From the NCBI RefSeq assembly GCF_006540085.1, contig NZ_BJOG01000002.1, positions 124,001 through 188,000 on the forward strand: a DNA stretch of 64,000 nt, given 5' to 3'. The notes under the pieces are model-generated. The model was not told the DNA's origin, made no database searches, and saw nothing but the letters and a program-made list of their open reading frames with translations. Source of the DNA: Microbacterium oxydans (GTDB taxonomy: Bacteria > Actinomycetota > Actinomycetes > Actinomycetales > Microbacteriaceae). Both the position numbers and the translations under genes were made by a program. Positions 1 through 64,000 of the stretch are shown piece by piece. The stretch's first letter is position 1. Every line of letters begins with the position of its first letter.

Positions 1-1
1 G

Positions 2-526
2 CTGGAGAGCCGGGTCTCGGGCGCGCTGCCTCCGCTGCGGATGCCGGACGTGGTCTGGCGGGCGGGCGTCGACCTCGCGCCCCTCGATGCGGCGGATGAA
101 CGCGATCGGCGCTGGCTGCGTGGGCTCGTGTGGCCGGGAGAGGAGGGGCGGGAGGAGCGCATCGATGCCGCGCTCGAAATTGCGGCATCGGATCCGCCTC
201 TGATCGTCGCCGGCGATGCCCTCGAGGAGATCGATGCGCTCGCCGCGGCGGCGCCGAGCGGGGCGACCCTGGTCGTCACCACGCCGGGTGTGCTGGTCCA
301 TATCCCGAGGGCCCGGAGGGAGGCGCTGGTCGCGCGCATCTCCGCTCTGGACGCCCGGTGGGTCACGATCGATCCGCCCGGTGCCCTCGATGTCTGGGAG
401 CCGCCGGTCGAGGGCGACGACTGGCCGGGATTCGTGGTGGCGCTCGACGGACGGGTGCGCGCGGCCGCAGATCCGCTCGGGGGCTGGTGGGAGTGGCGAA
501 CGGCTTCGCTGTCTGATGCGTCCTAA
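2..526 (+). CDS. DUF2332 family protein, 3' part (5' truncated by window edge)
   Basis: The reading frame is open from the first complete codon (base 2) through a stop at 524-526, so only the last 174 codons are visible. The segment around the first Met reads LPPLRMPDVVWRAGVDLAPL, which I recognise as the conserved core of the actinobacterial DUF2332 family. The Met at base 41 is inside that core and is not the real start. No biochemical function is established for the family and no signal peptide or membrane segment is visible. The next gene starts 9 bp downstream on the same strand. Confidence 0.75.
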   Translation: MESRVSGALPPLRMPDVVWRAGVDLAPLDAADERDRRWLRGLVWPGEEGREERIDAALEIAASDPPLIVAGDALEEIDALAAAAPSGATLVVTTPGVLVHIPRARREALVARISALDARWVTIDPPGALDVWEPPVEGDDWPGFVVALDGRVRAAADPLGGWWEWRTASLSDAS

Positions 527-535
527 CCTGGACTC

Positions 536-793
536 ATGCTCGGAGATCTCACGGAGCGCGACCGCGCGATCCTCGCCCTGGAGGTCGCTTGGCCACGCCA
601 TGGATCGGCCAAGGAAGAGGTCATCCGAGCTCAGCTCGGGATGAGCGCCGCCCGGTACTACCAGCTCCTCGGACGCCTGATCGAGTCGGAGGCCGCCCTG
701 GAGTACGACCCCATGCTGGTGCGGAGATTGCGCCGGATCAGGGATTCACGCGCCAGGCAGAGGTCGGCTCGGATACCGGGCTTCGTCGGCTGA
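536..793 (+). CDS. DUF3263 family small protein
   Basis: An 85-residue protein starting MLGDLTERDRAILALE with a WPRHGSAKEEVIRAQLG segment and a YYQLL(G)RLIE helix, the conserved DUF3263 pattern of actinobacteria; it looks like a small helix-turn-helix fold, but the function is unknown. TAACCT at 524-529 followed by six bases and ATG suggests a leaderless transcript whose -10 element overlaps the stop codon of the upstream gene. The following gene encodes a LytR_C protein, the same order as Rv0430-Rv0431 in mycobacteria, which supports the call. Confidence 0.85.
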   Translation: MLGDLTERDRAILALEVAWPRHGSAKEEVIRAQLGMSAARYYQLLGRLIESEAALEYDPMLVRRLRRIRDSRARQRSARIPGFVG

Positions 794-874
794 AGCGACT
801 CGAGGAAGGCTCTCGGAACGAGCAGTGCCGCGCCGGAGAACGGATTGCCAGGAAGGTGCCGCTAGCATCGAGGG

Positions 875-1441
875 GTGTCCAAGCCCTCCCGCGATCGCTT
901 CGATGACGTTCCCCGTTCCACCGGACGGGTGGGAGCGCATCGCGCCGAAGCTCCGGGGATGAACGGCTGGGTCGTGCTGCTGTGGTCCTTCGTCGCCGCT
1001 CTGGTGCTCATCATCGCCGGCATCTTCGGATCGCTCGTGGTCATGGGACGCATCTCCCTCTTCCCCGAGGCCGCTCCCAGCGCCGTTCCCACCCCGGTGG
1101 AGACGGGCGTGGTGGACACCTCCATCTCCGTGATGATCCTCAACGGCACGCCGGAGGAAGGGCTCGACACCCAGATGCGCGACCTGCTCATCAACAACGG
1201 ATGGGCGTCGGAGAACGTCTTCGCCGGTGACAGCTCCAGCCAGGACTTCGCCACCACGACCGTGTTCTACGTCAACGACGAGGACGAACTCGCGGCGATC
1301 GGACTGGCGAACGTGCTCGGTGGAGCGGCCGTGCAGCAGAGCGACTACTACTCGGGTCAGACCGAGGAGGGCAACAAGCAGTTCACAGTGGTCATCGGCC
1401 TCGATCGATCGAGCTCGGCCGGCGAGACGCCCACCCCCTGA
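875..1441 (+). CDS. LytR C-terminal domain membrane protein (VirR-like context)
   Basis: 188 residues with a GTG start. A cytoplasmic N-terminus of about 30 residues is followed by one membrane segment (about 32-55, rich in V, L, A and I) and an extracytoplasmic LytR_C domain (about 85-180; VMILNGTPEEGLDTQMRDLL is typical). The family is anchored in the envelope; the mycobacterial relative VirR affects envelope integrity and vesicle release, but transferring that role here is inference. TAGCAT at 863-868 lies six bases before the GTG, so the mRNA is probably leaderless. It sits between DUF3263 and groEL. Confidence 0.8.
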   Translation: MSKPSRDRFDDVPRSTGRVGAHRAEAPGMNGWVVLLWSFVAALVLIIAGIFGSLVVMGRISLFPEAAPSAVPTPVETGVVDTSISVMILNGTPEEGLDTQMRDLLINNGWASENVFAGDSSSQDFATTTVFYVNDEDELAAIGLANVLGGAAVQQSDYYSGQTEEGNKQFTVVIGLDRSSSAGETPTP

Positions 1442-1468
1442 CCTCGGCCGGTGCCGTACCTCCGGCGG

Positions 1469-1495
1469 CTTGCACTCGAAGGTGTCGAGTGCCAG
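1469..1495 (+). promoter_or_regulatory. Degenerate CIRCE-like HrcA operator (upstream copy)
   Basis: Inverted repeat with arms CTTGCACTC and GAGTGCCAG separated by exactly nine bases. The GCACTC/GAGTGC core and spacing match CIRCE; the outer bases deviate. TTGCAC (1470-1475) could also serve as a -35 with CAGAAT (1493-1498) as a -10, spacer 17, so HrcA binding would cover the groEL promoter. Confidence 0.6.
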
Positions 1496-1502
1496 AATGG
1501 CG

Positions 1503-1529
1503 TTAGCACTCTCTCACTCTGAGTGCTAA
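1503..1529 (+). promoter_or_regulatory. CIRCE element (HrcA operator), perfect
   Basis: TTAGCACTC (1503-1511), nine bases, GAGTGCTAA (1521-1529): an exact match to the CIRCE consensus. It lies 36 bases before the groEL start, in the predicted 5' leader, and implies heat-inducible repression by HrcA. Confidence 0.95.
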
Positions 1530-3185
<1,656 letters not shown>

Positions 3186-3200
3186 TCCTGCCTTCATGAC

Positions 3201-3234
3201 AGAACGCCCCCGGCTTCGGCCGGGGGCGTTCTGC
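3201..3234. terminator. Terminator hairpin between groEL and the WXG100 gene
   Basis: A perfect 15-bp GC-rich stem (3201-3215 with 3220-3234) closed by a TTCG tetraloop, 16 bases after the groEL stop. It is symmetric and lies between convergent genes, so it can stop both transcripts; there is no long T-run. Confidence 0.85.
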
Positions 3235-3248
3235 GTTCACGGCGCGTG

Positions 3249-3536
3249 TCAGCGGAAGAGGCTGGCGGAGTACTGATCGGCGTCCGCGTACTGGGTGGCG
3301 ACGGAGCCGAGCGAGGTGCCGATCGATTCGAGGACCTGTTCCACGTGGATCTGTGCGCCCTGCCACTGCTCAGCGCAGTTCTGAAAGGCGTTGGACGCGG
3401 TGCCCGACCAGGTCGACTGCAGCTGCCGGAGCTGAGACATCAGGGTCGCAGACTCGCTCTGGAGGCGCTCGATGGTGGCGCGTGTCGCACCGTGAGCGGC
3501 GTGGACGGCTTCGGTGTCGACGGTGAAGACAGACAT
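3249..3536 (-). CDS. WXG100 family (EsxA-like) protein, orphan
   Basis: 95 residues from ATG at 3536, preceded by AAGGAGTTCCC as ribosome-binding site; the longer frame upstream has no such support. The Trp-x-Gly turn of the WXG100 family is visible as STWSGTA near residue 45, between two long amphipathic helices. WXG100 proteins are small helical hairpins usually exported by type VII secretion. No EccC-type ATPase, LXG toxin or other secretion gene is nearby, so export is only inferred from the family. It is followed at a distance by a two-component system on the same strand. Confidence 0.85.
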   Translation of the reverse strand: MSVFTVDTEAVHAAHGATRATIERLQSESATLMSQLRQLQSTWSGTASNAFQNCAEQWQGAQIHVEQVLESIGTSLGSVATQYADADQYSASLFR

Positions 3537-3658
3537 GGGAACTCCTTCTCGTAGGGGTTCCGAGGCTAGACGGGGCCCGGCCAGATGAAGACGCACCAGG
3601 GGGCCGGGAACCGCGTCCTGTGCGCAACCCGGGGAACGCGACCCTCCGTGCAGTGACG

Positions 3659-5353
3659 TCAGGGGAGGTCGACGCGATCGAGTGGCTGCGTGTCTTCCAG
3701 GAGGTGCGCAGGCGTTGCCCGTGCCGGCGCGAGCGGAAGCGTCACGGTGAACGTCGCGCCGCCGCCCGGGGTCTCCGACACGTCGACACCACCGTGAAGC
3801 GCCTTCAGGATGGACGCGACGATCGCGAGTCCGAGGCCGGAGCCGCCGGTCTCCCGCGCGCGTGAGGTGTCGGCCCGCCAGAAGCGCTCGAAGATCTGCT
3901 CCCGGATCTGCGGCGGGATGCCTTCGCCGTGGTCGACGATCGCGATGCTCGCTGTGCCCGCGGCACGGTCGGAGTCGACGACGATCTCGATGGGGCCGTC
4001 CTCAGGGGAGAACCGACGCGCGTTGCCCAACAGGTTCGTCACCACCTGGCGCACCTTGTTCTCTTCGCCGAGCACGATCGGGGGAGTGCGCACAGGGAGG
4101 TCCGGAACCTCGGTGAAGTCGATCACCGGAGCCTTCTCCTGCTGACGGGACCGGCGGCGAAGCCGGGAGAGCGTGGCGCGGGAAAGCCCGCGGGGGGTCG
4201 GCTGCTCGAGAGGTTGAAGGGGCGGGATCTCATGCAGGGGGATCACGGTCTTGCTGTCGGCCGTCCGGTCGATCACCGTGACGGTCCTACCGGGGGCAGC
4301 GGCACGGAGGTCGAGCGCTGCATCCCGCGCGATCGGGCGGAGATCGAGCGGCACGATCTCGGGCTCGCGCTCCTCATCCAGCCGCGCGAGCGCAAGCAGG
4401 TCCTCCACCAGGACGCCCATCCTGATGGCCTCCTTCTCGATGCGCTCCATGGCCCGAGCGGTGTCCTCCTCGCCCTTGATGGCACCCATCCGGTAGAGCT
4501 CCGCGTAGCCCCGCACGCTCACCAGCGGGGTGCGCAGCTCGTGGCTCGCATCCCCGATGAATCGCCGCATGTGCTGTACGGTGCGGTCCCGTTGCGCGAG
4601 TGAGGCGTCGACACGGTCGAGCATCGTGTTGATGGCGGTGTTGAGGCGACCGACCTCCGTCGTCGGTTCGAGGTCGGTCAGCCGCTGACGGAAGTCGCCG
4701 GCGGCGATCGACATGGCCGTGGCCTCGACCTGACCCAGACGGCGGAACGTGAGCGTGACGAGCCCGCGGGTGAGGAGCGCGGCGATCAGGATGGTGATCA
4801 GGGCGATCGTGATGTAGATGCCGAAGTACTGACTGATGATGCGATCGGCGGGCGCGAGGGGGAGGGCCACCAGCTGGATGCGCAGGACCCCGCCCTCCGA
4901 AGGGACGACGGCGACCGCGGCGTGGAACAGCTCCCCGTCGGCTCCGGTCATCTCGAGCGGGATCTGATCCGTGTTGGCCGTCGCCTTGGCGAGCGAATAC
5001 TTGGACGGGAAGAGGGGAGCCTGGCCCGAGGTGCCGCGAGCGGTCGCACGCAGTTCGCCCGTCGCATCGTAGATCGCGAAGGAGAAGTCGCGCGGCTGCT
5101 CGTCGCGCGGGCTGTACGTGGTGACGCCGTCGACCGTCACCGAGTCGAAGTAGCGCTCGACCAGATCGCTCGACACCAGAGCGGGCAGCTGCGCGTCGAT
5201 GTTCGCGACCAGGGCGTTGCGCAGGATCGGCACGGTGCCGATGCCGGCGATGAGCAGTCCGAGCGCGAGCACCGCGACGGTGACGCCGGTGACCTTCGCG
5301 CGAAGACTGATGCGCCGCCACCAGCTGGTGACCGCATCGGGCTTGTGCGCCAT
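3659..5353 (-). CDS. Membrane sensor histidine kinase (OmpR-type partner)
   Basis: 564 residues. Membrane segments at about 20-45 and 176-203 flank a 130-residue external sensor region; then HAMP (205-255), HisKA with phospho-acceptor His271 in SHELRTPLVSV, and an ATPase domain with N box around N440/N444, G1 DHGEGIP (474-480) and G2 GGSGLGLA (503-510). All catalytic motifs are intact. Odd: about 60 extra Arg/Pro-rich residues (361-425) sit between HisKA and the N box. GAGGAGG lies just before the ATG. The cognate response regulator ends 61 bp upstream, so they form a two-gene operon. The signal is unknown; similar pairs include MprAB and TcrXY. Confidence 0.92.
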   Translation of the reverse strand: MAHKPDAVTSWWRRISLRAKVTGVTVAVLALGLLIAGIGTVPILRNALVANIDAQLPALVSSDLVERYFDSVTVDGVTTYSPRDEQPRDFSFAIYDATGELRATARGTSGQAPLFPSKYSLAKATANTDQIPLEMTGADGELFHAAVAVVPSEGGVLRIQLVALPLAPADRIISQYFGIYITIALITILIAALLTRGLVTLTFRRLGQVEATAMSIAAGDFRQRLTDLEPTTEVGRLNTAINTMLDRVDASLAQRDRTVQHMRRFIGDASHELRTPLVSVRGYAELYRMGAIKGEEDTARAMERIEKEAIRMGVLVEDLLALARLDEEREPEIVPLDLRPIARDAALDLRAAAPGRTVTVIDRTADSKTVIPLHEIPPLQPLEQPTPRGLSRATLSRLRRRSRQQEKAPVIDFTEVPDLPVRTPPIVLGEENKVRQVVTNLLGNARRFSPEDGPIEIVVDSDRAAGTASIAIVDHGEGIPPQIREQIFERFWRADTSRARETGGSGLGLAIVASILKALHGGVDVSETPGGGATFTVTLPLAPARATPAHLLEDTQPLDRVDLP

Positions 5354-5414
5354 GCGGTCCTCCTCGGTGCGGCGACACCACCGTGAGACGGTGGCGGTGA
5401 TGGTGCGGTGGTCG

Positions 5415-6107
5415 TCAGACCGTCTTGCCGACCTTCAGCATGTATCCGAAGCCGCGCTTGGTCTGGATGAGCGACTCCTCGGTGTGCGGATCGATCTTGC
5501 GGCGCAGGTACGAGATGTAGCTCTCCACGATGCCGGCGTCGCCGTTGAAGTCGTACTCCCACACGTGGTCGAGGATCTGCGCCTTCGACAGCACGCGGTT
5601 CGGGTTGAGCATCAGGTAGCGGAGCAGCTTGAACTCGGTCGGGCTCAACTCGATCGGTTCCTTGCCGACGTGGACGTCGTGCGTGTCCTGGTCCATGGAC
5701 AGCTCGCCGGCGCGGATGATCGACTCCTCGTCGGCCTGCATCGTGCGGCGGAGGATAGCCTGTGCCCTGGCCACGATCTCGTCGAGGCTGAAGGGCTTCG
5801 TGACATAGTCGTCCCCGCCCGCGTTGAGACCCTCGATCTTGTCGTCGGTGCCGTCCTTGGCGGTCAGGAACAGGATCGGCGCGGTGAACCCGGCGCCACG
5901 GAGACGCTTCGTCACGCTGAAGCCGTTCATGTCGGGCAGCATGACGTCCAGGATGATCAGGTCCGGCTCCTCTTCGAGGACGGCCGAGATCGTCGCGGCG
6001 CCGTTGGCGACCGTCTTCACCTGGAATCCGGCGAAGCTGAGACCCGTGGAGAGCAGGTCACGGATGTTGGGTTCGTCGTCGACGACCAGGATGCGCGGAG
6101 CAGTCAT
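5415..6107 (-). CDS. OmpR/PhoB-family response regulator
   Basis: 230 residues: an N-terminal receiver domain (acidic D10/D11, phospho-acceptor D54 in LDVMLPD, T82, K104 in TKPFS) and a C-terminal winged-helix DNA-binding domain (about 130-227; SPTEFKLLRYLMLNPNRVLS and SYISYLRRKID are typical). It is the likely partner of the kinase gene that follows. CATAAT (6114-6119, reverse strand) with six bases to the ATG suggests a leaderless transcript and a divergent arrangement with the protease gene. Target genes cannot be seen. Confidence 0.95.
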   Translation of the reverse strand: MTAPRILVVDDEPNIRDLLSTGLSFAGFQVKTVANGAATISAVLEEEPDLIILDVMLPDMNGFSVTKRLRGAGFTAPILFLTAKDGTDDKIEGLNAGGDDYVTKPFSLDEIVARAQAILRRTMQADEESIIRAGELSMDQDTHDVHVGKEPIELSPTEFKLLRYLMLNPNRVLSKAQILDHVWEYDFNGDAGIVESYISYLRRKIDPHTEESLIQTKRGFGYMLKVGKTV

Positions 6108-6270
6108 GTCCCCATTATGGTGACTCCGGCCATGTGGATGCTGACTATTGTGCGGAACGGCGTCGACTCGCGCGTTCGCGCCGGCCTTCGTGAGCCGTGT
6201 ATCGGCATCGGGGAACGGGATCGTCCCGCGGTCGGATGCGTCGCATAGCCGGACCCGGGAGGATCGAGGT

Positions 6271-7335
6271 ATGAGCTCTCACGAGGACGACGTCGCCGCC
6301 CCGGAAACTCCCGCCGCACGGGCCGATCGCCCCGACGGGGAGGAACTCGCATACCATCGGCTGGCACACCTGCGGCCACGGTATCGCTGGTGGCGCATGC
6401 TGCTCACGGGGCTCGTCGGCATCGCTCTCTATGTCGTGATCCTGCTGATCGTGATCGTGCCTCTCGCGATCATGTCGATGTTCATCCCCGGGGGGCGCGT
6501 CGAATCAGAGGTGCTCCTCAGCACCACGCAGTTCTTCGATCTCGATCGGCCCTGGCTGCTCGTCGCGCTGGTTCTTCCCCTGATCCTGATGATCCCGGCG
6601 CTGCTGCTGGCGTCACGCCTCATCGAAGGGCGCGGGGTGGGACTGCTGTCCTCCGTGACCGGGCGCCTTCGCATGGCATGGCTCGGGAAGAGCCTGCTGC
6701 TGGCCCTGGCGGTGTTCCTCGTCTATTTCGCCGTCGTGTTGGGCTGGTCGGCGCTGAGCGGCGACGCGGTGACCGCCGACTTCTCCCACCCCCGGCTGTG
6801 GACGATGGTGCTGCTGGTCCTGCTGCTGATCCCGTTGCAGGCTGCCGCCGAAGAGTATGTCTTCCGCGGGTACCTGATGCAGTTGGTCGGTGGCTGGCTA
6901 CGCCATCCTGCCTTCGCCATCCTCCTGCCCGTGCCGATCTTCGTCCTCGGTCATGGGTACGACGTGTGGGGTGCGGCCAGCGTCGGGATGTTCGCGATCG
7001 TCGCCGCATGGCTGACCTGGCGAACGGGGGGCCTCGAGGCGGCGATCTCGCTGCACATCGTGAATAACGTGCTCATCTTCCTGCTCGGCTCCGTCACGCT
7101 CGTCGATGCCAACGCGACCTCGGGAACGGCTGTCGATCTGTTCGCCTCGGCACTCGCGATGGTGATCTACGCCGTGCTCGCCGACCGATGGGCTGCGCGA
7201 CTCGGGATCGCGCGGACAGCGTGGCGCACGACTCCGGTGCGCGCGTCAGAGACCCATCAGCCGTCAGGGACCCATCAGCCGTCGGGGACCCACCAGCTGG
7301 GTGCGGTGCTCCACGGACGCGTCGCACGCGGGTGA
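6271..7335 (+). CDS. CPBP-family intramembrane metalloprotease
   Basis: 354 residues from ATG at 6271, with GGGAGG 11-16 bases upstream. About eight membrane segments follow a charged 38-residue N-terminus. The CAAX-protease/bacteriocin-processing signature is present: E194-E195 and R199 in AAAEEYVFRGYL, H228 in VLGHGYD, and H262 plus N266 in SLHIVNN. These residues form the metal-binding active site inside the membrane. The substrate is unknown. The C-terminus contains a short repeat THQPSG x2 plus THQLG from an 18-bp DNA repeat. It converges on the helicase gene, whose stop is 10 bp away. Confidence 0.88.
   Translation: MSSHEDDVAAPETPAARADRPDGEELAYHRLAHLRPRYRWWRMLLTGLVGIALYVVILLIVIVPLAIMSMFIPGGRVESEVLLSTTQFFDLDRPWLLVALVLPLILMIPALLLASRLIEGRGVGLLSSVTGRLRMAWLGKSLLLALAVFLVYFAVVLGWSALSGDAVTADFSHPRLWTMVLLVLLLIPLQAAAEEYVFRGYLMQLVGGWLRHPAFAILLPVPIFVLGHGYDVWGAASVGMFAIVAAWLTWRTGGLEAAISLHIVNNVLIFLLGSVTLVDANATSGTAVDLFASALAMVIYAVLADRWAARLGIARTAWRTTPVRASETHQPSGTHQPSGTHQLGAVLHGRVARG
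7249..7302 (+). repeat. Three tandem 18-bp units in the CPBP gene 3' end
   Basis: Three consecutive 18-bp units built around GACCCATCAGCCGTC, in frame (six residues per unit), encoding repeated THQPSG. The third copy is degenerate. The repeat falls in the non-catalytic C-terminal tail, where copy-number change would not disrupt the frame. Confidence 0.8.
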
Positions 7336-7345
7336 CAGGGGAGCG

Positions 7346-8986
7346 TCAGGCGGCGATCGCGTCGGAGTCCATGATCGTGTAGCTGTACCCCTGCTCGGCG
7401 AGGAAGCGCTGACGGTTCTGGGCGTAGTCCTGGTCGATCGTGTCGCGGGCCACGAGGGTGTAGAAACTCGCGGTGTGCCCCGACTGCTTCGGACGCAGCA
7501 GACGGCCCAGACGCTGGGCCTCCTCCTGGCGCGATCCGAACGATCCGGACACCTGGATGGCGACCGAGGCCTCTGGCAGGTCGATCGAGAAGTTCGCGAC
7601 CTTGGAGACCACGAGCAGCGAGATGTCACCCTCCCGGAACGCGCGGTACAGCTCTTCGCGCTCATCGACCGGGGTCGCACCCGTGATCTGCGGGGCGTTC
7701 AACGCCTCGGACAGCGATTCGAGCTGGTCGAGGTACTGCCCGATCACGAGGATGCGCTCACCCTCGTGCTTGGCGATGAGCTCGCGCACGGCTGCGACCT
7801 TCGCCGGCGCGGAGGCCGCCAGGCGATAGCGCTCGTCGTCGGTCGCGGCGGCGTACTCCAGACGGTCGCTCGGCGGCAGGTCGACCCGCACCTCGTAGCA
7901 GGCGGCGGGCGAGATGAAGCCCTGCGCCTCGATCTGCTTCCAGGGGGCGTCGAAGCGCTTCGGCCCGATCAGGCTGAACACATCGCCTTCGCGACCGTCT
8001 TCACGCACCAGGGTGGCGGTGAGGCCGATGCGACGACGCGCCTGCAGGTCGGCGGTGAGCTTGAACACGGGGGCGGGAAGGAGGTGGACCTCGTCGTACA
8101 CGATGAGGCCCCAGTCGAGGGCGTCGAGCAGTGCGAGGTGCGCGTACTCGCCCTTCCGCTTCGCCGTGAGGATCTGATAGGTGGCGATCGTGACGGGCTT
8201 GACCTCCTTGGCCTGCCCGGAGTACTCGCCGATCTCCTCGGGGGTGAGGCTGGTGCGCTTGAGCAGCTCGTCGCGCCACTGCCGTGCCGAGACGGTGTTC
8301 GTCACGAGGATGAGGGTCGTCGTCTTGGTCGCTGCCATCGCTCCGGCACCGACGATCGTCTTGCCGGCGCCGCAGGGGAGCACGACCACGCCCGAGCCGT
8401 CCTTCGAGAACGCGTCGACGGCATCCTGTTGGTAGGGGCGGATGTGCCAGCCGTCCTCGGCGAGGTCGATCTCGTGGGGAGTTCCCGGGGTGTAGCCCGC
8501 CAGGTCTTCCGCCGGCCAGCCGATCTTCAGAAGCTCCTGCTTGATCTGGCCGCGTGCCCATGCGTCGATGACGAAGGTCTCGGGGGCCGGGTGCCCGATG
8601 AGAAGGGGCTGGATGCGCTTGTTGTTCGCGACCTGTGCCAGCACGGCGGGATCGGAGGAGCGCAGGATCAGGGTGCCCTCGTCGTCGCGCTCGATCACCA
8701 GCCGGCCGTAGCGGTTCACCGTCTCCCGCAGGTCGACCGCGACGGACGGCGGGACCGGGAAGCGGGACCAGCGATCGAGCGTCTCGAGCATGTCCTCTGC
8801 GGTGTGCCCTGCGGCGCGGGCGTTCCACAGACCGAGCCGCGTGATGCGGTAGGTGTGGATGTGCTCGGGAGCGCGCTCCAGCTCGGCGAAGATCGCCAGT
8901 TCGTGGCGGGCGCTCTCGGCATCGGCGTGGGCGACTTCGAGCAGCACTGTGCGATCGCTCTGGACGATCAAGGGGCCATCAGACAT
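7346..8986 (-). CDS. DNA repair helicase XPB (SF2)
   Basis: 546 residues from ATG at 8986. An N-terminal damage-recognition-like region (1-180) precedes helicase domain 1 with the Q-like RPYQQDAV segment, Walker A LPCGAGKT (203-210), DEVH box (298-301), the GLTATLVRED motif that includes the XPB RED residues, and helicase domain 2 ending in QRLGRLLRPKQSG. XPB is a 3'-5' helicase; bacterial members are linked to repair but their role is poorly defined. TAAACT eight bases upstream suggests a leaderless start. The upstream gene encodes a helicase-associated protein. Confidence 0.93.
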   Translation of the reverse strand: MSDGPLIVQSDRTVLLEVAHADAESARHELAIFAELERAPEHIHTYRITRLGLWNARAAGHTAEDMLETLDRWSRFPVPPSVAVDLRETVNRYGRLVIERDDEGTLILRSSDPAVLAQVANNKRIQPLLIGHPAPETFVIDAWARGQIKQELLKIGWPAEDLAGYTPGTPHEIDLAEDGWHIRPYQQDAVDAFSKDGSGVVVLPCGAGKTIVGAGAMAATKTTTLILVTNTVSARQWRDELLKRTSLTPEEIGEYSGQAKEVKPVTIATYQILTAKRKGEYAHLALLDALDWGLIVYDEVHLLPAPVFKLTADLQARRRIGLTATLVREDGREGDVFSLIGPKRFDAPWKQIEAQGFISPAACYEVRVDLPPSDRLEYAAATDDERYRLAASAPAKVAAVRELIAKHEGERILVIGQYLDQLESLSEALNAPQITGATPVDEREELYRAFREGDISLLVVSKVANFSIDLPEASVAIQVSGSFGSRQEEAQRLGRLLRPKQSGHTASFYTLVARDTIDQDYAQNRQRFLAEQGYSYTIMDSDAIAA

Positions 8987-9023
8987 AGCTGACCAGTTTA
9001 GCGGTCGCCCGATGCGCAGGGCC

Positions 9024-10733
9024 TCATGGGGCGACGATCGTCGCTGTGAGGATGCTCGAAACCGGCAGCGTGCGTTCGACGTCCGCTGCGCGGTCTCGTC
9101 CACGGAGTCTGCCTCCACCGAGGCCCGTCGCCTCCAGGAGCAGGTCCCTGGTCGACCCGTCCGGCATCCCGACGGTGACCTTGAGGACGGACTTCGCCCG
9201 CACCGCAGCTTCGAGTTCGCGATCGAGCCATGCCGCATCGGCGTCAGGCCCCTGGTGTGAGCGCAGGCGCGCGATCAGAGGAGCCAGTCCGGAGGAGTCG
9301 TCGGTCGACGCCGGAGCCGGCGGCGCTGGGTGTCGTTCTCTGACCAGGAGAGCGCCGTCGGAGCCGACGAGCGTCGCCGGGTATCGCGCATCGGTGAGCG
9401 CCCAGTACACGGTGTCGCGACCGACGCGGGTCGTCAACGAGTCGACGTGCGCAGTGAGACCGAGCGGGCGCAGCGTCTGATCGACGGTCATCGCCTGGAG
9501 GAGATGGCTGTCGGCGCTCTCGATGCGCGTGCGGCCTGTCTCGTCGTCGGTCGAGACGCGGACCAGGCCGTGTCGCTGGGCGGTCTGGGTGAGGAGGTAG
9601 CTGAGGGGCTGCGGGATGCCCGTGAGCGAGACGGAGGAGAGGAGATCGAGGATCGACTGCTCCGTCTCGCCGACGACGAAGGCGTGTGCCACGGATTCGG
9701 CGGTGAAGCGGTAGGACGATGCCTGCGCGGCGGACTCGCGGACGGCGATGGTGCGCAAGCGCACGTCGAGCGCGGGCTCCAGCGGGCCGGGTGCGATCGC
9801 CGTCAGATCGTTCTGCAGGAAGATGCGATCGACCTCGGCGGGCAGCAGGGCCACGAGTGCGCCGGCATCCGCGGGACCTCCGCTTCGCAGGCTCACCGCC
9901 CACTCCGGTTCGGTCCCATCCTCCGCGATCAGTCCGAGAAGCGCTGCCGCCTCCTGCATACCCCGAGAACGATCGGGCCACGCGGGGTCCCACGGATGGG
10001 CGAGAGGCCACAGCTGAGGGGGGATCCAGCCACCGGTCTGAGAACGGACGCCGCGGGGGAGAGCGTCGCGGAACGCCGTCGCGAGGACGATCCAACGATC
10101 CGCCGCGGACGAGCGCAGCCAGCTCTCTGCGGAGAGGCTCGACCGCAGCCGCCGGTCGGTCGACACGGCGAGGCCCGCCTGGAGGGCGATCGCCGCGAGA
10201 GCGTCGACGATCTCCGCGGGCACTCCGGCCTCGGCGAGCTGGCGCTTCTCGCCGGCGCTCACACCGCCGCCGGTCAGGAGGGCGAAGGGACTCTCCCGCG
10301 CGATCAGCAGCACGTCGGCGAGCACGGCGACCGTCGTGAAGGCGCGCTCGGCGGCATGGGCTGCCGCGGATGCAGATGCAGGAGCGACGGTGGGGGCCGG
10401 GGTCGTCGGAGGGGCTGAGCGGCCTGCGAGGGCGGCCGTGACCGGCGGATACGGCGACCCATCGGGCCGCAGCAGCGCGAGTGCCGTCAGCGCCTCTCGT
10501 TCGGGCCCGGCGTCCCCTCCGGAAGCCGCCGTGAGGAGCGCGGTCGCCTCGGTCGCGGTCAGCGACGGGAGGACGCGGGAGATCGAAGCGGGGTCCAGGA
10601 GCGCTTCCGCGGCATCGAAGAAGTCCTGCCACGGGGCGTCAGAGCGCACCCCACGCGCGGCGAGGAGTCTGCAGAGCTCATCGTCGCTCGCCGCAGCCAG
10701 CCAATCCGCCAGCGGTCGCGCGTGAGTGCTCAT
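9024..10733 (-). CDS. Helicase-associated (Helicase_C_3/XPB-partner) protein
   Basis: 569 residues starting MSTHARPLADWLAAASDDELCRLLAARG. The N-terminal half consists of short winged-helix-like repeats. The C-terminal half contains FLQNDLTAIAPGPLEPALD and YRFTAESVAHAFVVGETEQSIL, the helicase C-terminal-like domain that actinobacteria encode next to XPB. It carries no Walker motifs, so it is unlikely to be an ATPase itself. It ends 37 bp before the XPB start on the same strand, which supports a joint DNA-repair role by inference. Confidence 0.8.
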   Translation of the reverse strand: MSTHARPLADWLAAASDDELCRLLAARGVRSDAPWQDFFDAAEALLDPASISRVLPSLTATEATALLTAASGGDAGPEREALTALALLRPDGSPYPPVTAALAGRSAPPTTPAPTVAPASASAAAHAAERAFTTVAVLADVLLIARESPFALLTGGGVSAGEKRQLAEAGVPAEIVDALAAIALQAGLAVSTDRRLRSSLSAESWLRSSAADRWIVLATAFRDALPRGVRSQTGGWIPPQLWPLAHPWDPAWPDRSRGMQEAAALLGLIAEDGTEPEWAVSLRSGGPADAGALVALLPAEVDRIFLQNDLTAIAPGPLEPALDVRLRTIAVRESAAQASSYRFTAESVAHAFVVGETEQSILDLLSSVSLTGIPQPLSYLLTQTAQRHGLVRVSTDDETGRTRIESADSHLLQAMTVDQTLRPLGLTAHVDSLTTRVGRDTVYWALTDARYPATLVGSDGALLVRERHPAPPAPASTDDSSGLAPLIARLRSHQGPDADAAWLDRELEAAVRAKSVLKVTVGMPDGSTRDLLLEATGLGGGRLRGRDRAADVERTLPVSSILTATIVAP

Positions 10734-10743
10734 GGCCGATGCC

Positions 10744-11019
10744 TCATGAACGCGAAGACGCGCGGCCCTTCCGGATGAAGCTCATCGTGAGGAGCGCGAT
10801 GATCATGAGGAAAGCGACGGGCAGGCCCCAGTAGGGGATCGCCGCGACGATCGGCCAGAGGCCCTCGCCGAACGCGGTCTGATCCATCCCGAGCGCGGTC
10901 CCGATGATGATCGCGAAGAAACAGACCACCGATGCTGCCGCGATTCCGAGCGCGGTGAACGCCAGGATGCGATCCAGCCGCCGGATGGGAACCTCCGGTT
11001 CGGAATTCTTCGTGCTCAT
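10744..11019 (-). CDS. Small two-segment membrane protein
   Basis: 91 residues from ATG at 11019, chosen because TAGGCT (11027-11032, reverse strand) lies seven bases upstream, a leaderless arrangement; the longer frame reaching 11151 would run into the opposite gene. Two hydrophobic segments (about 19-45 and 55-82) are separated by a short polar loop, followed by a basic C-terminus (FIRKGRASSRS). No family is recognised with confidence. It is 10 bp from the helicase-associated gene and may be co-transcribed. Confidence 0.75.
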   Translation of the reverse strand: MSTKNSEPEVPIRRLDRILAFTALGIAAASVVCFFAIIIGTALGMDQTAFGEGLWPIVAAIPYWGLPVAFLMIIALLTMSFIRKGRASSRS

Positions 11020-11137
11020 CCGCACCAGCCTACTCGCACCGCGGCCTTCGGCTTCGCGCGCGTCGTGACCGGTAGGCTGGGGGCACGCGCATGAGCGCGC
11101 CCACTGTTCTGCACGACGATCCCAGCGAGGTTCTCCC

Positions 11138-11518
11138 ATGCCCACCGGCAAGGTCAGGTTCTACGACGAAGACAAGGGTTTCGGCTTCATCGCCAGCGAT
11201 GACGGCCAGGATGTCTTCCTGCACGCCTCCGCGATGCCGGCCGGCACCGCGGTGAAGGCCGGTGCGCGCGTGGAGTTCGGCGTGGCCGACGGCAAGCGCG
11301 GGCTGCAGGCACTGTCGGTGCGCGTGCTCGAGGCGCCTCCGAGCCTCTCCAAGGCCAAGCGCAAGCCGGCCGACGACATGGCGATCATCGTCGAGGACCT
11401 CGTGAAGCTCCTCGACGGCATCGGCGGAGACCTCCGCCGCGGTCGCTACCCCTCCTCCGGTCAGGGCCGCAAGATCGCGGCCGTCCTGCGTAAGGTCGCT
11501 GATGACCTCGAAGCCTGA
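11138..11518 (+). CDS. Cold-shock domain protein with C-terminal extension
   Basis: 126 residues. The first ~67 form a cold-shock domain with RNP1 (KGFGFI) and RNP2 (VFLH), which binds single-stranded nucleic acid. A ~55-residue helical, basic extension (DDMAIIVEDLVKLLDGIGGDLRRGRY) follows, so it is about twice the length of CspA and belongs to the CspB-type actinobacterial group. TAGGCT near 11073 gives a likely promoter and a leader of about 55 nt. The stop overlaps the start of the DUF3027 gene by 17 bp, implying translational coupling. Confidence 0.92.
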   Translation: MPTGKVRFYDEDKGFGFIASDDGQDVFLHASAMPAGTAVKAGARVEFGVADGKRGLQALSVRVLEAPPSLSKAKRKPADDMAIIVEDLVKLLDGIGGDLRRGRYPSSGQGRKIAAVLRKVADDLEA

Positions 11519-12107
11519 CGCCGACGCGCGTCTCTTGGACGCCCACGATCTCGCGCTCGCCGCGCTGGCCGAGATCACCCCGGCGTCCACCGTCGGCCCC
11601 GCCGCCGGATACCTCGCGGAGGAGGACGGGTCGGTCTCGTTGCGCTTCGAGAACCGGCTCGCCGGCTACCCGGGGTGGTACTGGACGGTGACCGTCGCCC
11701 GCGTCGAGGATGAGGAGCCGACGGTGCTCGAGGTCGAGCTCCTTCCCGGCGATGGCGCCCTGCTGGCTCCGGAGTGGGTTCCGTGGGCCGAGCGCCTGGC
11801 CGAGTACCGCGCGCACCAGGTCGAGCTCGCTGAAGCGGCCGCGGCTGCCGGCGACGACGTGGTGACGGACGACGGCGGACTCGAGGACGACGAAGACGGC
11901 GGGCTCGACGACGACGACCTCGACGACGATGATGACGACGTCGAGGGGGACATCCTCCACGCCGGCGACGTGGACGGTGTGGACATCGACGAACTCGACG
12001 AGGGCGCTGTCGACGACGAGTCCGTCGCGTCGGAAGAGGATGAGTCCGAGGACGACGACGCCGACGCCCTCGATGAGGACGCCGGCGAGGTCGACGAGGA
12101 GGAGTGA
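11502..12107 (+). CDS. DUF3027 family protein with long acidic tail
   Basis: 201 residues. The N-terminal ~115 match the actinobacterial DUF3027 pattern: YPGWYWTVTVARV and VELLPGDGALLAPEWVPWAERL. From about residue 125 onward the protein is almost entirely Asp/Glu with Gly, Ala and Val, a strongly acidic low-complexity tail. Function is unknown. It starts inside the cold-shock gene, a pairing that suggests a shared role. It converges on serC with only 10 bp between stops and no obvious terminator. Confidence 0.85.
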   Translation: MTSKPDADARLLDAHDLALAALAEITPASTVGPAAGYLAEEDGSVSLRFENRLAGYPGWYWTVTVARVEDEEPTVLEVELLPGDGALLAPEWVPWAERLAEYRAHQVELAEAAAAAGDDVVTDDGGLEDDEDGGLDDDDLDDDDDDVEGDILHAGDVDGVDIDELDEGAVDDESVASEEDESEDDDADALDEDAGEVDEEE

Positions 12108-12117
12108 CTCCGGGCGC

Positions 12118-13239
<1,122 letters not shown>

Positions 13240-13297
13240 CTAGGGGGCGCTCGGCGTGCCGCAGGACTGCTCGCGAGTCCGATGTCGCCGCGGGAAT

Positions 13298-13311
13298 GTA
13301 GGCTTGCCTAA
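13298..13311 (+). promoter_or_regulatory. Partial iron (tox/IdeR) box before the DtxR-family gene
   Basis: GTAGGCTTGCCTAA matches 11 of 14 positions of the right part of the 19-bp DtxR/IdeR box (TTAGGCTAACCTAA); the left five bases do not match. It contains TAGGCT, a plausible -10, 27 bases before the start codon, so binding would block the promoter. Autoregulation is an inference. Confidence 0.5.
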
Positions 13312-13331
13312 GAACCTCGGAGGGCCCGCAC

Positions 13332-14033
13332 ATGACCGATCTGATCGACACCACGGAGATGTATCTCCGCACCATCCTCGAACTCGAGGAGGAGAACATC
13401 GTTCCGCTGCGCGCGCGCATCTCCGAGCGTCTCGGCCACTCCGGCCCGACGGTCTCGCAGACGGTCGGGCGCATGGAGCGAGACGGTCTCGTGATCGTCT
13501 CGGAAGACCGCACACTCGAGCTCACCGACGCCGGTCGGCGCAAGGCGGTCGACGTGATGCGCAAGCACCGTCTCGCCGAGCGCCTGCTCTCCGACGTGAT
13601 CGGACTCGACTGGGCCTTCGTGCACGAAGAGGCGTGCCGCTGGGAGCACGTCATGAGCGAGCAGGTCGAGCGTCGCCTCGTCGAGCTGCTCGGACATCCG
13701 ACGGAGTCGCCGTACGGCAACCCCATCCCCGGACTCGATCAGCTCGGCGATCTGCCGGCGCGCACCTTCGACGAAGGCGTCATCGGACTCGTCCAGCGCC
13801 TGAACGCCGCCGGCGAGCCCGTCGAAGGCACGGTGCGTCGTCTCGCCGAGCCGGCTCAGGTCGACCCTGAGCTGCTCGAGCAGCTGCGCGATGCCGGAGT
13901 CGTTCCCGGAGCGCACGGTGACTTCCGCTTCAGCGAGGGCTACGTCCTCATCCAGATGGACGGCAAGGACGATGGACTCGAGCTTCCCGTCGAGCTGGCC
14001 TCGCACATCTTCCTGGTCGGCGAACCGGCCTGA
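13332..14033 (+). CDS. ideR: Iron-dependent transcriptional repressor, DtxR/IdeR family
   Basis: 233 residues. The N-terminal winged helix (DTTEMYLRTI, SGPTVSQTVGRMERDGL) is followed by a dimerisation domain and a C-terminal SH3/FeoA-like domain. All DtxR metal ligands are at their canonical positions: M10, H79, E83, H98, C102, E105, H106. This favours Fe(II)-dependent IdeR/DtxR over Mn-type MntR, which lacks C102. It represses iron uptake and adjusts iron storage in relatives. GGAGG precedes the ATG, and an iron-box-like sequence overlaps the promoter. Confidence 0.92.
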   Translation: MTDLIDTTEMYLRTILELEEENIVPLRARISERLGHSGPTVSQTVGRMERDGLVIVSEDRTLELTDAGRRKAVDVMRKHRLAERLLSDVIGLDWAFVHEEACRWEHVMSEQVERRLVELLGHPTESPYGNPIPGLDQLGDLPARTFDEGVIGLVQRLNAAGEPVEGTVRRLAEPAQVDPELLEQLRDAGVVPGAHGDFRFSEGYVLIQMDGKDDGLELPVELASHIFLVGEPA

Positions 14034-14111
14034 TCCCGCGAGAATTCGCGGGTGCGATCGGCGTGGAAGGAGAGCGGCGTCGCCCTCTCCGAGAATTGCC
14101 AGTTTCCCAGG

Positions 14112-14140
14112 GTGACATGATCGTTATCTTCCGGTAACCT
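14112..14140 (+). promoter_or_regulatory. Promoter of the M23 peptidase gene
   Basis: GTGACA (14112-14117) and TAACCT (14135-14140) with a 17-bp spacer form a good sigma-A-type promoter. Transcription would start near 14147 and leave a leader of about 170 nt before the TTG start. Confidence 0.6.
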
Positions 14141-14146
14141 CGGTCA

Positions 14147-14319
14147 GGTCGCCAGCGAAGAAGCCCGCTGGAGATGAACCCGCTGAAGATCGCCTTCCAG
14201 GCTCGTCGTCTTCACGGCAAGAACGCACAAAGTACCCGAGCTACATTCGTGCCACGAGAGCAGAGTGCCGACGAGCCAGCGCTGACCCGAACAGCGTGAG
14301 GGCCCAGGAGGACCAAGTT
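14147..14319 (+). other. Long untranslated leader of the M23 peptidase mRNA
   Basis: About 170 nt without a supported reading frame. A 6-bp stem (14152-14157 with 14166-14171) and the near-repeat CCCGCTGGAGATGA / CCCGCTGAAGATCG are visible. Peptidase genes of this type in actinobacteria can carry c-di-AMP (ydaO) riboswitches, but I do not see its conserved motifs, so no class is assigned. The whole gap between genes is 14034-14319. Confidence 0.4.
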
Positions 14320-15150
14320 TTGGCCGCAGACATCGAATCGCCCGCGAAGAAGACATCTGAAGAAGCAGTACCCGCCCGCCGCACCGGCGCGCGAATGAGT
14401 GCTCGAAAGGCCGTCAAGCCTCTTCGATCCATCGCCATCTTCGGGGCGGTCGGTGCGCTGGTCGCCGGCATCGCTCTGCCCGCGTTCGCCTCGTCGAAGC
14501 CGAGCGAAGCAGCGCCCACGACTCTCCAGCAGCTCGCCGCCGTCGATGCGCAGTCGCTCGTCGTCGCCTCGCAGGCGACTGCTGCTCCGCTCGCGCGCGG
14601 CACGTTCAGCGCGACCACGCCCGAGGAGATCGAGAAGAAGAAGGCAGAAGAGGCTGCTGCCGCCCGTGCAGCCGCTGCTGCCGCGACCGCCTCCGCGGCC
14701 GGCACCTCCTCCTCGCGCTTCAACACCGCGGGCTACGCGCTCACTTCGCCCGGCTCGGGCGAGGTGCGCTATCCGCTCCCCATGGGATCCTGGAACGTCA
14801 GCCGCACGGTCGGCGGTGGCCACAACGGTGCAGACATGCTCGCTCCGGCCGGCACGCCGATCTACGCCGCTGCTGCCGGAGTGGTCCGCGCATCGGCCGA
14901 GAGCATCGGCGGCTACGGTGTGGCGGTCATGCTCGACAGCGTGGTCGGTGGACAGCGTCTGCAGACCACCTATGGTCACATGCTCTACGGCTCGCGTCAG
15001 GTTCAGGTCGGGCAGTCGGTGTCGGCAGGACAGCTGATCGGCTACGTCGGCAGCACCGGTCGCTCCACCGCGAACCACCTCCACTTCGAGGTCTGGATCA
15101 ACGGCGGGCTCGTCGAGCCCATGTCGTGGCTGTCGGTCAACGCCGGCTGA
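14320..15150 (+). CDS. Secreted M23-family peptidoglycan endopeptidase
   Basis: 276 residues from TTG at 14320, chosen because AGGAGG lies 8 bases upstream; an in-frame GTG at 14296 has no ribosome-binding site. An N-terminal signal/membrane segment (about 38-58, ending ALPAFASS) is followed by an Ala/Glu/Lys-rich linker and a C-terminal LytM domain (about 145-270) with the zinc-binding motifs GGHNGADM (H and D) and HLHFE. It probably cleaves peptide cross-links in the cell wall. The domain is complete and no truncation is seen. Confidence 0.9.
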   Translation: MAADIESPAKKTSEEAVPARRTGARMSARKAVKPLRSIAIFGAVGALVAGIALPAFASSKPSEAAPTTLQQLAAVDAQSLVVASQATAAPLARGTFSATTPEEIEKKKAEEAAAARAAAAAATASAAGTSSSRFNTAGYALTSPGSGEVRYPLPMGSWNVSRTVGGGHNGADMLAPAGTPIYAAAAGVVRASAESIGGYGVAVMLDSVVGGQRLQTTYGHMLYGSRQVQVGQSVSAGQLIGYVGSTGRSTANHLHFEVWINGGLVEPMSWLSVNAG

Positions 15151-15210
15151 TTTCCAGACACGCTCCGCTCCATTCACCTCCCGTTTCGCCCTGCACCCAG
15201 GGAGATGGGT

Positions 15211-15372
15211 TAGCCTGATCCCGTTGTCGTACAGGTGGGAGAGGCTGATGGAGCGAATACCGAGCATCCGAACCATGGATGCCCTCGGTCGTCACGTCCT
15301 TCTGCATAGCCCGCAGGGATGCCACGGCGCTGCCGTGCGCGAAAGGCGCTGTCTCTAGACGGCGCCTTTTTT
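15211..15372 (+). ncRNA. Candidate structured non-coding transcript
   Basis: TAGCCT (15211-15216) is a plausible -10, giving a start near 15223; an intrinsic terminator with six Ts ends at 15372, so the unit is about 150 nt. Inside are a 10-bp stem with a 2-nt bulge (15260-15269 with 15277-15288) and a perfect 6-bp stem (15323-15328 with 15332-15337). A 36-codon frame (15248-15358, ATG with AGGTGGGAGAGG before it) also lies inside and runs into the terminator, so a leader peptide is an alternative. No known RNA family is recognised. The rest of the 15151-15459 gap shows nothing else. Confidence 0.45.
15342..15372 (+). terminator. Intrinsic terminator with T-run
   Basis: Stem AAAGGCGC/GCGCCTTT extended by a T-G wobble and GTC/GAC over a 4-nt loop, followed by TTTTTT (15367-15372). 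This is the only classical stem-plus-T-run terminator I see in the window; it lies 88 bases before the HNH gene. Confidence 0.85.
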
Positions 15373-15459
15373 CGTCCTCGCGATCGATCTGCCTCCTGCG
15401 CGACCTCGTGTGAGTCGAGAGTGCCGGGAAGCCGTCCCGGCGGATCGAGAGGATGACGA

Positions 15460-15957
15460 ATGCGCACACTGGTCCTGAATGCCGGATACGAGCCGCTGGC
15501 GATCGTGTCGTTCAAACGCGCCCTGGTGCTCGTGATGAACGACAAAGCCACCGTGATCGAACGCGTCGAGGAAGACCCCGTCTGGGGCTCGCACGGCGTC
15601 TACGACCGCCCTGCGGTCATCATCCTGGCGCGCTACGTGCGCGTCCCCACCAGCAGACGCGTGCCCGTCACCCGGCGCGGCGTGCTCCGTCGTGACGATC
15701 ACCGGTGCGGCTACTGCGGGAAGTCGGCCTCCACGATCGACCACATCCTGCCCCGTTCTCGCGGAGGAGCTGATTCCTGGGAGAACCTCGTCGCGTGCTG
15801 CTTGCGGTGCAACAACGTGAAGAGCGATCGTACGCCACAGGAGATGCGCTGGCAGTTGCGCTTCACCCCTCGACCCCCGCACGGCACCGCCTGGACGGTG
15901 CGCGGGACGGAACGCAGCGACCCGCGGTGGGAGCCGTATCTCGCGCTGGCGGCGTGA
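15460..15957 (+). CDS. HNH endonuclease
   Basis: 165 residues. The C-terminal HNH domain has the zinc pairs CGYC and CLRC and the catalytic core DHILPRSRGG...ENLVACC...NN. The N-terminal ~75 residues (MRTLVLNAGYEPLAIVSFKRA) are the conserved extension of a chromosomal HNH family widespread in actinobacteria, not a homing or phage enzyme. Its natural substrate is unknown. It is a single gene with a very long hairpin after the stop. Confidence 0.9.
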   Translation: MRTLVLNAGYEPLAIVSFKRALVLVMNDKATVIERVEEDPVWGSHGVYDRPAVIILARYVRVPTSRRVPVTRRGVLRRDDHRCGYCGKSASTIDHILPRSRGGADSWENLVACCLRCNNVKSDRTPQEMRWQLRFTPRPPHGTAWTVRGTERSDPRWEPYLALAA

Positions 15958-15964
15958 CGAGGGC

Positions 15965-16023
15965 GGCACGACATGCAGAAGGGGAGCCGTCGCCAGGACG
16001 GCTCCCCTTCTGCATGTCGTGCC
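15965..16023. terminator. 27-bp perfect hairpin between HNH gene and tRNA-Arg
   Basis: The left arm 15965-15991 pairs without mismatch with 15997-16023 over a 5-nt loop. It starts 7 bases after the HNH stop and its right arm covers the last bases of the tRNA-Arg acceptor stem on the opposite strand, so it can terminate both convergent transcripts. The stem is unusually long and has no T-run. Confidence 0.8.
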
Positions 16024-16092
16024 CGCGACAGGATTCGAACCTGCGACCTGCCCTTTAGGAGAGGGCTGCTCTATCCCCTGAGCTACGAGGGC
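16020..16092 (-). tRNA. tRNA-Arg (anticodon CCT)
   Basis: 73-nt cloverleaf on the reverse strand: acceptor 5' GCCCTCG, D-arm AGCTCAGGGGATAGAGC, anticodon stem GCCCT/AGGGC with loop CTCCTAA (CCT decodes AGG), T-arm GGTTCGAATCC, and a final A discriminator without encoded CCA. The acceptor has one non-pair, U5 opposite C68; all other pairs are intact. TAGACT lies eight bases upstream as a -10. Confidence 0.93.
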
Positions 16093-16123
16093 GTGCATCC
16101 AGTCTAAGCGACCGGATGCACGC
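16091..16123 (-). terminator. Terminator of the crt/MMPL operon with the tRNA-Arg -10 in its loop
   Basis: Perfect 10-bp inverted repeat (16091-16100 with 16114-16123) and a 13-nt loop, 30 bases after the MMPL stop. The loop contains TAGACT (reverse strand, 16101-16106), positioned as the -10 of tRNA-Arg. Confidence 0.6.
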
Positions 16124-16152
16124 CGCTGCGTCTCCGTCGTCCCCGCTGTGGT

Positions 16153-18339
16153 TCAGTCTTCTCCGCGACGCCACAGCTTCGACGGCCACCAGATCGCCTT
16201 GCCGATGTCGTAGGTCAGTGCAGGGACCAGCAGGGAGCGCACCACGAACGTGTCGAGGAGCACGCCGAAGGCGACGATGAAGGCGAGCTGCACCAGGAAC
16301 AGGATCGGGATCACCGACAGCGCGGCGAAGGTGGCCGCGAGCACGAGGCCGGCCGAAGTGATCACCCCACCCGTGATCGAGAGCCCTCGCAGGATGCCCT
16401 CCCGCGTCCCGTGCGCCTTCGACTCCTCACGGACTCTGGTCATCAGGAAGATGTTGTAGTCGATGCCGAGCGCCACCAGGAAGACGAATCCGAACAGCGG
16501 GACGGCAGGGTCGGCGCCCGGGAACTGGAAGATCCCGTTGAAGACGAGCGCCGAGACTCCCATCGCCGTGCCGAAGGACAGCACCGTGGTGAGGATCAGC
16601 AGCACCGGCGCGAGGATCGAGCGCAGCAGCAGCATCAGGATCAGCATGATCACGACGAGGATGACGGGAATGATGAGGTTCCTGTCGTGGATCGATGCGT
16701 CGTTGGTGTCGATCGAGGTCGCCGTGACACCGCCGACCAGCGCATCCATGGCATCGAGGTCTTCGCGAAGCTCTCGCACGGTCGAGGCCGCGGCCTCGGA
16801 ATCCGCCGCATCGGTCAGGGTGCCCTGAAGCAGGACATCGCCCTTCACGGTGGTCGGTTCCGGGGCGGGCGTGCCGGGAGGGCCGACGGCCGTGATGCCG
16901 TCTTCCGTCACGGGTGCCGAACCACTCGGGGAATCGGCCGCGGTGACCGTGACGCCATCGACGCCGTCGTTGGCGAGGAGCACATCGGCCGCGTCCTGCA
17001 GCTGACCCTCCTTCACGACGACGTACACGGGGCTTCCGGATCCGCCGGGGAAGTGCTCACCCAGGGCCACCTGGCCGTCGCGCGCTTCGGACGCGCCGAG
17101 CACCAGATCCGACTGCGGTACGCCGTCGGCGTCGAGCTGCGTGATTCCCGCCGCCCCTGCGAGCAGCACGAGCGTCGTCACGATCCAGATGACCCGAGGG
17201 CGGCGCTTGATGAGGCCGGCGAGCCGCGCCCACAGGCCCGTGGTGCGCATGCCGTGCTCAGCGGCCACGACCTCGGGTTCGAAGCGTGGGCGCCGCGGCC
17301 AGAACACGGCGCGACCGAAGAGCAACAGCAGCGACGGGAGCAGCGTCAGCGCCGAGAGCATCGCGAACACGATGCCGATCGCCGCGACCGGTCCCAGAGT
17401 GCTGTTGGATTTGAGGTCGCTGAGCAGCAGGCACAGCAGGCCGGCGATCACGGTGCCGCCTGAGGCGACGATCGGCTCCACCGAGCCCTTCCACGCCGCC
17501 ATCACCGCGGTGCCCTTGTCCTGAGCGACGCGCAGTTCCTCCCGGAAGCGAGCGACGAACAGCAGGGCGTAGTCGGTGGCGGCACCGATCACGAGGATGA
17601 ACAGGATCCCCTGGGTCTGGCCGCTGAGGAGCAGCACCTCGAACTTCGCAAGCCACCAGACGACCAACAGCGCGACGCAGAGCGCGAAGAGGCTGGTGGA
17701 CAACACGACGAGGGGAAGCAGGAACGACCGGTAGACCAGCACCAGGATCACGAGAACGGCAAGGAGCGCGACACCGAGCAGCAGTCCGTCGATACCGGCG
17801 AAACCGGCCACCAGGTCGGCGCTGAAACCGGCGGGTCCCGTGATGTAGACGGTGACCCCCTCCGGCACGGCGGCGCGCAGCTCGTCGCCCAGGGCCGTCG
17901 TCACATCCGCGAGCTCGGCGTCGGAGTCGATCGGGATGAACGCCTGCACCGCGCGTCCGTCGTCGGAGGGGAGCGCGGGAGAGACGTCGCCGCCGACGCC
18001 CTCGACCGTCGGCGCATCCGCGACGGCGGCGGAGATGGCATCGAGCTCGGCAGAGGTCAGCTCGTCGTCGGCGGTGAACACGGCGATGGCCGGGATCGAG
18101 TCGCTGTCGCTGAATTCGCCGAGAAGCTTCTGCACCTGCGTCGCATCCGCCGATTCCGGGAGATACGTCGTCTGCTCGTTGGACGACACCTCGTCGACCT
18201 TGCCGAACAGCGGTCCGCCCAGCGACGCGCCCACCAGCCACACGAGGATCAGGGCGACGGGGAGGAAGACGCGCACCCAGGAGTGCCGTCGAGTGCGCTC
18301 TCTCGGCGGCGGGGTCTGCGCGGTGTCGGGGCGGGACAT
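16153..18339 (-). CDS. MMPL/RND-family transporter, last gene of the carotenoid operon
   Basis: 728 residues from ATG at 18339 with AGGA upstream. Twelve predicted membrane segments are arranged as two repeats (one near residue 24, clusters around 180-340 and 540-710), each preceded by a ~150-residue external domain, typical of MmpL/YdfJ proteins. These pump lipids or hydrophobic molecules. It starts 35 bp after crtEb on the same strand. In Corynebacterium glutamicum an MMPL gene lies within the crt operon after crtE, so a link to carotenoid handling is plausible; the substrate is not visible from sequence. Confidence 0.9.
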   Translation of the reverse strand: MSRPDTAQTPPPRERTRRHSWVRVFLPVALILVWLVGASLGGPLFGKVDEVSSNEQTTYLPESADATQVQKLLGEFSDSDSIPAIAVFTADDELTSAELDAISAAVADAPTVEGVGGDVSPALPSDDGRAVQAFIPIDSDAELADVTTALGDELRAAVPEGVTVYITGPAGFSADLVAGFAGIDGLLLGVALLAVLVILVLVYRSFLLPLVVLSTSLFALCVALLVVWWLAKFEVLLLSGQTQGILFILVIGAATDYALLFVARFREELRVAQDKGTAVMAAWKGSVEPIVASGGTVIAGLLCLLLSDLKSNSTLGPVAAIGIVFAMLSALTLLPSLLLLFGRAVFWPRRPRFEPEVVAAEHGMRTTGLWARLAGLIKRRPRVIWIVTTLVLLAGAAGITQLDADGVPQSDLVLGASEARDGQVALGEHFPGGSGSPVYVVVKEGQLQDAADVLLANDGVDGVTVTAADSPSGSAPVTEDGITAVGPPGTPAPEPTTVKGDVLLQGTLTDAADSEAAASTVRELREDLDAMDALVGGVTATSIDTNDASIHDRNLIIPVILVVIMLILMLLLRSILAPVLLILTTVLSFGTAMGVSALVFNGIFQFPGADPAVPLFGFVFLVALGIDYNIFLMTRVREESKAHGTREGILRGLSITGGVITSAGLVLAATFAALSVIPILFLVQLAFIVAFGVLLDTFVVRSLLVPALTYDIGKAIWWPSKLWRRGED

Positions 18340-18374
18340 CGGGGGTCCTTTCGGGGGTGCTTCGGAACGGGCGG

Positions 18375-19268
18375 TCAGGAGATCCAGGCGAGGATGAGGA
18401 TCATCGTCGCGAGGAAGCCGGCGAAGTAGTTGAGGGCGATGAAGCGTCGCCAGGCGCGGTTCGTGGAGGCGGAAGTCGCGTCCGTCACGTTCCACCACGG
18501 TGCTGCATTCACCACATAGGGCAACGCGAGGACGGCAGCGAGCGGGCCGGGCCACGGAGTCCACAGTATGGCCGTGCCTGCGATCACCCACAGCGCGAGC
18601 GACAGGCGTACGGTCGCCCGTGCACCGATGACCGTGGCGATCGAAGAGATGCCGCCCGCCCGGTCGGGGCCGATGTCCTGCACGGCGCCGAAGGCATGGG
18701 CGGCCATCCCCCAGAGGAAGAACGCGCCGAGCGTGACGACGGTTCCCGTCGTCGCCGACGCTCCGGCCAGGGCGAGGCCGACGATCGCGGGACTGACGAA
18801 ATGTGTGCTGGAGGTGACGGAATCGAGGAACGGGCGCTCCTTGAATCGGAGGAACGGCGCGGAGTATGCGATGACCGCGAAGACGCTCACCGCAAGCCAG
18901 GCCGTCGAGGCCGGGTTCCCGACGATCACGAGGTAGACGAGGAAGGGGATGTTCGTCGCCGCAGCCGCCCACAGGGTCGCTCGATGGATGCGGGGTGCGA
19001 GCAGTGCTCCCTCGATGCCTCCCTTGCGCGGGTTCGCCAGATCGGAGGCGTAGTCGAACACGTCGTTGATCCCGTACATCGCGAGGTTGTAGGGGATGAG
19101 GAAGTACAGGGTGCCGAGCACGAGGGTGAGGTCGATGTCGCGCGTGCTCAGGAGGTAGGCGGCCGCGAACGGGAAAGCCGTGTTGATCCAACTGATCGGA
19201 CGCGACGACAGCACGATCTGGGCGATGTCCCGTGCGATGCCGTTCGACGGCGCGGTGGCTCCGCTCAA
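18375..19268 (-). CDS. crtEb: Lycopene elongase, UbiA-family prenyltransferase
   Basis: 297 residues, 8-9 membrane segments. The prenyl-diphosphate Mg-binding motif N68-D69-x-x-D72-x-x-x-D76 is intact, and a second acidic motif (QDIGPDRAGG) lies near residue 200. In C50 carotenoid pathways the enzyme adds C5 units from DMAPP to lycopene, giving flavuxanthin-type C45/C50 products. Position directly after crtYe-crtYf (4-bp overlap with crtYf) fixes the assignment better than sequence alone. Confidence 0.92.
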   Translation of the reverse strand: MSGATAPSNGIARDIAQIVLSSRPISWINTAFPFAAAYLLSTRDIDLTLVLGTLYFLIPYNLAMYGINDVFDYASDLANPRKGGIEGALLAPRIHRATLWAAAATNIPFLVYLVIVGNPASTAWLAVSVFAVIAYSAPFLRFKERPFLDSVTSSTHFVSPAIVGLALAGASATTGTVVTLGAFFLWGMAAHAFGAVQDIGPDRAGGISSIATVIGARATVRLSLALWVIAGTAILWTPWPGPLAAVLALPYVVNAAPWWNVTDATSASTNRAWRRFIALNYFAGFLATMILILAWIS

Positions 19269-19612
19269 CGTCGTTCCTCCTCATCTGTCGGTGTCCGCCC
19301 GCGGGACCGCCGAAGGGCGCGCATCGCGGTCCACGCGGCCGGAAGGAGCAGAGCACCTGCGAGCGGGTAGGCGAAGTCCTCGATCGGCGCGAGCCCGACG
19401 TGCACTCCGAGCAGCGGATCCTGGGCGTAGTGGAACAGCCCGCTCGCGATCATCACGGTGTCGAACGCGGCGGTGAGAAGGAAGAGCACGAGGATGGTCA
19501 GGAGCACGGATGCGGGGCGTGGTCCGCGACCGCGGGACGCGAGCACGAGCGCCGCGCCGGCAACTGCGGAACCGGCGACGAACCAGGCGGAGAGCTGGAG
19601 GTAGGTCATCAT
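19265..19612 (-). CDS. crtYf: C50 carotenoid cyclase subunit
   Basis: 115 residues with three membrane segments. The cyclase motif PIEDFAYPL near residue 78 corresponds to the conserved PxE(E/D)xxF of heterodimeric lycopene cyclases. It needs CrtYe to form epsilon- (or other) rings on C50 carotenoids. The start ATG at 19612 overlaps the crtYe stop as ATGA. Ring type (decaprenoxanthin or sarcinaxanthin) cannot be decided from this sequence alone. Confidence 0.88.
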   Translation of the reverse strand: MMTYLQLSAWFVAGSAVAGAALVLASRGRGPRPASVLLTILVLFLLTAAFDTVMIASGLFHYAQDPLLGVHVGLAPIEDFAYPLAGALLLPAAWTAMRALRRSRGRTPTDEEERR

Positions 19613-19953
19613 CGCTCCCTCTGTGCCCTTGTGCGTGCACGGAGTCGGGCGAGCACACGCGTCGTCCCGGTGTAGATGATCATGGTGCAGACGACGAGGA
19701 ACAGCAGGAAGACGGGTTCCTCGATGGGCAGCTCGGGAGCGAGCACCAGGCCCGTCGCGATCGCTCCGTCGCCGCGGAAGAAGATCCCGTTCGCGATCCC
19801 GGCCACGTCCCACACGAGGAAGAACACGAGGCCGAGGGCCGTCACGACGGCAGCGGAGACCGCGTCGCGCCAGAAGAAGAGCCGGAACCGCCAGTCCAGC
19901 AGCAGCATGCAGCCCAGCGACACCAGGAGGGCCGCCAGATACACCGCACCCAT
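19609..19953 (-). CDS. crtYe: C50 carotenoid cyclase subunit
   Basis: 114 residues with three membrane segments (about 4-21, 30-52, 74-94). PIEEPVF near residue 77 is the PxEExxF cyclase motif. The start codon overlaps the crtI stop by one base (TGATG), so translation is coupled. It works as a pair with crtYf, which follows. Confidence 0.88.
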   Translation of the reverse strand: MGAVYLAALLVSLGCMLLLDWRFRLFFWRDAVSAAVVTALGLVFFLVWDVAGIANGIFFRGDGAIATGLVLAPELPIEEPVFLLFLVVCTMIIYTGTTRVLARLRARTRAQRER

Positions 19954-21554
19954 CAGGACGCCTCCGTCCCGACGGGGGAGTGTGCGGGAACGGGGAGCGG
20001 CCCCGGCGAGTGGTCGCCCCTGATGCGTTTGAGGACGACCTCCGCGCTGATCAGACACATCGGAACCCCCACGCCCGGTGCCGTCGTGGCGCCGGCGTAG
20101 AACAGACCCTGCACGCGCTTGGATGCGTTCTGGGCGCGGAACATCGCACTCTGCGAGAGGATGTGGGCCGGGCCCAGCATCCCGCCGCGCCAGGAGTGAT
20201 AGTCGTCACGGAAGTCCGCGGGCCCTGTCGTCTGCCGCACGACGATCCGCTCCCGCAGGTCGGGGATGCCCGCCCAGGTCGCCACCTGATCGATCGCCGC
20301 GTCGGCCGCACGCTCGACCGCAGGGGATCCGTGTCCGTCGGCCCCACCGTTGCCGAGATCGACGTCGGCGGGCACCGGGATCAGGACGAACAGGTTCTCA
20401 TGGTCGGCGGGAGCGACGTCGGGGTCGGTCGCGCTCGGCCGGCAGACGTAGATCGATGCCGGGTCCGGCACCGTCGGGGTGGAGCCGAAGATCGCGTCGA
20501 AGTTCGCGTCCCAATCGTCGGTGAAGAACAGCGAATGGTGAGGGAGCTCGGGCAGCGCGCCGCGTACGCCCAGCATCACGAGGATCCCGCCGGGTCCGCT
20601 GGTGCGTCGCGCCCACCACGATTCCGGATAGGTCTGCAGCGAGGCAGGGAGCAGGGCGGTCTCGGTATGGTGCAGATCGGCTGCTGAGACCACCACGTCG
20701 GCGCTCTCGACGTGGGAGGCACCGGACTCGTCGAGCCAGCCGACGCCGGTCACGTGCGTGCCGTCGGCGCCGTCCTGCGTGCGGATCCCGGTCACCTGCG
20801 CCTCGGTCACGATCCGTGCTCCCGCATCGCGTGCGAGTGCCTCGATCCGTTCGACCACGCGCCAGAATCCGCCCTGCGGGTAGCTGACGCCCTGATCGAG
20901 GTCGAGCGCACTCATGAGGTGGTACATCGCCGGAGCGCTTCGGGGATCGGTTCCGAGGAACACTGCGGGGTAGCCCAGGATCTGGCGCACGACAGGGTGG
21001 TCGAAGCGCCGCGCAGCGTAGGACTGCAGGCGTGTTCCGAGCAGGGCGCCCAGTCGGGGCAGAGCGCGGACCACCTCCGGCGCGAGAAGCGACCGCATGC
21101 GCGTGAACGGGTTGTAGAGGAAGTACTTCCGGGCCATCGCTCCGGCATCCTGCGCGGAGTCGAGGTACGCGTCGAGCGCTGCCGTTGAGCCGGGTTCGAG
21201 CGCTTCGAACAGCCGTGTGACCTCTTCCCGTCCTGCGGGCACGGTCACCGGTGTCGGGGAGGCATCCACCGCTCCGGGCGCTCGGAACACGCGGTAGCCC
21301 GGATCGAGCCTGACCAGGTCGAGCTGCTCGGCGGTCGTGGTGCCCATCATCTCGAAGAAGTGGTCGAAGACCTCCGGCATCAGGTACCACGATGGGCCGG
21401 AGTCGAAACGGAACCCGTCGCGTTCGATCGTCCCTGCTCGGCCGCCGACACGATCGTTCTTCTCGAGGACGACGACGTCGTGTCCGTCCCGTGCGAGCAG
21501 TCCTGCCGTGGCGAGACCGGCAACGCCGGCGCCGATGACGACCACCCGGCTCAT
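19953..21554 (-). CDS. crtI: Phytoene desaturase (phytoene to lycopene)
   Basis: 533 residues from ATG at 21554. The FAD-binding GxGxxG motif (VIGAGVAGLATAGLLARDG) is at the N-terminus, with EKNDRVGGRAGTI following, and the C-terminal CrtI signature GLFYAGATTAPGVGVPMCL is complete. It introduces the four double bonds that turn phytoene into lycopene, at the membrane. The start overlaps the crtB stop by 4 bp. Confidence 0.95.
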   Translation of the reverse strand: MSRVVVIGAGVAGLATAGLLARDGHDVVVLEKNDRVGGRAGTIERDGFRFDSGPSWYLMPEVFDHFFEMMGTTTAEQLDLVRLDPGYRVFRAPGAVDASPTPVTVPAGREEVTRLFEALEPGSTAALDAYLDSAQDAGAMARKYFLYNPFTRMRSLLAPEVVRALPRLGALLGTRLQSYAARRFDHPVVRQILGYPAVFLGTDPRSAPAMYHLMSALDLDQGVSYPQGGFWRVVERIEALARDAGARIVTEAQVTGIRTQDGADGTHVTGVGWLDESGASHVESADVVVSAADLHHTETALLPASLQTYPESWWARRTSGPGGILVMLGVRGALPELPHHSLFFTDDWDANFDAIFGSTPTVPDPASIYVCRPSATDPDVAPADHENLFVLIPVPADVDLGNGGADGHGSPAVERAADAAIDQVATWAGIPDLRERIVVRQTTGPADFRDDYHSWRGGMLGPAHILSQSAMFRAQNASKRVQGLFYAGATTAPGVGVPMCLISAEVVLKRIRGDHSPGPLPVPAHSPVGTEAS

Positions 21555-22459
21555 CGGTCGCGCTCCAGCGCTGTGACGAGCACGGATCGAGCGGCGAGGA
21601 CGGCCTTGATCGGATCGGGAACGCGGACCCGGCGCCGGTAGAGGACGTCGACGGGAGTCGTCGACACCCGCCGAGTGAGCGCGGCGAACAACGCCAGGGC
21701 GCTGCGAACCGCGGCGCGCGCGTCCTTGGGCAGCAGCGGGATCGCGGCGCGCGCGTCGGCCAGCTGCCCGAACACGGTCTCGACCCACGCGTCGCGATCA
21801 GCGTCGGTGAGACGCGCGCTCCCGCCGAGGTAACCGCGGTGCAGGCGGTCGGTGTCGTCCGCGAGGTCGCGCAGGAAGTTCACGTTCTGGAACGCGGCGC
21901 CGAGCTGCCGTGCCCCGTGCCGCAGGATCTCCCGTTCCTCCCGCGTCCGCTCGGCGTCTCGGAGGAACACCTGCAGACACATGAGCCCGACGACCTCAGC
22001 GGAGCCGTAGACGTAGGCCGCATGGGCGTCGATGTCATACGCGGCGAAACCGGAGTCCGCGTCGATGTCCGCACGCATCGAGTCGAAGAACGGCTGGGTC
22101 AGGTCCTCGCCGATCGCGCACTCCCGCGCCGTGCGAGCGAACGCATGCAGGATCAGGTCGCTGCTGTAGCCGCTGCGCATCGACCGATGGGTCTCCGCGA
22201 TGTACGAATCGAGGGCGGCTGATTGTGCCGTGACGTCAAGGCCGGCCTCCGCAGCCACGCCGTCGACGATCTCGTCGGCGATGCGGACCATCGCGTAGAT
22301 GTTGCGCACGTGCTGCCGATGGCGTTTCCCGAGCAGGCGGCTGGCGAGTCCGAACGACGTCGAGTACGTGCGGATGACATCGGTCGTGGCGATCTCCGCC
22401 GTGCGGTTGAAACGTCGGAGTGCGGTCTCATCGCGGTGGCCGGATGGGGTCGTGCTCAT
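21551..22459 (-). CDS. crtB: Phytoene synthase
   Basis: 302 residues from ATG at 22459. Aspartate-rich regions of squalene/phytoene synthases are present: VRIADEIVDG (near 57-66) and NFLRDLADD (near 190-198), plus YVYGSAEVVGLM. It condenses two GGPP molecules into phytoene. It overlaps crtE and crtI by 4 bp each, indicating tight translational coupling across the operon. Confidence 0.95.
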   Translation of the reverse strand: MSTTPSGHRDETALRRFNRTAEIATTDVIRTYSTSFGLASRLLGKRHRQHVRNIYAMVRIADEIVDGVAAEAGLDVTAQSAALDSYIAETHRSMRSGYSSDLILHAFARTARECAIGEDLTQPFFDSMRADIDADSGFAAYDIDAHAAYVYGSAEVVGLMCLQVFLRDAERTREEREILRHGARQLGAAFQNVNFLRDLADDTDRLHRGYLGGSARLTDADRDAWVETVFGQLADARAAIPLLPKDARAAVRSALALFAALTRRVSTTPVDVLYRRRVRVPDPIKAVLAARSVLVTALERDR

Positions 22460-23538
22460 CGGCGACGACTCCCGACTCGGGAAGCGAGGCTCCGAATGGC
22501 CTCTGCCGCCGTGGTGGGGACCAGGCCCGCGGATTCCGCGTCGAGAAGCGCGGCATCGGCGGCATCGAGATGCTCCTGCACCAAACCCTCGACGAAGGCC
22601 TCGGAGCCGCATGCGCGCAGTCGGTCGCGAGCAGCCGCGGCGTCCGCCGGGCTGAGGTCGGTCCGTCCGAAGTGCCGCTCGATCCCGTCCCATTCGCTCG
22701 TCATGCGCGCGTACGCGATGATCGCCGTCTCCTTGCCCTCTCTCAGATCGGAGAAGGGGTCCTTGCCGTGCTCCTCGGGGTCGCCGAACACCGACAGCAG
22801 GTCGTCCTGCAGCTGATAGGCGAGTCCGAGGTTCCATCCGATCGCCGTGAGGTGCTCCTCGGCAGCGGTCGACGAACCCGCGAGCACCGCAGCGGCGCGC
22901 AGCGGCAGGACGAAGGAGTAGGTCGAGGTCTTGTACGCGCTCGTGGAGAGGATCGTCCGCAGATCGGGAGCGATGATGCCGTCGCTGAGTGCGACGTCGG
23001 TGTGCTCCCCCGCCACGGTCTCGAAGATCGTCTCTTCGAGCAGGCCGAGCAGGCGCTCGCGAGACTCTGCGGCGACCTCGGCGCGCGCGAAGCCCAGCAC
23101 CGCCGACGACAGGAGCAGATCCCCGAGGAGGATCGCGCTCGAGCGCGCCCAGTGCAAGGAGGTCTCGGTCGGTCCTGCGGGGCGGGATGCCGCGAGCGCT
23201 CCGATCAGATTGGGTCTTCTGCGCCGCGTGAGGTCACCGTCGATCACGTCGTCGTGGAGGAGGAAGGCGTAGTGGAGAAGCTCGACGTGGGCGGCCACCT
23301 CGATCGCGGACTGCGTCTCGGCGATCGTCAGCGGCGCGGGTGCCAGCGCATGCGTGAGATCGAGGAGCAGGCGGGGACGGATCAGCTTTCCCCCGAGAGC
23401 GTGTTCCTCGGCGGCCCGCCACAGTGCGACGAACTCGCTCCCGTAACGCTCGGCCGCTGTGCTTCTCTCGGAGAACCGGTGGCGAAGTGCCTCCTCGATC
23501 CGGGTGCTCAGCGATTCCTCGGTGGTCGTCGCGCTCAT
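22456..23538 (-). CDS. crtE: Geranylgeranyl diphosphate synthase
   Basis: 360 residues. First aspartate-rich motif DDVID (96-100) and second DDLLSVFGD (about 250-258) define a trans-polyprenyl synthase; GGKLIRPRL is the conserved substrate-binding segment. It makes GGPP from FPP/IPP for CrtB. It starts 3 bp after the idi stop. The name idsA is used for close relatives; product length C20 is inferred from operon position. Confidence 0.92.
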   Translation of the reverse strand: MSATTTEESLSTRIEEALRHRFSERSTAAERYGSEFVALWRAAEEHALGGKLIRPRLLLDLTHALAPAPLTIAETQSAIEVAAHVELLHYAFLLHDDVIDGDLTRRRRPNLIGALAASRPAGPTETSLHWARSSAILLGDLLLSSAVLGFARAEVAAESRERLLGLLEETIFETVAGEHTDVALSDGIIAPDLRTILSTSAYKTSTYSFVLPLRAAAVLAGSSTAAEEHLTAIGWNLGLAYQLQDDLLSVFGDPEEHGKDPFSDLREGKETAIIAYARMTSEWDGIERHFGRTDLSPADAAAARDRLRACGSEAFVEGLVQEHLDAADAALLDAESAGLVPTTAAEAIRSLASRVGSRRR

Positions 23539-23541
23539 CGG

Positions 23542-24063
23542 TCACACCTCGCCGCGTTGACGTAACAGGGGCAGCTGCTCGACCAACCACGGACTGAAGG
23601 CGAAGGGCGCATGCGCCACGGCCTCGATCAGCGGATCCACGTCGACCCACGTCCACTCGGACACCTCATCGGGATTCGCCGTGGGGTCGGCGTCGAGGAC
23701 GGCGACGTGCACTGGACAGATCTCGTTCTCGACGATCCCGCTCGCATCGACGGCGCGGTACCGGTAGTCGGGGAGCGCGGTGCGGATGTCCGACACCTGG
23801 ATGCCGAGTTCCCCGCGACCGTGGCGAAGCACCGCATCGACCATGGCCTCATCCGGTCGCGGGTGGCCGCAGAAGCTGTTGGTCCAGACACCCGGCCACG
23901 TCTTCTTCGTGAGCGCCCGGCGGGTGATCAGCAGGCGACCGTCACGGTCGAAGACGTAGCAGGAGAAGGCCAGGTGCAGGGGAGTGTCGCTGGTGTGGAT
24001 TTCGCTCTTGGGAAGCGTTCCGACAGCCGTCCCGTCTTCGGCGAGGAGGGTCACGTCATCCAC
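23542..24063 (-). CDS. idi: Isopentenyl-diphosphate isomerase, type I
   Basis: 173 residues from GTG at 24063 (AAGGAG upstream). Catalytic Cys65 in TNSFCGHP, the H25/H30 metal ligands, and the acidic pair in VENEICPV (E112, E114) are all present in a Nudix-like fold. It interconverts IPP and DMAPP, supplying both crtE and the C5 donor for crtEb. It is the first gene of the carotenoid operon, divergent from a MarR regulator. Confidence 0.95.
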   Translation of the reverse strand: MDDVTLLAEDGTAVGTLPKSEIHTSDTPLHLAFSCYVFDRDGRLLITRRALTKKTWPGVWTNSFCGHPRPDEAMVDAVLRHGRGELGIQVSDIRTALPDYRYRAVDASGIVENEICPVHVAVLDADPTANPDEVSEWTWVDVDPLIEAVAHAPFAFSPWLVEQLPLLRQRGEV

Positions 24064-24096
24064 GGCATCTCCTTGGCCTCGAGCGTTCCCGATTTA

Positions 24097-24123
24097 GCTA
24101 ACTTGGTGAGTAGTCAACTTAGC
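24097..24123. promoter_or_regulatory. Inverted repeat operator between marR and the crt operon
   Basis: GCTAACTTG and CAACTTAGC flank a 9-bp spacer; eight of nine arm positions pair. On the crt side it covers the only plausible promoter (TTGACT as -35); on the other side it ends 18 bases before the marR -10. It is well placed to be the binding site of the divergent MarR protein and to control both genes. Binding is inferred. Confidence 0.6.
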
Positions 24124-24152
24124 ATGAAACTGTTGGTGTGTAACATGATCGC

Positions 24153-24800
24153 ATGGACTCGGAGCCCGGCACCACCCCGAACGCGGGCGCGCAGGAGTCG
24201 TCCCCCGCACCGGGAGCAGGGGTGAGTCCGACGGGCGAGACGCCGGACGGGCTCATCCACACCGCGATCTACGACGTCGAGGCCAGCGACCCCCGCAGTG
24301 TCCTGATCGACCGCACAGGCGTGCCGCCCGAGGAGCTGAAGCAGATCGCGCAGGTCATGGAGTCGTTGGCAGGGCTGCGCGAAGCGGAGCAGACCCTCTC
24401 GCAGGCCTCGCGCCGGTACATGCGCCTGAACGAGACCGACATGCGCGCGTTGCACTATCTGATCGTGTGCGCGAATCGAAACCTCGTGGCCACTCCGGGG
24501 GGCATCGCCCACCACCTCGGCGTCTCCACCGCGGCGACCACGAAGCTTCTCGACCGCCTCGAGCAGGGAGGGCATATCGCCCGCGCTCCGCACCCGACCG
24601 ACCGCAGGGCGTTGCAGATATCCATCACCCCGGAGACTCGGCATGCGGCGATGGAGACCGTGGGTCGGCAGCAGGCGAAGCGGTTCTATTCCGCCGCTCG
24701 CCTGACGCAGGCCGAAAGGGAAGTCGTGATCCGCTTCCTCACGGATATGACCGAGGAGATCACGCTTCGGGACGAGCCCTGGCTGCAGGAGGGCGCGTAA
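24153..24800 (+). CDS. MarR-family regulator, likely CrtR-type repressor of the crt operon
   Basis: 215 residues. A ~70-residue Pro/Gly/Glu-rich N-terminal extension precedes a complete MarR winged helix (GGIAHHLGVSTAATTKLLDRLEQGGHI as recognition region and HPTDRRALQISIT as wing). TAACAT at 24141-24146 and six bases to the ATG suggest a leaderless mRNA. In Corynebacterium a divergent MarR protein (CrtR) represses the crt operon and responds to GGPP; same position and orientation here support the same role by inference. The N-terminal extension is unusual. Confidence 0.85.
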   Translation: MDSEPGTTPNAGAQESSPAPGAGVSPTGETPDGLIHTAIYDVEASDPRSVLIDRTGVPPEELKQIAQVMESLAGLREAEQTLSQASRRYMRLNETDMRALHYLIVCANRNLVATPGGIAHHLGVSTAATTKLLDRLEQGGHIARAPHPTDRRALQISITPETRHAAMETVGRQQAKRFYSAARLTQAEREVVIRFLTDMTEEITLRDEPWLQEGA

Positions 24801-24839
24801 CAATTACCCCGTAGGGGGTGAAGAACGTCTGGAATGACG

Positions 24840-25187
24840 TCAGTGCGCCGCGTTGTACGCGTCGACGACCTGCGCAGGAATGCGTCCACGCTCGGAGAGC
24901 TTGTGGCCATTGTCATTCGCCCATGCGCGGATCGCCGCGACCTCGGGGTTCCGCGCTGGACGCTTGCGTGCGGACGACGTGCGTGAGGCGTTCGAGGACG
25001 ATCCCGCCTTGCGTCCGGCCGCCACGTAGGGCTCCAGCGCCTTGCGCAATTCATCGGCGTGCGCGGTGTTCAGGTCGATCTCATAAGCGGTGCCGTTGAG
25101 CGAGAAATGCACAGTCTCGCCTTCGCCGACCTCCAGAACGCTGCCATCGATGTCGTCGACCAGCTGGTGCACAATTCGTCTCGCCAT
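24840..25187 (-). CDS. lsr2: Nucleoid-associated protein Lsr2
   Basis: 115 residues from ATG at 25187, the canonical [16 protein letters not shown] start; an upstream in-frame ATG at 25247 is rejected. An N-terminal dimerisation domain (1-60), an Ala/Ser/Arg linker, and the C-terminal AT-DNA-binding domain ([22 protein letters not shown] with the RGR hook) are complete. Lsr2 bridges DNA and silences AT-rich acquired genes, the actinobacterial counterpart of H-NS. TAAAGT seven bases upstream suggests a leaderless transcript. Confidence 0.96.
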
Positions 25188-25283
25188 GGGGGCGACTTTA
25201 CTCCCCTGAGAGAAATGCGACAACTCGAAATGCTCGATCGCATTCATCTCGCAAAGCCCGTGCGATTACTCCATTCCCTTTGA

Positions 25284-26141
25284 TCAGGGAAGAAGTCCGA
25301 TTCGCCGGGCTCTCGCGACAGCGGCGTGGCGCGTCGACGCATCCAATTTGGACATCGCCGTCCCCAGATATGCCTTGATGGTGCCTTCTCGCAGACCGAG
25401 TTGCGACGCGATCTCCGCGTTGGTCGAACCGAGCGCGGCGCATGCGAGCACGTCGGTCTCGCGCGGAGAGAGGTGGATCGCGGGGATCGGCCCCGTGGCC
25501 GGCGCCGCACCGTCCCCGGCGAGGGTCAGCAGGCGCCGCTCGACGTGCGCGATCCTGGTGCGGAGATCTTCGTCCTCGACGGAGGCCGCGATGCTGCGGA
25601 GTTCCGCGAAGCTCTGCCGCAGTTCCTCGCGTTGCGCCGGGGCGACCACGTCTTCATTGAGGGCGGTCTCCTGGAGTCGCCGTTGCACCTCGTCGCGGAT
25701 GCGCAGTTCATCGGCGACGGATCGGGCGACCTGCATGGCGGGGGCGGTGGTCACCCCGCCGACTCGCTCCTCGTCCCACCCGCCGGCGTAGAGCACCCCG
25801 CGGGAGCGTCCCTGGACGACGATGGGAAGAGCGAGGAGCGTACGCAGACCTTCTCCCAGCACGAAGACGTCGTAGTCGTGGGTGATCTGCTGGGACGACC
25901 CGTAGTCACTCGTCATGCGGGGGCGGAGCTCCATCATCGCGCGACCGCCGAGGCCGCGTTCCGGACGCACGCGAAGACCGTCCAGCGAACGCGTGCGAGC
26001 GCCGACGATGCTGGTGACGCTCACCACGCCTTCTTCGATGAGGCCGCCGAAAGCGACAGGGAAGCGTGTGCGCCGTGCAAGCTCCCGCACCGCGTTCGCG
26101 ACGAGATCCGCCTCGGATTCGCGGGCGACGGGTGAGTTCAC
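25284..26141 (-). CDS. LuxR-family regulator with GAF-like sensor (RamA-like)
   Basis: 285 residues. The N-terminal ~150 form a GAF-like domain (RPERGLGGRAMMELRPRMTSDY, LLALPIVVQGRSRGVLYAGG); residues 150-215 are helical, and the C-terminal LuxR helix-turn-helix (about 220-280, LSPRETDVLACAALGSTNAEIA) is intact. Size and layout match RamA of Corynebacterium, which controls acetate and carbon metabolism. It is divergent from a DUF485/symporter pair that resembles the RamA-controlled mctC operon, so local control is a good inference. Confidence 0.85.
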   Translation of the reverse strand: MNSPVARESEADLVANAVRELARRTRFPVAFGGLIEEGVVSVTSIVGARTRSLDGLRVRPERGLGGRAMMELRPRMTSDYGSSQQITHDYDVFVLGEGLRTLLALPIVVQGRSRGVLYAGGWDEERVGGVTTAPAMQVARSVADELRIRDEVQRRLQETALNEDVVAPAQREELRQSFAELRSIAASVEDEDLRTRIAHVERRLLTLAGDGAAPATGPIPAIHLSPRETDVLACAALGSTNAEIASQLGLREGTIKAYLGTAMSKLDASTRHAAVARARRIGLLP

Positions 26142-26154
26142 GACTACCTACTTT

Positions 26155-26201
26155 CGGGGGTGACGACGCAATGCCCCGTTTCGTAGCGTCGACCCTACCA
26201 T
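26155..26201 (+). promoter_or_regulatory. Divergent control region with G/C-run motifs before the symporter operon
   Basis: CGGGGGT (26155-26161) and CCCCG (26173-26177) resemble the short G-run/C-run sites used by RamA; TACCAT (26196-26201) is a possible -10 for the symporter operon. Weak, context-based call. Confidence 0.35.
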
Positions 26202-26250
26202 TCGCGCGAGGTGGCTCGTGCGAGCACCGGACATGTGGCAAGGAGGCCCC

Positions 26251-26598
26251 ATGAGCGACCAGACGAACACGGATCCGAACGGTGAGATCGACTACACAGC
26301 GGTCGAACGATCACCGAGATTCCTGACCTTGAAACGCACGCAGAGATCGTTCATCTTCCCGATGGCGGCCTTCTTCCTTCTCTGGTACTTCGTCTACGTC
26401 CTTCTGGCCGCCTTCGCTCCGGATTTCATGGGACAGCGGGTGTGGGGTGACATCACGATCGGCCTCCTCTTCGGCCTCGGCCAGTTCGTCACCACCTTCG
26501 CGATCACGATGGCCTACGTCTCCTTCGCGAATCGCAAGCTCGATCCGCTCGCGGCGCAGATCCGCGAGGAACTCGAGGAAGCGCAGGGCGCGGCATGA
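26251..26598 (+). CDS. DUF485 membrane protein, partner of the symporter
   Basis: 115 residues from ATG at 26251, preceded by AAGGAGGCCCC, the best ribosome-binding site in the region. Two membrane segments (about 36-58 and 72-94) with the DUF485 pattern SFIFPMAAFFLLWYFVYVLLAAFAP. DUF485 proteins are small partners of ActP/MctC-type transporters. The stop overlaps the symporter start by 4 bp. Confidence 0.9.
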   Translation: MSDQTNTDPNGEIDYTAVERSPRFLTLKRTQRSFIFPMAAFFLLWYFVYVLLAAFAPDFMGQRVWGDITIGLLFGLGQFVTTFAITMAYVSFANRKLDPLAAQIREELEEAQGAA

Positions 26599-28229
26599 GC
26601 GGCGTGCGCACGGCAGCACCCGCTGCCCTCGAGATCAATCCGGTCTTCAACATCTCGATCTTCCTGGCGTTCGTGGCGGTGACGCTGTTCATCGTGATCA
26701 GAGCGAGTCGCAACAACAAGACCGCGGCCGACTACTACGCCGCCGGCCGCTCGTTCACCGGTCCGCAGAACGGGTTCGCTATCGCGGGCGACTACCTGTC
26801 CGCCGCATCATTCCTCGGGATCTGCGGTGCGATCGCGATCAACGGGTACGACGGATTCCTCTACTCCATCGGCTTCCTCGTGGCGTGGCTCGTGGCCCTG
26901 CTCCTGGTCGCCGAGCTGATGCGGAACACCGGCAAGTTCACCATGGCGGACGTGCTCTCGTTCCGCCTGCAGCAGCGGCCTGTGCGGATGGCGGCCGCCA
27001 TCACGACGCTCGCCGTGTGCTTCTTCTACCTGCTGGCGCAGATGGCGGGTGCCGGCGGTCTGGTGTCCCTGCTGCTCGGCATCGACGGTCGGGTCGGTCA
27101 GTCGGTCGTGATCGCGGTCGTCGGCATCCTCATGATCGTCTACGTGCTGATCGGCGGCATGAAGGGAACGACCTGGGTGCAGATCGTCAAGGCCTTCCTC
27201 CTCATCGGCGGTGCCCTCGGGATGACCGTGTGGGTGCTCGCGATCAACGGGTTCAGTCTGAACACGCTGCTCGAGGCCGCGGTGGCGAACTCGGACAAGG
27301 GTGACGCGATCCTGGCGCCCGGTCTGCAGTACGGAGCAAATCCGTGGGACTTCCTCTCTCTCGGTCTGGCGCTCGTGCTGGGCACCGCGGGATTGCCGCA
27401 CGTCCTGATGCGCTTCTACACGGTTCCGACCGCCAAGGAGGCCCGTCGCTCGGTCGTCTGGGCCATCTGGCTCATCGGCGGGTTCTACCTGCTCACGCTC
27501 GTGCTCGGGTACGGTGCCGGCGCCCTGGTCGGAGCGGACGTGATAGCCGCGGCCCCGGGGGGTGTGAACTCCGCGGCCCCGCTGCTGGCTCTCCAACTCG
27601 GCGGACCGGTGCTGCTCGGCTTCATCTCGGCTGTGGCATTCGCGACGATCCTCGCGGTCGTCGCGGGACTCACGATCACCGCTGCCGCGTCGTTCGCGCA
27701 CGACATCTACGCGAACGTCATCCAGAAGGGGCGCAAGGACTCGGAGGGCAAGCCGATCGAAGCCGACCCCAACGGAGAGGTGCGCGTCGCCCGACGTACG
27801 GTCATCGTGATCGGCATCCTGGCGATCGTCGGCGGGATCGGCGCGCAGGGGCAGAACATCGCGTTCCTGGTGGCGCTGGCTTTCGCCGTGGCCGCGTCGG
27901 CGAATCTGCCCACCATCCTGTACTCGCTGTTCTGGCGCCGATTCACCACTCGCGGGGCCGTGTGGAGCATGTACGGCGGGCTCGGGTCGGCGATTGTCCT
28001 CATCGTCCTCTCGCCGGTGTTCTCGGGAACCCCGACATCGATGATCCCGGGGATCGACATCGCCGTGTGGCCGCTGAACAACCCGGGCATCGTCTCGATC
28101 CCGTTGGGCTTCCTGCTCGGCTGGCTGGGCACGATCACCAGCAGCCGCAAGGAGTCTCCCCGGTTGGCCGCGGAGATGGAGGTGCGATCGCTCACCGGAT
28201 TCGGCGCGGAGAAGGCCACGGAGCACTGA
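26595..28229 (+). CDS. Sodium:solute symporter, monocarboxylate/acetate type
   Basis: 544 residues, about 13 membrane segments. The N-terminus KTAADYYAAGRSFTGPQNGFAIAGDYLSAASFLG is the conserved SSS-family sodium-site region, and overall it resembles ActP/MctC carriers for acetate, propionate or pyruvate. It is translationally coupled to DUF485. A divergent RamA-like regulator fits a carboxylate substrate, but the exact substrate is inferred. Confidence 0.9.
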   Translation: MSGVRTAAPAALEINPVFNISIFLAFVAVTLFIVIRASRNNKTAADYYAAGRSFTGPQNGFAIAGDYLSAASFLGICGAIAINGYDGFLYSIGFLVAWLVALLLVAELMRNTGKFTMADVLSFRLQQRPVRMAAAITTLAVCFFYLLAQMAGAGGLVSLLLGIDGRVGQSVVIAVVGILMIVYVLIGGMKGTTWVQIVKAFLLIGGALGMTVWVLAINGFSLNTLLEAAVANSDKGDAILAPGLQYGANPWDFLSLGLALVLGTAGLPHVLMRFYTVPTAKEARRSVVWAIWLIGGFYLLTLVLGYGAGALVGADVIAAAPGGVNSAAPLLALQLGGPVLLGFISAVAFATILAVVAGLTITAAASFAHDIYANVIQKGRKDSEGKPIEADPNGEVRVARRTVIVIGILAIVGGIGAQGQNIAFLVALAFAVAASANLPTILYSLFWRRFTTRGAVWSMYGGLGSAIVLIVLSPVFSGTPTSMIPGIDIAVWPLNNPGIVSIPLGFLLGWLGTITSSRKESPRLAAEMEVRSLTGFGAEKATEH

Positions 28230-28242
28230 GCCTGAGCCTGAA

Positions 28243-28279
28243 GTCGTGGACCCGGCGGCCTACTCGCCGGGTCCACGAC
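28243..28279. terminator. Bidirectional terminator hairpin
   Basis: Perfect 15-bp stem (28243-28257 with 28265-28279) and 7-nt loop between the convergent symporter and Ogt-like genes. Confidence 0.85.
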
Positions 28280-28295
28280 ACCGCCTGCCGACGGC

Positions 28296-28808
28296 TCAGC
28301 TCGTCTCGAGGTCGAGCAGGAACTTCTTGCGCTCAGGGTGCGCGCCGTATTGGCCCGCGCTGCCGTCCGACCGCACGACGCGGTGCACCGGGACGATGAT
28401 CGAGAACGGTGTGATGCGACACGCTGTGCCGACGGCGCGCGCGGCGCCGGGGTGTCCGGCGAGGACCGCGACCTCTCCGTAGCTCATCGTCTCGCCCCAC
28501 TCGATGTCGCAGATCGTCCGCAGAGCGGTCAGAGCGAACCCGTCGACGAGTCGCCAGTCGAGGCGGATGTGCTCGTCGAAGCGCACCTGCTCGCCGTCGA
28601 AGTAGTCGGCGAGCAGATGGGCGAGCTCGTCGGCGGCGCCGGGGTCGGGCTCCGGCACGGATCTCAGCTGGCGCGACACGCCTTCGAGCAGCCAGGGCAC
28701 GCGCGGGTCTTCGGATTCGGAGAGATCGAACCGCACGATGCCCTCGTCGGAGAACACCGCGAGAGCATCGCCGAAGGGGGTCGGCGCGAAGTCGTAGCGG
28801 AAGGTCAT
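28296..28808 (-). CDS. Ogt/MGMT-family protein lacking the methyl-accepting cysteine
   Basis: 170 residues, full family length with an N-terminal RNase-H-like domain and a C-terminal helix-turn-helix (SYGEVAVLAGHPGAARAVGTA, including the Arg finger). The active-site PCHRV of alkylguanine-DNA alkyltransferases reads PVHRV here: the codon is GTG, so Cys is replaced by Val. It therefore should not accept alkyl groups. Alkyltransferase-like (ATL) proteins, with PWHRV, bind damaged DNA and recruit nucleotide excision repair; a similar sensor role is inferred. It is divergent from the large helicase-like gene. Confidence 0.85.
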   Translation of the reverse strand: MTFRYDFAPTPFGDALAVFSDEGIVRFDLSESEDPRVPWLLEGVSRQLRSVPEPDPGAADELAHLLADYFDGEQVRFDEHIRLDWRLVDGFALTALRTICDIEWGETMSYGEVAVLAGHPGAARAVGTACRITPFSIIVPVHRVVRSDGSAGQYGAHPERKKFLLDLETS

Positions 28809-28985
28809 GCCCCCATCCTGACCGCTGGACGGGACACCGCACGCCGCTGTTGCCGCTCCGGGTGGAGAACCTCGTCGGCGCGGACGCCGGGCAGGAGAAG
28901 TGGACGGTGCATCGCATCGCGGAAATTCGGCGGAAACCCGCCCGGGATACCCCGCGTCGGCATGTCGCGCGCCTAGGGTGTCATT

Positions 28986-31900
28986 GTGTGGCGACGTGAA
29001 GGAAAGTCTGCGGACGACACAGCGGTGGATCCTGCTGTGTCGATCAGCGACCTGCACGGGTCCACTGCCGGCATCGACATCGCGCACGCAGCGGAGTCGG
29101 AGCGCACGCGTCTGAGAGCGGAGGCCGCGGATCTCGGCGGCCCCTCGCCACTGGTGAGCTTCCGCGACAGCCCCGAGTCGGGTATCGACATCTCCAAGGC
29201 GCACCCCGGCAGCCTGCCGCAGTTCATCACCGGCAAGTCGACGCTGCTCTCGAACCTCTTCCGCGATGAGGTCGGTCTGCGCACAGCGAGACTCGCCGCG
29301 GAGCGCATCACAGCAAAGAACACCGAGCTGCGCACCGTCCGCGGCATCGAGGCCGTGCACCTCGCCGTCGGCGTCGCCCGGTGGCGCATCGGGGGAGCGG
29401 GGTTCGCCGCACCTGTGCTGTTGCGTCCGCTGGCGATCCGCCGCCACCACTCCGACTTCGAGCTGAAGCTGCAGGGCACCTTCGAGGTGAATCCCGAACT
29501 CGTGCGGATCGCCCGCGATCACTTCGGTCTCACGATCGACGCGACAGCTCTCGCAGCCCTCGCCTACGACGGCGGGATCTTCAAGCCGCAGCCGGTGATC
29601 GACAGCCTGCGCGCGATCACGCGATCGATCGACACCTTCTCGGTCGAGCCGCGCCTGGTCGTCTCGACGTTCGCCGACGTGTCCGGGGTGATGTCCCGCG
29701 ACGGCGGCAGTCTCGACCATCAGGTGCTGAACGCCCTCGCCGGACACGTGGGCGACCGCGAGCGCGTGACCGCCCCACGGGCGATCCCGCACCACATCGG
29801 GCCGGACGACCGCGCTCCTGCGTCCGACAATCTCCTCCTCGACGCCGACGCCGAGCAGGAAGCTGTGCTCGCGCGCATCGCCGCGGGGCACTCCCTGACC
29901 GTCGCGACGCTTCCGGGGACCGGCGGCACGCAGACCGTGATCAACGCGCTCGGCGAACTCGTGCGCGGAGGCAAGCGCGTCCTCGTCGTGTCCGCGCGTC
30001 GCTCGACCCTCGACGGCGTCCGCCATCGTCTCGCCGGGATCGGACTGGACAGCCTCGCGGTCTCGCCGGCGAACGTGCGGCGCGATCTGGTCAGGGCCAT
30101 CGGGCGCAACGAGAAGGCCACGGCGCCGAAGGTCGGCGAAGTCGACGATGCCCTCGTGCGCCTGCGCACCGTCCTGCGCGACTACCGTCAGGCGCTCAGC
30201 GCGCCGATCGCCGGGTTGGGCGCCTCGGTCCTCGACGCCACCCGCCAGCTGACGCGCTTGGCGTCGCTCCCTGTTCCACCGTCGACCACCGCGCGTCTCG
30301 GACCCGATGCGCTTCGTCGCCTCGCCGCCGACCGCAGCGAGGCTGCCGAGGCCCTCGCACAGGCCGCCCGTCTCGGCGAATTCCGCTTCGGCCCGAACGA
30401 CTCGCCCTGGTACGGGGTCACCTTCTCCAGCACCGAAGCCGCACGAGCGGCGCACGAGCTCGCCGGGCGACTGCACTCGCAGAGCGTGCCCACCCTGCTC
30501 GAGCGCGGCTACGAGCTGATCGCGCAGACGCACATGCGTCCGTTCGCGACCATCGACGAGCTCGGCGAGTACCTGCGGCTGCTGCAGGGGATCCGCGATT
30601 CGCTCGACCGATTCAGCCCCACGGTCTTCGAACGTCCTCTGGGTGAGCTCATCCAGGCGCACGGTTCGCGCCGCGACGCTCCCGGCCTGTCCGGGGCGAA
30701 CAGGCGGAGGCTCCGTCGGCTCGCCAAGGAGTATGTCCGCCCTGGAGTGCATGTCACCGAGATGCATGAGGCTCTCCTGCGGATCCAGGCGCAGCGCACC
30801 CAATGGCAGCGCTTCGTCGACGCCGGCGTCGCTCCGGAGATCCCGCTCGGTCTCGCCGACGTCCACGCGGCCTGGCAGCGTGTGGAAGCCGAGCTCGCCG
30901 AACTCGACACCGCCCTCGGACGCCGTGAGCCGTTGGCATCGCTGCCCGTGGCCCGGCTCGTTCGCACCCTCGCCGGCCTCGCTGCCAAATCCGACGTCTT
31001 CGAGAACCTGGTCGAGCGCGCCCAGCTGCGTGACCGACTCGCCCTCCTCGGGTTGGAGCCGCTTCTCACCGAGCTCTCCGTCCGCCACGTCTCGGAGTCC
31101 CAGGTGGGGGAGGAGCTCGAGTTCGCCTGGTGGCAGTCCCTCCTCGAGCGCGCCCTGCAGGACAACCGCGCCCTCCTCGGAGCGAACACCGCGGTCGTCG
31201 ATCGGCTCGAGCGCGATTTCCGCCTGGTCGATGAGGCGCATGCCGCTATGGCCGGACCGCTGCTCGCATGGCAGCTGGCCAATCAGTGGCGCATCGCGAT
31301 CGTCGACGAGCCCCAGCAGTCGCAGCACCTGCGTCAGGCGCTGACGCAATCCGCGACGACCACCGCGCAGGTGGTCAGCGCTGCGCCCACCCTTGTCGAC
31401 GTGCTCGCGCCGGCCTGGATCTCCTCGCCGTACCTGGTGCCCGAGATCCCCGACTCGGTCGAGTTCGACACCGTGATCCTCGTCGATGCCGCAGCGATCA
31501 ACCTCGCAGAAGCGGCCCCGGCGATCCGTCGTGCGCGCCAGATCGTCGCGTTCGGCGACCCGGTCACGCAGCGCCCCACCCCGTTCCGCATCGCGGTCGA
31601 TCCGGAGGAGTCGTGGGAGCCCGAGGTGCCCTTCGACGACGTCTCGGCCTTCGAGCGGCTGTCCGAGCTCCTGCCCGTGCTGACCCTCACCCGCAGCTAC
31701 CGGGCGGGTGGCGAGGACCTCGCGGAGCTCATCAACGATGCCTTCTACGGAGGCGAGATCGTCTCCCTTCCCTGGGCGGGCTCGTACCTCGGTCGTGGCA
31801 GTCTGACGGTCGACTACGTCGAGGGCGGTACGGGAACGCCCGATCCGATCTCGGGTGCGGTCGAGAGCCCGGATGCCGAGGTCGCCAGGGTCGTGACCCT

Positions 31901-32705
31901 CGTGGTCGAGCACGCGGTGCACCGCCCGTCGGAATCCCTCATGGTGGTCACCGCGAGCGCCCGCCACGCCGAGCGCGTGCGCGCCGCCGTCACTTCGGCG
32001 TTCGCCGGGCGATCCGATGTCGCGGACTTCGTCGGCCGAGACACGGTCGAACCGTTCGCGGTGCTGACGCTCGAGGAGTCAGTTGCCGAGAGCCGCGATC
32101 GTGTGATCTTCTCGCTCGGCTTCGGCCTCACCAAGCACGGCCGCGTCCTGAGCGACTTCGGCGACCTCTCCACACCGGACGGCGAGCGACTGCTCACGGT
32201 CGGGATGACGCGAGCGCGCCGTTCGATGGTCCTCGTCTCGTCGATCCGTCCCTCCTCGTTCGACGATGGGCGCCTGGAGCATGGGGCGGCGACCTTGATG
32301 TCGATCCTCGGCGGCCTGGCCGCCCGGAGCCGGGATGCGCGGCTGGAGGATCTCGCCGACCCGCTGACCCTGGCGCTTGCCCGCGAACTGCGGCGCCTCG
32401 GCGCCTCGGTGGACGTCGACTACCGCGGACTGCTCCCGCTGGTCGCGCAGCACGGCGGCAAGGCCGTCGTGATCGAGTCGGATCCCGAGACGCGAGGCGA
32501 GTCCCTGCGCGAGTCCCTGCGTCTGCGCCCGCACGTGCTGCGTCGCCTGGGCTGGCACTACGTGCGCGTGCACGCGTTCGACCTCTACAGCGACCCCGTG
32601 ACCGTGGCGACCCGGATCGCCGCGGTGCTCGGCATCTCGGATTCCGCCCCGCGCGCGGAGAACGATACGCAGCCGATCGACACGCTCGACACCCAGAATG
32701 ACTGA
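28986..32705 (+). CDS. Large SF1-helicase-like protein with altered Walker A and B
   Basis: 1239 residues from GTG, leaderless (TAGGGT at 28974-28979). Residues 1-300 resemble the N-terminal region of DUF4011-type helicases. The P-loop reads PGTGGTQT (310-317) in place of PGTGKTQT: the ATP-binding Lys is Gly. Motif II reads VILVDAAAI (D834, A835): the catalytic Glu is Ala. Motif III-like AFGDPVTQ, TRSYRAGGEDL and motif VI-like VGMTRARRSMVLVSS remain. A restriction-endonuclease-like fold may close the protein (HGGKAVVIESDPET). It looks like a catalytically impaired or non-hydrolysing relative. Frame and length are intact, so it is not decaying. Confidence 0.85.
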   Translation: MWRREGKSADDTAVDPAVSISDLHGSTAGIDIAHAAESERTRLRAEAADLGGPSPLVSFRDSPESGIDISKAHPGSLPQFITGKSTLLSNLFRDEVGLRTARLAAERITAKNTELRTVRGIEAVHLAVGVARWRIGGAGFAAPVLLRPLAIRRHHSDFELKLQGTFEVNPELVRIARDHFGLTIDATALAALAYDGGIFKPQPVIDSLRAITRSIDTFSVEPRLVVSTFADVSGVMSRDGGSLDHQVLNALAGHVGDRERVTAPRAIPHHIGPDDRAPASDNLLLDADAEQEAVLARIAAGHSLTVATLPGTGGTQTVINALGELVRGGKRVLVVSARRSTLDGVRHRLAGIGLDSLAVSPANVRRDLVRAIGRNEKATAPKVGEVDDALVRLRTVLRDYRQALSAPIAGLGASVLDATRQLTRLASLPVPPSTTARLGPDALRRLAADRSEAAEALAQAARLGEFRFGPNDSPWYGVTFSSTEAARAAHELAGRLHSQSVPTLLERGYELIAQTHMRPFATIDELGEYLRLLQGIRDSLDRFSPTVFERPLGELIQAHGSRRDAPGLSGANRRRLRRLAKEYVRPGVHVTEMHEALLRIQAQRTQWQRFVDAGVAPEIPLGLADVHAAWQRVEAELAELDTALGRREPLASLPVARLVRTLAGLAAKSDVFENLVERAQLRDRLALLGLEPLLTELSVRHVSESQVGEELEFAWWQSLLERALQDNRALLGANTAVVDRLERDFRLVDEAHAAMAGPLLAWQLANQWRIAIVDEPQQSQHLRQALTQSATTTAQVVSAAPTLVDVLAPAWISSPYLVPEIPDSVEFDTVILVDAAAINLAEAAPAIRRARQIVAFGDPVTQRPTPFRIAVDPEESWEPEVPFDDVSAFERLSELLPVLTLTRSYRAGGEDLAELINDAFYGGEIVSLPWAGSYLGRGSLTVDYVEGGTGTPDPISGAVESPDAEVARVVTLVVEHAVHRPSESLMVVTASARHAERVRAAVTSAFAGRSDVADFVGRDTVEPFAVLTLEESVAESRDRVIFSLGFGLTKHGRVLSDFGDLSTPDGERLLTVGMTRARRSMVLVSSIRPSSFDDGRLEHGAATLMSILGGLAARSRDARLEDLADPLTLALARELRRLGASVDVDYRGLLPLVAQHGGKAVVIESDPETRGESLRESLRLRPHVLRRLGWHYVRVHAFDLYSDPVTVATRIAAVLGISDSAPRAENDTQPIDTLDTQND

Positions 32706-32904
32706 GCACCCGGGGCCCGCGGACCCGCGCCAGCACGTGGAACGCATCGCTGGATCTCGTCGTGCGCGTCTCACTCCGGTGCCGGGGAGCGACCCGGAAC
32801 CGGAATCGGGGCCAGCGGAGACGCCGCCGGCGCGGAACCGGCCGAAGGGTGCCAAGGGGCCGAACGACGACCAGCTGCTCCAGGACGTCCCGCCGCACTA
32901 CTGA
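32698..32904 (+). CDS. Small Pro/Arg-rich protein coupled to the helicase-like gene
   Basis: 68 residues, polar, with no membrane segment. It starts 8 bp inside the helicase-like gene and ends KGPNDDQLLQDVPPHY. I recall similar short actinobacterial proteins ending in a DxxLxxDxPPH(Y/W) motif, but no function is known. Translational coupling suggests a role with the upstream protein. A 17-bp terminator hairpin follows the stop. Confidence 0.65.
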   Translation: MTEHPGPADPRQHVERIAGSRRARLTPVPGSDPEPESGPAETPPARNRPKGAKGPNDDQLLQDVPPHY

Positions 32905-32935
32905 CTGTGCGGCTCCTACCTCGGCCGGGAACGGA

Positions 32936-32973
32936 GAGACGCACGGTCCCTCCGAAGAGGGACCGTGCGTCTC
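32936..32973. terminator. Bidirectional terminator hairpin
   Basis: Perfect 17-bp stem (32936-32952 with 32957-32973) with CGAA tetraloop between the small protein gene and mscL, which converge. Confidence 0.88.
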
Positions 32974-32989
32974 GAGTGGTTCCAGCCGG

Positions 32990-33412
32990 TCAGGCTCCGC
33001 GCTGTGCCTTGAGCAGATCGCGGATCTCGACGAGCAGCTCGGACTCGGTCGCCGCGGCCGGCTCCTCCTCCGGCTCTTCCGCGGGCGTGCCCTTGCGGGC
33101 CTCGACATGAGCTTTGAACGTGTTCATCGGCAGCACGAACACGAAGTACACGACGACGGCGACGGCGAGGAAGCTGATGATCGCCGAGATCAGGTCGCCG
33201 ATCGGGAAGGTCACCGTCTCGCCGTAGATGTTCGGAACCTGGATCCCGAACTGTCCGGCCGCGTCCGCCTTGAGGAAGAGCGCGATGAGCGGGTTGATGA
33301 TGCTGTTGACGACCGCCGTGACGATCGCGGTGAACGCCGTGCCGATGACGACCGCGACGGCCAGATCGATGACGTTGCCCCGGAGCAGGAAGTCCTTGAA
33401 ACCTTTGAGCAT
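32990..33412 (-). CDS. mscL: Large-conductance mechanosensitive channel MscL
   Basis: 140 residues from ATG at 33412 (GGGG a few bases upstream); an in-frame TTG at 33424 is less likely. It starts MLKGFKDFLLRGNVIDLAVAV, the conserved N-terminal helix and pore-lining TM1; TM2 spans about 70-95, and the acidic C-terminus ends in a short bundle helix (ESELLVEIRDLLKAQ). It opens on membrane tension to release solutes during hypo-osmotic shock. The zinc-ribbon gene lies 24 bp upstream. Confidence 0.95.
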   Translation of the reverse strand: MLKGFKDFLLRGNVIDLAVAVVIGTAFTAIVTAVVNSIINPLIALFLKADAAGQFGIQVPNIYGETVTFPIGDLISAIISFLAVAVVVYFVFVLPMNTFKAHVEARKGTPAEEPEEEPAAATESELLVEIRDLLKAQRGA

Positions 33413-33436
33413 GGGATCCCCCAACAGATCGATACC

Positions 33437-33709
33437 TCAGGAAGAGGCCGGAGTCGACGCAGCCGCCGGTTTGGCGCTCGTCGTCGATTCCGTCTTCGAT
33501 GATGCCGAACCATCCTTCGATCCACCGGATTTGGCGCGCGAGTCCGTGCGATAGAAACCGGAGCCGTTGAAGGTCACACCGATCGAGCCGTACTGCTTGC
33601 GCAGCGCGCCACCGCACTCGGGGCACACAGTGAGAGCGTCGTCGGCGAAGCTCTGCACGGCGTCGAAGGTGTGACCGCACGCGGTGCAGGCATAGGCGTA
33701 GGTGGGCAT
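33437..33709 (-). CDS. FmdB-type zinc-ribbon protein
   Basis: 90 residues. The FmdB/CxxC_CxxC zinc ribbon MPTYAYACTACGHTFD...CPECGG contains two CxxC pairs (C8/C11 and C29/C32), followed by a Ser/Ala/Thr-rich low-complexity tail. Often annotated as a putative regulator, but no function is proven. It is 14 bp from the 5-FCL gene and 24 bp from mscL in an apparent three-gene operon. Confidence 0.9.
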   Translation of the reverse strand: MPTYAYACTACGHTFDAVQSFADDALTVCPECGGALRKQYGSIGVTFNGSGFYRTDSRAKSGGSKDGSASSKTESTTSAKPAAASTPASS

Positions 33710-33723
33710 GGGGGTCCTTGAGA

Positions 33724-34320
33724 TCAGCGTCGCCGCGGCGACAGGGTGAGGGTCTGCGACGGGGTAACGACGCCGTTCACCGGCTGGTCGTGGACCTCTC
33801 GCGGAAGTTCGTCGAGTACCTCGGAATCATAGATGACCGCGTAGACGGGAGGGCACTTCTCCATCGAGCCGATCGTCTTGTCGAAGTACCCGCGCCCCCA
33901 GCCCATGCGCATGCCGGAACGGTCGACCGCCGCGGCAGGGACGATCATCAGGTCGACGTCGTTCACGGCGATAGGGCCCAGCACCTCGCCCGTGGGCTCC
34001 GGCAGGCCGAAGAGGCCCTCGGCGACCTCGTCATCGTCCGTGGCGACAGCCCAGTCCAGCAGTCCGTCGGCGCGGGTGACGGGGAGGAGCACGCGGATGC
34101 CGCGGCGCACGGCCCTGGTCACGAAGTCACGGGTGCCCGGCTCTGTCGTGGTGGAGAGGAAGCAGGAGATGGATCGGGCGCCCAGTTCGTCGACGAGGGC
34201 ATCGAGGCGTTCGCCGATGGCCGTGGCCGCCGTCTCGCGTTGTGTGTCGGAGAGGAGCTGGCGTCGTTCGCGGAGCTCGGCGCGGAGTGCGCGCTTGGCG
34301 TGTTCGACGTCGTTCGACAT
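33724..34320 (-). CDS. 5-formyltetrahydrofolate cyclo-ligase
   Basis: 198 residues. The ATP/folate-binding motif RMGWGRGYFDKT near residue 140 and N-terminal KRALRAELRERRQLL identify the family. It converts 5-formyl-THF with ATP to 5,10-methenyl-THF, returning folate to the one-carbon pool. It is first gene of the operon with the zinc-ribbon protein and mscL, and divergent from galU. Confidence 0.92.
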   Translation of the reverse strand: MSNDVEHAKRALRAELRERRQLLSDTQRETAATAIGERLDALVDELGARSISCFLSTTTEPGTRDFVTRAVRRGIRVLLPVTRADGLLDWAVATDDDEVAEGLFGLPEPTGEVLGPIAVNDVDLMIVPAAAVDRSGMRMGWGRGYFDKTIGSMEKCPPVYAVIYDSEVLDELPREVHDQPVNGVVTPSQTLTLSPRRR

Positions 34321-34361
34321 GGCTCCGAGTCTACGTCGACGCTCACCACTAGGCTGAGAGG

Positions 34362-35249
34362 ATGGGCAACCACAAGATCAAAGCAGTCATCCCCGCCGCC
34401 GGACTGGGGACACGATTCCTGCCCGCCACGAAGGCGATGCCGAAGGAGATGCTCCCGGTCGTCGACAAGCCGGCCATCCAGTACGTCGTCGAAGAGGCGG
34501 CTGACGCCGGGATCGACGACATCCTCGTCATCATCGGGCGCAACAAGAACGCGATCTCCAACCACTTCGACTCGGTCCCCGAGCTCGAGGTGAAGCTCAT
34601 GGAGAAGGGCGACACCGGTCGCCTCGAGCGCGTGATGAAGTCGAGCGACCTCGCCGACATCCACTTCGTCCGTCAGGGGGAGCCGAAGGGTCTGGGTCAT
34701 GCAGTGCTGCGTGCGCGCACCCATGTCGGCGACAGTTCTTTCGCCGTGCTGCTCGGTGACGACCTGATCGACGAGCGCGATCCGCTGCTCACCGAGATGA
34801 TCGCCGAGCACGAGCGCACCGGCGCCGCGGTGATCGCGCTGATGGAGGTCGATCCCGCGAACATCCACATGTACGGCGCCGCTGCGGTCGAACCCCTCGA
34901 AGGGTCGGATGCGGTTCGGGTCACCGGTCTCGTCGAGAAGCCGGCACAGGAGGACGCCCCCTCGAACCTCGCGGTCATCGGACGCTACGTCCTCCCGGCC
35001 TCGGTCTTCGAGATCCTCGAGCACACCGAGCCGGGCAAGGGGGGCGAGATCCAGCTCACGGACGCACTGCAGGTGATGGCGGCCGACCCTGACGGCCCCG
35101 GCGTCGTCGGCGTCGTCTTCGGTGGTCGCCGCTACGACACGGGCGACCGCGTCGACTACATCAAGGCGATCGTCCAGCTCGCGGCAGACCGCGACGACCT
35201 CGGTTCGGAGCTGCGCCCCTGGCTCAAGGAGTTCGCGGAACGCCTCTAG
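34362..35249 (+). CDS. galU: UTP-glucose-1-phosphate uridylyltransferase
   Basis: 295 residues. It opens KAVIPAAGLGTRFLPATKAMPKEMLPVVDKP, the nucleotide-binding signature of GalU, and contains GLGHAVL and GKGGEIQLTDAL. It makes UDP-glucose for cell-wall and polysaccharide synthesis. TAGGCT at 34350-34355 six bases before ATG suggests a leaderless transcript. A GNAT gene follows after 25 bp, the usual order in actinobacteria. Confidence 0.97.
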   Translation: MGNHKIKAVIPAAGLGTRFLPATKAMPKEMLPVVDKPAIQYVVEEAADAGIDDILVIIGRNKNAISNHFDSVPELEVKLMEKGDTGRLERVMKSSDLADIHFVRQGEPKGLGHAVLRARTHVGDSSFAVLLGDDLIDERDPLLTEMIAEHERTGAAVIALMEVDPANIHMYGAAAVEPLEGSDAVRVTGLVEKPAQEDAPSNLAVIGRYVLPASVFEILEHTEPGKGGEIQLTDALQVMAADPDGPGVVGVVFGGRRYDTGDRVDYIKAIVQLAADRDDLGSELRPWLKEFAERL

Positions 35250-35274
35250 GCGGCTTCGCGGGCGTCGGTGCGGC

Positions 35275-35904
35275 ATGGATCTGGCGACGGGGATGCGACA
35301 CGGCCCGATAGAGCTGCGGCTCGTCCGAACGAAGGATGCGCGGCCTCTGCAGCATGAGCTGCTCGCCAACAGGTCATGGCTTCAGCCGTGGGAGGCGACC
35401 GTCCCGTACGGATCGGTGTCCTTCGATATGAGGCTCAGCATCCGTCGCCTGCTCCAGCAGTACCGTGACGGCTCCGGCTACCCCTTCATCATGGAGTACG
35501 ACGGGGAGGTCGCGGGGCAGCTCAACGTATGGGGAGTCTCTCGGGGCTCGCTGTGCTCTGCCACGATCGGGTACTGGGTGAGCGAGCGGTTCGCGGGTCG
35601 CGGGATCACCCCGACAGCGGTCGCGATGGCCACCGATGCGTGCTTCACCGAGTACGGCCTGCACCGCATGGAGATCTGCATCCGTCCGGAGAACGCCGCG
35701 AGCCTGCGCATCGTCCAGAAGCTCGGGTTCCGGTACGAGGGATTGCGGCGGCGCTACATCCACATCGACGGGGACTGGCGCGACCACTACGCATTCGCCC
35801 TGACCACGGAAGACGTGCCGCAGGGTGTGCTGGCGCGGTGGCTCAGCGGCCAGGTGCCTCCCGACGCCGCGACGGTGCCGCCGGCCGACCGCATATCGTC
35901 CTGA
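35275..35904 (+). CDS. RimJ-like GNAT N-acetyltransferase
   Basis: 209 residues from ATG at 35275. A GNAT fold with the acetyl-CoA region ERFAGRGITPTAVAMATDACF and C-terminal RPENAASLRIVQKLGFRYEG typical of RimJ/RimL ribosomal-protein acetyltransferases. The target is inferred; the position after galU is conserved in actinobacteria. No overlap with neighbours. Confidence 0.85.
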   Translation: MDLATGMRHGPIELRLVRTKDARPLQHELLANRSWLQPWEATVPYGSVSFDMRLSIRRLLQQYRDGSGYPFIMEYDGEVAGQLNVWGVSRGSLCSATIGYWVSERFAGRGITPTAVAMATDACFTEYGLHRMEICIRPENAASLRIVQKLGFRYEGLRRRYIHIDGDWRDHYAFALTTEDVPQGVLARWLSGQVPPDAATVPPADRISS

Positions 35905-35997
35905 AACACCCGTCCGGACAGCGGATCCGGACGAACACGCCGCGACACGCGCCCGTCTGTACGGCGCTGCCCGCTCCCAGCCCTTAGCGTTGTCGGT

Positions 35998-36843
35998 ATG
36001 GACGGGCCGGTGCTGAGCGGAGGAGTGATCGTGCTCGTCGCCGTGCTCTTGTGGATGCTCTATCTGCTGCCGTCGTGGCGAGGCCGGTTCCAGTACAACG
36101 CCGCCGAACGCAACGCCGTGCGACTGAACCAGGCGCTGCGCGTGCTCGCCGAGACGAGCGAGACGCCGGGGGAGGTCCGCGTCGAGCTGAACGCCCGCAC
36201 CGCGCTCGCTCAGCAGAAGCTGGCGAAGAGGGTGCAGTCGGAGCGGGAGGCCGCCGCGCTCGAGGCTCTGCGGCAGGAACTCGCGGCCACCAGGGCCGAC
36301 CCTGTGATCCGTCGGGCGCGCGCGCGCAGACGTGTGCGTATCCTCGCGACCAGCAGCCTGCTGGTCGGGCTCATCGTCGCCGGGCTGGGCGTGTGGCAGC
36401 TGCTGGCTGCCGGCGGATCTGCTCTGATCTGGGTCGGTGGTGCGGTGGTCGTCGTCGCCGGTGTCGCTCTGCAGCGCATGGCCGCGGTCGCGAACCGTGC
36501 CGCGCGCGCCGCCCACGTCGTGGCCACCCCTGTTGCTCCGCGTGTGGCCCCCGAGCTTCACGACCAGGGCCGAGCGACGTGGACGCCGCGTCCGCTGCCC
36601 GAGCCGATGGCATCCGTGGCGGGGTCCCGCGCGCAGGTCGCGCAGGCTCAGCTGGACGCCCAGGAGGCGCGCCGCAAGGCCGCGCGGGTCGCCGCACTGC
36701 GCGAGCGGGCGGAGCAGATGGCACCGGAGCCGCCGGTGGCCCTGCCGGCCGCGTCGTCGCCGTACGCGCGGATGGGGTTCGTCGACGACGCCGAGATCGA
36801 GGCCCACGTGCGCGAACTGCTCTCCCGTCGGGCCGCAGGATGA
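35998..36843 (+). CDS. Membrane protein of unknown function ('large exoprotein'-type annotation)
   Basis: 281 residues, leaderless start likely (TAGCGT 35985-35990). An N-terminal membrane segment (about 8-27), a helical Ala/Glu/Arg-rich stretch (38-110) with coiled-coil character, two closely spaced membrane segments (about 118-136 and 141-160), then an Ala/Arg-rich cytoplasmic tail. Related proteins occur in Microbacteriaceae and are sometimes labelled 'large exoprotein' without evidence. I assign no function. Confidence 0.75.
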   Translation: MDGPVLSGGVIVLVAVLLWMLYLLPSWRGRFQYNAAERNAVRLNQALRVLAETSETPGEVRVELNARTALAQQKLAKRVQSEREAAALEALRQELAATRADPVIRRARARRRVRILATSSLLVGLIVAGLGVWQLLAAGGSALIWVGGAVVVVAGVALQRMAAVANRAARAAHVVATPVAPRVAPELHDQGRATWTPRPLPEPMASVAGSRAQVAQAQLDAQEARRKAARVAALRERAEQMAPEPPVALPAASSPYARMGFVDDAEIEAHVRELLSRRAAG

Positions 36844-36895
36844 CGGTCTGCGACGCGAGCGGCCCTCTCGTCGTGATAGCGTAGAACCTGTTCAC

Positions 36896-36968
36896 GGGCC
36901 TATGGCGCAGTTGGTAGCGCGCCTCGTTCGCATCGAGGAGGTCAGGGGTTCGAATCCCCTTAGGTCCA
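36896..36968 (+). tRNA. tRNA-Ala (anticodon CGC)
   Basis: 73-nt cloverleaf: acceptor GGGCCTA pairs with TAGGTCC including the alanine identity pair G3-U70; anticodon stem CCTCG/CGAGG with loop TTCGCAT (CGC decodes GCG); T-arm GGTTCGAATCC. CCA is not fully encoded. TAGCGT/TAGAAC just upstream can serve as -10. Confidence 0.96.
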
Positions 36969-36976
36969 CCGTGAAG

Positions 36977-37016
36977 ACGGCCGATGGGACATGAGAGATC
37001 ATGTCCCGTCGGCCGT
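36977..37016. terminator. Terminator hairpin after tRNA-Ala
   Basis: An 18-bp stem (36977-36994 with 36999-37016, one T-G pair) and GAGA tetraloop, 8 bases after the tRNA. The next gene converges, so it may act both ways. The rest of the short gap to 37097 shows nothing. Confidence 0.85.
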
Positions 37017-37097
37017 TCTGGTTCCTCGGCCGCTCGTGCTGGAGGTCGAGACCGGGTCTGTGAGTGAGCGCCCTCGCCGCACGGGGGTTGGGGCTGG

Positions 37098-37631
37098 TCA
37101 GCCCCGGCTCGCCTCGAGCAGTAGCCGGAGCCGCTCCTCGGGGCTGCCGACGATCGTGACCACGTGCGGGACGGAGCCTGCGCGCTCGAGGTCATCGACG
37201 AGTCCCACCAGCGCTTCGTCCATCGCGACGCGCAGAGCCGGGTCCTCGTCGCCGGTGACGTGGATCGGCCGGCTCCCGTCCAGGGGCACGATCGCGACGA
37301 GGTCGATCGCGGCCATCGACGCCTCCACGATCTCTGCGGCGCGGGCGAGGAGCGCGCCGTCACTGCGGCCCAGCTCCTCCAGAGCGGTCAGGTAGGCGAG
37401 GAAGTCGAGTGGCCCCCGCTCGCAGATCACCGCGGAAGCGGCGGCCGACTCCCGGAGTCGCGCCGCGGTGACGCGCAGCTGCACGGCGAAGCTGTGCTCG
37501 CTCGCGGGATCGTCGAGATCGAGGTCCTCGAAGGGGTCGGGCAGTACGACGTACTGGGGGCGGACCGCACGGAAGTCCGAGATCAGCGTGCTCTTGCCGC
37601 TGGCGTGCGTCCCCGACACCACGATCCTCAT
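37098..37631 (-). CDS. P-loop nucleotide kinase/AAA-type ATPase
   Basis: 177 residues from ATG at 37631, overlapping the ureohydrolase stop by 4 bp. A P-loop GTHASGKST (7-15) opens the protein; VICERGPLDFLAYL resembles the D/E-R-G lid region of small-molecule kinases of the AAA_28/thymidylate-kinase-like type. The frame further upstream belongs to the ureohydrolase gene region and is a shadow. Substrate unknown; coupling implies a joint function with the upstream enzyme. Confidence 0.75.
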   Translation of the reverse strand: MRIVVSGTHASGKSTLISDFRAVRPQYVVLPDPFEDLDLDDPASEHSFAVQLRVTAARLRESAAASAVICERGPLDFLAYLTALEELGRSDGALLARAAEIVEASMAAIDLVAIVPLDGSRPIHVTGDEDPALRVAMDEALVGLVDDLERAGSVPHVVTIVGSPEERLRLLLEASRG

Positions 37632-38560
37632 GTGCGTGCGGCGAGTCCGGCGAGCAGCTCCAGCACGCACAGAGCCGCCAGGCGGACGGTGCGGGCATCG
37701 TCGGCGTCGGCGGTGGCGTCGACTTCGGCCAGGTCGGCGCTCGCGACACGTCGATCCGCCGCGACGGCCCTGCTGAGGGCGCGCAGCTCCCACGCCTGCA
37801 GACCGCCGGGCACGCTCGCCGGGCAGCCCGGCGCGACCGACCGGTCGCAGACGTCGACGTCGATGTCGAGATGGATGCGCGCATCGGCTCCGGAACCGGC
37901 GACCTCCACGGCCTCCGCGACGACATCGTCGATTCCGCGGCGGCGGAGCTCGTCGAGGGGGATGACACGGATGCCCCACTCGGCTGCGCGTCGGGCGTAG
38001 GCGGCGGAGTTCGCGAAGTCGGCGATGCCGATCTGCACGACCTTGGTCGGGTCGATGCGCGTGGTATCCAGCGGCGACGTGGCGGGGACATCTTCCACGA
38101 GGCGCCGCACGGGAGTGCCGTTCGAGATGCCGTCGCGCAGGTCGAAGTGGGCGTCGAACGTGATCAGTCCCGTCGCTTCGGCACCGAGCGCCACGGGATA
38201 GGTGAGCGAGTTGTCGCCGCCGAGGGCGATCACGAGTTTCGAAGCGGCGGCGAGCTCGCGCACGCGGGAGATGACCCTGGCCTCACCGGCGGAGCCGTCA
38301 GGATCGGCGATGTCGCCGGCGTCGGCGATGCGCAGCACCTCGTCGAGCTCGATCACCGGCGGTCCCATCAGCGCGGTGCCGTAGCGGGGGAGAGCCGCGC
38401 GGATCGCCGTGGGCGTCGCGTGCGCACCGGTCGGGGAGAGCGAGGTGCGCCAGGTCGGCACCCCGACGAGCACGGCGTCGGCGGTGCCGTCGAAGGCAGG
38501 CCAGGACCCGGCTCGGGGCCAGAGGGGATCGTGGCTCAGCGGTCGGGAGGACGAGGGCAT
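37628..38560 (-). CDS. Ureohydrolase (arginase/agmatinase/formimidoylglutamase) family enzyme
   Basis: 310 residues. The binuclear-Mn motifs are GGDN (114-117), DAHFD (136-140) and DIDVDVCD (232-239). The first motif usually reads GGDH in agmatinase and arginase; Asn at the His position is found in some formimidoylglutamases and distant members. No hut genes are nearby. Options are formimidoylglutamase or a guanidino-compound hydrolase tied to the polyamine genes downstream. It lies between DUF445 (2 bp away) and a P-loop kinase (4-bp overlap). Confidence 0.8.
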   Translation of the reverse strand: MPSSSRPLSHDPLWPRAGSWPAFDGTADAVLVGVPTWRTSLSPTGAHATPTAIRAALPRYGTALMGPPVIELDEVLRIADAGDIADPDGSAGEARVISRVRELAAASKLVIALGGDNSLTYPVALGAEATGLITFDAHFDLRDGISNGTPVRRLVEDVPATSPLDTTRIDPTKVVQIGIADFANSAAYARRAAEWGIRVIPLDELRRRGIDDVVAEAVEVAGSGADARIHLDIDVDVCDRSVAPGCPASVPGGLQAWELRALSRAVAADRRVASADLAEVDATADADDARTVRLAALCVLELLAGLAART

Positions 38561-38562
38561 GG

Positions 38563-39840
38563 TCAGACTCCGGGGATCAGGGCGTGCGCGATGGAGAAGA
38601 TGACGAGACCGGCCAGGGCGCCGACGAACGTGCCGTTCAAACGGATGTACTGCAGGTCGCGGCCGACCATGAGCTCGATCTTCTCCGTCGTCTCCGCCGG
38701 GTCCCAGCGTTCGACGGTGTCGGTGATGATCGAGGCGATGTCGTGCCGGTAGCGGTCGACGAGGAAGACCGCGGCGTCCGATACCCACGTGTCGACGCGG
38801 TTCTGCAGCGCGGTGTCGGTCGTGAGGCGCTCCCCGACCTCCTGCAGGGCCTGCACGGCGCGGCGTCGGAGGCCGCTCTCGGGATCGGCGAGGGCAGCGA
38901 GCAAGCCGTTCTTCGCGGTGTTCCACGCCTCAGCGGCCAGAGCGCCGACGCGGGGGCTGTCGAACAGCGACGCCTTGGCGTTCTCGAGCTTCGCCCGCGT
39001 CGCCGGGTCGTTCTGCAGGCTGTCGGCCAGACGTGCCAGATAGCCGTCGACCGCGAGGCGTGCCGGGTGGTGGGGGTCGGCCTGCACGGCGTGCACGAAC
39101 TTGACCGCCTCGTGATACACCGTGTCGTCCACGAAGCGGTGAGCCAGCTTCGGCACCCACCCCGGAAGGCGCCGGGAGACCAGACCGCTGAACGATTCGG
39201 CGTTCGCGTCGAGCCAGCGCGAGATGCTGTCGGCGGCGAGGTCGACAGCGCCGTGATGGGCATCGGCCTCGACGATCTTCTCGAGCCACGCTCCGGCGGG
39301 CGGACCCCACTCGGGATCGACCAGATGCTCGCGGGCGAGGTCCGTGATCAGGTCTCGCACGTCGTCGTCGCTCAGCGCGTTGAGCACGGCCGTGGCGATC
39401 GTCGCACCCTCGGCGCCGACCCGCTCCGCATGCGGGGCCTCACGCAGCCAGTCGCCTGCGCGCAGAGCGATCTTCGTGGTCGACAGCTTGGTGCGCACTA
39501 CGTCGGCGGCGAGGAAGTTCGTCTCCACGAACTCGCCGAGCGAGCGGCCGATCTCGTCCTTGCGGTTCGGGATGATCGCGGTGTGCGGGATGGGGAGCCC
39601 CAGCGGGCGTCGGAAGAGCGCGGTCACCGCGAACCAGTCCGCGAGCGCACCCACCATGCCGCCTTCGGCCGCCGCGCGCACATAGGCGAGTCCCTCGATG
39701 CGCTGCTGGAACGCGAAGGCGAACACGAACACGACGGCCATGAACACCAGGGCGCCGAGGGCGACGGCCTTCATGCGTCGGAGCGCGCGGAGGCGCTCCT
39801 GGTCGGCGGGCGAGAGCTGCGTCATCGGTGTTCGCGGCAT
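38563..39840 (-). CDS. DUF445 family membrane protein
   Basis: 425 residues. A membrane segment near 27-45 is followed by AAAEGGMVGALADWFAVTALFRRPLGLPIPHTAIIPNRKDEIG, the DUF445 signature, a long helical region with repeats (100-390), and a C-terminal membrane segment (404-422). Function is unknown; relatives are thought to be envelope proteins. AAAGGA lies 8 bases before the ATG. It heads a three-gene operon with the ureohydrolase and kinase. Confidence 0.88.
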   Translation of the reverse strand: MPRTPMTQLSPADQERLRALRRMKAVALGALVFMAVVFVFAFAFQQRIEGLAYVRAAAEGGMVGALADWFAVTALFRRPLGLPIPHTAIIPNRKDEIGRSLGEFVETNFLAADVVRTKLSTTKIALRAGDWLREAPHAERVGAEGATIATAVLNALSDDDVRDLITDLAREHLVDPEWGPPAGAWLEKIVEADAHHGAVDLAADSISRWLDANAESFSGLVSRRLPGWVPKLAHRFVDDTVYHEAVKFVHAVQADPHHPARLAVDGYLARLADSLQNDPATRAKLENAKASLFDSPRVGALAAEAWNTAKNGLLAALADPESGLRRRAVQALQEVGERLTTDTALQNRVDTWVSDAAVFLVDRYRHDIASIITDTVERWDPAETTEKIELMVGRDLQYIRLNGTFVGALAGLVIFSIAHALIPGV

Positions 39841-39916
39841 GACGTCATCCTTTCACGCCACCGCACCGGCGGCCCTGTGCGCGGAGCGTGCGCTGTCTCG
39901 GCGCACAGACAGCCGG

Positions 39917-39935
39917 ATACCCCCTGGGGGGAGTA
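39917..39935 (+). promoter_or_regulatory. CsoR-type operator before the CsoR/RcnR-family gene
   Basis: ATACCCCCTGGGGGGAGTA is a near-palindromic C-run/G-run site of the class bound by CsoR/RcnR proteins. It touches the -10 (TACCCT, 39934-39939) of the regulator gene, so the repressor would block its own promoter. Confidence 0.75.
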
Positions 39936-39945
39936 CCCTCGAGGG

Positions 39946-40218
39946 GTGATCGAAGACATCAAGAAACGTGCGCTGCACCGCACCAGCATCCTCGAAGGAC
40001 AGATGCGCGGCGTCGCGCGGATGATCGAGAACGAGGACTACTGCATGGACATCATCACGCAGTCCCGCGCCATCCAGCGCTCCCTGGAGTCACTCAACCG
40101 CCTGCTGCTGGAGAACCACCTGCAGACGCACGTCACCCACATGTTCGAGGAGGGCGGCGAGGAGCGGGAGAAGGCCGTCGTCGAGCTGCTCAAGGCCTTC
40201 GACTTCGACCGCAAGTAG
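39946..40218 (+). CDS. CsoR/RcnR-family metal- or formaldehyde-responsive repressor
   Basis: 90 residues from GTG; TACCCT and six bases suggest a leaderless mRNA. An all-helical DUF156 fold with RALHRTSILEGQMRGVARMIENEDYCMDIITQ. Putative ligands are C33, H58 and H62 (also H65). Copper-type CsoR has C-H-C; the C-H-H set recalls RcnR, though no N-terminal His is at position 3. No metal efflux gene is adjacent; it is divergent from the DUF445 operon and convergent with the permease. Metal specificity is open. Confidence 0.85.
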   Translation: MIEDIKKRALHRTSILEGQMRGVARMIENEDYCMDIITQSRAIQRSLESLNRLLLENHLQTHVTHMFEEGGEEREKAVVELLKAFDFDRK

Positions 40219-40277
40219 GGTCCAGGGGCGGCGCGACACAGCGCCCCGACGGAGTCGTCGAGGCGCTGCGCGGTGAG

Positions 40278-41828
40278 TCACCTGCCGCTGTCGTCGAACA
40301 CCTCGCCCTCCATGGCGTCGTAACCCTCGGCCTGCGGGTCGCCGTGGGAGCCGCCGGAGATCGCGTACTCCTCTTCGGGCGACAGCACCAGACGGTGGCG
40401 GAAGAAGAGCCCGAATCCGAGCAGGATCACGACGTAGACGATGGCGATCGCCACGATGGCGGGGCCGAACGTCGGATTCAGCAGGAACCCGACGAAGATC
40501 AGCGCGGCGATCACGAGCGCGACAGCTGCGCCGGGGATCCCCCACGGGCTCCGGTACGGCCGCGCGACGTCCGGGTACTTCCTGCGGAGGATCATGAACG
40601 ACACCAGCTGGAGTCCGTAGGCGAGCACCGCGCCCCAGACCGCGATGTTCAGCACGATCGCGCCTGCCACCGACCCGGCGCCCTCGGCGTCGACGGCCGC
40701 GAGCACGTCGAGCACGATGAGGGCGACGAAACCGATCGCCGCACCGACGACGAGCGCCACCCACGGCGTCTGCCGCTTGCCGGTGAGGGAGAGGAAGCGA
40801 GGGTAGTAGCCTGCGCGGGAGAGTGAGTACATGTTGCGGCCGTAGGCGAACATGATGCCCTGCAGGGAGGCGAGCAGCCCGATCAGGGCGAAGAGCGCGA
40901 GCACCGCGGCGAGTTGGTCGCCCACGATGGCGCGGAAGCCGTCGAGCAGCGGCTCGCCCGCGGTGCCGGTGGCCTCGGCGCCGATCACGCCGGTGTTCAG
41001 GAAGAGGACGAGCAGACCCGTGACGATGAGGGTGCCGCGCGCCCAGAAGCCGGCCTTGGGGATGTCGCGGGTCGGGTTGTGCGACTCCTCGGCGGCCAGG
41101 GGCAGCTCTTCGATGCCGAGGAAGAGCCACATCGCGAACGGGAGCGCGAACAGGATCGGCAGCACGCCGTGCGGCAGGAACTCCGTCTGGCCGGGGTCGG
41201 GGGTGATGTCCCACAGCGCGTCCCAGCTGAAGGCGCCGGAGAAGATCGCCATCAGGGAGAACACCAGGATGATGCCGATCGAGATGATCGAGACGACGAT
41301 CGCGAATCGGAACGAGATCGCGGCCCCCGCGGAGTTCAGCGCGATGAACACGACGTAGAGGATGAGGTACCAGAGCCACCCCGGCAGCTGGATTCCCAGC
41401 AGCTCGCTCGTGATGCCGTTCGCATACGACGCCGAGAAGTAGACGATCACCGCCGTGGTCGCGACGTACTCGATCGTCTCCGCTGCGCCCGTGACCAAGC
41501 CGCCCCACGGTCCCATCGCCGATCGCGCGAAGGAGTAGGCGCCCCCGGTGTGGGGCATCATCGCGGCCATCTCGCCGATCGCGAAGATCATGCCGTAGTA
41601 CATGAGCACGAGGATCACGAAGGCGATCAGCATTCCGCCGAAGCCCGCGAAGTCGATGCCGAAGTTCCAGCCGGAGAAGTCTCCGGAGATGACGGCGGCG
41701 ACCGCGAGACCCCACAGGCCCCAGACACCGGCAGACCTCTTCAGGGTGCGTTTCTCGAAGTATTCGTTCCCGGCGCGTGTATAGGTCGCCCCAGCGACCT
41801 TGCGGGATTCACTGCTCTGCTCAGACAT
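40278..41828 (-). CDS. APC-family permease, ethanolamine-permease type
   Basis: 516 residues from ATG at 41828 (CGGAGA upstream), about 12 membrane segments. The N-terminal part (LKRSAGVWGLWGLAVAAVIS, then GDFSGWNFGI and MPHTGGAYSFARSAMGPWGG) matches the ethanolamine permease (Eat/EutP) subgroup of APC carriers. It is divergent from the gamma-glutamyl-amine synthetase gene, so an amine is a likely substrate: ethanolamine, a polyamine or a related amino compound. The exact substrate is inferred. Confidence 0.88.
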   Translation of the reverse strand: MSEQSSESRKVAGATYTRAGNEYFEKRTLKRSAGVWGLWGLAVAAVISGDFSGWNFGIDFAGFGGMLIAFVILVLMYYGMIFAIGEMAAMMPHTGGAYSFARSAMGPWGGLVTGAAETIEYVATTAVIVYFSASYANGITSELLGIQLPGWLWYLILYVVFIALNSAGAAISFRFAIVVSIISIGIILVFSLMAIFSGAFSWDALWDITPDPGQTEFLPHGVLPILFALPFAMWLFLGIEELPLAAEESHNPTRDIPKAGFWARGTLIVTGLLVLFLNTGVIGAEATGTAGEPLLDGFRAIVGDQLAAVLALFALIGLLASLQGIMFAYGRNMYSLSRAGYYPRFLSLTGKRQTPWVALVVGAAIGFVALIVLDVLAAVDAEGAGSVAGAIVLNIAVWGAVLAYGLQLVSFMILRRKYPDVARPYRSPWGIPGAAVALVIAALIFVGFLLNPTFGPAIVAIAIVYVVILLGFGLFFRHRLVLSPEEEYAISGGSHGDPQAEGYDAMEGEVFDDSGR

Positions 41829-41899
41829 CCGCTCTCCGTTCGCAAGCACACACAGGCGCCGGGTGCACCTTGCGGATGATTGTGACAGCCAATGGTGGT

Positions 41900-41945
41900 T
41901 TCGTCTACCTTTAAACGTCCTGGTGATCTACTCTGATGGCGAAGC
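41900..41945. promoter_or_regulatory. Divergent promoter region of permease and amine synthetase
   Basis: GTGACA (around 41881) with TACCTT about 18 bp later, and TACTCT at about 41929, are possible promoter elements on the forward strand; the latter would start transcription near 41937 and leaves a 50-nt leader. AT-rich relative to the surroundings. No clear operator seen. Confidence 0.35.
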
Positions 41946-41986
41946 CGGTCGGCCGATCGCTTCACCACGACGACGGGAGCGAGACG

Positions 41987-43342
41987 ATGGCGGGAAACCT
42001 GAGCATCGAGCAACTGGATGCCGGCATCGCCGCCGGCGAGATCGACACGGTGATCGTGGCCTTCGCGGATGCGCAGGGGCGGCTGGTCGGCAAGCGGGTG
42101 TCCGCACGACTGTTCCAGGAGGACATCGTGCATCACGGTGCCGAGGCGTGCGACTACCTGCTGTCGGTCGATGTGGACATGAACACGGTCGACGGCTACG
42201 CGATGTCGGGGTGGGATCGCGGCTACGGCGACATGGTGCTGCGGCCCGACGTCGCGACGCTGCGCCGGATCCCCTGGCTGGCGGGGACGGCGCTGGTGAT
42301 CGCGGACCTGGTGTGGGGAAACGGGGAGCCGGTGAGCCCGTCGCCGCGGGCGATCCTCGACCGTCAGCGCGATCGACTGGCCGAACGCGGCTGGACCGCG
42401 TTCTCGGGCACCGAGCTCGAGTTCATCGTCTTCGACAACACCTACCGCGACGCCTGGGCCCGCAAGTACGAGGGACTGACGCCGTCGACCGACTACAACG
42501 TCGACTACAACCTGCTCGCCTCCACCCGCCTCGAGCCGCTGCTGCGCGACATCCGCAACAGCATGGACGGCGCGGGCCTCTACTGCGAGGGCGTGAAGGG
42601 GGAGTGCAACCTGGGGCAGCAGGAGATCGCCTTCCGCTATGCCGAGGTGCGCGAGACCGCTGACCAGCACGCGCTCTACAAGAACGGCGCGAAGGAGATC
42701 GCGGAGCAGCACGGCCAGGCGCTCACCTTCATGGCGAAGTTCAATGAGCGCGAGGGCAACAGCTGCCATATCCACCTCTCGCTGCGCGCCGACGACGGCA
42801 CTCCGGTCATGGCCGGAGACGGCGAGCACGGATTCAGTCCGATCATGGGGCACTGGATCGCAGGCATCCTCGCCACGCTCCGGGAGTTCACGCTGCTCTA
42901 TGCGCCCAACATCAACTCGTACAAGCGGTTCGCGAAGGGCAGCTTCGCCCCGACCGGAGTGGCCTGGGGCATCGACAACCGCACCTGTGCGCTGCGCGTG
43001 ATCGGGGCGGGGGCCGGGCTCAGGGTCGAGAACCGAGTGCCGGGCGGCGACGTGAACCCCTACCTCGGGATCTCGGCCATCATCGCCGGCGGTCTGTACG
43101 GCATCGAGAACGAACTGCCCCTGCCCGACCGCTTCGCCGGCAACGCGTACGAGGCCGGCGTCGAACACCTTCCCACCACGCTGCGCGAAGCGGCACAGCT
43201 GTTCAGCGAGTCGGCCATCGCGCGCGAAGCGTTCGGCGACGACGTTGTGGAGCACTACCTGAACCAGGCGCGCATCGAGGTCGAGGCCTACGACGCCGCC
43301 GTCACCGACTGGGAGCGGATCCGTGGTTTCGAGCGGCTCTGA
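41987..43342 (+). CDS. Glutamine-synthetase-like gamma-glutamyl-amine synthetase (GlnA3/GlnA4/PuuA type)
   Basis: 451 residues from ATG at 41987 (GGGAG upstream); an in-frame ATG at 41936 probably lies at the transcription start. Glutamine-synthetase domains are complete: ELEFIVFD, EGVKGECNLGQQEIAFRYA (metal), NSCHIHLSL (ATP/His), KRFAKGSFAP and ENRVPGGDVNPYL. The context (PuuD-like hydrolase overlapping by 20 bp, aldehyde dehydrogenase, PotADBC) argues against ammonia assimilation and for ligating glutamate to a polyamine, ethanolamine or other amine using ATP. Which amine cannot be read from sequence. Confidence 0.88.
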   Translation: MAGNLSIEQLDAGIAAGEIDTVIVAFADAQGRLVGKRVSARLFQEDIVHHGAEACDYLLSVDVDMNTVDGYAMSGWDRGYGDMVLRPDVATLRRIPWLAGTALVIADLVWGNGEPVSPSPRAILDRQRDRLAERGWTAFSGTELEFIVFDNTYRDAWARKYEGLTPSTDYNVDYNLLASTRLEPLLRDIRNSMDGAGLYCEGVKGECNLGQQEIAFRYAEVRETADQHALYKNGAKEIAEQHGQALTFMAKFNEREGNSCHIHLSLRADDGTPVMAGDGEHGFSPIMGHWIAGILATLREFTLLYAPNINSYKRFAKGSFAPTGVAWGIDNRTCALRVIGAGAGLRVENRVPGGDVNPYLGISAIIAGGLYGIENELPLPDRFAGNAYEAGVEHLPTTLREAAQLFSESAIAREAFGDDVVEHYLNQARIEVEAYDAAVTDWERIRGFERL

Positions 43343-44075
43343 CCCGGCACCGTTGATCGGGGTCACGACCTACCTCGAGCGGGCGCAGCAAGGGGTGTGG
43401 GATGTGCGGGCCGCGTTCCTGCCCGAGCAGTACCTGACCGGAGTGACGGCATCGGGCGGAATCGCACTGCTCCTGCCGCCACAGGACCCGGAGTCGGCGG
43501 ATGCCGCCATCGCCGGGCTGGACGGACTGATCCTCTCCGGAGGGGCCGACGTCGCTCCCGAGCTCTACGGCGAGGAGCGGCATCCGCTCACGGATCCGGC
43601 CCGGGTCGACCGCGACGCGTGGGAGCTGGCGCTGTTCAGAGCGGCCGAGCGGCGCCGCATACCGGTGCTCGCGATCTGCCGCGGGCTGCAGCTCGTCAAC
43701 GTGGCGCGCGGAGGCACTCTGCACCAGCACCTGCCCGAGTCGCTCGGCACCGAGCGCTACCGCCTGGGCGGAGGCGTGTTCGCCGAGAACGACATCGAGG
43801 TCTCGGGCGACACGGCGCTCGCCGGCGTCCTCGGTGCCGGCGACGTACGCGTGCACAGCTATCACCATCAGGGCATCGATCGGCTCGGGGAGGGGCTGGT
43901 CGCCGCTGCGCACTCCGCCGACGGACTCGTGCAGGCGTTCGTCGACACCGCAGATGGTCACGTCGTCGGCATTCAGTGGCATCCGGAGGAGAACGCCGAA
44001 GACCGACGTCTCTTCGAAGATCTCGTCTCGCAGGCTCGCGCGTTCGCCGCCGGGCGGAAGGAGGACGCCCGATGA
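43323..44075 (+). CDS. Gamma-glutamyl hydrolase of the class I GATase fold (PuuD-like)
   Basis: 250 residues. The catalytic triad is Cys119 in LAICRGLQLVNV, His220 and Glu222 in IQWHPEE. In the Puu pathway this enzyme releases glutamate from gamma-glutamyl-GABA; here it likely removes glutamate from the oxidised gamma-glutamyl product. It starts inside the synthetase gene and ends inside the aldehyde dehydrogenase start (ATGA), so the three are one translation unit. Confidence 0.9.
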   Translation: MVSSGSDPAPLIGVTTYLERAQQGVWDVRAAFLPEQYLTGVTASGGIALLLPPQDPESADAAIAGLDGLILSGGADVAPELYGEERHPLTDPARVDRDAWELALFRAAERRRIPVLAICRGLQLVNVARGGTLHQHLPESLGTERYRLGGGVFAENDIEVSGDTALAGVLGAGDVRVHSYHHQGIDRLGEGLVAAAHSADGLVQAFVDTADGHVVGIQWHPEENAEDRRLFEDLVSQARAFAAGRKEDAR

Positions 44076-45433
44076 GCGCGTTCACAGTCATCAACCCGTC
44101 CACCGGTGCCGCGATCCGCGAGGTCCCCAGAGCCGGCATCGGAGAGACGGATGCCGCGATCGCTCGTGCCGTCGCGGCGCAGCGTCGATGGGCGGGCCTG
44201 GCCCCGGTGGCACGTGCGGATGCCCTCCGGTCGTTCGCCCGCGCGGTGGACGGCGCCGTCGAAGAGCTGGCGCAGCTGGAGGTGCTCAACTCCGGGCATC
44301 CGATCGGCTCGGCCCGCTGGGAGGCCGGTCACGTCGCCCAGGTGCTCAACTACTACTCCGCCGACCCGGAGCGCCTGTCCGGGCGACAGATCCCGGTGGC
44401 CGGCGGGCTCGATGTCACGTTCCACGACCCCTACGGCGTGGTCGGCGTGATCGTTCCGTGGAACTTCCCGATGACGATCGCCTCGTGGGCGTTCGCACCG
44501 GCGCTCGCCGCGGGCAACGCCGTGGTGCTGAAGCCCGCCGAGCTGACACCTCTCACCGCCATCCGCCTCGGCGAGCTCGCGCGCGAAGCAGGACTACCGG
44601 AGGGGCTGTTCGAGGTCGTCACCGGGTCGGGCTCGGTCGTCGGGCAGCGTCTCGTGGAACACCCGGACGTGCGCAAGGTCGTCTTCACCGGCTCGACAGA
44701 GGTGGGCGTCGAAGTCGCGGCGGGCTGCGCGCGAGCCCTCAAGCCCGTCACGCTCGAACTCGGGGGCAAGAGCGCGAACATCGTCTTCGAGGACGCGGAT
44801 CTCGAACGCGCGGCGGCCGGAGTACCCGGATCCGTGTTCGACAACGCCGGCCAGGACTGCTGTGCGCGCAGCCGCCTGCTCGTGCAGCGCTCGGTCTACG
44901 ACCGGTTCCTCGAACTGCTCGAACCGGCCGTCGCCGCCTGGCGTGTGGGCGACCCCGCCCGCGAAGACACCGACATGGGGCCGCTCATCTCGGCGGGACA
45001 CCGCGATACCGTGGCGTCGTTCCTCGACGGTGCAGACATCGCCTTCCGCGGCAGTGCCCCCGAGGGGGACGGGTTCTGGTTCGCGCCGGCCGTGGTGCTC
45101 GCCGACCCCGCCGACCGCATCGCGCAGCAGGAGGTGTTCGGGCCCGTCGTCGCGGTGATGCCGTTCGAGGACGAGGCCGATGCCATCCGTCTGGCCAACG
45201 ACACGGCGTACGGTCTCGCGGGCTCCGTCTGGACCGAGAGCCTGGGACGCGGTGTCCGCGTGGCCCGGGGTGTGCGCAGCGGCGTGCTGTCCGTGAACTC
45301 GCACTCCTCGGTGCGGTACTCCACGCCGTTCGGCGGCATGAAGGCGTCGGGCCTAGGGCGCGAACTCGGCCCCGACGCCGCCGAGCACTTCACCGAGACC
45401 AAGAACGTCTTCTTCGCGACCGATGAACACTGA
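44072..45433 (+). CDS. NAD(P)-dependent aldehyde dehydrogenase (PuuC-like)
   Basis: 453 residues from ATG at 44072. General base E229 in LELGGKSAN and catalytic C263 in NAGQDCCARS are present, with PWNFPM and the FTGSTEVG NAD-binding region. Slightly shorter than the ~490-residue average at the N-terminus, but the core is complete. By context it oxidises the aldehyde formed from the gamma-glutamylated amine. Confidence 0.92.
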   Translation: MSAFTVINPSTGAAIREVPRAGIGETDAAIARAVAAQRRWAGLAPVARADALRSFARAVDGAVEELAQLEVLNSGHPIGSARWEAGHVAQVLNYYSADPERLSGRQIPVAGGLDVTFHDPYGVVGVIVPWNFPMTIASWAFAPALAAGNAVVLKPAELTPLTAIRLGELAREAGLPEGLFEVVTGSGSVVGQRLVEHPDVRKVVFTGSTEVGVEVAAGCARALKPVTLELGGKSANIVFEDADLERAAAGVPGSVFDNAGQDCCARSRLLVQRSVYDRFLELLEPAVAAWRVGDPAREDTDMGPLISAGHRDTVASFLDGADIAFRGSAPEGDGFWFAPAVVLADPADRIAQQEVFGPVVAVMPFEDEADAIRLANDTAYGLAGSVWTESLGRGVRVARGVRSGVLSVNSHSSVRYSTPFGGMKASGLGRELGPDAAEHFTETKNVFFATDEH

Positions 45434-45472
45434 TCGCGTCGTCCTTTCACCCATCCGGAACGGAGAACCCAC

Positions 45473-46252
45473 ATGAGCATCGATCTGACCCAGCGTCTCA
45501 AGGACCGCGTCGCCATCATCACCGGCGGCGCGAGCGGCATCGGGTTCGCCACCGCCCAGCGCTTCGCAGCGGAGGGGGCCTTCGTCGTGATCGCCGACGT
45601 CGATCCGACGACAGGAGAGGCGGCGGCCGCCGAGGTGGGCGGCGTGTTCCGCCCGGTCGACGTCGCAGACGAGGCCAAGGTGAACGCGCTGTTCGACGGT
45701 GTCGCGGAGGAGTTCGGGCGGATCGACATCGCCTTCAACAACGCGGGCATCTCGCCGGCCGATGACGACTCCATCGAGACGACGGAGCTCCCGGCGTGGG
45801 ATCGCGTGCAGGACGTGAATCTCAAGAGCGTGTACCTGTGCAGCCGTGCAGCCCTCCGTCACATGGTGCCCGCGGGGCGCGGATCGATCATCAACACCGC
45901 CTCCTTCGTCGCGCTCCTCGGATCCGCCACCTCGCAGATCAGTTACACCGCGTCGAAGGGGGGCGTGCTGGCGATGTCCCGCGAGCTCGGTGTGCAGTTC
46001 GCCCGTCAGGGAGTGCGGGTGAATGCGCTGTGCCCTGGACCCGTGAACACCCCGTTGCTGCAGGAGCTGTTCGCGAAGGATCCGGAGCGGGCGCAGCGGC
46101 GCCTGGTGCACGTGCCGATGGGACGCTTCGCGGAGCCCGCCGAGCTCGCAGCGGCCGTGGCGTTCCTCGCCTCCGACGACGCGTCGTTCATCACCGCGAG
46201 TGCCTTCGTCGTCGACGGCGGGATCACGAACGCCTACGTCACCCCGCTGTGA
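45473..46252 (+). CDS. Short-chain dehydrogenase/reductase
   Basis: 259 residues. Classical SDR: NAD-binding TGGASGIG (17-24), NNAG (89-92), catalytic S144, Y158 and K162 (YTASKGG). GGAG precedes the ATG, 39 bp after the aldehyde dehydrogenase. NAD preference is suggested by D42 after beta-2 (IADVD). The substrate is unknown; in this operon it could act on an alcohol or hydroxy intermediate. Confidence 0.9.
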   Translation: MSIDLTQRLKDRVAIITGGASGIGFATAQRFAAEGAFVVIADVDPTTGEAAAAEVGGVFRPVDVADEAKVNALFDGVAEEFGRIDIAFNNAGISPADDDSIETTELPAWDRVQDVNLKSVYLCSRAALRHMVPAGRGSIINTASFVALLGSATSQISYTASKGGVLAMSRELGVQFARQGVRVNALCPGPVNTPLLQELFAKDPERAQRRLVHVPMGRFAEPAELAAAVAFLASDDASFITASAFVVDGGITNAYVTPL

Positions 46253-46285
46253 GCCACCCTCACCTCGCTGTGACAGGGTGAAGGC

Positions 46286-47014
46286 ATGAGCGAGCACTCC
46301 CACGACGGCGACCTCGTCGAAGTGCGAAGGGCCGTCTACCGGCCACTGCGGCGCGGTAATGCGCTCGAGGACGCGGTGGCCCGACTCGTGCAGACGATCC
46401 GGCTCGGTGTGGTCGCTCCTGGCGAGTCCCTGCCTCCGGAGCGCGAGCTGGCGGCGTCGTTCGGGGTGAGTCGCGACACCGTGCGCGAGGCGATCCGCGA
46501 GCTGGCCGACACCGGCTACCTGCTGCCGCGGCGTGGTCGCTACGGAGGCACGTTCGTGGCCGACCCGCTGCCACACCCCAGCGTGCCGGGGGCGGTGACG
46601 CCGGACGAGATCGACGACGTGCTCGGGCTGCGCCGCGTGCTCGAGACCGGGGCCGTGCGCGCGGCCGCGAGCCGCTCCTTGGACGCCTCCACCCGTGCCG
46701 ACCTGTGGGCGCGACACGAGGCGGCGGTGCCTGCGGGTCCTGAGGAGTATCGGCGCCTGGACACGCTGCTGCACCTGGCCATCGCCGAGGCCGCCGGAAT
46801 CCCGTCGCTGGTCGCGCTCGTGGCCGAGAACAGGGCCGACGTCAATGCATGGCTCGATACGTTCCCGCTGATGCCGCGCAACATCCAGCACTCGGGGGAG
46901 CAACACGAGAGCATCGTCTCCGCGATCCTCACCGGACGTCCGGATGCTGCCGAGGCGGCGATGCGCGATCATCTCGCCGGGTCCGAAGCCCTGCTGCGTG
47001 GCTTCCTCCTCTGA
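46286..47014 (+). CDS. FadR-subfamily GntR regulator
   Basis: 242 residues. A GntR winged helix (about 25-95; LPPERELAASFGVSRDTVREAIREL) is followed by the all-helical FCD effector domain (about 110-235) with conserved Asp/His metal positions (DTLLHLAIAEA, EQHESIVSAI, MRDHLAGSE). It probably controls this amine-utilisation operon with a carboxylate or amino-acid effector. It starts 33 bp after the SDR gene, in the same direction. Confidence 0.9.
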   Translation: MSEHSHDGDLVEVRRAVYRPLRRGNALEDAVARLVQTIRLGVVAPGESLPPERELAASFGVSRDTVREAIRELADTGYLLPRRGRYGGTFVADPLPHPSVPGAVTPDEIDDVLGLRRVLETGAVRAAASRSLDASTRADLWARHEAAVPAGPEEYRRLDTLLHLAIAEAAGIPSLVALVAENRADVNAWLDTFPLMPRNIQHSGEQHESIVSAILTGRPDAAEAAMRDHLAGSEALLRGFLL

Positions 47015-47151
47015 TCGGTGCCAATCGGTCGCCATTTCCTGAATCGGCAACGGATACCGTTGCGAAATCATCAAGAGGCTTCCGATTTCGCTATACCTGA
47101 CGCCTTTCCTGTGACAGACTCGCGACAAGCGAATCTCAATGGGGAGGCTCC

Positions 47152-48312
47152 ATGCCCGACAACACCCGAATGTCGACGGCGACACTCGATGCACCCACCG
47201 CCGCCGGCGCGGTCCACATCGACGGCGTCACCAAGCGTTATGGCACCGCCACCGCCGTCGACGACCTGACCCTCGACGTGCAACAGGGGGAGTTCCTCTC
47301 CCTGCTCGGCCCGTCCGGCTGCGGGAAGACGACCACCCTGCGCATGATCGCGGGCTTCGAATACCCGGATGCCGGGGACATCCGCATCTCCGGCCGCAGC
47401 GTCTTGAACCTCCCCCCGTATCGGCGCGAGGTGAACACCGTCTTCCAGGCGTACGCCCTGTTCCCGCACCTCACGGTCGCCGAGAACGTGGCGTACGGGC
47501 TGCAGCAGCGGCGCGTGCCCAAGGCCGAGCAGCGGGAACGGGTGAGCGAAGCACTCGACATGGTGCAGCTGCGCGCCTTCGCCGACCGCAAGCCCACACA
47601 GCTCTCCGGTGGACAGCAGCAGCGCATCGCTCTGTCGCGTGCACTCATCAACCGGCCGAGTGTGCTCCTGCTCGACGAGCCGTTGGCGGCACTGGACCGC
47701 CAGCTGCGCGAGGAGATGCAGCTCGAGCTCAAGCTGCTGCAGGCGCGGCTGGGCACGACCTTCGTATTCGTCACCCACGATCAGGCCGAGGCGCTCTCGA
47801 TGAGCGATCGGATCGCCGTGATGCGCGCGGGGCGGATCGAGCAGCTCGATGCGCCGGACGCCATCTACGCGGAGCCGGCCTCCGCCTACGTGGCGTCGTT
47901 CATCGGTCAGCAGAACTTCGTGCACGGCACGGTTCGGGCAGATGGGGAGGCGGTCGACACGGCCATCGGCGTGATCGCGGGCCGCTGGGGTGGGGAGCAT
48001 GTGGCGGCGGGGCAGCCGGCCGTCGCCGCCATCCGGCCGGAGTACGTCCGTCTGGAACAGGGCGAAGGCGGGGGCGTCCCCGGGCGCGTGCTCGGTGTCT
48101 CGCACCTGGGTGAGACCCTCCAGGTCGCTGTCCGCGTCGGCGAGGACGCCACGTTCCTCTCGCGCATGCCGGCCCCGACCGCGCCGCGGGTGGGAGTCGA
48201 TGACGCCGTCCGCTGTGTGTGGGATCCCGCGGATGCGCGGCTGTTCGCCGCCGAGGGCATCCCCACCACCGCGACGCACGTGATCACTTTGCCCAAGGAC
48301 GGCGGGCTGTGA
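47152..48312 (+). CDS. potA: Spermidine/putrescine-type ABC importer ATPase
   Basis: 386 residues. Walker A GPSGCGKT (53-60), signature LSGGQQQ (151-157), Walker B LLLDE (172-176), and a C-terminal TOBE domain (about 260-380). Best fit is PotA/polyamine or related (Fe, thiamine, opine) importers. A 137-bp gap precedes it with a TATACC motif at 47092 as possible promoter; GGGAGG is the ribosome-binding site. It overlaps the binding-protein gene by 4 bp. Confidence 0.9.
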   Translation: MPDNTRMSTATLDAPTAAGAVHIDGVTKRYGTATAVDDLTLDVQQGEFLSLLGPSGCGKTTTLRMIAGFEYPDAGDIRISGRSVLNLPPYRREVNTVFQAYALFPHLTVAENVAYGLQQRRVPKAEQRERVSEALDMVQLRAFADRKPTQLSGGQQQRIALSRALINRPSVLLLDEPLAALDRQLREEMQLELKLLQARLGTTFVFVTHDQAEALSMSDRIAVMRAGRIEQLDAPDAIYAEPASAYVASFIGQQNFVHGTVRADGEAVDTAIGVIAGRWGGEHVAAGQPAVAAIRPEYVRLEQGEGGGVPGRVLGVSHLGETLQVAVRVGEDATFLSRMPAPTAPRVGVDDAVRCVWDPADARLFAAEGIPTTATHVITLPKDGGL

Positions 48313-49487
48313 CGGGCGCTCCTCCGGTGCGCGTGCTCGCACACCGGAGTGCCGCGCGGGTGATCCGCACCGAGCTGACCCGACGGGGCTTCCTCGCCAC
48401 CGCGATCATGGCGGGCGGCGCCGTCGTGCTCAGCGCGTGCTCGCCGGGGCAGAACGCCGCGGCCGTGCATGCCGAGGGCGGCCCTCTCGAGGACAAGCTC
48501 TCCATCTACAGCTGGGGTGACTACGACGCCCCGGAGGTGCTCGAGCAGTTCACCGCCGAGAGCGGCCCGCGCATCGTGCTCGACGCCTTCAACTCCAACG
48601 AGGAGCTGATCGCCAAGCTGGTCGCCGCCCGCGGCACCTCCGGCTACGACATCGTGGTGCCGACCGGGGTGTTCGTCGGGCCCATGGCCGAGAACGGACT
48701 CCTGCAGAAGTTCAACCTCGACCTGCTGCCGAACATGAAGCACGTGGCCCCCGAGTTCCGTGGGCGCTCTTGGGATCCCGGCAACGAGTACTCGGTGTGC
48801 AAGGCGTGGGGGACCACGGGGTTCGTGTACGACAAGAGGGTGATCTCGCGCGGGCTCACGACCTGGAACGACTTCATCGATGCCGCGCAGAACGAGGCAT
48901 CGGGCTCGACCTCGGTGCTCGACGACCCGGCACCGCTGCTGGGCATCTACTTCTGGGCGAACGGCATCGACTGGACGACCACCGATCCCGACCACCTCGA
49001 CGCGGTCGAGAGGTTCCTGGTGAAGGATCTCGCTCCGCACGTCTCGGCGTTCGACTCGTACCCCGGTGGGTCGTCGATCCCGCAGGCGTCCCACGCGCTG
49101 CTGCAGTCGTACAACGGCGACGCGCGGCTCGGCATCTTCGAGTCGGACGACCCTGACCGCTGGCAGTGGGTGCTCGGGAGCCCGGCGACGGAGCTGTGGA
49201 TGGACAACTGGGCGATCGCCGCGGGAGCTCCGCACCCCGAGGCCGCGCACGCGTTCATCGACTTCGTGCTGCAGCCCGACGTGCAGCTCGCACAGGTCGA
49301 CTACATCGGCTACGACACCGGCATCTCCGGCATCCGCGAGGAAGCGGAGGCTGCGGGGCTGGAACGGCTCGACATGGTGTTCTTCGACGAGGAGCAGGTG
49401 GCCACGATGCACGAGGGCAAGCTGACCGATGCGCAGGACCGTGTCGTCTCGATCTGGAACTCGATGAAGGCGGCCGCCGGTGCCTAA
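48309..49487 (+). CDS. potD: Polyamine-type substrate-binding lipoprotein
   Basis: 392 residues from GTG overlapping the potA stop (GTGA). A twin-Arg-like TRRGFLATAIMAGGAVVLSAC leader ends in a lipobox with Cys44, so it is anchored outside the membrane, possibly via Tat. The mature part resembles PotD/PotF (LSIYSWGDYDAPEVLEQF, SGYDIVVPTG, WMDNWAIAAGAPHPEAAHAFIDF). Ligand specificity (putrescine, spermidine or other) is not decided. Confidence 0.88.
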   Translation: MTGAPPVRVLAHRSAARVIRTELTRRGFLATAIMAGGAVVLSACSPGQNAAAVHAEGGPLEDKLSIYSWGDYDAPEVLEQFTAESGPRIVLDAFNSNEELIAKLVAARGTSGYDIVVPTGVFVGPMAENGLLQKFNLDLLPNMKHVAPEFRGRSWDPGNEYSVCKAWGTTGFVYDKRVISRGLTTWNDFIDAAQNEASGSTSVLDDPAPLLGIYFWANGIDWTTTDPDHLDAVERFLVKDLAPHVSAFDSYPGGSSIPQASHALLQSYNGDARLGIFESDDPDRWQWVLGSPATELWMDNWAIAAGAPHPEAAHAFIDFVLQPDVQLAQVDYIGYDTGISGIREEAEAAGLERLDMVFFDEEQVATMHEGKLTDAQDRVVSIWNSMKAAAGA

Positions 49488-50364
49488 GCTCAAGTTCGGT
49501 CTCGCGATCCCCGCGTGGGTCTGGCTGCTCGTCTTCTTCGTGGCCCCGATCTTCATGGTCGTGGTGTTCAGCTTCGGCTACAAGCCGAGCATCTTCGCCA
49601 CGCATGCGCTCGACCACCTCTCGTTCGACCGCTACCTCGAAGCTCTCTCCCCGACGTTCTTCAGCACGTTCCTGAACACGCTGTGGATCGGCATCCTCGG
49701 CACGGCCCTGTGTCTGGTGATCGGCGGTCCGGTCGCATACTGGATCGCGGTGAAGGCCCCGCCCTCGAAGCGCGGACTCCTGCTCGCGCTCGTGATGGTG
49801 CCGTTCTGGACCAACTTCCTCGTGCGCACCATCGGCTGGCAGGTGATCCTCGCCCCCGAGGGCTGGCTCTCGCAGCTGCTGCAGGGCATCGGGGTCATCC
49901 CCGGTCCGCTCGATCTGCTCTACTCGCGCGGCGCGGTGCTCCTCGGCGTCGTCTACAACTACCTGCCGCTGATGATCCTGCCGCTGTTCGTGGCCTTCGA
50001 TCGCGTGTCGGGGCCGCTGCGCGAGGCGAGCAAGGATCTCGGTGCGAACAGCGTCACGACCTTCCTGCGGGTGACGGTGCCCCTGGCCAGGCCCGGAATC
50101 ATCGCGGGAGTGCTGCTGGTGTACATCCCGCTCATGGGCGACTACATCACGGCGACCGTGCTGGGCGGGGCGAAGGGCAACATGATCGGGCAGGTCGTGG
50201 CGAGTCAGTTCCAGACCGCGCAGAACTGGGCGCTCGGCTCGGCCATGGCGGTACTGCTGATCATCGTCATCATGCTCTCGATCGCCGTCGCGGCCGGACT
50301 CCTCTGGCTCGTGACCCTGCCGCTCCGGCAACGCAACCGCCTCGTCCTGGGGGAGGGATCATGA
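49480..50364 (+). CDS. potB: Polyamine-type ABC importer permease B
   Basis: 294 residues from GTG at 49480, overlapping the binding-protein gene by 8 bp. Six membrane segments and the EAA loop REASKDLGANSVTTFLRVTVPLARPGI, which docks with the ATPase. Pairs with the next permease to form the channel. Confidence 0.9.
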   Translation: MPKLKFGLAIPAWVWLLVFFVAPIFMVVVFSFGYKPSIFATHALDHLSFDRYLEALSPTFFSTFLNTLWIGILGTALCLVIGGPVAYWIAVKAPPSKRGLLLALVMVPFWTNFLVRTIGWQVILAPEGWLSQLLQGIGVIPGPLDLLYSRGAVLLGVVYNYLPLMILPLFVAFDRVSGPLREASKDLGANSVTTFLRVTVPLARPGIIAGVLLVYIPLMGDYITATVLGGAKGNMIGQVVASQFQTAQNWALGSAMAVLLIIVIMLSIAVAAGLLWLVTLPLRQRNRLVLGEGS

Positions 50365-51242
50365 CCGCCGTGACCGATGGACCGCAGAAGACCGCACCGC
50401 GCGTGCGCCGAGGGGCCGGTCGCTTCGTGCTGCCGATCTGGGCGGCGCTGGTGTTCCTGTTCCTGTTCCTGCCGATCCTCGTGATCATCGTCTACTCCTT
50501 CAATGTCGGCCGGCTGCTGGTGTCGTGGGACCATTTCGGCTTCGACTCGTTCCTCGCGATCGTGAACAAGCCGGCGATCCGCGACGCGGTGCTCGTCTCG
50601 GTGCGCACGGGCCTGCTGGCGGCGCTCCTTGCCACCGCGCTGGGAACCCTCGCCGGCATCGCGATGGCACGCAATCCCGGCAAGTGGGTGTGGTGGTTCC
50701 TCGGACTGCTGCTGCTCGTGTCGGTGACGCCGGAGATCGTGGATGCCGTCGCGCTCCTGCCGTGGTTGGTCTTCCTCGGGCAGGACGCCGGGATCGGCAT
50801 CTTCAACGACGGCACCATGAGACTCGTGGTGGGACAGTCGCTGTTCTCTATCGCGATCGTGTCGTACATCGTGCGGGCGCGGCTCGTGGGGCTCGACGCC
50901 CGGCTCGAAGAGGCCTCGGCCGACCTCTATGCGCCCCCGGTGCGCACCTTCTTCAAGATCACGCTGCCTCTCGCGATGCCTGCGGTGCTCGCCGGGTTCC
51001 TGCTCTCGTTCACGCTGAGCCTCGACAACACCGTCGTCTCCGCCTTCGTGCAGGTCTCCGGCACGACGCCGTGGCCCGTCTACGTGCTCAGCGCCCTCCG
51101 CAGCGGGTTGCGGCCGGAGATCGCCGCGGTGTCCACGATCATGCTGGTGCTCACGCTGCTGGCACTCGCTCTGGTGGCGGTCGTCCTCAAGCGTGCGGGT
51201 GACTCGGCGACCGAGATCGCCCGCACGATGGCGGGAGGGTGA
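50361..51242 (+). CDS. potC: Polyamine-type ABC importer permease C
   Basis: 293 residues from ATG overlapping the potB stop (ATGA). Six membrane segments, with EAA loop EEASADLYAPPVRTFFKITLPLAMPAV. The order A-D-B-C with 4- to 8-bp overlaps makes the importer one tightly coupled unit. It is followed at once by an amidohydrolase. Confidence 0.9.
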   Translation: MTAVTDGPQKTAPRVRRGAGRFVLPIWAALVFLFLFLPILVIIVYSFNVGRLLVSWDHFGFDSFLAIVNKPAIRDAVLVSVRTGLLAALLATALGTLAGIAMARNPGKWVWWFLGLLLLVSVTPEIVDAVALLPWLVFLGQDAGIGIFNDGTMRLVVGQSLFSIAIVSYIVRARLVGLDARLEEASADLYAPPVRTFFKITLPLAMPAVLAGFLLSFTLSLDNTVVSAFVQVSGTTPWPVYVLSALRSGLRPEIAAVSTIMLVLTLLALALVAVVLKRAGDSATEIARTMAGG

Positions 51243-51244
51243 GC

Positions 51245-52906
51245 ATGGTGTTCGCAGATCTGGTGTTCACCGCCGGCACACGGGGAGGACGGGTCTTCCT
51301 CGCGGACGCTGCGCGATCGACCGCGCATGCCGTCGCCGTCACGAACGGCCGCATCAGCGCAGCGGGACACGACGTCTCGGCGCTGGTCGGCCCGCACACC
51401 GAGGTCGTCGACCTCGACGGCGGGCTTCTGGTACCGGGGTTCCAAGACGCGCATGTGCACCCGGTGTGGGGTGGGTTGGACATGCTCCGCTGCGACCTCG
51501 CCGAGCTGTCGACGCGCGAGCAGTACCTCGACCGCATCGCCGCATATGCGCAGGAGCATCCCGATGACGAGTGGATCCTGGGCGGCGGATGGCAGATGTC
51601 GGCGTTCCCCGGCGGTGTACCGACCGCGGAAGACCTCGACTCCGTCGTGCCCGACCGCCCGGCATTCCTGCCCAACCGCGACGGCCACGGCGCCTGGGTC
51701 AACTCCCGAGCACTCGCGCTCGCCGGCATCACCCGCGCGACGGCCGATCCAGAGGACGGGCGGATCGAGCGCGACGCGACCGGCGCACCGAGCGGCACGC
51801 TGCACGAGGGCGCGATGGGCCTGGTCAACAGGCTGCTGCCGACGGAGGCGCCCGAGCGTCTGGTGGAGGCCCTCCTGCAGGGGCAGCGCCACCTGCACTC
51901 CTACGGCGTGACGGCGTGGCAGGACGCGATCGTCGGCACCGAGTACGGAGACGCGGGCGACCCGCTGCCCGCGTACCTGACCGCCGCCGCATCCGGTGCG
52001 CTCACCGGTCGCGTGGTGGGTTCGCTGTGGTGGGACCGGTCGCGCGGCCTGGAGCAGATCGACGACATCGTGCGCCGACGTGATGAGAGCACGGTCGGGC
52101 GATTCCGGGCACGCAGCGTGAAGATCATGCAGGACGGCGTGGCGGAGAACTTCACCGCCGCGATGCTCGAGCCCTACTGCGACGGCCACGGGCATCCGCG
52201 CGAGGACTCCGGGATCTCCTTCGTCGAGCCCGAGCTGCTCAAAGAAGCCGCGACCAGGCTCGATGCCCTCGGATTCACGCTGCACTTCCACGCGATCGGC
52301 GACCGCGCGGTGCGGGAGTGCCTGGATGCGGTCGAGGCCGCGCTCGTGCGCAACGGACCTCGCGGGAACAGACACCACATCTCCCACATCCAGGTCGTGC
52401 ACCCCGACGACATCCCGCGGTTCCGGGCGCTCGACGTCACCGCCAACATGCAGATGCTGTGGGCGACGCTGGAACCGCAGATGGTCGATCTCACCATCCC
52501 CTTCCTCGGGGAACAGCGGTCGGCGTGGCAGTACCCGTTCGGTGACCTCCTGCGTTCGGGGGCCGCGCTCGCCGCAGGAAGCGACTGGTCGGTGAGCACA
52601 CCGAACCCGATGGCGGCGAACCACGTCGCGGTGAACCGTCGTTCCGCGCCGACCGAGTGGGAGGGCGATTACGAGCCGTTCCTCCCCGAGCAGGCGATCG
52701 ACCTCGCCACGGCTCTCGTCGCGTACACGGCGGGCTCGGCGCGGGTGAACCACCTCGACGACACCGGCACGATCGCCGTGGGGATGCGGGCCGACCTCGC
52801 CCTGCTCGACCGTGACCCGTTCGAGCATCCGGCCGACGAGATCGGCCTGACCGAGGTGCGCGGCACCTGGGTCGAGGGGGAGCGGGTGTACGACTCCGCG
52901 GAGTGA
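51245..52906 (+). CDS. Amidohydrolase family 3 protein
   Basis: 553 residues from ATG at 51245 (GGGAGGG seven bases upstream; an in-frame GTG two codons earlier overlaps the potC stop). A metal-dependent amidohydrolase: DAHVHPVW (HxH), KIMQDGVAENFTAAM, HFHAIGDRAV, HISHIQVVHPDD, AAGSDWSVS. These YtcJ-like enzymes hydrolyse N-acyl or amide substrates. In this operon it could release an amine from an amide brought in by the transporter; that is inference. Confidence 0.9.
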   Translation: MVFADLVFTAGTRGGRVFLADAARSTAHAVAVTNGRISAAGHDVSALVGPHTEVVDLDGGLLVPGFQDAHVHPVWGGLDMLRCDLAELSTREQYLDRIAAYAQEHPDDEWILGGGWQMSAFPGGVPTAEDLDSVVPDRPAFLPNRDGHGAWVNSRALALAGITRATADPEDGRIERDATGAPSGTLHEGAMGLVNRLLPTEAPERLVEALLQGQRHLHSYGVTAWQDAIVGTEYGDAGDPLPAYLTAAASGALTGRVVGSLWWDRSRGLEQIDDIVRRRDESTVGRFRARSVKIMQDGVAENFTAAMLEPYCDGHGHPREDSGISFVEPELLKEAATRLDALGFTLHFHAIGDRAVRECLDAVEAALVRNGPRGNRHHISHIQVVHPDDIPRFRALDVTANMQMLWATLEPQMVDLTIPFLGEQRSAWQYPFGDLLRSGAALAAGSDWSVSTPNPMAANHVAVNRRSAPTEWEGDYEPFLPEQAIDLATALVAYTAGSARVNHLDDTGTIAVGMRADLALLDRDPFEHPADEIGLTEVRGTWVEGERVYDSAE

Positions 52907-52927
52907 GCCGCGGGACGACTCCGAACA

Positions 52928-52966
52928 CACGAAACCCCGACGACATCGCGTCGCCGGGGTTTCGTG
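52928..52966. terminator. Bidirectional terminator hairpin
   Basis: 12-bp stem (52928-52939 with 52955-52966) with an inner GAC/GTC pairing in the loop, between the convergent amidohydrolase and aminotransferase genes. Confidence 0.85.
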
Positions 52967-52982
52967 CCGGGTGCTCGTGTCG

Positions 52983-54371
52983 TCAGCCCGCGGCGACCTC
53001 GTCGGCGACTGCGAGAGCCTCGTCGAGCGCGGTGAGACCGCGCACCAGGTCGTCTTCGCTGATCACCAGCGGCGGAGCGACGTGCATGCGGTTGAAGTGC
53101 GTGAACGGCCAGACCCCGGCCTTCTTGGCAGCCGCGGCGAAGGCGCCCATCGGCGCGGCATCCGCTCCCGAGGCGTTGAACGGCACGAGGGGCTCGCGCG
53201 TCTCCTGGTCGCGCACGAGCTCGACGGCCCAGAACAGCCCGAGGCCGCGCACGTCGCCGACGCTCGGGTGCTTCTCGACCCAGCCGCGCACCGTCGGCTC
53301 GACGATACGGGTGCCGAGGTCGCGCACGCGCTCCAGGATGCCGTCGCGACGGAACACCTCGAACGTGGCGACGCCGGCCGCGCAGGCGAGCGGGTGGCCG
53401 GAATAGGTCAGTCCGCCCGCGAACGGCATCGTGTCGAAGGCGCTCGCGATGCGGTCGGAGATCACCACGCCGCCCAGCGGAACGTAGCCCGAGTTCACGC
53501 CCTTCGCGAAGGTGATCAGGTCGGGGCTGGCGTCGAACGCGTCGATGCCGAACCACTCGCCCAGGCGGCCGAATCCGACCATGACCTCGTCGGCGATGTA
53601 CACGATGCCGTAGCGGTCGCACAGTTCGCGGACACCCTGCAGGTACCCGGGCGGCGGGACGAGCACGCCGTTGGTGCCCACGACCGTCTCGATGATGATC
53701 GCCGCGATGGTCTGCGGCCCCTCCAGCTGGATCGTCTGCTCGAGGTGTGCGAGCGCCCGCTCAGCCTCCTGCTCCGGAGTCTCGGAATGGAACGGAGAGC
53801 GGTACAGGTACGGTCCGAAGAAGCGCACGGCACCGGAGTCGACCGTGTCGTTGGCCCAGCGCCGCGGATCGCCGGTGAGCGAGATCGCCGTCGAGGTGGA
53901 GCCGTGGTAGCTGCGGTACATCGACAGCACCTTGCGGCGTCCCGTGAACTGGCGGGCCATGCGCACCGCGTACTCGTTGGCCTCGGCGCCGCCGTTGGTG
54001 AAGAACACCTTCTCCAACCCCTCGGGCGCGACCTCCGCGATCAGACGTGCGAGCTCGCCGCGCACGTCGTTGGCGATGGAGGGCTGGATCGTCGCGAGGC
54101 GTCCGGCCTGCTGCTGGATCGCGGCGACCAGATCGGGATGCTGGTGCCCGAGGTTGAGGTTCACGAGCTGGCTCGAGAAGTCGAGGTAGGGGTTGCCCTG
54201 GTAGTCCCAGAAGGTCGATCCCTCGCCCGCGGCGACGGGCAGCGGGTCGATCAGGCCCTGCGCGCTCCAGGAGTGGAACACGTGCCTGCGGTCGTCTGCA
54301 CGCACCTGCGCTTCGGCTTCGGGGGCGGGCAGCGGGTGCGCGACCCCGTGTCGGTCGGTGAAGTTCGTCAT
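52983..54371 (-). CDS. Class III aminotransferase (beta-alanine/GABA/polyamine type)
   Basis: 462 residues. PLP Lys in LITFAKGVNSGYVPLGG, NGGAEANEYAVRMAR near the phosphate site, and IADEVMVGFGRLGEWF with the PLP-stacking Asp. Omega-amino-acid:pyruvate/2-oxoglutarate type by pattern. It precedes the semialdehyde dehydrogenase's stop by 31 bp on the same strand; paired, they would turn beta-alanine via malonate semialdehyde into acetyl-CoA. Confidence 0.9.
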   Translation of the reverse strand: MTNFTDRHGVAHPLPAPEAEAQVRADDRRHVFHSWSAQGLIDPLPVAAGEGSTFWDYQGNPYLDFSSQLVNLNLGHQHPDLVAAIQQQAGRLATIQPSIANDVRGELARLIAEVAPEGLEKVFFTNGGAEANEYAVRMARQFTGRRKVLSMYRSYHGSTSTAISLTGDPRRWANDTVDSGAVRFFGPYLYRSPFHSETPEQEAERALAHLEQTIQLEGPQTIAAIIIETVVGTNGVLVPPPGYLQGVRELCDRYGIVYIADEVMVGFGRLGEWFGIDAFDASPDLITFAKGVNSGYVPLGGVVISDRIASAFDTMPFAGGLTYSGHPLACAAGVATFEVFRRDGILERVRDLGTRIVEPTVRGWVEKHPSVGDVRGLGLFWAVELVRDQETREPLVPFNASGADAAPMGAFAAAAKKAGVWPFTHFNRMHVAPPLVISEDDLVRGLTALDEALAVADEVAAG

Positions 54372-54402
54372 CGTCGTGTCCGCTCAGTCGTTGCTCGGGA
54401 AG

Positions 54403-55887
54403 TCAGTGGTTGCTCGGGAAACCGAGGTCGATCTGGGAGGGGGTGTGGTCGGGCCAGCGGGTGGTGACGACCTTGGAGCGCGTGTAGAAGTGCACCGACT
54501 CGGGGCCGTAGATGTGCGAGTCGCCGAACAGCGAGTCCTTCCACCCGCCGAACGAGTAGGCGCCGATCGGCACGGGGATCGGAACGTTCACGCCGACCAT
54601 GCCGACCTCGATGTCGAACTCGTACTGACGGGCCGTGCCGCCGTCGCGCGTGAAGATCGCGGTGCCGTTGCCGTAGGCGTTGGCGTTCACGAGGGCGACC
54701 GCGTCGGCGTAGGTGTCGACGCGGACGACCGACAGCACCGGGCCGAAGATCTCGTCGTCGTAGACCTTCATGCCGGGGGCGACCTGATCGATCAGACTGA
54801 CACCCAGGAAGAAGCCCTCCGAGTCGAACTCCTTCTGCGTGCCGTCGACGACGACCTTCGCGCCCTCGGCCTCAGCGCCCGTCACGTAGGAGGCGACCTT
54901 GTCCCGGTGCTCGCGGGTGATGAGCGGACCCATCTCGCTCGCGGTATCCGTGCCCGCGCCGATCGTGAGGCCGCCGATGCGGTCGGCGATCGCGGTGACG
55001 AGGTCGTCGGCGATGTCGCCCACCGCGACCAGCACGGAGACGGCCATGCAGCGCTCGCCGGCGGAGCCGTAGGCGGCGGAGACCGCGGCGTCGGCTGCCG
55101 CGTCGATGTCGGCGTCGGGCATCACGACCATGTGGTTCTTCGCGCCACCGAGGGCCTGCACGCGCTTGCCGGCAGCCGAGGCACGCTGGTAGATCGAGCG
55201 GGCGATCGGAGTGGAGCCGACGAAGCTCACCGCGTTGACGCGCGGGGAGTCCAGGATCGCGTCCACGGCCTCCTTGTCGCCGTTGACGACGTTGAGCACG
55301 CCGTCGGGCAGGCCCGCCTCGCTGAAGAGCTTCGCGAGCCAGACGGAGGCGGACGGGTCCTTCTCGCTGGGCTTGAGGACGACCGTGTTGCCGCAGGCGA
55401 TGGCCGAGGCCACCATCCACAGCGGCACCATGACCGGGAAGTTGAACGGGGTGATCGCCGCGACGACGCCGACCGGCTGCTTGACCGAGTGCACGTCGAC
55501 GCCGCGGGCCACCTGCTCGCTGCGCTCGCCCTTGAGCAGGTGCACGAGGCCGGCGGCGAACTCGACGTTCTCGATGCCGCGCGACACCTCGCCCGCTGCA
55601 TCCGAGAGCACCTTTCCGTGCTCGCTCGTCACGATCGCGGCGAGCTCCGGCGTGCGCTCCTTGAGCAGCTGGCGCAGGCGGAAGAACACATCGGCGCGCT
55701 TGATCAGGCTCGTCTCGCGCCAGGCGGGGAGGGCGGCGGCTGCGGCGGCGATCGCGGAGTCCGCCTCGGCGGTGGACGCGAAGGCCACCTGCTTCGACAC
55801 CTGGCCGGTGGCGGGGTCGAAGACCTGGCCGGTGCGGGCCGCTTCGGCGGTCTCCGCTCCGTTGATGACGTGACGGACGATGTCCAC
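54403..55887 (-). CDS. mmsA: CoA-acylating methylmalonate/malonate-semialdehyde dehydrogenase
   Basis: 494 residues from GTG at 55887 (CGGAGG six bases upstream); an upstream in-frame start is rejected. The catalytic Cys280 is in GSAGERCMAVS, and the usual ALDH general-base Glu is replaced (ALGGAKNH), both diagnostic for the CoA-dependent MmsA group. It yields propionyl-CoA or acetyl-CoA from methylmalonate or malonate semialdehyde. It lies directly upstream of the aminotransferase and divergent from PucR. Confidence 0.94.
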   Translation of the reverse strand: MDIVRHVINGAETAEAARTGQVFDPATGQVSKQVAFASTAEADSAIAAAAAALPAWRETSLIKRADVFFRLRQLLKERTPELAAIVTSEHGKVLSDAAGEVSRGIENVEFAAGLVHLLKGERSEQVARGVDVHSVKQPVGVVAAITPFNFPVMVPLWMVASAIACGNTVVLKPSEKDPSASVWLAKLFSEAGLPDGVLNVVNGDKEAVDAILDSPRVNAVSFVGSTPIARSIYQRASAAGKRVQALGGAKNHMVVMPDADIDAAADAAVSAAYGSAGERCMAVSVLVAVGDIADDLVTAIADRIGGLTIGAGTDTASEMGPLITREHRDKVASYVTGAEAEGAKVVVDGTQKEFDSEGFFLGVSLIDQVAPGMKVYDDEIFGPVLSVVRVDTYADAVALVNANAYGNGTAIFTRDGGTARQYEFDIEVGMVGVNVPIPVPIGAYSFGGWKDSLFGDSHIYGPESVHFYTRSKVVTTRWPDHTPSQIDLGFPSNH

Positions 55888-55942
55888 GATGTTCCTCCGA
55901 GGGCTGAAGAATGCGCCGTTCGAACACTCTGACCGGTGTCCG

Positions 55943-55979
55943 ATAGGCTTGTGCTCCTCAATGATCACAGAGCCAAGGA
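55943..55979 (+). promoter_or_regulatory. Promoter and ribosome-binding site of the pucR-type gene
   Basis: TAGGCT (55943-55948) as -10 and AAGGAG (55974-55979) before ATG at 55990; a GTG three bases earlier is an alternative start. The region between this gene and the divergent mmsA is only about 100 bp and must hold both promoters. Confidence 0.5.
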
Positions 55980-55989
55980 GCTGGTCGTG

Positions 55990-57531
55990 ATGTCAGAACG
56001 TCAGGACTTCCGCTCCATCCGGACAGATCGTCCGGTTCGTGGCGACGCCCTCCTCACGGTCGCCGACGTCCTCGCGGAGCCCGTGCTGCAGGCGGGCGCT
56101 CCGGAGGTGATCGTCGGCGGTGGGGCGCTCGATGCCGCCGTGCGCTGGGTGCACGTGTCCGACAGTGCCGGTGTCGCCCGTCTGCTCGACGGCGGGGAGC
56201 TCCTGCTCAGCACCGGGGCCGGCTGGCCGACCGCTCCGGCGGAACTGCGTGCTTTCGCGGTCGGACTGCATCAGGCCGGGGTCGCGGGTATCGTGGTCGA
56301 GCTCGGCTCTGGCCAAGCGCGCATCCCGGAGGCCGTCGTCGAGGTGTGCACGGAGCGCGGGCTCGCACTGATCGCACTCACCAGCGAGATCAAGTTCGTC
56401 ACGGTCACGGAGACCGTGCACCGCGCGCTGATCGCGGCGCAGACCATGGCCCTGCGCGAACGCCAGCACCTGCACGAGCTCTTCACGGCGCTCAGCCTGC
56501 GCGGAGCTCCGGCCGACGTCGTCGTCGCGGAGACGGCGAGAGCGCTCGGCGCACCCGTCGTACTAGAGAACCTGGCGCGTGAGGTGATCGCGCACGAGAC
56601 CCTGCGGATGCCGGTCGCGGAGGCGCTGGGGAAGCTGCGCTCGGCCGACCGTGTGCCCGTACAGGCGCGCGGCGTGCGGTGGGGGACCCTCCTCGCACTC
56701 CCCGGACCTGCGCATCCTGCCGGCCGGCTCACCGTGCTCGAACAGGGGGCCACGGCCCTCGCATTCGGATGCCTCGCGGACGGCGGTGACTCCGAATGGT
56801 CGCTACTCGCGCAGCGCGGCCTCATCGACGATCTGCTCGGCGCCCGCTTCGCGAGTCCGGATGACATCCAGGCCCGTCTCGCGACCAGCGGCTTCATGCT
56901 CGCGGGGCGGCACTGCCACGGCATCGTGGCACGCGGCACGGAATCCGCGGGGCACCTCGCGCACCGCGCGGCCAGGGCCGGGGTCGCGGTGGTCGCCGCG
57001 CGGGTGGGTGACGACGATGTCGCACTGCTGTCGCTGCCGGCATCCGCTCCGCTGACGGATGCGATCGTCACGAGCCTCGTCGGCCCCGACCGCACGGTCT
57101 TCGTGGGGCCCCCTGCGGATGACGTGCTGGGGCTGCTCGCCTCGCTTCGGGCCGCGCGCGATCTGGCGGCGAGCGACCGTTCGGACAGCGGTCCCCGCGT
57201 GCGGCGCGTCGACGACCGTCCGCTGGAGCGGTTCGTCGCCTCGCTGCGCGACGACCATCGCCTTCTCGCGCACAGCGAGCGGATGCTGGCGCCGGTCGTG
57301 TCGTACGACCGGGAGCGCCGAGGAGACCTGATCGACGTGCTGTCGGCGCTCGTCGCACACCCCGGGAATCGATCAGCGGCGGCGAACGCCAGTCACCTCT
57401 CGCGGTCGGTCTTCTATCAGCGCCTCACGTTGATCGGCGATCTGCTCGACGCGGACCTCGACGACGGGGAGACGCTCGCCGCGCTCCATCTCGCACTGCT
57501 GGCGAGGCGGAGCGCGACGCCCGTGGCCTGA
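55990..57531 (+). CDS. PucR-family transcriptional regulator
   Basis: 513 residues. An N-terminal PucR-like sensor domain (about 20-140; LTVADVLAEPVLQAGAPEVIVGG, GELLLSTG), a GGDEF-related middle, and a C-terminal CdaR/PucR helix-turn-helix (about 425-505; SAAANASHLSRSVFYQRLTLIGDLL). PucR proteins regulate purine or amino-acid use, often GABA/beta-alanine genes in actinobacteria. It is divergent from mmsA-aminotransferase and convergent with the second aminotransferase; local control is inferred. Confidence 0.92.
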   Translation: MSERQDFRSIRTDRPVRGDALLTVADVLAEPVLQAGAPEVIVGGGALDAAVRWVHVSDSAGVARLLDGGELLLSTGAGWPTAPAELRAFAVGLHQAGVAGIVVELGSGQARIPEAVVEVCTERGLALIALTSEIKFVTVTETVHRALIAAQTMALRERQHLHELFTALSLRGAPADVVVAETARALGAPVVLENLAREVIAHETLRMPVAEALGKLRSADRVPVQARGVRWGTLLALPGPAHPAGRLTVLEQGATALAFGCLADGGDSEWSLLAQRGLIDDLLGARFASPDDIQARLATSGFMLAGRHCHGIVARGTESAGHLAHRAARAGVAVVAARVGDDDVALLSLPASAPLTDAIVTSLVGPDRTVFVGPPADDVLGLLASLRAARDLAASDRSDSGPRVRRVDDRPLERFVASLRDDHRLLAHSERMLAPVVSYDRERRGDLIDVLSALVAHPGNRSAAANASHLSRSVFYQRLTLIGDLLDADLDDGETLAALHLALLARRSATPVA

Positions 57532-57573
57532 CCCTGCGTCCTCGCCGTCGTGGCGCCGTCGTGGCCGGGACGG

Positions 57574-58968
57574 TCAGAGTACGGACTGCGCGCGCGTCAG
57601 CACATCCCGCAGGATCTGCTCGATCTCCCGGAACTCGGACGGTCCGACCGTGAGCGGCGGTGCGAGCTGGATCACGGGGTCGCCGCGGTCGTCGGCGCGA
57701 CAGTACAGCCCGGCCTCGAACAGGGCGGGGGACAGGAAGCCGCGCAGCAGCCGCTCGGACTCGGCATCGTCGAAGGTCTCCTTCGTGCCCTTGTCCTTCA
57801 CGAGCTCGATGCCGAAGAAGTAGCCGTCGCCGCGCACGTCGCCGACCAGCGGCAGGTCGAGCAGCTTCTCGAGCTCTGCGCGGAACAGCGGGGAGTTCTC
57901 CCGCACGTGCGCGTTCAGTCCCTCCTCGTCGAAGATCGCGAGGTTCTCCAGTGCGACCGCGGCTGACACCGGGTGCCCGCCGAACGTGTAGCCGTGCGGA
58001 AAGGAGAGGTCGCCCTTCGAGAACGGCTCGTAGATGCGGTCGCTGACGATCGTCGCGCCGATCGGGGAGTATCCGCTGGTCATGCCCTTGGCACAGGTGA
58101 TCATGTCGGGCACGTAGCCGAGACCGGTGCAGGCGAAGGTGTGACCGAGACGCCCGAAGGCGCAGATGACCTCGTCCGAGACGAGCAGCACGTCGTGGCG
58201 GTCGCAGATCTCGCGCACCCTGGCGAAGTAGCCGGGAGGGGGTGGGAAGCAGCCGCCGGAGTTCTGCACCGGCTCCAGGAAGACCGCGGCGACCGTGTCG
58301 GCGCCTTCGAAGAGGATCATCTCCTCGATGCGGTCGGCCGCCCAGCGTCCGAACGCTTCGAGGTCGTCGGCGGGTCCGCCCATCTCGGCCGCGCGGTAGA
58401 AGTTGGTGTTCGGCACGCGGAAGCCACCGGGGGTGATCGGCTCGAACATCGACTTCATCGCGGGGATGCCGGTGATCGCCAGGGCTCCCTGCGGCGTGCC
58501 GTGATAGGCCACCGAACGCGAGATGACCTTGTGCTTGGCGGGCTTGCCCTGCAGCTTCCAGTAGTGCTTGGCGAGCTTGAACGCGGTCTCGACCGCCTCG
58601 CCGCCGCCGGTGGAGAAGAAGACCTTGTTGAGGTCGCCCGGCGCCTCGTCGGCGAGACGATCGGCCAACTCGATCGCGGCCGGGTGCGCGTACGACCACA
58701 GGGGGAAGAACGCCAGCTCGGAAGCCTGCGCCGCGGCAGCCTCGGCCAGTCGACGTCGACCGTGCCCTGCGTTCACGACGAAGAGGCCGGCGAGCCCGTC
58801 GAAGTACTCCTTGCCCTTGGCATCCCAGATGCGGTGCCCCTCGCCCTTGACGATGATGGGCACGCCAGACTCGGCCATCGTGGACTGCCGGGTGAAATGC
58901 ATCCAGAGATGGTCCTTCGCCATCGTCTGCAGTGCGGACTCGGAAGGAATGGTGCGTGCGGTGCTCAT
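57574..58968 (-). CDS. Class III aminotransferase, second copy
   Basis: 464 residues from ATG at 58968, overlapping the stop of the Lrp gene by 4 bp. PLP Lys in MITCAKGMTSGYSPIGA, STGGGEAVETAFKLAKHYWK, and VSDEVICAFGRLGHTF. By pattern it belongs to the putrescine/beta-alanine/taurine:pyruvate group (SpuC-like). Not a recent duplicate of the first copy: they differ throughout. The frame further upstream is a shadow. A likely candidate for the amine-oxidising step of the region. Confidence 0.9.
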   Translation of the reverse strand: MSTARTIPSESALQTMAKDHLWMHFTRQSTMAESGVPIIVKGEGHRIWDAKGKEYFDGLAGLFVVNAGHGRRRLAEAAAAQASELAFFPLWSYAHPAAIELADRLADEAPGDLNKVFFSTGGGEAVETAFKLAKHYWKLQGKPAKHKVISRSVAYHGTPQGALAITGIPAMKSMFEPITPGGFRVPNTNFYRAAEMGGPADDLEAFGRWAADRIEEMILFEGADTVAAVFLEPVQNSGGCFPPPPGYFARVREICDRHDVLLVSDEVICAFGRLGHTFACTGLGYVPDMITCAKGMTSGYSPIGATIVSDRIYEPFSKGDLSFPHGYTFGGHPVSAAVALENLAIFDEEGLNAHVRENSPLFRAELEKLLDLPLVGDVRGDGYFFGIELVKDKGTKETFDDAESERLLRGFLSPALFEAGLYCRADDRGDPVIQLAPPLTVGPSEFREIEQILRDVLTRAQSVL

Positions 58969-59432
58969 CTGGTCCCCCAGTTGTAGAGCTGCTTCTGCAG
59001 CTTGGCGTAGATGAAGGTCTCGGTGGAGAGGACGCCGTCGATCGGGCGGATGACGTCGTTGATCAGCGCGAGCAGGTCGTCGTCGTCCTCGCAGACCACC
59101 TCGGCGAGGACATCGAAGGATCCGACCGTGATGACCACATAGTCGACGGCGTCGATCGCGGCGATGGCCTCGGCGACGCGGCGGGCGTCGCCGGACACGC
59201 GCACGCCGATCATGGCCTGGCGGTGGAAGCCCAGCTGCATCGGGTCGGTGACGGCGACGATCTGCATCACGCCGGACTCGGTGAGCCGCTGCACGCGCTG
59301 GCGCACGGCGGCCTCGCTCATGCCGACGGTGCGGCCGATCTCGGAGTACGAACGTCGTCCGTCCTCCTGGAGTAGCTCGACGATCGTCTTCGAGACCGCA
59401 TCGAGGGAAGGGTGCTTCTTCGCCGGACTCAT
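58965..59432 (-). CDS. Lrp/AsnC-family regulator
   Basis: 155 residues from ATG at 59432 (GAGG upstream). An N-terminal helix-turn-helix (SYSEIGRTVGMSEAAVRQRVQRL) and C-terminal RAM effector domain (VGSFDVLAEVVCEDDDDLLAL). It is translationally coupled to the aminotransferase it precedes, so an amino-acid or amine effector is likely. Confidence 0.92.
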   Translation of the reverse strand: MSPAKKHPSLDAVSKTIVELLQEDGRRSYSEIGRTVGMSEAAVRQRVQRLTESGVMQIVAVTDPMQLGFHRQAMIGVRVSGDARRVAEAIAAIDAVDYVVITVGSFDVLAEVVCEDDDDLLALINDVIRPIDGVLSTETFIYAKLQKQLYNWGTR

Positions 59433-59515
59433 GGTGCGATCCTCGCACTCCACGATGCGCTGAGCAACCGATTTCGTGGAATCTGGCTATTCGTCCAGCG
59501 GAATCGGCAGGAATC

Positions 59516-60673
59516 TCAGCTCTCGAGCGGTCCCAGCCAGGCGCTCGCCGCCGTGGAGTGCGCGGACTCGGGGTCGGACGGGTGGAACGCTCCGGCCAGA
59601 ACGTCGCGGTAGAGGCGCGAGAGTTCATTGGCCGAGAAGTACGACCCGCCGCCGGCGACGAGCATCGCCTCGTCGACGACGTGCTTGGCCATCGTGATCG
59701 CCCGATGCTTGACACCGGAGAGCTGGGGGAACCACCGCGCGCCGTGATCGACGCGCTCATCCACATCGCGTGCGAGCGCGGCGATCTGCGGGGGCAGCGC
59801 GTCGTAGGCGATGGCCATGTCGGCGATGCGCCAGCGGATGTCGGGATCCTGGCTGTACGCGAGCCCGGTCTTCTTCGAATGCCGCTTCTGCGCCGTGGCC
59901 ACCGCGAGCTCCAACGCTCGCCGGGCGATCCCCGTGTAGACGGAGGCGAGCAGGATCTCGAAGACCGAGAAGATCCCGAACACGATCGGGTCGGGGCTGG
60001 GCCCCGGATCGATGCGTCGCACGACGTGTGCGGCGTCGGACACGGCGCCGTTCAGCCGGGTGGTCCTGCTCTGCGTGCCCCGCATGCCGAGGGTGTCCCA
60101 GTCGTCGGAGGTGGTGACGGCATCCGTCCGCTCAACGAAGGCGAAGACCAGCTTCGGAGCATCGGGGCTGGTGGTGTCGAGACCGTGCAGGCCCAGGCGC
60201 GTCCAGACCGGGGCGAGGGAGGTGAAGATCTTCGTTCCCGTGAAGGAGTAGCCGCCGTCCCCGTCCGGCACAGCCGCCGTGTCGCTGCCGAACAGCACCA
60301 GGTCGTTGCCGCCCTCGCTGATGCCGAACGCGAAGACCTCACCAGCGACGGCGCCGTCCTGCACGAACTCGAGGCCGGGGACCCCGCGGTCGGAGAACAC
60401 CTTCGCGACGCCCGTCCAGACGAGGTGCATGTTGATGGCCAGGGCTGTCGCCGGGGCCGCCCCCGCCAGGCGCTGCTGCAGGATCGCGGCCTCGGCCAGC
60501 CCGAGTCCCGCGCCACCGCGCTCTCGTGGCACCAGGATCGACAGGTACCCGGCAGTCCGCAGCTCGTCCAGGTCCTGCTGAGGGAAGGTGTTCTCGCGGT
60601 CGTGGATCGGCGCGCGCTCGCGGATGCGCTCGAGGAGGGCGTCGGGAAGGAATGCTGCGGGATCGAATGTCAT
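59516..60673 (-). CDS. Acyl-CoA dehydrogenase family flavoprotein
   Basis: 385 residues from ATG at 60673. N-terminal helical domain with ILVPRERGGAGLGLAEAAILQQ, middle beta domain (FTGTKIFTS), and C-terminal four-helix region with ARRALELAVATAQKR. No clear catalytic Glu in the usual C-terminal position could be assigned by eye, so it could be a flavin monooxygenase-like (DszC/SfnB-type) member. It is coupled by a 4-bp overlap to the alpha/beta hydrolase upstream. Confidence 0.88.
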   Translation of the reverse strand: MTFDPAAFLPDALLERIRERAPIHDRENTFPQQDLDELRTAGYLSILVPRERGGAGLGLAEAAILQQRLAGAAPATALAINMHLVWTGVAKVFSDRGVPGLEFVQDGAVAGEVFAFGISEGGNDLVLFGSDTAAVPDGDGGYSFTGTKIFTSLAPVWTRLGLHGLDTTSPDAPKLVFAFVERTDAVTTSDDWDTLGMRGTQSRTTRLNGAVSDAAHVVRRIDPGPSPDPIVFGIFSVFEILLASVYTGIARRALELAVATAQKRHSKKTGLAYSQDPDIRWRIADMAIAYDALPPQIAALARDVDERVDHGARWFPQLSGVKHRAITMAKHVVDEAMLVAGGGSYFSANELSRLYRDVLAGAFHPSDPESAHSTAASAWLGPLES

Positions 60674-61428
60674 GCCAGTGCCTCCAGAAGCTGCCGTACC
60701 GATTCCTCCGGGCGGTCGCGGTGCAGGGAGTGCCCTGCACCCTCGACCACAGATAGGGAGATGAGGGGGTTCGCGGCGAGCACCTCGTCGGCGAGCTCTC
60801 CCGTGAAGATGCTGTAGATGGCGGGATCCGCGCCGATCACGTGCGTGGGGACCGTCAGGCGCGCCGCTTCTGCGCGCACGTCCCACGGTCGATTCTGGGC
60901 GCTGGTCTGCTCCACGGCCCACGCGCTCGCACGCCGCACGGCGTCGACCTTGAGCTCCTGATCCTGCGGATGCCAGTGCGGATGCTCCTGCTGCACGACC
61001 TCGATCCGGGTGTCGGCGAACGCGCGTTCCTGGCTCCGGCGGATGATCGCGGCGTCGCGACCGTCCACGTGGATCGCCGGGTCGATGAGCACGAGGCGCC
61101 GGGTCCACTTCGGGGTGGAGGCCGCGGCGACCGTGCTGGCCGCGCCACCGAGCGAGTGACCGATGACGGCATCCCAGGCACGGTCGCCGTCGGGGATGGT
61201 CTCGGCGAGGTCGGCCCCATAGGCGGAGACCGAGTAGTCGAGGGAACGCGGAGCGTCGCCGTGTCCGCGGAGGTCGACGGCGGTCGCGTGCCAGCCCGCG
61301 TCGGCGAGAGCGTCGCCGAGACGCCACATCAGCGCGCCTGAAGATCCGAGACCGTGCACCAGAAGAGCGCGACGCGAGGCCGACGGCGACCCCCACGAGA
61401 GGCGGGGAAGAGTGAGCGGTGCGGCCAT
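60670..61428 (-). CDS. Alpha/beta-hydrolase
   Basis: 252 residues. Oxyanion region LLVHGLGSSG, nucleophile Ser in IGHSLGG, the acid in VIGADPAI, and catalytic His in GAGHSLHRDRP are present. TAGGCT (61435-61440, reverse strand) six bases before ATG indicates a leaderless transcript. Overlap with the acyl-CoA dehydrogenase-like gene suggests one pathway; substrate unknown. Confidence 0.9.
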   Translation of the reverse strand: MAAPLTLPRLSWGSPSASRRALLVHGLGSSGALMWRLGDALADAGWHATAVDLRGHGDAPRSLDYSVSAYGADLAETIPDGDRAWDAVIGHSLGGAASTVAAASTPKWTRRLVLIDPAIHVDGRDAAIIRRSQERAFADTRIEVVQQEHPHWHPQDQELKVDAVRRASAWAVEQTSAQNRPWDVRAEAARLTVPTHVIGADPAIYSIFTGELADEVLAANPLISLSVVEGAGHSLHRDRPEESVRQLLEALA

Positions 61429-61487
61429 GCCCCCAGCCTATGACCGGGGACGTGCCGGGGTCCCCGGAGCGCGCAGTCTCGCGCGCA

Positions 61488-62402
61488 TCAGCGCAGTGGC
61501 ACCAGAGGCGGGAGGTCGGCCGCGATGGTCAGCACGCGCCCCGCGGCCGCGTGACCGGCGGAGAGGCGTGAGGTGAGGTCTTCTCCGTCGAGGGTCGCCG
61601 CGAGGAAACCGGAGGCGAAGGCATCCCCGGCGCCGACCGGCTCGACGACGTCGACCACGGGGGCGGGTACGAAGACAGGCTCGGCTTCCCCCTCGAACGC
61701 CGTGGCGCCGACATCGCCGTCCTTGACGATGAGCAGGGCGCAGTTCGGCAGGAACGCGCGGATCTCGGTCGGGGTCACCGTCCCCCAGATGCGCTCGGCC
61801 TCATCGCGGCCGACGAACGTGATGTCCGCGGCGTCGGCGAGGCGGGCGAGCGTCTCGGCGGCATCGTCCCTGCTCCACAGGGGACGACGGTCGTTCACAT
61901 CGAACGACACGAGGGCGCCGGCTGCGCGTGCATCGGTGAAGAGCCGGTCGACCATCTGCCGACACGAGGTCGACAGTGCTGGCGTGATCCCGGTGGTGTG
62001 CACGATGCGCACCCCGTCGAGGCGGGAGGGGTCGAGGAACCCCTGCTCCATGCGCGAAGCGGCTGATCCGCTGCGGTAGTAGTAGACGGAGGAGGACTCC
62101 GCGCCCGGGTCCTTGAACATGACCCCGGTCGGGGCGGCGTCGTCGCGCTCGACCCACAGCTCCACCCCGCGGCGTTCGAGCTCGGAGGCGATGCGGTCTC
62201 CGAGCGGATCGGCGCCGAGGCGGGATGCCCAGGCGACGCGGTGTCCCGTCGAGGCGACGCCGGCGGCCACGTTGGACTCCGCGCCGGCGAGTCCGACCGA
62301 CGCCTCGGCGGCTTCGGCGAGCCGGGAGTCGGTCGGAGTGATCAGCGCCATGGTCTCGCCGATGCAGATGATCTCGGGGAAGGAGGAGGAGGGAGAGCTC
62401 AT
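61488..62402 (-). CDS. PfkB-family sugar kinase (2-keto-3-deoxygluconate kinase type)
   Basis: 304 residues. Starts EIICIGETMALITPTDS; ribokinase/PfkB signatures AGAESNVAAGVA and the catalytic VEPVGAGDAFASGFLAA (GAGD anion hole and base) are intact. Closest by eye to KdgK. It overlaps the MFS gene by 4 bp, so uptake and phosphorylation of a sugar acid may be linked, which is inference. Confidence 0.88.
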   Translation of the reverse strand: MSSPSSSFPEIICIGETMALITPTDSRLAEAAEASVGLAGAESNVAAGVASTGHRVAWASRLGADPLGDRIASELERRGVELWVERDDAAPTGVMFKDPGAESSSVYYYRSGSAASRMEQGFLDPSRLDGVRIVHTTGITPALSTSCRQMVDRLFTDARAAGALVSFDVNDRRPLWSRDDAAETLARLADAADITFVGRDEAERIWGTVTPTEIRAFLPNCALLIVKDGDVGATAFEGEAEPVFVPAPVVDVVEPVGAGDAFASGFLAATLDGEDLTSRLSAGHAAAGRVLTIAADLPPLVPLR

Positions 62403-63607
62403 GAGGGGGTGACCGCCAGGGGTTCGGTGTCGGGGTGAGGGCTCGCGTCGCGGTGACGCAGGTCCGGGAAGGAACGGACGAAGACGACGGCCACGATCAG
62501 TCCGACCGCGGCGAAGATGGTGGCGGCGAGGTAGGCGCCGCGCCAGTCGCCCACATCCACGAGGAAGCCGGCGACAGCGGAACCGGCTGCGGCGCCGATG
62601 AGCTGTCCGGTGCCGGCCCAGCCGAAGGCCTCAGCGGTCTCGCTGAACTTCACGCTGGCCGAGGTGATCGCGAAGAGCACCGCCAGGGCGGGCGCGATGC
62701 CGATGCCGGCGAGGATGAGGGTGCCGCCCAGCCAGAACACGTTGAGCATGACCATCGTCAGCCCGAGGCCGATCGTGACGATCAGCAGACGGCGGGCCAT
62801 GGCCCAGGGCCCGATGGGGATGTGGCCGAAGGCGAGACCACCGGCGAGGCTTCCGGCCGAGAACACGGCGAGGACGAGTCCGGCGGCGAGGCTTCCGTGC
62901 TCGAAGGTCGCCACGACGCCGACCTCGACGGCGGCGCAGGCTCCGATCAGGAGGAACCCGATCACGGTCGCCAGCATCACGGGCGGCTTGAGCACGACTT
63001 TTCCGAGGGCGTTGCGGCTGCGCGGGATGCGCACCCGCCCGACCTCGGGGGAGAGGATGAACCACGCGCCGCCGCCGACGAGGATGATCGCGACCAGCAG
63101 CAGACCCTCGGCGGTGCCGATCTGGGTCGAGACGAGTGTGATCACGACGGGCGCGAGCACCCAGATGATCTCCTGCAGCGACGCGTCGAGGGAGAACAGC
63201 GGGGTGAGGTTCGAGGAGTTCACGAGCTTGGGGTAGATCGTGCGCACGGCGGCCTGTACCGGTGGGGTGGAGAGGCCGGCGATCATCCCGAGCGCCATGT
63301 ACCCCGGCACCTCGAGCGGAAGCAGAGCCAGACACAGTACGGCCACCACACACACCGACAGGGTGAGAGTGAGCACTCGACGCATGCCCCAGGCGCCCAT
63401 CCAACGGCTGGTGATGGGGCCGGCGATCGCCTGGCCGACGCTGGTCGCGGCGAGGACGAGACCAGCGGACCCGTAGGAGCCGGTCTGCTGCTCGACGTGC
63501 AGCAGGATCGCCAGCGACATCATCCCGTTGGGGAAGCGCGCGGTCAGTTGAGCAGCGATCATGCGCGCCACTCCCGGCGTGCGAAGAAGATCCCGATATC
63601 CCGCCAC
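62399..63607 (-). CDS. Major facilitator superfamily transporter
   Basis: 402 residues from GTG at 63607, chosen because TACCGT (63614-63619, reverse strand) lies six bases upstream; a longer frame to 63748 lacks support. About 12 membrane segments, with a loop-2-like motif (GPITSRWMGAWGMRRV). Substrate unknown; the coupled PfkB kinase suggests a sugar, but many relatives export drugs. Confidence 0.88.
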   Translation of the reverse strand: MAGYRDLLRTPGVARMIAAQLTARFPNGMMSLAILLHVEQQTGSYGSAGLVLAATSVGQAIAGPITSRWMGAWGMRRVLTLTLSVCVVAVLCLALLPLEVPGYMALGMIAGLSTPPVQAAVRTIYPKLVNSSNLTPLFSLDASLQEIIWVLAPVVITLVSTQIGTAEGLLLVAIILVGGGAWFILSPEVGRVRIPRSRNALGKVVLKPPVMLATVIGFLLIGACAAVEVGVVATFEHGSLAAGLVLAVFSAGSLAGGLAFGHIPIGPWAMARRLLIVTIGLGLTMVMLNVFWLGGTLILAGIGIAPALAVLFAITSASVKFSETAEAFGWAGTGQLIGAAAGSAVAGFLVDVGDWRGAYLAATIFAAVGLIVAVVFVRSFPDLRHRDASPHPDTEPLAVTPS

Positions 63608-63997
63608 CAGACAACGGTACCGGCCCGCGGGGCCGGTCGCGGATGGGGCGATCCGCGACACGCCCGCGACACGCCGAAGGGTGAATTCCACAGGAATCCG
63701 AATGTCGGTGGGGCGTCGTAACGTGCCCCCTGTGGATGGATCGCTCACAGGGGCTTCCCAGCCGCGATTTCACGCGGTTCGCCTGCCTTCGGAAGGGGGC
63801 TCGGCCTGTGGAAGAAACGGTGGAGAACCTGTGTTGTATCTGTTGAGAACGGTGGATAACTACACGGATGTAACTACTACCCCTTGTGGTCGCCCCCAAT
63901 GTCGGTCCCCATATGTAGTATTGAAGTCCCGGCAGGGGGTCTACCGGGAAACAGCCTGATGAGAAGCAGGCCAGAGATTTGAGGGGTTACGAAAAAG
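63608..63997 (+). promoter_or_regulatory. Gene-free control region with DnaA-box-like motifs
   Basis: 390 bp with no supported gene. Four same-strand DnaA-box-like sequences (consensus TGTGGATAA): TGTGGATGG (63731), TGTGGAAGA (63807), GGTGGAGAA (63819) and GGTGGATAA (63851, 8 of 9). Toward the end are two NrdR-box-like sites (see separate entry). Confidence 0.5.
63874..63921 (+). promoter_or_regulatory. Paired NrdR boxes
   Basis: CTACTACCCCTTGTGG (63874-63889) and TCCCCATATGTAGTAT (63906-63921). Against the NrdR consensus acaCwAtATaTwGtgt they keep the C and G anchors and most flanking bases (about 9 and 11 of 16). Their centres are exactly 32 bp apart, the three-helical-turn spacing required for NrdR. 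TAGTAT at the end of the second box can be a -10. Confidence 0.7.
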
Positions 63998-64000
63998 ATG
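63980..64000 (+). other. Ribosome-binding site and start codon of the next gene (cut by edge)
   Basis: GAGGGG (63981-63986) precedes ATG at 63998-64000, the final bases of the window. Given the NrdR boxes, the gene is predicted to encode a ribonucleotide reductase component (nrdH/nrdE class Ib or nrdJ class II). Confidence 0.45.

Follow-up and report, generated by a model that had tools for sequence, protein, structure and literature searches.

The question raised by this locus is how a giant SF1-helicase-like protein comes to be kept when both of its ATPase motifs are altered. The protein is encoded in a 64,000-nucleotide stretch of the Microbacterium oxydans genome (the window) by one open frame of 1239 codons, unbroken and with a GTG start, at 28986–32705 on the plus strand, as the first-pass annotation had it, and homologues were found. 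Its N-terminal region, including a DUF4011-like part (residues 41–172), lies at 29106–29501 (+). Pfam traces of DUF4011 (residues 107–172), AAA_12, and MTES_1575 (residues 1157–1213) occur in that order, all of them weak and under the gathering scores. Among intact orthologues, L073, L074, and L085 pass the scores for DUF4011, AAA_11, AAA_12, and MTES_1575, and L190 passes all except that for DUF4011. The architecture is probably DUF4011–SF1 helicase–Vsr, of the Hhe/ProA/PDC-S37 kind.

The P-loop reads PGTGGTQT (residues 310–317; 29913–29936, +), with Gly 314 in place of Lys, and motif II reads LVDAAAI (residues 832–838; 31479–31499, +). In a no-gap alignment of FDVVIFDEASQIPP with intact FDTVILVDAAAINL, V833 takes the place of the Walker-B Asp, D834 that of the catalytic Glu, and A835 that of the Ala that follows. 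The earlier claim that both Walker motifs are altered thus holds for the P-loop change and for a change in motif II, but it read motif II one residue out of register: the catalytic Glu had been placed at residue 835 and read as Ala, whereas the changes relative to intact orthologues are Asp to Val at 833 and Glu to Asp at 834. The Walker A Lys and Walker B Asp-Glu by which an active SF1 helicase is recognized are replaced by G314, V833, and D834, and, on the sequence, the motor site is lost. A motif III-like stretch, IVAFGDPVTQRPTP (residues 853–866; 31542–31583, +), is named by alignment to intact rows, and the motif VI-like TRARRSMVLVSS (32208–32243, +) is present, as had been noted. The C-terminal Vsr-type (MTES_1575) REase-like domain (residues 1120–1215; 32343–32630, +) is also altered: of the acids that we infer to be catalytic, E1164 and D1166 are retained and the first, the Asp of "ID", is replaced by Pro 1151, a departure from the pattern of the intact relatives. 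The "ID" Asp is present in 8/8 rows with live motors versus 8/61 dead rows; the nuclease site was probably lost too.

The alignment was drawn from 265 loci, with L222, which has no usable frame, and L106–L185 omitted, leaving 184 rows, some of which share one genome. The P-loop Lys is found in 8 of these rows overall and in none of the 104 from Microbacteriaceae, with P-loop misalignment possible in very decayed rows; since position 314 is never Lys in the 104 family rows, the motif change is not due to chance. A motor still working by another route, with a substitute residue for Lys and Glu, would fit the conservation of the altered P-loop columns (85th percentile in the family) and of Asp at position 834 (103/104 rows). 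We regard such a motor as improbable, however: position 314 is variable within the family (Gly in 80/104 rows, otherwise A, Y, L, V, I, or S, with further letters outside it), no single replacement recurs, and Asp is absent from position 833 in all 104 rows (V 62, A 21, L 18, I 3). The lost residues and the Pfam models under their gathering scores could also be taken for decay, either as a pseudogene or as a strain-specific loss. This reading is hardly credible, because the gene is under purifying selection (dN/dS 0.03–0.33 against 16 Microbacterium genes), and the earlier annotation had likewise argued against decay. Furthermore, intact GKT and DE motifs in close relatives, which by its own account would have refuted it, were not found among the aligned family rows, the same P-loop loss being seen in 104/104 of them, and intact motor forms are confined to other families. 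Homologues (any match at E ≤ 0.001) were found in 149/149 genomes of the family and 119/119 genomes of the order, counts that include some partial matches and possibly other superfamily members (e.g., G105, G215, and G266). A strain-specific loss or pseudogene was rejected on the family matches, the P-loop, and dN/dS together.

With respect to retained function, the profile matches point to antiphage defense, in which the altered motor would act as a sensor or decoy that sets off another response on infection. Indeed, the nearest models are defense proteins: the best NCBIfam matches are ProA (1.4e-82) and Hhe (2.4e-41), and a PDC-S37 profile matches at 7.2e-85. The curated NCBIfam cut-offs are nevertheless missed by far (ProA, 278 versus 1500 bits; Hhe, 141.3 versus 2000 bits), and the intact orthologues L073 and L074 miss them too. 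Defense islands are patchy, whereas this gene is near-universal in the order, is retained in reduced genomes, even those of less than 1 Mb, and lies mostly at one locus beside housekeeping genes. In the window these landmarks, which lie downstream and all on the minus strand, are genes for MscL (32990–33424; Pfam MscL, 2.2e-36), a zinc-ribbon protein presumably of the FmdB type (33437–33709; Zn_ribbon_8, 1.3e-17), and 5-formyltetrahydrofolate cyclo-ligase (5-FCL; 33724–34320; 5-FTHF_cyc-lig, 5.2e-36). At least one of the three is near the giant gene in 52/60 wide loci, and none is in the other 8. We therefore consider retained defense unlikely, and the gene is best read as a core gene, inherited vertically and staying for the most part at a single chromosomal site. 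Solved structures searched by sequence gave no match at E up to 1. In its predicted model, which is middling (pLDDT 70.1, pTM 0.44), the motor part appears to adopt an SF1B Upf1-like fold, the best structural alignments being to Ighmbp2 (VIA Z 21.2), Dna2 (21.0), and Upf1 (20.1). These structural neighbors are Upf1-like RNA/DNA helicases, and HelD chains occur among the Foldseek rows at low probability (0.28–0.51), both in keeping with a housekeeping role, HelD-like or Upf1-like, in RNA metabolism or at RNA polymerase rather than on DNA. By sequence, however, the protein is related to DUF4011–helicase–Vsr proteins, whose REase domain is of the DNase type, and we give an RNA role little credence.

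Orthologues at the corresponding position, with GKS...DEAS intact, occur in two related families. Of 55 rows from one of them (f18), 34 have live motors, 6 half-lost, and 15 lost; these represent 55 of 78 matching genomes and comprise the best-scoring loci, loci already in the set, and 20 spread over genera. A tree of 68 rows gives 8–11 motor losses, counted over all rows with half-lost ones scored as lost, and assuming a live root and no regain. In a tree of 70 rows, in which one gene appears twice (L304 and L223), the mscL/fmdB/5-FCL landmark is present for 7 of 8 live genes, the live gene L319 (family f39) lying away from it. The outgroup row L105, cut at the P-loop by the end of its locus, carries the label dead, so that the four changes in the tree may be three. 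Both trees were built quickly under LG+G4, carry no bootstrap values, and include long rows. L402 is labeled live by a letter rule (GKS and DE), and its motif VI stretch looks worn.

The frame next to the giant gene encodes a 68-residue protein ending in GPNDDQLLQDVPPHY (32698–32904, +) that overlaps the giant gene end by 8 bp. Its relatives share a C-terminal PPH[WY] and the overlap with the giant gene, and are sometimes fused to the giant protein; the small-ORF starts were set by rule, making overlaps and lengths approximate. A regex scan found a small tail ORF or a fused tail at 126/141 loci, and, in comparison with controls, the tail was found at 128/141 real loci versus 0 antisense, 1/139 upstream, and 0 shuffled sequences. 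A chance ORF was rejected on these controls. At the 15 loci where the tail was missing by regex, a profile search was applied to 12 genomes and to G386, where a tail had already been found; 11 of these 13 genomes matched, three of them weakly (G053, 0.029; G037, 0.135; G331, 0.437), and no tail was found by profile in two reduced genomes carrying the giant gene. Neither Pfam (small protein and four relatives) nor NCBIfam (small protein and three relatives) gave a match. The coupling that had been proposed is thus conserved far outside the genus, and on this evidence the 68-residue protein is a real partner of the giant protein. The small protein is found class-wide, also in genomes without the giant gene, the 20 stretches examined having been picked from its earlier search matches; this independence of the tail was counted against a joint reading of scaffold and tail.

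A divergent Ogt-like gene had been described as an Ogt homologue without its catalytic Cys. This is borne out: VPVHR stands in its product where the active-site Cys of the family would be expected, and the gene is present in 72/80 Microbacterium loci with Cys in none of them. Its MGMT DNA-binding domain (6.8e-25) with the Cys replaced corresponds to that of alkyltransferase-like (ATL) proteins. Trp at the Cys position is typical of ATLs, whereas the 72 loci have Val (60) or Ala (12), and no Trp was found. The further suggestion that three dead proteins belong together survives at most as a genus-level association, as the Ogt-like gene is present in 0/60 wide loci outside Microbacterium. As a member of the system it was rejected on that absence and on its absence from 8/80 Microbacterium loci.

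Motor residues have been lost, yet the gene is kept order-wide, mostly at one spot and beside the small partner; the giant protein is therefore probably a non-enzymatic scaffold. Overall, we lean toward a vertically kept pseudo-helicase scaffold that acts with the PPH[WY] protein, and the earlier wording, "a non-hydrolysing scaffold or sensor" and not decay, fits the sequence evidence. Such a scaffold would go back to an enzyme with the DUF4011–SF1 helicase–Vsr-nuclease layout. The ATPase residues would have been lost in an ancestor shared by most of the order and several more times in one related family, and a nuclease Asp would have gone too across most of the main dead clade's lineages, with purifying selection continuing. 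It would have neither ATPase nor nuclease activity, although it may retain ATP binding; the SF1 body would bind nucleic acid and clamp or sense a structure in DNA or RNA. A flexible arm that docks a client would be supplied by the coupled PPH[WY] protein or by the fused tail. More tentatively, and with rather more doubt than confidence, a defense-type helicase-nuclease may have been domesticated in the order's ancestor and put in an operon with a pre-existing, class-wide PPH[WYH] docking-motif protein; its ATPase and nuclease residues would later have been removed in repeated, independent events that left the gene in place. If true, actinobacterial DNA or RNA biology would have at its core a previously undescribed, RecC-like pseudo-enzyme system, and one family would still display its live, half-dead, and dead stages. 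A protein of more than 1200 residues without ATPase residues that matches in all the searched genomes of a large order must presumably have a role independent of ATP hydrolysis; the coexistence of live, half-lost, and lost motors in the related family offers a natural experiment on the change from helicase to scaffold, and the small protein a handle on the client.

In the literature covered, as titles and abstract beginnings and mostly from outside subscription journals, neither the giant gene nor the small protein is named; a search on PDC-S37 with the same coverage of journals returned no papers, and PMC9519451 makes no mention of Hhe, DUF4011, or Vsr. Ighmbp2, Dna2, and Upf1 are active ATPases, whereas the window protein shares 12–17% identity with them and has altered ATPase residues. 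The Hhe, ProA, and PDC-S37 antiphage proteins share their domain order (DUF4011, AAA_11, AAA_12, MTES_1575) with the intact orthologues; the window protein differs in its length (1239 residues versus 1550–1911 for the profiles), in its lack of the ATPase residues, and in having its gene at a core locus rather than in a patchy island. The giant protein is not known to be related in sequence to RecC or to have a partner motor, and AddAB (4ceh) appeared only as a weak Foldseek row; the proposed likeness is one of working alike. RecC (in RecBCD) and AddB, in its helicase-like part, have an SF1-type body with a non-working motor and serve as scaffolds, as far as the abstracts describe them (PMC7644769; PMC4824097), and the giant protein may in principle be a non-hydrolysing, nucleic-acid-binding scaffold of the kind that RecC is in RecBCD.

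The open frame at 28986–32705 (+) of the window is real, as the first-pass annotation had claimed: it starts with GTG and encodes a 1239-residue SF1-helicase-like protein carrying the altered P-loop PGTGGTQT, with closest named relatives in Microbacterium (97–98%). An antisense open frame (28296–31967, –; 1223 aa), spanning much of this giant gene and reaching into the upstream Ogt-like gene, is read as a high-GC shadow frame. A 68-residue protein (32698–32904, +), whose PPH[WY] end defines the "tail" discussed below, overlaps the last 8 bp of the giant gene. Downstream, on the opposite strand, Pfam identifies MscL, a zinc-ribbon (FmdB-type) protein, and 5-formyltetrahydrofolate cyclo-ligase (5-FCL). 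At least one of these landmark genes lies in the stretch in 52 of 60 wide loci (MscL in 37, FmdB in 42, and 5-FCL in 35), 3′ of the giant gene among the rows listed.

Intact rows read FDVVIFDEASQIPP in motif II and the window protein reads FDTVILVDAAAINL; because the two align without gaps, V833 falls at the Walker-B Asp site and D834 at the Glu site, and the earlier register, with Glu replaced by Ala at 835, is not borne out. Among 104 rows of the family, taken as Microbacteriaceae, position 833 is Asp in none and position 834 in 103, and position 314, the P-loop Lys site, is Gly in 80, with A (8), Y (5), L (4), V (3), I (2), or S (2) in the others and Lys in none. Lys occurs at this position in 8/184 rows, every one in families f5, f18, or f39. 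The altered loop is well conserved (85th percentile within the family and 76th over families with dead motors, in which neither GK[ST] nor DE is kept), from which its shape seems to matter.

With any match at E ≤ 0.001 counted, partial matches included, the giant gene is matched in 58/58 relatives, 149/149 genomes of the family (76 genera), 119/119 of the order, and 42/148 of the class, and also in reduced genomes (G070, 927,303 bp; G084, contig of 1,760,810 bp). Compared with 16 Microbacterium genes, the window gene has a dN/dS of 0.03–0.33. Genes with live motors, keeping both motifs, occupy landmark loci as well (L307, L308, L313, L315, L316, L317, and L318); the landmark was not found at the locus of live gene L319 (f39). 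In f18, 78/79 genomes match the giant gene, and the 55 rows read by the letter rule GK[ST] and DE comprise 34 live, 6 half-lost, and 15 dead motors. The half-lost ones (L400, L401, L409, L410, L412, and L397) retain GK[ST] or DE, never both, and are good material for tracing the order of loss. Among 47 new f18 loci, the stretch contains MscL in 35 and the tail in 39 (11 and 11 of the 12 dead rows; 3 and 4 of the 6 half-lost rows).

In a 70-row tree built without the motif columns, every multi-row family except f3 is a clade, and one dead clade of 54 rows of the order stands beside f5/f18 (10 rows, of which 7 are live) and f35/f25 (4 dead rows). The live/dead label requires at least 4 changes, 2 of them forced by starred branches. 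A 68-row tree with f18 requires at least 7 changes between live and not live, 5 of them forced, and gives 8–11 motor losses given a live root. These counts, together with retention of the gene, indicate that the motor has been lost repeatedly, with the giant gene kept throughout. Loss probably extends to the Vsr-type nuclease domain, whose catalytic acids are assigned from the fold: the putative "ID" Asp is kept in 8/8 live rows, and the 61 dead rows have mostly Pro (27), Ala (10), or Asp (8), the window protein having Pro 1151. Of the 61 dead rows, 59 retain the Asp of E.D, the other 2 being gaps. A His adjoining the "ID" Asp in some relatives was dropped as a nuclease criterion because only 1/8 live rows has it. 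Across f5/f18, 36/36 live, 5/6 half-lost, and 10/15 dead rows have the "ID" Asp, a pattern suggesting that the motor was lost first and the nuclease later.

The claimed coupling to the 68-residue protein holds well beyond the window. A plain motif test found the tail in 128/141 loci, as against 0 antisense, 1/139 upstream, and 0 shuffled. A rule-based scan of the same 141 loci, accepting a PPH[WYF] end on a small ORF or on the giant protein, found a separate ORF in 117, a fused giant C-terminus in 9 (PPHW in 9/9), and neither in 15; the commonest overlaps are 8 bp (34/117) and 4 bp (25/117), and fused and separate states interchange at least 7 times over 48 rows. Aligned tails (n = 17) share WG and PPHW, the latter having been the criterion for their selection. 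The pair is intact in L295, L324, and L267, where the landmark was not found. When 13 genomes were re-checked by profile, 11 matched, 3 of them weakly, and G070 and G231 did not; these strongly reduced genomes (0.93 Mb, L271; 0.8 Mb, L300) keep the giant gene, with no tail found by profile. The form D..PPHY-stop, searched for alone, occurs once in the window's genome.

The tail profile reaches 121/148 class genomes at E ≤ 1 (76 at E < 0.001), versus 42/148 for the giant gene. Around 20 class-wide tails chosen from profile hits (L347–L366), no giant gene was seen within the stretch, and MscL and/or FmdB lies near 14. These small proteins end DD.D.GWGE...PPH[WH], are often convergent with mscL/fmdB, and, where searched, had no Pfam or NCBIfam match. 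The small protein thus looks older and wider than the giant gene, which would have arrived in front of it. The divergent Ogt-like gene (28296–28808, –) had been grouped with the pair. Its lack of the catalytic Cys stands, both in the window (VPVHR) and across Microbacterium, where 72 of 80 loci carry the gene (Val 60, Ala 12, Cys 0 at that site; M. halophytorum, M. suaedae, M. nanhaiense, and M. sorbitolivorans are among the 8 without it); its part in the system does not, as none of the 60 wide loci from other genera yielded the gene. It appears to be an ATL-type protein belonging to Microbacterium, outside the pair.

In Pfam, the window protein gives weak traces, none reaching the gathering score, of MTES_1575 (Vsr-type REase), AAA_12, and DUF4011. 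Intact orthologues (L073, L074, and L085) and an intact relative away from the landmark (L101) pass for these and AAA_11; intact orthologue L190 passes for all except DUF4011. The nearest NCBIfam models are ProA (1.4e-82) and Hhe (2.4e-41), both far below curated cut-offs, and the nearest PADLOC model is PDC-S37 (7.2e-85). The work of Gao and colleagues reportedly had a part in naming Hhe. The giant gene and small protein were not named in titles or abstract openings found by literature search. The main rival explanation is an antiphage defence protein. In Pseudomonas aeruginosa, a DUF4011 gene is reported as a core gene flanking a defence hotspot (PMC10250203), a possible parallel to the giant gene; the common chromosomal locus and near-universal presence of the giant gene argue against defence.

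We favor a pseudo-enzyme scaffold, in which an SF1B body without its hydrolysis residues, and probably without cutting residues, would be inactive, perhaps retain nucleic-acid binding, and work with the PPH[WY] protein as a flexible arm, which may dock a client. An AF2 model (residues 30–1226, 58 sequences; pLDDT 70.1, pTM 0.44) aligns best with SF1B Upf1-like helicases, namely Ighmbp2 (Z 21.2), Dna2 (21.0), and Upf1 (20.1), these top rows being almost tied, the model middling, and its C-terminal part barely covered. MTES_1575 is a different giant protein that gave the REase domain its name (PMC3710099). RecC is the model for a pseudo-enzyme scaffold, and by analogy the giant protein may be likened to it.
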